A stretch of DNA of 17,123 nt from a bacterium (GTDB taxonomy: Bacteria > B130-G9), in the NCBI GenBank assembly GCA_021160245.1, contig JAGHCW010000074.1:1-17123 (forward strand), given 5' to 3'. This document shows, one piece after another, positions 1 to 17,123 of this stretch. The number at the start of each line of letters is the position of its first letter. The stretch's first letter is position 1. The translations under genes were made by a program, and so were the position numbers. The notes beneath the pieces were generated by a model that saw nothing but the letters and a program-made list of their open reading frames with translations, was not told the origin of the DNA and did no database searches.

Positions 1-2
1 AT

Positions 3-584
3 GTTGAGCCGGGGCTGATAGCTATAGGAGGTGCTTTCTTGATGGCACTGGTCTGCCGCGCCGATGTCCAACACATACTGGGCAAGGTGGAGTGGAACAC
101 AATTATGTTTTTTATGGGCCTTTTCATGCTGATTGGTTGCCTGGACTACGTCGGTCTGTTTAAGTTTCTCGGTTGTCATCTTATGGACTTCACGCAAGGC
201 AATCTGTTTCTGACTTGTATATCAATACTGTGGGTCAGCGCCCTGCTCAGCGCCATCGTGGACAACATCCCACTCGTCATGTCGATGATTCCACTAATCA
301 AGTCGATCATTCCGGTCTTTGCCGCACAAATGGGTCTTGATCCTGACTCCGCCGCCGTACTGGCGCCGATCAGCCAGCCGCTTTACTGGTCGCTAGCACT
401 CGGAGCTTGCCTCGGTGGCAACGGCAGCCTTATCGGCGCCTCGGCGAATGTGGTCATGTCGCAGATCGCCAAGCGCAACAACTACCAGATAACGTTTGGC
501 AGGTTTGCCCGCTACGGTCTGCCGCTAATGTTATTCAGCATGGTCCTGTCCAGCATATACATCTACCTGCGCTATTTCCTCTAG
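3..584 (+). CDS. ArsB/NhaD/SLC13-type ion transporter, C-terminal part (5' truncated by window edge)
   Basis: This is the C-terminal 193 codons of an integral membrane transporter of the ArsB/NhaD/P-protein (SLC13-like) superfamily, which moves anions or exchanges Na+/H+ across the inner membrane. The frame is open from the first in-frame codon at base 3, so the TTG at 39 is not a real start. Family-like signatures are VEWNTIMFFMGLFMLIG, then SAIVDNIPLVMSMIP, then LYWSLALGACLGGNGSLIGASANVV; the last two match the paired half-helix/loop regions typical of the fold. About five hydrophobic segments are visible, ending in a C-terminal helix, so the 3' end looks complete (TAG). The substrate cannot be told (arsenite, Na+/H+, dicarboxylate or other). 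No arsenic genes lie nearby. Family assignment is fairly sure, substrate unknown. Confidence 0.85.
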   Translation, partial: VEPGLIAIGGAFLMALVCRADVQHILGKVEWNTIMFFMGLFMLIGCLDYVGLFKFLGCHLMDFTQGNLFLTCISILWVSALLSAIVDNIPLVMSMIPLIKSIIPVFAAQMGLDPDSAAVLAPISQPLYWSLALGACLGGNGSLIGASANVVMSQIAKRNNYQITFGRFARYGLPLMLFSMVLSSIYIYLRYFL

Positions 585-594
585 CGGGCTCAAC

Positions 595-683
595 GGTCTA
601 TTGGGCCGCCCGGTCAAGCCTCGCCGTGGAAATCGTGTAGGCGGCAAAACCGTCTCGGGGCCTCGAATCCCCCCTCTTCGCCA
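595..683 (+). pseudogene. tRNA-Ser(GGA)-like remnant, degenerate
   Basis: The 3' two thirds read like a class II tRNA. There is an anticodon-loop-like GTGGAAA (anticodon GGA, serine), then a long variable arm GGCGG/caaaa/CCGTC that pairs with one G-U, then a T-arm with loop CTCGAAT and four of five stem pairs, then an acceptor 3' strand CTCTTCG followed by encoded CCA. A D-arm-like GGCCG...GGTCAAG lies at the expected distance. However, the 5' acceptor strand does not pair with CTCTTCG, and the 5' anticodon stem does not pair with its 3' partner. I therefore read it as a decayed tRNA-Ser or a tRNA-derived attachment remnant, not a working tRNA. Confidence 0.5.
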
Positions 684-934
684 TCTTAATGTCCCCCGCG
701 CGCCCGATGGTAGATTTCTGCTTCTCAACGACTAATCGCGCACGCTCGCATTGCAGATTACAGCAGATGAGACCTTATCTTTAGATGGCGCGGTAGGAAT
801 TAGTTCTGCGAAGTAGATACAATGCCGCAGCCCGCATTACGCAGGCCGCAGCATTGCCAAAACCGGGGAAGCACCCTCTGGAGGAGGATGTGACAAGGAC
901 GAATTAATCCAAGCTTATGTCAGAAACAGAGCAG
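684..934. other. Intergenic stretch without recognisable gene
   Basis: Together with the tRNA-like remnant, this fills the 350-base gap between the transporter and the small minus-strand gene. I see no convincing ORF. There is a repeated octamer GCCGCAGC near 820-855 and a strong GGAGGAGG at about 881-888 on the plus strand, but it leads only into a frame closed after a few codons. No T-rich terminator hairpin is visible for either converging gene. Confidence 0.4.
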
Positions 935-1207
935 TTAGTTGAGCGACGCTCCCTCCTTCACCGCGAGTGACCCAAGATTGTAGGTGAGATATGGGTCTTG
1001 CGATTCATCTCTCAAGCCGGATACGTATTCTGTTCGAGATATAGGAACTACAGATTTGACCGCTCGAACGCTCTTCTTCTTTGCCCTAGGTAGTGATGAC
1101 GCAGAGGACAAAGCTGCCGAGACGTTTCTCGCCCGCCAGTATCTAACGGCCTCAAAACTCTTGCCAGCGCCGATGTGCCCGCACTCAACCACTACCCTGA
1201 AATACAT
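935..1207 (-). CDS. Small conserved-looking protein (90 aa) with Walker-A-like motif
   Basis: This is a 90-residue protein whose family I do not recognise with certainty. It opens with a predicted beta strand (YFRVVVEC, residues 2-9) followed directly by GHIGAGKS (residues 10-17), which fits the GxxxxGK[ST] Walker A pattern. There is no room for a full P-loop NTPase and no clear Walker B. A basic middle part (RAKKKSVRAVKS, about 61-72 by eye) and a C-terminal EYVSGLRDESQDPYL follow. No signal peptide or membrane segment is present. The ATG is well supported: AAGGAGG (1217-1223) lies nine bases upstream. The gene has its own sigma-54-type promoter and stands alone, pointing to conditional expression. 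It is likely a real cytosolic protein; nucleotide binding is unproven. Confidence 0.8.
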   Translation of the reverse strand: MYFRVVVECGHIGAGKSFEAVRYWRARNVSAALSSASSLPRAKKKSVRAVKSVVPISRTEYVSGLRDESQDPYLTYNLGSLAVKEGASLN

Positions 1208-1216
1208 TTTCTACCA

Positions 1217-1223
1217 CCTCCTT
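1217..1223 (-). promoter_or_regulatory. Strong ribosome binding site
   Basis: AAGGAGG on the minus strand, nine bases before the ATG of the 90-residue protein. It fixes that start and lies inside the short leader predicted from the sigma-54 promoter. Confidence 0.8.
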
Positions 1224-1242
1224 GTCTGATGTTCACAGATAT

Positions 1243-1262
1243 ATAAGCACTATTTGTGCCAA
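1243..1262 (-). promoter_or_regulatory. Sigma-54 (RpoN) -24/-12 promoter
   Basis: Minus strand TTGGCACAAATAGTGCTTAT. Compared with the RpoN consensus TGGCAC-R-N4-TTGC, the -24 element TGGCAC is perfect, the -12 element is GTGC, and the GG-to-GC spacing is exactly 12. The predicted start site is near 1235. This leaves a leader of about 28 bases that contains the Shine-Dalgarno of the downstream gene. No other site of this quality was seen elsewhere in the window. Confidence 0.8.
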
Positions 1263-1431
1263 ACCGTGATCATACGTTGCATATTCCGCTCTATCAGGGG
1301 GATTGCGAGCAGATTATGGGAAGAGCGGCGAATTCAGGGAATGAGTCGGGTAAATGGCAAAAAGAGTGTCATATAAATGGATATTAGCGTGAATGCAAGC
1401 AGATAAGGACAACATACCCAGTTTTACTAAC

Positions 1432-1447
1432 TGTCCCATTTGGGACA
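1432..1447. promoter_or_regulatory. Palindromic operator/enhancer site 1
   Basis: TGTCCCA-TT-TGGGACA, a perfect 7-2-7 inverted repeat. Its centre is about 205 bp upstream of the predicted sigma-54 start site. It is identical in all 16 bases to the second site, whose centre is 32 bp (three helical turns) away. This fits an upstream activating sequence for a dimeric sigma-54 activator. Confidence 0.7.
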
Positions 1448-1463
1448 ACCAGGCCGGAATTAC

Positions 1464-1479
1464 TGTCCCATTTGGGACA
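1464..1479. promoter_or_regulatory. Palindromic operator/enhancer site 2
   Basis: Second exact copy of TGTCCCA-TT-TGGGACA, centre about 237 bp upstream of the predicted sigma-54 start site. It faces the same side of the helix as site 1. The activator gene itself is not in the window. Confidence 0.7.
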
Positions 1480-1516
1480 ATATCGATGAGTAACCAAGTC
1501 GAGTAAGCAAGGAAGG

Positions 1517-2632
1517 CTATACAGAATCGGAGTCCGACATCATGATATGCCAGTCGGTTGAAGTCATGATCCGCTTCGCGATGACCGGATTCGGCGTGAA
1601 GACTCTCAAACATAAATACGCGTTGGACTTGCGCCTCAAGAAACCCGCAGCGCGAAAGTAATGATAATAGGGCGAATGGCGCGGGCACCAAGTGCGGACC
1701 ACATCGCAGCGCTTTTTGAGCGCATACCGCAATCCGGCCAAGATCAACTGCGAGGCGATCAAGGGATTGTGGTCTTTGGCGAGAACGTCCGCGATGACCG
1801 CCTCCTTTACTCCATCCTCGCACTCTCTTATTCGAACGACCACGTAGCCCACCATTTCTTCACGCTTGCGTTCGGCCGCAAATATCTTGTATGCTGGGCC
1901 TGATGGGTCGCAGAATCGCCAATTCAGGTTGCTCTTATTCCTGACGAAAGCGTTTTTGATTTTTTTGCAGACGTTCTCCCACAGCGCGTCAACTCTCTCG
2001 TCGAATCTGTCTATCTCTTTGATTTTCCTTCCCCATGAAGGCCAGAGGTCGATGGCCCTGGACCAGACCCCGATTCGCACGATTGCGCTCCAGAAGGCCC
2101 CGGCAGTCCATTTGAGCAGTTTGTTCGACACTTTCCTGCTTATGAAAGGGCCGCTTCTTAGGTAATAGGAGAGATTTATCAACGGAACTACTTGACTCCA
2201 GCCGATTCTCTTTATGCCCAGCGACATCGAATTCGTGTTGGGGAAGCCGCAGCCGAAAACGCGGCCCTCAGATTCGATGAACTCGCAGATGATTCGGCCA
2301 AGTCGCACAAGCTGAAGGCTGGCGTCTCTACGCCCGAAACGCGTCCTATCGAAGGCAATATCGAAGCAAATCTGCGCCTCAAAAGTATCCGGCCCAATCT
2401 TGCAGGCAATCGGCGCTGAGGCCCAGTGTCCTGCAACATTGCCATCGGCTATCAATATGAGATTCTTGGCTTCGCCCTGGGGCCACGATTTATGCTTCCA
2501 CAAGAACTCCTTCTTCGCGAACCGCTGCTTGAAGGCGTTCTCCAGCACTGACAACACCTGATCAACCTGCTCTGAGCTGTCAAAATCGAGTAGCTTCACG
2601 TCCCCCGGCAGAACGAATCTATGATACTGCAT
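1517..2632 (-). CDS. GNAT-fold acyltransferase
   Basis: A 371-residue protein with the layout of GNAT-type acyltransferases seen in surface-polysaccharide neighbourhoods. The N-terminal half carries FLWKHKSWPQG (43-53), a central sheet with IADGNVAGHWASAP (61-74), a strand then DRTRFGRRDASLQLVRLG (95-112) where the acyl-CoA loop is expected, and GFPNTNSMSLGIKRIGW (129-145). A second, weaker GNAT-like half follows from about residue 230 to the end, with RYALKKRCDVVRTWCP and YYHYFRAAGFLRR. No signal peptide or membrane helix is present. Its ATG lies three bases after the stop of the glycosyltransferase gene, so the two are almost certainly cotranscribed. It may acylate an amino sugar or lipid-linked glycan made with that enzyme; the substrate is inference. 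Confidence 0.75.
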   Translation of the reverse strand: MQYHRFVLPGDVKLLDFDSSEQVDQVLSVLENAFKQRFAKKEFLWKHKSWPQGEAKNLILIADGNVAGHWASAPIACKIGPDTFEAQICFDIAFDRTRFGRRDASLQLVRLGRIICEFIESEGRVFGCGFPNTNSMSLGIKRIGWSQVVPLINLSYYLRSGPFISRKVSNKLLKWTAGAFWSAIVRIGVWSRAIDLWPSWGRKIKEIDRFDERVDALWENVCKKIKNAFVRNKSNLNWRFCDPSGPAYKIFAAERKREEMVGYVVVRIRECEDGVKEAVIADVLAKDHNPLIASQLILAGLRYALKKRCDVVRTWCPRHSPYYHYFRAAGFLRRKSNAYLCLRVFTPNPVIAKRIMTSTDWHIMMSDSDSV

Positions 2633-2635
2633 TGC

Positions 2636-3844
2636 CTATTCCCGCCCTGTCCCGGGTTGACTGCAACGTCTAAACCGACCACCTTGTATCCGACCCGCAG
2701 ATTCGGATTCCACCATCGGAACAGCCCGATAAAAGTAAACGTCATCAGCCAGCGACTGATAGGAGCGATTGCACAAGAAGTACCTGTTCTCAAAAACCTT
2801 TGCGCCGACCTTGTGAATGAAGCACGGGTCGTTCGAGACCTCCAGAAAATAGTAATCCGCCCCGGGAACCGCCTGCCAGGTGAGCTCGATGCCCTCCGAA
2901 GGAGCCAGCACTGTCGCATCCTGTGATTGGTTGCCGCGTATTGATAGCCCCGAAATGACCCTCTTTGCAAGACGCCTTGCATAAGAATCGGCCGCTATCA
3001 GGCCAGACACTATCCGCCCAACCGCCCCATAATGCTTCTCATAGAGCCGACGCAAGCTTGCCCTCTGTATCTGCGCCATGTTGCCTCCGGTGAAGTTCTT
3101 CAAGCTCTGTCCACAATAATGAATCACTCTTGCCTCAGGCACAATGTATATCTTCCATCCGGCAGCCCTTATTCGACTGCAGAGGTCGTTGTCCTCGTAG
3201 TAGAGAAAAAAGCCCTCATCAAACCCATCCAACCTCTGAAAAAGCTCCCGCCGAACAAGAAGATAACCCCCAGGGGCCCCAGGCGCCTCAAGCGGCGAAT
3301 CGCTGTCCCAAATCTGCCAATCCATCCGCCAGAATCGCTCAAACGCGGAATCGCTCACAAGCCGACGCAAAGATGTGTGCTGAACCAGCGCCTCAATTGG
3401 GCCGGACTCCTTTAAGACCGACGTCTCGAACAACATTTCATCATCCCAGAAAGCCTTTGGCATACAAGCTCCGCATTGATCGAGGCTATACATCGCGGCC
3501 AGAAGCGCGGCCGTTGATCCCTCAAGCATGAAGACGTCCGGATTAAGAAAGAGAATGCTCTCGCCCGTCCCAAGCCGTGCGCCCATGTTGCAGGCGCTTC
3601 CAAAACCCGAGTTCTTCTCATTCGTGACGAGGCGGAACCACGGCATGTCTCCGAACTCGCTTTGCGCGATTCTCGTTGTGTTGTCCGATGATGCGTTATC
3701 CACAACCACGACCTGGAGGCGGACGCCCGAGGATGCTTGGAGGAGGTCTCGGACGCACCGGACAATATGCTCCTCGCTGTTGTGGCTGACGATGACGACT
3801 GTGAGCTCCAAGCCGCCGTCTGAATTGGCACAAGCAATCGCCAA
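2636..3844 (-). CDS. Family 2 glycosyltransferase with extra C-terminal beta domain
   Basis: A 402-residue GT-A fold glycosyltransferase of the rhamnosyl/N-glycosyltransferase type. It has TVVIVSHNSEEHI (15-27), VVVDNASSDNT (47-57), NSGFGSACNMGA (78-89), the sugar-nucleotide/metal site LNPDV (100-104), the acceptor/catalytic region GFDEGFFLYYEDNDLC (207-222) and an RAAGWKIYIVPEARVIH segment. It uses an NDP-sugar to extend a cell-surface glycan at the inner face of the membrane. From about 308 there is an additional segment (ELTWQAVPGADYYFLEVSNDP, strands, YFYRAVPM) resembling a fibronectin-III-like sandwich, which is unusual at the end of such enzymes. The start is TTG with GGAGG ten bases upstream; no in-frame ATG exists nearby. 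It lies 30 bases after the ApbE gene. Confidence 0.88.
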   Translation of the reverse strand: MAIACANSDGGLELTVVIVSHNSEEHIVRCVRDLLQASSGVRLQVVVVDNASSDNTTRIAQSEFGDMPWFRLVTNEKNSGFGSACNMGARLGTGESILFLNPDVFMLEGSTAALLAAMYSLDQCGACMPKAFWDDEMLFETSVLKESGPIEALVQHTSLRRLVSDSAFERFWRMDWQIWDSDSPLEAPGAPGGYLLVRRELFQRLDGFDEGFFLYYEDNDLCSRIRAAGWKIYIVPEARVIHYCGQSLKNFTGGNMAQIQRASLRRLYEKHYGAVGRIVSGLIAADSYARRLAKRVISGLSIRGNQSQDATVLAPSEGIELTWQAVPGADYYFLEVSNDPCFIHKVGAKVFENRYFLCNRSYQSLADDVYFYRAVPMVESESAGRIQGGRFRRCSQPGTGRE

Positions 3845-3874
3845 CTCCTCAACACCTCCAAAACGATGCCCTAT

Positions 3875-4927
3875 TTACTCATCCAAAGAGCCGCCGTGAA
3901 GAAATTGCCCAAAGCCACTTGAGGGCAGGCGCCGTTCATCACCCGATGAGACAATCAACCCCTCAACGCCCTCGAGGCGCTCGATCAGATCAAGACCCCG
4001 CTCAGGACCCAGAACAAAGACTGCTGTGGCCACTGCATCCGCAAACTCAGCTCGGCTTGTAATGATCGTGACGCTGCTGCACCCGACCGACGGATAGCCC
4101 GTCTTTGGGTTGATGATATGATGATATCGCTTCCCATTGTAATCAAAAAAACGCTCATAGTTCCCGGAAGTTACGACCGCGCAACCGGAGATGAGCAGCT
4201 TGCAGAGCAGACTATCGCCACCAAGAGGGTCCCGCACGCCTATTCGCCAGCTCGTCCCGTTATTGCGATTCCCCGAAACGAACATGTCGCCTCCGGCGTT
4301 GACGATGAAATTCGAGACGCCCGCCTCCTTGAGCTTTTCTGAGGCGCGATCTATTGCGAAGCCCTTTGCAATGCCGCCCAGGTCCATCTGCATCCCCACA
4401 TGGCGAAGATAAACCGTCGGGGCGGTCGCCGTCAACTCAACGGCTGTGTAATCCAACCGATCAAGCGCCTCCGCCAAATCGGCCGGCGATGGCGGCGCTT
4501 TTGGCCCTGGCGTCGAGAAGCCCCAAAGCCTTAATACGGACCCAATTGTGACGTCAAAGGCTCCGCCGCTGAGCTCAGAAACCTCTCTGGCTGTCGAAAG
4601 CACCGCGATTACAGAGTGCGCGACCTCTACCGGCTCAATTCCCGCCGCCTCGTTGATTCTGCTCACAGCACTTCCCGGCAGATTCCAGGACATTGTATTC
4701 TCTACATCTGAAATCGCGCCAAATGCCCCTTGAATAGCAGCTTTCACCTCAGTCTCGGTCAGACTATTATCCCAAGCCTGAATCTCGATGAGCGTTCCCA
4801 GTTGGAAGTTGTCGATCTTAACAAGAGCAGGCTCACCAGAAAGCTGCTTTCCAAAATATGCGAAAAGAACAATCGCGCCTATTGTGAGGATGACTAGAAG
4901 AGACCAGAATGAACGGCTATGACTCAT
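3875..4927 (-). CDS. apbE: FAD:protein FMN transferase (ApbE family), membrane-anchored
   Basis: A 350-residue ApbE flavin transferase. It splits FAD and links FMN covalently to a Ser/Thr of extracytoplasmic targets such as Rnf/Nqr subunits or FMN-binding-domain proteins. Motifs, in order: LGTLIEIQAW (43-52), SELSGGAFDVTIGSVLRLWG (117-136), MDLGGIAKGFAIDRA (181-195), NAGGDM (210-215), WRIGVRDP (227-234), SGNYERFF (254-261), HHIINPKTGYPS (269-280) and the metal-site DAVATAVFVLG (297-307). Residues 8-26 form one N-terminal membrane segment. No lipobox cysteine is seen, so it looks like a signal anchor and not a lipoprotein. Its usual partners are absent from the window; the next genes encode a glycosyltransferase and an acyltransferase. 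The SD before the ATG is weak. Confidence 0.92.
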   Translation of the reverse strand: MSHSRSFWSLLVILTIGAIVLFAYFGKQLSGEPALVKIDNFQLGTLIEIQAWDNSLTETEVKAAIQGAFGAISDVENTMSWNLPGSAVSRINEAAGIEPVEVAHSVIAVLSTAREVSELSGGAFDVTIGSVLRLWGFSTPGPKAPPSPADLAEALDRLDYTAVELTATAPTVYLRHVGMQMDLGGIAKGFAIDRASEKLKEAGVSNFIVNAGGDMFVSGNRNNGTSWRIGVRDPLGGDSLLCKLLISGCAVVTSGNYERFFDYNGKRYHHIINPKTGYPSVGCSSVTIITSRAEFADAVATAVFVLGPERGLDLIERLEGVEGLIVSSGDERRLPSSGFGQFLHGGSLDE

Positions 4928-5003
4928 GCTGCCCAGGTTGACCGGTTCGCCGGGAGTATAAGGGGTATCGGGAGCATTCTCAGGCCATGCTCATCAAGAG
5001 AGA

Positions 5004-5417
5004 TCACATTCCCGATTCCGAATGGCATTTCACGCTTCCCTTTGCCTTCAAATCCTTGATACGACGCATCGCCCGTTGCCTGAGAGCTAGATTGTCCCAA
5101 TGCAAAAGCGCTATCTTCTTCCAGCAAGTGATAGCCTTGGGGAAATCACCTCGCCGCTCGTGCATCGCGGCAATAATCATCGTTGGCCGACCAGCGTCTC
5201 CCTTGGCAAGCGTGGCTGACCCAGGACGAGGCGCATCCTCCGCCCCCATGAGCTCCTTTTGGACCCGCGCTCGTCGTATTGACGCCCGAACGTCCTCCTC
5301 GAACATGACCACTGCCCGAATAAAGCACGCCTCGCCACAAAACGCGTACCCGTCCTCGATTATCATCTTCCCCGGCTCGCGAATGCGACAGTGACAGTAT
5401 TCGCAGAAGGCTTCCAT
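5004..5417 (-). CDS. Small protein with Cys4 zinc-finger-like N-terminus and helical-repeat C-terminus
   Basis: A 137-residue protein of no family I can name. The N-terminus has Cys5-x2-Cys8 (plus His9, Cys10) and Cys27-x3-Cys31 separated by a beta hairpin (KMIIEDGYAFCGEAC), a treble-clef/TRASH-like metal-binding arrangement. Residues 32-75 are helical and charged. Residues 80-125 (IIAAMHERRGDFPKAITCWKKIALL...) resemble a single TPR-type helix pair. It is cytosolic. The ATG has GAGG eight to nine bases upstream and a sigma-70-like promoter about 50-75 bases further up. It is the first gene of the run that continues into apbE after 76 bases. It could be a regulator or adaptor for that operon; the role is unknown. 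Confidence 0.75.
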   Translation of the reverse strand: MEAFCEYCHCRIREPGKMIIEDGYAFCGEACFIRAVVMFEEDVRASIRRARVQKELMGAEDAPRPGSATLAKGDAGRPTMIIAAMHERRGDFPKAITCWKKIALLHWDNLALRQRAMRRIKDLKAKGSVKCHSESGM

Positions 5418-5466
5418 TAAACGGTCCTCAAGTGACGGCTACAGCCCCAAACAGCACACTATTTCT

Positions 5467-5494
5467 AGTATAGAATACGACTCATGCGCGCAAA
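5467..5494 (-). promoter_or_regulatory. Possible sigma-70 promoter of the zinc-finger/apbE/GT2/GNAT operon
   Basis: The minus strand carries TATACT (5467-5472) as -10. A -35-like TTTGCG or TTGCGC (5488-5494) lies 15-16 bases upstream, a little short of the optimal 17. Transcription would begin near 5460, about 40 bases before the ATG at 5417. It is a moderate match only. Confidence 0.4.
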
Positions 5495-5524
5495 TGTGCA
5501 AGCAATGATTTCGCCGCTCCGCCT

Positions 5525-5674
5525 ATGACAGGCGCCTCATCGCCTCGCCACCTGGAAAACTACCGGGAAGAGTTCACCGAGGGGCGCTTGCGGACCTCAT
5601 TCTATTCAACCTCAATGTCGATGGAATGGAGAAGCGACTTTGTAGAGTGGACCCAACACCTTAGACTCAATTAA
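5525..5674 (+). CDS. Possible small ORF (49 aa), uncertain
   Basis: An ATG-to-TAA frame of 49 residues (MTGASSPRHLENYREE..., ending EWTQHLRLN) lies in the otherwise empty gap between the divergent genes. Its composition (charged, aromatic) looks more protein-like than most spurious frames. There is no Shine-Dalgarno before the ATG, no recognised domain and no membrane segment. It may be a chance ORF or a decayed gene end. The rest of the 5418-5774 gap shows only the minus-strand promoter. Confidence 0.2.
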   Translation: MTGASSPRHLENYREEFTEGRLRTSFYSTSMSMEWRSDFVEWTQHLRLN

Positions 5675-5774
5675 CACTTAACTGCCGGAGCTTGCTTTCT
5701 TGGGGGCAGAAAGCCACATTGAAGTAGTCCTTTTGAATAGGGCATTGTCCGGTTTAACAAAGAGATATTATTCG

Positions 5775-8700
5775 ATGATCACAAGGCTGCGTTTAATAGC
5801 CTTTTTATGCTCTCTCGGCTTTCTCACTTTGGCGTTGTCTCCCGTCTCTGCAATGGGCGAGACGATTGAGGTGCGTGTTGAGGCGGGCGCCTTGAGTTTC
5901 GAGACGACGAAGGCGGGCGAGATACCCCGGGTTGACGGTTTCACCAACTGGGGTCCGGCGGGATCGCCACTGCTGCCCAGGAAGGCGCTCGAGGTCCTGC
6001 TTCCGCCTGATGTCGATCCCGGTTCCGTTGCCCTGAAGGTTATGGTCGTGGATGTGGTCAAGCTTGATGGGACACACGATATCGCGCCCGCGCCGCCAAT
6101 CACCACCGAGGATAGGAATGGCAAACTGGTCTATCTCTGGGGGACGGCTGACCGAATCGTCGAGGGTAGGAATGTCGCCATATATGGGAGCAGCGGGTAT
6201 TACCCCGCGAGCTGCGGTGAGCTAACGTCTCTCTCGCAGATGCGCAAGTGGCGTTTTGCGAAGCTCCTGTTCACTCCCGTTTTGTATAGCCCCTTGGCCG
6301 GGTATGTCAGGCTTGTCAAGAGCGCGACATTCACAATCAGTTACTCTCGGATTGACGCCACTGGCAGTTACAGAAGCTCCGCCGATGACCCTATGTCCGA
6401 TGAGGCGAGAGCGCGTTTTAAGAACTTCGAGCAGGCTCAGATGTGGTATCAGCCTCGGGCTGGAGATGCACCGCGCAAGTCGCAAGTTTTCGATTATGTG
6501 ATAGTGACGACTGAGGCGATCAAGGGCGGGAGTAAGGTGCTCGAGCGATTCATGGGGCACAAGGCGTCCCTGGGCTTCTCACCTCTGGTAGTAACCGAAA
6601 GCGATTATGGATCTATGGTCGGGCAGGCCCCTAACGGCCGGTCTGAGAAGATTCGCAAGTGGCTTGCCGACAACTATCTCCTCTATGGCATTGAATATGT
6701 GCTTATGGTGGGAGACCCAAATCCCGATACTGGAGACGTTCCGATGAAGATGTGCTGGCCCAGGAACAACGTGTGGTACATGCCAGAGCTCGACTCCGCT
6801 CCAACCGACTTTCTCTACAGCGACCTAACCGGCAACTGGGACTTGGACGGGGACGGGTATTATGGTGAATACGATGGGGACAGAGGCCCCGGAGGGATAG
6901 ACCTTACTCCAGAGGTTTATGTCGGTAGGATTCCTGTCTATCAAGGGGATTACACGACGCTCGATTCGATCCTGCAGAAGCTGATTGATTACCAATCCGC
7001 GAAGGGCGATCTCGCATGGCGAAGGAAGATTCTTCTGCCGATGAGTTTTTTGAATGCGGAAATTGATAACGCGAGTCTTGGTGAGAGTATATTGGGTCAA
7101 CTGGCTTCAATGGGGATATCCGGATACAAACTCTACCAACAGGGAGCGTGTATTGACGATTCGGTGTTCGATAGCGATGAAGAGCTCGTTGGCGGGGCGG
7201 TCGCGCAACATTGGGCCAATAATGCCTACGGCCTCCTAACCTGGTCCGGCCACGGCACCTCGTGGGGTACCTACATCGGCTACGGCAGCGAGGAGCACTT
7301 CTGCGGCGAGATTCTCCATATTTCGAATTGCGAGAATCTCGATAACAAAAAACCGGCTATTGTATTTCAAGCCGCATGTGGCAACGGCCCTCCTGAAGAG
7401 CCTGAAAACCTCTGCTATGCGCTTCTAAAGTCGGGTGCCGTCGCAGCGATTGGGGCATCGAGATCAGCTTTTGGCAACGGAGTGTGGACGGGGCCAAAGG
7501 GAGTTCATTCAAATGAAGAGCTCGCATACGAGACGATGAGGCGGATTGCCGTTAACTCATCCCCAGTAGGGGAGGCTCTGGCATTGGCCAAATCCTCACT
7601 CATCGCAAGCGATCCCTCTTGGCTTATGAACTGCATCCAATACAACCTCCACGGCGATCCCCAGGTCCACTATGATCAGTCCTATCAACCAGCAAGACCA
7701 GTTCTGTTCAATGGCTCCGTCGATCCTGAGAGAGGTATTCCTGGCGCGGTCTTCACCTTCTCGGTTCGCTATCTGCATTCAGACGGCTTTGAGCCTGTTA
7801 CCAGTTCTGTAGTTGTCGATGGCGAGGAGATGGCGATGGAGGTCGTCTCGGGCTCGGCGTCTGACGGTGAATACGCCTGGCATTCAGAATTGCCCAAAGG
7901 TGAGTACTCCTTCTTCTTCGAGTTTTGCGACGCGCAAGGCAATGTCGTCCGCCTGCCGGAATCGGGCTCCTATCCAGGGCCTTCTGTGGGGATGGAGGAC
8001 AGCCTGGTCGATGGCGCTGTTCAGCCGGAGTCAGGCACGACAGACGATGACTACGTTTTCACCGTCTATTATTATGATGCGGACGGGGACGCCCCGATCA
8101 CCGGAACTGTCGTGATAGGGGACGACTCTCACGAGATGTCGCTACAATCCGGGCTTGCCCACGCGGGAGTATATGGTCTTCAGACAAACTTGCCGGTTGG
8201 GGAGTATTCGCATCATTTCGAGTTCTGGAACAACGATGGTGGATTTATCCGGTATCCCGATTCTGGAGATCACAAGGGCCCCTCGGTCGGCTACAATACC
8301 TATCTTAGGCACGGCTCGGTGAGTCCAGAATCCGCCTGCGCCATATCGACTTTCAGCTACTCCGTCCTTTACTACTGTGGAGACGGCGACGCACCCGTCA
8401 CGCGGGCTCTCTTCATCGACGGACGCGCACGCGAAATGTCCTTGTCGAAGGGTGACGAGGCGCATGGGATATACCAGCTGAGGACTCAGCTTGATCCGGG
8501 GGAGCACTCATACCGCTTTTTATTTGCCGACGGCCGCGGAGGAGTTGCGCGGTTGCCAGACCAGGGAGAGTATAAAGGTCCGAATGTGGCCGGCCACGGA
8601 CTGGCATTGGGGATCTCAACTGGTTCTGCTCTATACGATTTCGGTGACGTTCTTCCCATCACTGTGGACCTCATGAATCTGGAGAACATGGTCATCGTCG

Positions 8701-8996
8701 ATGTCTATCTGATCATGACTTTCATCCCCCCGGGCAGTGATGAGATTATCTGGTCTGCCTTGCCTGACGGCCAATGGCGAGAGGGTCTATTGCCCGTGAC
8801 GACGGGGCTTCAGATTCCCGCCGGCTTCGAGTACTCCAGTCTGCTGTGTTCCTTCGTATTGCCCTGCGCCTCGCCCAATATCTCGGAGCACGGTGACTAT
8901 ATCCTCAGAATGGCCGCCTTTGAGTCTGGCAGCCTTGACCTCATCTCAAACATCGCTCAGTGCAGTTTCGAGGTCGGTTCTCTGGAAGCGGAATAG
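5775..8996 (+). CDS. Secreted gingipain-type cysteine peptidase (C25 family) with three Ig-like repeats
   Basis: A 1073-residue secreted protease (numbering from the ATG at 5775). This start is preferred over an in-frame TTG at 5700 because it gives a standard signal peptide: ITRLRLIA, a hydrophobic core, then SPVSA-M. A C25-like propeptide follows (about 27-235, with GSPLLPRKALEVLLP and KWRFAKLLFTPVLYSP). The catalytic domain starts near 239 (FDYVIVTTEAI) and contains PTDFLYSDL, a calcium-loop-like DLDGDGYYGEYDGD (356-369), the catalytic His493 in WSGHGTSWG and Cys535 in FQAACGNG, as in gingipains and caspase-like peptidases. Three tandem 100-residue repeats (640-940) and a final beta domain (941-1073) follow. 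No typical type IX sorting domain is recognisable. It probably cleaves extracellular proteins; specificity is unknown. It converges on the propeller gene at 9064. Confidence 0.88.
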   Translation: MITRLRLIAFLCSLGFLTLALSPVSAMGETIEVRVEAGALSFETTKAGEIPRVDGFTNWGPAGSPLLPRKALEVLLPPDVDPGSVALKVMVVDVVKLDGTHDIAPAPPITTEDRNGKLVYLWGTADRIVEGRNVAIYGSSGYYPASCGELTSLSQMRKWRFAKLLFTPVLYSPLAGYVRLVKSATFTISYSRIDATGSYRSSADDPMSDEARARFKNFEQAQMWYQPRAGDAPRKSQVFDYVIVTTEAIKGGSKVLERFMGHKASLGFSPLVVTESDYGSMVGQAPNGRSEKIRKWLADNYLLYGIEYVLMVGDPNPDTGDVPMKMCWPRNNVWYMPELDSAPTDFLYSDLTGNWDLDGDGYYGEYDGDRGPGGIDLTPEVYVGRIPVYQGDYTTLDSILQKLIDYQSAKGDLAWRRKILLPMSFLNAEIDNASLGESILGQLASMGISGYKLYQQGACIDDSVFDSDEELVGGAVAQHWANNAYGLLTWSGHGTSWGTYIGYGSEEHFCGEILHISNCENLDNKKPAIVFQAACGNGPPEEPENLCYALLKSGAVAAIGASRSAFGNGVWTGPKGVHSNEELAYETMRRIAVNSSPVGEALALAKSSLIASDPSWLMNCIQYNLHGDPQVHYDQSYQPARPVLFNGSVDPERGIPGAVFTFSVRYLHSDGFEPVTSSVVVDGEEMAMEVVSGSASDGEYAWHSELPKGEYSFFFEFCDAQGNVVRLPESGSYPGPSVGMEDSLVDGAVQPESGTTDDDYVFTVYYYDADGDAPITGTVVIGDDSHEMSLQSGLAHAGVYGLQTNLPVGEYSHHFEFWNNDGGFIRYPDSGDHKGPSVGYNTYLRHGSVSPESACAISTFSYSVLYYCGDGDAPVTRALFIDGRAREMSLSKGDEAHGIYQLRTQLDPGEHSYRFLFADGRGGVARLPDQGEYKGPNVAGHGLALGISTGSALYDFGDVLPITVDLMNLENMVIVDVYLIMTFIPPGSDEIIWSALPDGQWREGLLPVTTGLQIPAGFEYSSLLCSFVLPCASPNISEHGDYILRMAAFESGSLDLISNIAQCSFEVGSLEAE
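7692..8594 (+). repeat. Three tandem 100-residue Ig-like repeats within the C25 peptidase
   Basis: Units at 7692-7991, 7992-8291 and 8292-8594 (100, 100, 101 codons). Each shares a pattern of V-x-PES near the start, a YYxxDGDAPVT stretch, then DG/GD...EMSL, GxY, LPxGEYSxxFEF, GGxxRLPDSGxYxGPSVG. The DNA copies have diverged, so the duplication is old. The likely role is a stalk or substrate- or surface-binding module behind the protease domain. Confidence 0.85.
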
Positions 8997-9024
8997 GGCC
9001 ACCGCCTCCTACGCCGCCCTCAAC

Positions 9025-9051
9025 TCTCTGTGTTCTCTGTGTCTCTGTGGT
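9025..9051. repeat. 9-bp tandem repeat (TCTCTGTGT)3
   Basis: TCTCTGTGT, TCTCTGTGT and a third, diverged copy CTCTGTGGT run head to tail in the 67-base gap between two convergent genes. Such CTCTGTG-rich strings resemble dispersed intergenic repeats I have seen in many environmental bacterial genomes; that comparison is from memory. There is no terminator-like hairpin. Confidence 0.6.
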
Positions 9052-9063
9052 CGATTCCTCTGA

Positions 9064-10734
9064 TCAATCACCTTCAATTTGAAACGTGATCGGGAAGAGC
9101 TCATCGACGGAGGTGAGGGTGCCGGGCTGGCAGAAGCCGGCGATGATCGTGTAGGCGCCTTCGGGGGCGGATTCGGGGATGAGGCCGAGTGAATGAGGCG
9201 CGTCGATCATCTCAAAGCTGTTCGGCATGAAGATGTCCGAGAACCACGGCGTGGGCGAATCGCTCCAGCCGGAAGAGGTGTAGTAGGCAACGGCTCCGTT
9301 GGGGGCAATAACGGCCAGATACGCATCCACCGCCTCGTCCTCCCCGAAGTTGTACGGCTGAAGCAGCACGATCAGCTCATCGCCAGCAGAATACACGTTG
9401 CCGGCTGGCCGTTCTGGCAACTTCACGCGGACGCGGGGGTGGTGGGGTTCGCCGTCGGAGATTGCGTATAGATATGTCGGCCGAGAAACTGTCTGGGTGA
9501 CATAAATCGTGCCAAGACTATCAATGGCCCGAAGGCGAACGTTAGTATCGCAGACTCGTATCCGCCAGCGTAGGGCCCCATCCGGGGCGTAAGACTTGAC
9601 GTAATTCCACGTGTGAGAATAAACGTTGCCCTCCGTGTCGCAGATCGGATTGTATTCCGTAGTCCTATCCCGGTGGTCTATTACGTTGTTCGCGCCGAGG
9701 CTGCCATCCGGGTTTATCCGCTGGAGCATTACCCTGTCGGTACCGTCTTCCTCCCCGACAGCGTGGACCACCCACCAGCCGCCCATCGGGTCGCCGCACG
9801 CCTCCTCCCAAGTCCCTGACCCCGCAATGTGATGCTCCCAGAGAACGTTCTCAAGCGTTACGTCCTCATATAATACCAGCTTCCCTGCAGCGTGAACCAA
9901 CACGTTGTCCAGGGCATTCACCTTGACAAAGGGGCAGGCCCCATAAGGCATCCATGGCCAGGAATAAGATGAACAGAACTCCACAAAATCCGTGTGCATT
10001 TCACTTGCCACAAAATGGTGAGACCCACTACCAGAGCCTTCAAAGGTTGTGGCTTCCCACACAGCGACTCCATGTGAATCGAACGCAGGACCGCGCACCG
10101 TGCAGCTATCCGCGCCAGGGATCCTAAGGGAAGTTTCTGATACCAGCTGCCCCTCACTATCAAAGAACTGCATCAGGTCTCTACCAAACCAAGGACCAAC
10201 GACCGCGAGACCTCTGCCATTGACCGGAATCAGTCGCCCATCAATACACAGTGCATTCCAGATTTCATGACCTTCAAAAGTGCGGCAATGGAGTAGCATT
10301 TCTTTGTCCGGCTCCATAATCCCTGAATAGAAGCGCTCGTCATCGATTGCGCCAGCGGCGGTGCTTCCATCATTTGCCCAAAGATAATGCTCAGTATGAC
10401 CGTCAAGAGCAAGGAAGAGAACATTGCATCCCTCACGCAACGATGATCTGGTAACGACAGGGCGATCATCCGGGTCAATCCCTGCGAAACCCGGTCCGTA
10501 GTAGATCCCACTGCCAAAGAGCCTCCTATACGTTATATGAGGGCTAGCCGGGCCCGGGCCCTTCGCGCAGCGTGTGCCCCCCTGATCACCCTCGTCAGTG
10601 GTCCATGCACAACGCGCAGTAGATATCTCTGCCTTGACGGAGGGAATCGCCATGACGAAAAGAAGCAGCGCGCAGGCGCCTTTCAAGAATGGCCTAAGAT
10701 GTCCGCAGCAATTTTCTCGGTCCATACCATACAT
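9064..10734 (-). CDS. Secreted propeller-like protein with a C-terminal beta domain shared with the C25 peptidase
   Basis: An exported protein of about 556 residues and no known enzyme activity. After the start there is a signal peptide (charged RENCCGHLRPFLKG, hydrophobic ACALLLFVMAIP, cleavage after SVKA). ATG candidates are at 10734 and 10725; a TTG at 10740 is less likely. The body contains repeated short strands with WE, GxxLxVxxxG and DxxGxVYxxT patterns (such as DTEGNVYSHTWNYVKSYAPDGALRW and DSLGTIYVTQ), typical of beta-propeller or PQQ-like folds. The last ~125 residues (SAGDELIVLLQPYNFGEDEAVDAYLAVIAPNG to GAYTIIAGFCQPGTLTSVDELFPITFQIEG) form a separate domain also seen at the end of the neighbouring C25 peptidase. 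Its start lies inside the 3' end of the 878-residue gene, so the two are probably translated in tandem. Confidence 0.72.
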   Translation of the reverse strand: MYGMDRENCCGHLRPFLKGACALLLFVMAIPSVKAEISTARCAWTTDEGDQGGTRCAKGPGPASPHITYRRLFGSGIYYGPGFAGIDPDDRPVVTRSSLREGCNVLFLALDGHTEHYLWANDGSTAAGAIDDERFYSGIMEPDKEMLLHCRTFEGHEIWNALCIDGRLIPVNGRGLAVVGPWFGRDLMQFFDSEGQLVSETSLRIPGADSCTVRGPAFDSHGVAVWEATTFEGSGSGSHHFVASEMHTDFVEFCSSYSWPWMPYGACPFVKVNALDNVLVHAAGKLVLYEDVTLENVLWEHHIAGSGTWEEACGDPMGGWWVVHAVGEEDGTDRVMLQRINPDGSLGANNVIDHRDRTTEYNPICDTEGNVYSHTWNYVKSYAPDGALRWRIRVCDTNVRLRAIDSLGTIYVTQTVSRPTYLYAISDGEPHHPRVRVKLPERPAGNVYSAGDELIVLLQPYNFGEDEAVDAYLAVIAPNGAVAYYTSSGWSDSPTPWFSDIFMPNSFEMIDAPHSLGLIPESAPEGAYTIIAGFCQPGTLTSVDELFPITFQIEGD

Positions 10735-13330
10735 TCTCAAGATCTGTTATAGGGATCCGTATGAGGGTTTCCGTGTTGTATTCATCGAATCTCTGTGACG
10801 CTTCCGCGAAATGGGCACTAAACGTCGCATGGAACGGAGCCTTAGCCCTGCCAACGGAACGCCAGGTCATTTCATCCTCCTCATCTGGAGGCTCCCCGTG
10901 CACTTCATAATCGTCCTCGCCTTCCTTCCACTGGCGTTTATCTGGTTTCACTCCGATCCCCTCCCATTTATCGACCTGTTCGCCGTGGTTGAGGCGGATG
11001 AGCGCTCTTCGGATGAAGCGTTTAACCTCGTTGCCGGTGATCTTCACGAAGAATTCTCTTGGCGGGTCGTTGTATTCCTCGCCCGTGTGGTAGAACGGCC
11101 ATCTGAACTCGAGGCGATTGGCACATAAAACGTTGCTGACGTAGCCAGGATTCCTATCGTCCCAGCCGAGTGGCCTGACGTATGCACAGAATCTATAGAG
11201 TAGGTCTTTATTGAAATCGACATTGGGACAGCGAATCCTCACCGGCAAGTAGATCATGAGGCGGCTGGCGAGGCACCGCGGCAGGCCAAAGTTCTTGTAT
11301 GACACCTTCAGCGTAAAGGACGGATGCTCGCCATCGTCAGAGATCTCGTTGTTGATGTCCTGCACGTCAAGCGAGATCACCGGCGGCCAGGTTTTTATGT
11401 TGTCCCGATGATGGCAGACGGCCTCAACGACATCATATTCGTCAACGTGGCCTTCCGAATAGAGGCGAATCGCCTCCCTCACCTCTTCCCGGTGATCGTC
11501 CCTGACCGGCCCCCGGCCAAAAACGGCCCAATACAGTGTGCACACGAAGTTTCTTGCCCAAGTGTTCCAGGGTTCCTCCGGGTCATCCGGCGAGGGCCTG
11601 CCACGGCCGTAGTACTTTCTGGCTAACCTTTTCAGCACGCGAGTGGCATTTATATGGAACTTGCCAAGTTCCCACGTTTCAGTAATGCACATCCCCTCAC
11701 CCACCTCGTCCCAGCACTCTAGAATAACCCTCGATATCCGATTCTGCTGGCTGGCCGATGTTCCTTGAAGGAGAGCATACACAAAGCGGTCCAGCGGGAA
11801 CCTCCCGTAGTCACGTCGTATGACGCTTGGCGCCAATCTGTATCCCATTGAATCATCGTAGGCGGAAAGAACGGCATAACATCTCTCCCATTTCCCTACT
11901 AGCGGATCCCGCTCGCGACCTTCGGGCACCCAACTCCAATAGTCCTCATCGAAGATAGGAGCCAGCCTATCTGCAACGCCCCTCTCGTCGTTATGTACGA
12001 AGTCCTGTCCTACTTGCATCCACGGCTTAAGGCCATAGAAATCGGCTGCGAATAGGCGATCGAGCTCACCTGCGAGGTCAACTGTTTCGGGGATGTACCA
12101 AGCTCGATCGGAAGGGTCGTCACGGCCTTTCGGGCCTTCAAGCAACTGGATGAGAACTTTCTCGACTTCCACCGGCGGAACCGTCATCCCCGGGATTTGG
12201 CCGGTTTCTTTCAGAACAGGAAACATGCAGGCAGGTAGCTGCTCGTAGAATCCCCGTAGGCCAGCGTAGAAGACGTAGCGGACCTCTGATTGAGTGAAGT
12301 CATGCCAGAACGCCGTGTTCTTTGGATCATCAGACAAAGCGAATTCCGTGTTAGGCAACTCAAGATATGGGATATTGCAGGGGTTGTAGTCGAGTCCCTT
12401 GGCGATAGTAGGCGCTTTAATCCCGCGCCGCCAGAGCTTCATCCACTCTCCTATGAGAACCTGCAAGTGCTCATGATCGACATCGTGAGCAGGGCTCCGC
12501 AGGTACCCATCTTGATTACCCCGGACGCCCGCGATTGCGCTTCCAAGAGCTGCCGGGCTAGCCTGATACTGTTTGGTCGCGACATCAATCCCCGCGCCCC
12601 TCATCTTTAGCAGCTGGTGGCACACATAAGCCTTGTTGTTGCCGGATATTGGCACGTAGTCTCGCGCCTTTCGGTCAAGTTCAACCGGATGCAACGTGAC
12701 CATGTCATCGGTTGTAGCCATCCTGAAGGGATATGTCTTCTCGGCCCACCAATCATACAGCGCGACCTCAACCAGGAATTCATCCGCTAACCTCGGTCTG
12801 AACGGATCCCGCCCAAGGTAGTCCTTAACAGTTTTCCGTAAGCACTGGCCAAAGAGCTGCTTGGTCCACATAAGCGCGCGATCCTTCTCGTCCGGGTCAT
12901 GATCTCGTACCCTCTGCCGCGTCTGGCGGATCCTATTGCACAGGACGCTTGCCCATTCTCCTCGGACCCTCAATGTGAAAGGGGGCGCGTAAACGTTCCC
13001 AACGTAACCCGTGAGCAACTGGTTAAACATTCTTTCTACGGTGACCCACAAGTAATCCGTGTGAACCTTCCACAACTCCGTGATGCCAACCGTGGCCTCA
13101 TCCTCGGGTCCCCATAGGATCTGATCTCGCATCCACTTTCGCCCATTCAGGTATCGATCGCCGTCTGGAGATCCACAATACTGGCCAAAGAGGTAGGCGA
13201 ACATGCCAACTTCATTAGAGCTCGGCATTCTATGCAGAAGCTCGAGGAACGTGCCCTGTATGAAGTGCCTGAATACCGTTTCCCAATAGGTCTCAGAGGC
13301 AGAGTGATTAACCGCTAATCTTGTTGACAT
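10694..13330 (-). CDS. Large protein of unknown function (878 aa) with DUF4214-like helical segments
   Basis: I do not recognise this protein. It has no signal peptide and no membrane segment, and is rich in Trp, Tyr, Asp and Arg. Three segments share a helix-LGR-P-helix shape: FRHFIQGTFLELLHRMPSSNE (20-40), LFGQCLRKTVKDYLGRDPFRP (159-179) and FVCTLYWAVFGRGPVRDDH (about 590-612). This recalls DUF4214-type modules (LYxxLLGRxPDxxG) found in surface proteins, but the match is loose. From about 640 to the end the protein becomes strand-rich (SFTLKVSYKNFGLPRC, SRLMIYLPVRIRCP, RLEFRWPFYHTG), suggesting a beta domain, with a charged tail. The ATG has GCGAGG about seven bases upstream. It overlaps the next gene by 31-47 bases. 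The product could be a structural or assembly factor for secreted partners; this is speculative. Confidence 0.72.
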   Translation of the reverse strand: MSTRLAVNHSASETYWETVFRHFIQGTFLELLHRMPSSNEVGMFAYLFGQYCGSPDGDRYLNGRKWMRDQILWGPEDEATVGITELWKVHTDYLWVTVERMFNQLLTGYVGNVYAPPFTLRVRGEWASVLCNRIRQTRQRVRDHDPDEKDRALMWTKQLFGQCLRKTVKDYLGRDPFRPRLADEFLVEVALYDWWAEKTYPFRMATTDDMVTLHPVELDRKARDYVPISGNNKAYVCHQLLKMRGAGIDVATKQYQASPAALGSAIAGVRGNQDGYLRSPAHDVDHEHLQVLIGEWMKLWRRGIKAPTIAKGLDYNPCNIPYLELPNTEFALSDDPKNTAFWHDFTQSEVRYVFYAGLRGFYEQLPACMFPVLKETGQIPGMTVPPVEVEKVLIQLLEGPKGRDDPSDRAWYIPETVDLAGELDRLFAADFYGLKPWMQVGQDFVHNDERGVADRLAPIFDEDYWSWVPEGRERDPLVGKWERCYAVLSAYDDSMGYRLAPSVIRRDYGRFPLDRFVYALLQGTSASQQNRISRVILECWDEVGEGMCITETWELGKFHINATRVLKRLARKYYGRGRPSPDDPEEPWNTWARNFVCTLYWAVFGRGPVRDDHREEVREAIRLYSEGHVDEYDVVEAVCHHRDNIKTWPPVISLDVQDINNEISDDGEHPSFTLKVSYKNFGLPRCLASRLMIYLPVRIRCPNVDFNKDLLYRFCAYVRPLGWDDRNPGYVSNVLCANRLEFRWPFYHTGEEYNDPPREFFVKITGNEVKRFIRRALIRLNHGEQVDKWEGIGVKPDKRQWKEGEDDYEVHGEPPDEEDEMTWRSVGRAKAPFHATFSAHFAEASQRFDEYNTETLIRIPITDLENVWYGPRKLLRTS

Positions 13331-13462
13331 TCTTTGGCCTCGCTATCCAGGGGTGAACCGATTCCTGGGCTGAACCCACGTGAACATCCCTCCATTCGTA
13401 TCTGAGCCTGCTGCCCGCCCGCTTGCGAGCGATCCAGTCAGAATGGGCATGCGCTCGTCGCC
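13331..13462 (-). other. Short stretch with overlapping small frames, no clear gene
   Basis: Between the end of the shifted frame of the upstream small gene and the ATG of the 878-residue gene, several minus-strand frames are open. One is a 35-codon ATG frame at 13343-13450 (begins MPILTGSLAS). Another has no start but a protein-like sequence (RYEWRDVHVGSAQESVHPW) and runs into the start of the 878-residue gene. This could be a remnant of further frameshifted coding sequence. I cannot choose between them. Confidence 0.25.
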
Positions 13463-13690
13463 TTATGTCATGTTCTCGTCGCTGCCGACGAGGACGAGGA
13501 TTCTACGAGGCGCGGTTGATAGTCTTCGCGCTTCGGTGGCCGGGGGTCCCGGATACGGTTCTGCCCGTTCGTCAACGGCGGATTCGTGCTGTCGAAGCGG
13601 CAGGTCCCTAATTCCCTCCGGAATTAGCGCCGCGCACGGGTCCCACTCGTCCTGGTCCCCTCCCGTCGGCGTAAACGGGAGAGTCTCAGG
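13463..13690 (-). other. -1 frame extension of paralog A
   Basis: Seventy-five codons plus TAA, open in the -1 frame from the heptamer. The residues include ETLPFTPTGGDQDEWDP and RRILVLVGSDENMT. There is no start codon in this frame except an ATG two codons before the stop, so it cannot be made alone; it could only be reached by frameshifting from paralog A. Its balanced acidic/hydrophobic content contrasts with the Arg-rich unshifted tail. Confidence 0.45.
13608..13627. other. Perfect 8-bp hairpin overlapping a stop codon
   Basis: CTAATTCC, loop CTCC, GGAATTAG. The TAA of the unshifted small ORF (13624-13626) lies inside the stem. There is no T-tract, so it is not a standard terminator; it may be an RNA structure or chance. 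Confidence 0.45.
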
Positions 13691-14139
13691 GGGCCCGGTA
13701 CTACACTATCATGCTGCGTGTTGGTGCAGATCAGGTCGCCAGTAGTCAGGCATACATACCCCTCTATTTTGACATACATCTTGATCGCTAGAACACAGCG
13801 CTTGCAGTCAACCTCCTCAATCGGCGGTTGCTCCGCCCCGAACTTCCTAGCAGCCCAAGAATCTCGCATACTACCGCCTCGTATAGCATGTGAATATACG
13901 GTCAATGTGTAGCCATCGGCCATCTTCACTATCGCTCGCGTCGGGTCGAAGAATGTCGAGGTCCCGTCCGACGAGCCGATGACCAGATTCTTACTGACAG
14001 TGAACTCACGATTGCCATAACCGCCGGCCGTGATGTAGCCGCCCACAGTGCCATCGGCGTCCAGAATCGGCATCGTGTATGGCTCGTCGAAACTCCCGCC
14101 CGTGACCGTTATTGTGTCGTCCGCGTAACTTATTCCCAT
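13624..14139 (-). CDS. Small beta-rich paralog A (171 aa in the unshifted frame; -1 extension to 13463)
   Basis: First of two neighbouring paralogs. It starts MGISYADDTITVTGG, has EPYTM, DGTVG, TAGGYGN, then strands with VIGSSDGTSTFFD and LTVYSHAIRGG, and a Cys pair CKRC near 113-116. Predicted all-beta, no signal peptide; family not recognised. The ATG has AGGAGG about ten bases upstream. The unshifted frame ends in an arginine-rich tail (LRLSRLRRREGTR...), typical of reading the wrong frame. At GGGCCCC (13690-13696) a -1 shift would replace that tail with 75 balanced residues (PETLPFTPTGGDQDEWDPC... to DENMT) ending at the TAA at 13463-13465. The full product would then be 225 residues. Whether this is programmed shifting, an indel in a five-C run or a mutation is open. 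Confidence 0.65.
   Translation of the reverse strand: MGISYADDTITVTGGSFDEPYTMPILDADGTVGGYITAGGYGNREFTVSKNLVIGSSDGTSTFFDPTRAIVKMADGYTLTVYSHAIRGGSMRDSWAARKFGAEQPPIEEVDCKRCVLAIKMYVKIEGYVCLTTGDLICTNTQHDSVVPGPLRLSRLRRREGTRTSGTRARR
13660..13696 (-). promoter_or_regulatory. Candidate -1 ribosomal frameshift element
   Basis: In minus-strand order: slippery heptamer G-GGC-CCC in phase with paralog A (X-XXY-YYZ, 13690-13696), an 8-base spacer CTGAGACT, then a stem-loop CTCCCGT / TTACGCCG / ACGGGAG (7-bp stem, 8-base loop, 13660-13681). Spacing and order match known programmed -1 sites. GGGCCCC is not among the most efficient bacterial heptamers. Confidence 0.45.
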
Positions 14140-14140
14140 A

Positions 14141-14287
14141 TCAAACAGTCCTCCTCATTCTCCAATCAACGAAGGCGCCTCGATCTAAAGCCCCGTCGTG
14201 CTCCGGCTCAGCCGCAACGAGGCGGCATGAAACTCGATTGCGCGCAACGCGGTATCCGAACCTCCACAGCGTGAGAACGATCCCCAC
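14141..14287 (-). CDS. Possible small membrane protein (about 48-50 aa), uncertain
   Basis: A short frame between the two paralogs that ends with TGA one base before the ATG of paralog A, suggesting translational coupling. Possible starts are GTG at 14287 or TTG at 14293; neither has a clear SD. It begins with a hydrophobic stretch (VGIVLTLWRFGY) after LAVLS, then a basic and acidic tail (RVARNRVSCRLVAAEPEHD...). It carries the AGGAGG of paralog A in its last codons. It could be a tiny membrane protein or only leader sequence. Confidence 0.3.
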   Translation of the reverse strand: MGIVLTLWRFGYRVARNRVSCRLVAAEPEHDGALDRGAFVDWRMRRTV

Positions 14288-14298
14288 GCTCAAGACGG

Positions 14299-14787
14299 CT
14301 AGGCGGTATATGGCGCGTCCGTAACCTCGCCATCGGCGCTGACAGCAACGATCCTCGGCGCCGGGCCCGATGCCAACCACTTCCCTGCCGTGTTGTTCAG
14401 ATAGTAGATCCGCTCGACGTAGAGCTTGCGTATCATCTCGAGCCTGGATTTGCAGATATTCTCCTCAATGAACGGAACCGTGCCCACACCGCCGGCCTGT
14501 TGCCCAAAACTCGGCCCCATATTCCCGCCTCGGAGCGCCGTCGTGTAGAGCGTGATATAATAACCCGCGTCCATCGCGATTATACATCCGGAGATGTCGA
14601 AGAACGTGTCCGCGTCCTCCGAGCCCATGACGAGGTCCTTTGTGACGGTCTATTTCTTGTTGCCGTAGCCGCCGGCCGTGACATAAGTGCCGACCGTCCC
14701 GTCGTTATCGAGATCATCCATCGTGTATGGCTCATTCTGTGAGCCGCCCGTTACTGTGATGGTGTTGTCCGAATAAGATATACCCAT
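14299..14787 (-). pseudogene. Small beta-rich paralog B, interrupted by an in-frame TAG
   Basis: Second paralog, 162 codons from the ATG at 14787 (GGGAGGTG seven bases upstream) to TAG at 14299. It reads MGISYSDNTITVTGG, EPYTM, DGTVG, TAGGYGNKK and then TAG at codon 46 (14650-14652). It continues in the same frame with TVTKDLVMGSEDADTFFD, YITLYTTALRGG, PFIEENICKS and a C-terminus ending TDAPYTA. More than half of the first 90 positions are identical to paralog A, which has Phe at the interrupted position. The sequence after the stop remains well conserved, so the mutation is recent, is read through, or is a sequence error. TAG ends other genes here, so a changed code is unlikely. Confidence 0.7.
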
Positions 14788-14904
14788 CTCACCCACCTCC
14801 CAATACCGTTAGTTGAGATTGCCGTAAGAATCAAACTCTATATAAGAGCAGCAGCTCCAGGATGACGAATGTCAACAACGTTCTTGAATCTTCTCGCGGA
14901 GGCG

Positions 14905-16344
14905 TTATCGGCTGAGGAGGTGGCCGGCGAGTTTTTTGATCGTGTCTAGAGGGGCGATTCTCATGCGGTCGAGGAGGAAGCGGAGGTTGTAGGAGAGCTT
15001 CTGCTTTCTGGCCATCATCGACATGACCTCGTGGACTGCCCGGTCGGCGGCGTCGTAGTCAATGTTTCGGACGAACTCAGAGTCGATGGGGAACTTTTTG
15101 TTCAGGCCGATCTTAAAATTGCGCCAGATGTCGGGTGAGAGTATCTCGTTCATCTTGTACATCTCCCAGACGGCGGTGCCGGGGTAGGGCACGAGGTAGA
15201 GTATCTCGAAATACGCCAGTCTATTGAAGTTCTGACGGATAAAATCGACCGTCATCGCGCTCTCCTCGGCGGTTTCGGTCGGGACGCCGGTTAAGAACGT
15301 GGCGAGCGCCCTGACGCCCAATCGATCGAGCCTATCGAGCGTGGCGAGGTTGTCATTTGCCGTAACGCTTTTGCCTTTCAAAAATTGTAGCACGCGGTTT
15401 GAGGCGCTCTCAAAGCCGAACTCCATCTGGGCCATCCCGGCCTTTGTCAGGAGATTTATGAACGAATCATCACACTTACTGACGATGTTGGCGCGGCCAT
15501 AACAAGGCCAGGTGAGCCGCCTCGCAATTCCCCGCTCGAGCATCATCTCGGCTATTTTGGAGGCGCGTTTTTGGTCGAATATGAATGTGTCATCGATTAT
15601 GCAGAGTCCCTCTAAATCGTAGTTTTTTAGCAGGTGCTCCATCTCCTCGATGACGTATTCTGGGGAGTGTTTTCGAAGCTCTCGGCGGTGAACGGAGAGG
15701 CAGTAAATGCACCGGAACGGGCAGCCCCTGGAGGTCATTATCGTCGTGTTGCGCGTTATCATGCCTCGGATGGCGGCGTTGCGGCGCAAATAGTGCTTGA
15801 GATCGAGCAGTGACCTATCCGGAAACGGTATCGTATCTAGGTCGTCGATAAAAGATGGCGGCTCGGTAACTAGCGCCTCGTCACCGTTTTTGAATGCGAT
15901 ACCTGGCACATCTTTCAACGTGTCGGGCTTCAGCGCGAAGTCGCTGTCGGCGAGCGTATCGACGAGCCTCGTGAAGGAGCGCTCCCCCTCAGATATGACC
16001 GCGATGTCAAAGAAGCCTTCCTTTATGATCTGCTCGGGGAGAGCCGTGGGCTGCAGGCCGCCTATGACGAATGGAGTGTTGCTGAAATCACGGATCTTGG
16101 CCACCAACTGCGTCGCGCGATAGTACTGCGCCGTCGCGGACGAGAAGCCGATGATGTCAGGCTCAAACGCCTTTGCGACCTTTACCGCGTTGTGGCCGGC
16201 GTACTCATCAGCGAGAAGTATCTTGTATCGGTGCTTCCCGTGCTTTTTCAAGTAAGAGCTAAGGTAGCAGACTCCGAGGGGTGGCATGTCGTAAATGCCC
16301 CGCCCGGGGTTGATAAAGAGTATCCTGACTTCGCGATTTGTCAC
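14905..16344 (-). CDS. B12-binding domain radical SAM enzyme
   Basis: A 479-residue class B (BchE-like/methyltransferase-type) radical SAM protein. The N-terminal ~140 residues form a cobalamin-binding Rossmann-type domain (ILFINPGRGIYDMPPLGVCYLSSYLKK, ADEYAGHNAVKVAKAFEPDIIGFSS, FVIGGLQPTALPE). The radical SAM core begins TIMTSRGCPFRCIYC with the [4Fe-4S] cysteines 208, 212 and 215. It continues with GLCIIDDTFIFDQKRA, MEFGFESASNRVLQFLKGK and LVPYPGT. It would make a 5'-deoxyadenosyl radical and may methylate or rearrange an unreactive carbon in a lipid, cofactor, peptide or antibiotic-like substrate. The start is GTG with a GGGGTG upstream, 37 bases below a strong sigma-70 promoter. The nearest downstream genes on the same strand are the two small paralogs, 117 bases away. 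Confidence 0.9.
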   Translation of the reverse strand: MTNREVRILFINPGRGIYDMPPLGVCYLSSYLKKHGKHRYKILLADEYAGHNAVKVAKAFEPDIIGFSSATAQYYRATQLVAKIRDFSNTPFVIGGLQPTALPEQIIKEGFFDIAVISEGERSFTRLVDTLADSDFALKPDTLKDVPGIAFKNGDEALVTEPPSFIDDLDTIPFPDRSLLDLKHYLRRNAAIRGMITRNTTIMTSRGCPFRCIYCLSVHRRELRKHSPEYVIEEMEHLLKNYDLEGLCIIDDTFIFDQKRASKIAEMMLERGIARRLTWPCYGRANIVSKCDDSFINLLTKAGMAQMEFGFESASNRVLQFLKGKSVTANDNLATLDRLDRLGVRALATFLTGVPTETAEESAMTVDFIRQNFNRLAYFEILYLVPYPGTAVWEMYKMNEILSPDIWRNFKIGLNKKFPIDSEFVRNIDYDAADRAVHEVMSMMARKQKLSYNLRFLLDRMRIAPLDTIKKLAGHLLSR

Positions 16345-16387
16345 GTCCCACCCCAGATGACCTTCAGATAGATGCTTTCATTAGCAA

Positions 16388-16416
16388 TCTATAGCGATTG
16401 AGCGGGTGAGTGTCAA
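16388..16416 (-). promoter_or_regulatory. Sigma-70 promoter of the radical SAM gene
   Basis: Minus strand TTGACA (16411-16416), a 17-base spacer, then TATAGA (16388-16393). The -35 is perfect, the -10 matches four of six bases and the spacing is optimal. Transcription would start near 16381, about 37 bases before the GTG at 16344. Confidence 0.65.
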
Positions 16417-16523
16417 CTGAGACAGGAGCGTAGGCTATTTTTGATTGGGACCTGGTACCTTAAAACGGCTCATCTGGCTACGAGCGGCACATCTACATCG
16501 CCGCTTTCTGCGTTGGAAACGGA

Positions 16524-17123
16524 TTACTGCTCTTCATCCTCGATTAGGACGCTGACGCCTTGATGCGTTGAAAGCCACTTGCGGCCGTGATTGCCGATCG
16601 CGATTCCCGTAACGTTGTTGCCAGAGATGCGGCTGTTCTCTGTTGTGTAGGTTTTCCAATGCCCGCTGTCAAAGACGCTTAGGCCGTTGTCGCAGGCAAA
16701 CCACAGACGGCCGTTCTCGTCAACTGCGATTTCGTTCACGAGCCCCTCAGCTAGGGCGCTGTTCCGAGGGCTAAAACCAGTCCATTTAGTCCCATCGAAC
16801 ATGCACACGCCTCGGGATGTCCCGAACCATTTTCGCCCCAGAGCATCCTCCGCAATCGCAAGGACTTGCGTTGTGCCCAAGCCGCAAGGCCGAATGTCAT
16901 AATTCGTCCACTTGCTGCCGTCAAACGAGCAGGGCCCCTCGGACGTCCCGAACCAGATAACGCCCGATCTATCTACGAGCACCGCCTCAACCTCGTCATC
17001 TGAAAGGCCGCTGTTCTGAGCGTTGAAAGCCGTCCACTCGTCCTGATCGAGCATGAACGCGCCGTGTCCGGAAGTTCCGACCCACATTCTGCCCTCCCGT
17101 TCCCCGGCGATGCCCTTAGCGAC
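16524..17123 (-). CDS. Two-component-regulator-type beta-propeller protein, C-terminal part (5' truncated by window edge)
   Basis: At least 199 codons, open to the window edge, so the ATG at 17087 is internal and not the start. Five propeller blades are visible. Each has the reg_prop pattern V-x-x-I-A-x-D-x-x-G-x-x-W-F-G-T-x-x-G-x-x-x-F-D-G-x-x-W-T-x-[YF], with loops NSGLSDDEVEAV, GLGTTQVLAI, NSALAEGLVNEI and NSRISGNNVTGI. The protein ends soon after the last blade (VLIEDEEQ) with no kinase or other output domain. It is therefore more likely a secreted or periplasmic propeller, or a sensor fragment, than a full hybrid kinase. A signal peptide may lie outside the window. It is followed by 179 bases holding the radical SAM promoter. 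Confidence 0.85.
   Translation of the reverse strand, partial: VAKGIAGEREGRMWVGTSGHGAFMLDQDEWTAFNAQNSGLSDDEVEAVLVDRSGVIWFGTSEGPCSFDGSKWTNYDIRPCGLGTTQVLAIAEDALGRKWFGTSRGVCMFDGTKWTGFSPRNSALAEGLVNEIAVDENGRLWFACDNGLSVFDSGHWKTYTTENSRISGNNVTGIAIGNHGRKWLSTHQGVSVLIEDEEQ

Follow-up and report, generated by a model that had tools for sequence, protein, structure and literature searches.

The closest described system is the TspS/TspR pair of Acidithiobacillus caldus, which switches on sox genes, thiosulfate being the signal proposed for it (PMC6335251). TspR serves the sox-II cluster as its sigma-54 response regulator, the UAS of TspR is TGTCCCAAATGGGACA (PMC6335251), and the reported domain layout of TspS is sCache_3_2-HAMP-HisKA-HATPase_c (PMC12194929). 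The window analysed here, a stretch of 17,123 nucleotides (contig C115 of a 3.43-Mb draft genome in 244 contigs), carries a palindrome that equals the published TspR UAS letter for letter, in two copies upstream of a gene for a 90-aa protein. The likeness to the A. caldus system comprises the identical 16-bp UAS, the sigma-54 promoter, an NtrC-type regulator composed of a receiver, an AAA+ and an HTH_8 domain and, in the Nitrospiraceae locus L074, the kinase architecture. In contrast, the sites are here paired 32 bp apart, the candidate activator gene has no neighbouring kinase, and the place of sox genes among the predicted targets is taken by a small protein, secreted proteins and a probable small RNA (sRNA). 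There is good support for the module as a genuine and conserved sigma-54 promoter belonging to a TspR-like regulon that has taken in new targets, and its elements are the following:

1207 to 935, minus strand: gene for the 90-aa protein (open reading frame with ATG start; orthologues in the related genomes G001, G002 and G003)
1223 to 1215, minus strand: Shine-Dalgarno sequence AAGGAGGTG, recognised by sequence, kept in G001 and G003 and weaker in G002
1261 to 1247, minus strand: sigma-54 -24/-12 element TGGCACAAATAGTGC, TGGCAC-N5-GTGC, with TTGGCAC and TGCT invariant in four genomes
1432 to 1447, no strand assigned: predicted promoter-proximal enhancer palindrome TGTCCCATTTGGGACA, which reads TGTCCCAAATGGGACA on the other strand
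1464 to 1479, no strand assigned: predicted distal enhancer palindrome, identical TGTCCCATTTGGGACA, 32 bp away from the proximal one, or about three turns of the helix

This is the layout of a sigma-54 promoter dependent on an enhancer-binding protein (EBP), as the first-pass annotation had proposed, and the retention of the -24/-12 element and the palindromes in three relatives supports that reading. The two identical palindromes were found as that annotation had described them, about 205 and 237 bp upstream of the inferred start site with a start-to-start spacing of 32 bp, and the gap between them and the -24 element is 170 bp, inside the enhancer range of about 100-250 bp upstream. Within TGGCACAAATAGTGC, the GG and GC are spaced 10 bp apart, as sigma-54 -24/-12 elements require; the promoter had been called near-consensus, and the element is present, with the correction that the quoted TTGC is actually GTGC, one mismatch. 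Taken alone, the -24/-12 motif is weak evidence, as its frequency in the window is near chance (2 matches with at most one mismatch versus 1.1 expected); with GG and GC fixed, its chance is about 0.4% per given 250-bp stretch of one strand. The paired palindrome is not a chance occurrence: for a 3.4-Mb genome, 0.2 single sites would be expected and, for pairs, about 1e-7.

The 90-aa frame is a real gene under purifying selection, because the differences from its relatives number 13/16/47 and 17/16/50 at the three codon positions. The Shine-Dalgarno sequence and short leader noted earlier in front of it are confirmed, and the family it belongs to has the conserved motif GHxGAGKS...PRxKKK...EY..G. 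The description of this protein as the only regulated product is plausible for its own promoter, since the neighbouring gene (39-584) is convergent, although no terminator was found. An 81-aa open reading frame (984-1229, plus strand) overlaps the 90-aa gene and was rejected as spurious. On the other side, the palindromes sit 38 bp beyond the stop of an acetyltransferase-like gene (1517-2632), and the order ApbE, glycosyltransferase, acetyltransferase-like gene and 90-aa gene is common to the window and G002. Elsewhere in the window, a 1098-aa open reading frame (5700-8996) resembles, by reading, a C25-type peptidase that is exported and contains repeated domains.

Among 60 relatives searched, close homologues of the 90-aa protein occur only in three genomes of the same family (58-73% identical), one of which, G003, includes a contig of Candidatus Coatesbacteria B130_G9. 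In all three, the palindromes and a TGGCAC element lie upstream of the orthologue with a gap of 169-170 bp, and in G002 one palindrome is perfect and the distal one degenerate; thus, a search for homologues lacking both the -24/-12 element and the palindromes found both kept in each of the three. The alignment of the four genomes retains the palindromes, TTGGCAC, TGCT and the start codon, while the intervening sequence has diverged, and this conservation of palindromes and promoter amid divergence settles the module as genuine. The recurrence of promoter and palindromes at homologues, which the first-pass annotation had proposed to check, therefore holds in the same-family genomes and does not extend to the Desulfobacterota loci checked, which are without these palindromes. 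Weak 90-aa matches with E values of 0.03-0.09, seen in unrelated genomes and mostly interrupted by stops, were dropped. In G001, a further pair on contig C128 has no recognisable -24/-12 element, and RpoN was not found in that genome, perhaps owing to a gap in the draft.

The module had also been called stand-alone, a claim refuted by palindrome pairs at four other places in the same genome. Specifically, the genome has nine perfect (12/12) palindrome sites, eight of them arranged as four flawless pairs, and one more pair contains a single mismatch; the spacing is 32 bp on C115, C21, C45 and C52 and 31 bp on C76. A TGGCAC-type element lies 109-170 bp from four of the five pairs (109-141 bp on C21, C45 and C52), and no recognisable -24/-12 element was seen at the C76 pair. 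The neighbours are a short open reading frame (C21), an 881-aa and a 146-aa protein with signal-like N-termini (C45 and C52, respectively) and a subtilase-domain protein (C76); no recognised sulfur gene lies beside any of the five pairs. The existence of at least five pairs indicates a regulon wider than the single 90-aa gene and, as the module is multi-copy and shares its word with a thiosulfate-sensing switch, the 90-aa gene is part of a broader control network that is probably linked to sulfur. About 1 kb from the C21 pair, on the strand opposite to the sigma-54 element, there is an open reading frame that looks BMC-shell-like by reading (L109:5608-5655; L001:144-431).

The genome encodes RpoN on contig C176 and at least seven EBPs, and the search of the full genome for the activator, proposed in the first-pass annotation, yielded a candidate EBP gene on contig C53. 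The same palindrome pair was found by a scan of genome contigs in a Desulfobulbaceae locus (L042) and in three Nitrospirota loci (L046, L060, L074); kinase and EBP genes adjoin the pair in L042 and L074, and the L074 kinase has by Pfam the sCache_3_2-HAMP-HisKA-HATPase_c layout reported for TspS. Among the seven EBPs of the genome that were compared, the C53 protein is the closest to these pair-adjoining EBPs (49-50%, the next at 41-42%), a likeness judged against EBPs beside this UAS in other phyla. Conversely, in the genomes G060, G061 and G063, the best of the 91-108 matches per genome to the C53 activator lies within 6 kb of a pair. The C-terminal recognition helix of all seven best matches contains R[KR]QLRT[KR]M, which is shared by the C53 protein and absent from the second-tier EBPs whose tail was recovered; among the EBPs of the genome, only the C53 protein matches in this helix those adjoining the palindromes elsewhere. 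On these similarities, the C53 product is most likely the activator of the window module, and the assignment appears strong, although no kinase gene was found beside it among the open reading frames in the first 9 kb of C53. The activators would thus share one recognition helix across phyla, offering a testable regulator-site pair.

The sulfur link is drawn from other phyla. A pattern consisting of the palindrome pair spaced 31 bp, with 24 fixed bases and at most three mismatches, was found in 24 of 395 Nitrospirota genomes versus 1 for the reversed control. TauE-type (10) or YeeE-type (7) genes adjoin 17 of these 24 loci, PhnD-like, kinase or EBP genes are present at other loci, and a sigma-54-like element lies within 260 bp of the pair in 21 of 24; Pfam assigns the transporter neighbours to TauE and Sulf_transp, with a weak similarity to TsuA. 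Nitrospirota and Desulfobulbaceae pairs alike adjoin TauE-/YeeE-type transporters, often together with a TspS/TspR-like kinase-activator pair. The first-pass annotation had supposed that the small protein may be an effector or regulator of a stress or nutrient response; where the motif occurs outside this lineage, it and the genes around it suggest the sensing of reduced sulfur and support such a role for the switch in general, with sulfur transporters as its predicted usual targets. The loci in question (L042, L046, L060, L074 and L190-L212) share with the window the palindrome pair (31-33 bp spacing), the sigma-54 element and the activator recognition helix, but differ in their transporter targets and in enhancer-promoter gaps that are mostly 41-129 bp, against 109-170 bp here. 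The switch, described in the literature cited only from acidophilic sulfur oxidisers, thus appears with the same word in Nitrospirota and Desulfobulbaceae and, wired to different genes, in an uncultured lineage related to Candidatus Coatesbacteria. In a public scan, many pairs, among them those of Rhodobacteraceae (with CGCG centres), Tannerella and Coriobacteriaceae, had no sigma-54 element nearby and were discounted as belonging to other systems; L041, L047, L050, L053, L055 and other Rhodobacteraceae carry TGTCCCCGCGGGGACA pairs 30-34 bp apart, again with no close sigma-54 element, which probably serve a different regulator with a similar word. The main text of a paper on the Desulfovibrio sigma-54 regulome contains no such palindrome motif.

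With site, promoter, recurrence, conservation and the genes for an activator and RpoN all read from the sequences, the occupancy of the palindromes, the resulting transcription and the identity of the activator can be inferred as follows. An NtrC-type response regulator acting as a dimer, in all likelihood the C53 product, would bind both palindromes and oligomerise, loop across about 170 bp to the RNA polymerase-sigma54 complex on the -24/-12 element and hydrolyse ATP to open the promoter, from which a short transcript encoding the 90-aa protein would be made. Activator and site would be of the TspS/TspR type, and the lineage would have put other genes under the same switch, namely those for secreted proteins and the 90-aa protein and, in related genomes, the one for the probable sRNA. 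That the window holds one target promoter of a TspR-like sigma-54 regulon, with C53 as the most likely source of the activator, is held with good confidence. A reduced-sulfur signal in this organism is what we infer least firmly, because no sulfur target was recognised in this lineage and no kinase adjoins the C53 gene.

The same module and TspR-like activator could answer a non-sulfur signal, for example envelope or surface stress, a serious possibility that falls somewhat short of being probable. The predicted targets here (secreted proteins, a subtilase-type protein and a small protein) would suit such a signal, as would the frequent position of the Desulfobacterota homologues with a histidine kinase on one side and a DegP/HtrA-like protease on the other, and the absence of an adjacent TspS from the C53 activator; yet both the site and the recognition helix are the same as in the sulfur-linked systems of other phyla. 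The palindromes might also be bound by another EBP, considering that the genome has several further EBP-like genes, but this is unlikely in view of the C53 protein being clearly the closest to the palindrome-adjoining EBPs and alone among its own in having their helix. It is less likely still that the palindromes are classical repressor or activator sites, or RNA hairpins ending the acetyltransferase-like gene, next to a chance -24/-12 motif. Their position 38 bp after the stop of that gene, the near-chance frequency of the -24/-12 motif by itself in the window and the TGTCCC/GGGACA pairs with other centres that lack a sigma-54 element in Rhodobacteraceae and others are compatible with this explanation, but no terminator-like site was found, and the -24/-12 element and the palindromes are kept together at a fixed distance in four genomes and recur elsewhere.

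In addition to the small protein, the TspR-like module precedes in G001, G002 and G003 a stretch of about 110-150 nt that is conserved and looks non-coding, a probable sigma-54-driven sRNA judging from its sequence:

L106, 2366 to 2512, plus strand: probable small RNA with the palindrome pair upstream
L105, 1619 to 1511, minus strand: probable small RNA with the palindrome pair upstream
L107, about 6650 to 6545, minus strand: probable small RNA with the palindrome pair upstream

In the three related genomes it adjoins a gene for a CCG-domain iron-sulfur protein, and it ends in a GC-rich hairpin, with a few compensatory changes among the three sequences. Rfam gave no match for it and no named RNA in the window, and the genome of the window yielded no convincing copy. 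A widespread unnamed small-protein family and a probable new sRNA would have been placed under this switch in one lineage.

The 90-aa protein received no name from Pfam, NCBIfam, PHROGs or PDB searches, and the family was not found in viral contigs. Its earlier designation as an orphan is contradicted by a profile search, in which 21 Desulfobacterota genomes and 2 Nitrospirota genomes, out of 395 searched for each phylum, proved to have homologues. The Desulfobacterota GHxGAGKS family (alignment A3) is 29-45% identical and shares E8, G15, P40, K43 and E60, but none of its 28-30 loci that were checked has a TspR-type palindrome upstream, and degenerate palindrome pairs upstream of these homologues were not convincingly above shuffles; therefore, the family exists without TspR-type control. 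Several of these genes are flanked by a histidine kinase and a DegP/HtrA-like protease, and others adjoin thioredoxin-like or TonB-receptor-like genes or Lon, names that were assigned by reading the sequences, without a family search.

The single-sequence model of the 90-aa protein is strand-strand-helix-strand-helix with a pLDDT of 67. The structural matches listed are ribosomal and, where named, correspond to archaeal LX/L18Ae and eukaryotic eL20 (Z 6-7), the comparison with the eL20/LX fold reaching Z of about 7 across 63-66 residues of that model. The likeness to eL20/LX concerns the predicted fold of a low-confidence model and is not accompanied by a sequence relation: homology was not supported, with a profile comparison (hhalign) probability of 2.7% and no Pfam match, using LX sequences fetched from the PDB. 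RNA binding by the 90-aa protein is, on this model, a lead only. It is unlikely that the family represents undescribed small RNA- or ribosome-binding regulators with an eL20/LX-like fold that a TspR-type sulfur signal induces alongside a sigma-54-driven sRNA; if it did, the lineage would answer a sulfur signal post-transcriptionally as well as via secreted proteins.

Other sigma-54-like elements occur at three Desulfobacterota homologue loci. L146 and L147 have a TTGGTATA-type element 51-57 bp upstream of the small-protein gene and a different, long inverted repeat about 100-150 bp upstream (GATACGGCCTGA...TCAGGCCGTATC in L146), and L148 has a TGGTAC-type element. Lastly, the Desulfobacterota homologues of L156 and L157 (proteins at 1501) bear long C-terminal extensions and those of L149 and L159 a C2H2-zinc-finger-like tail, indicating that the small domain is modular.
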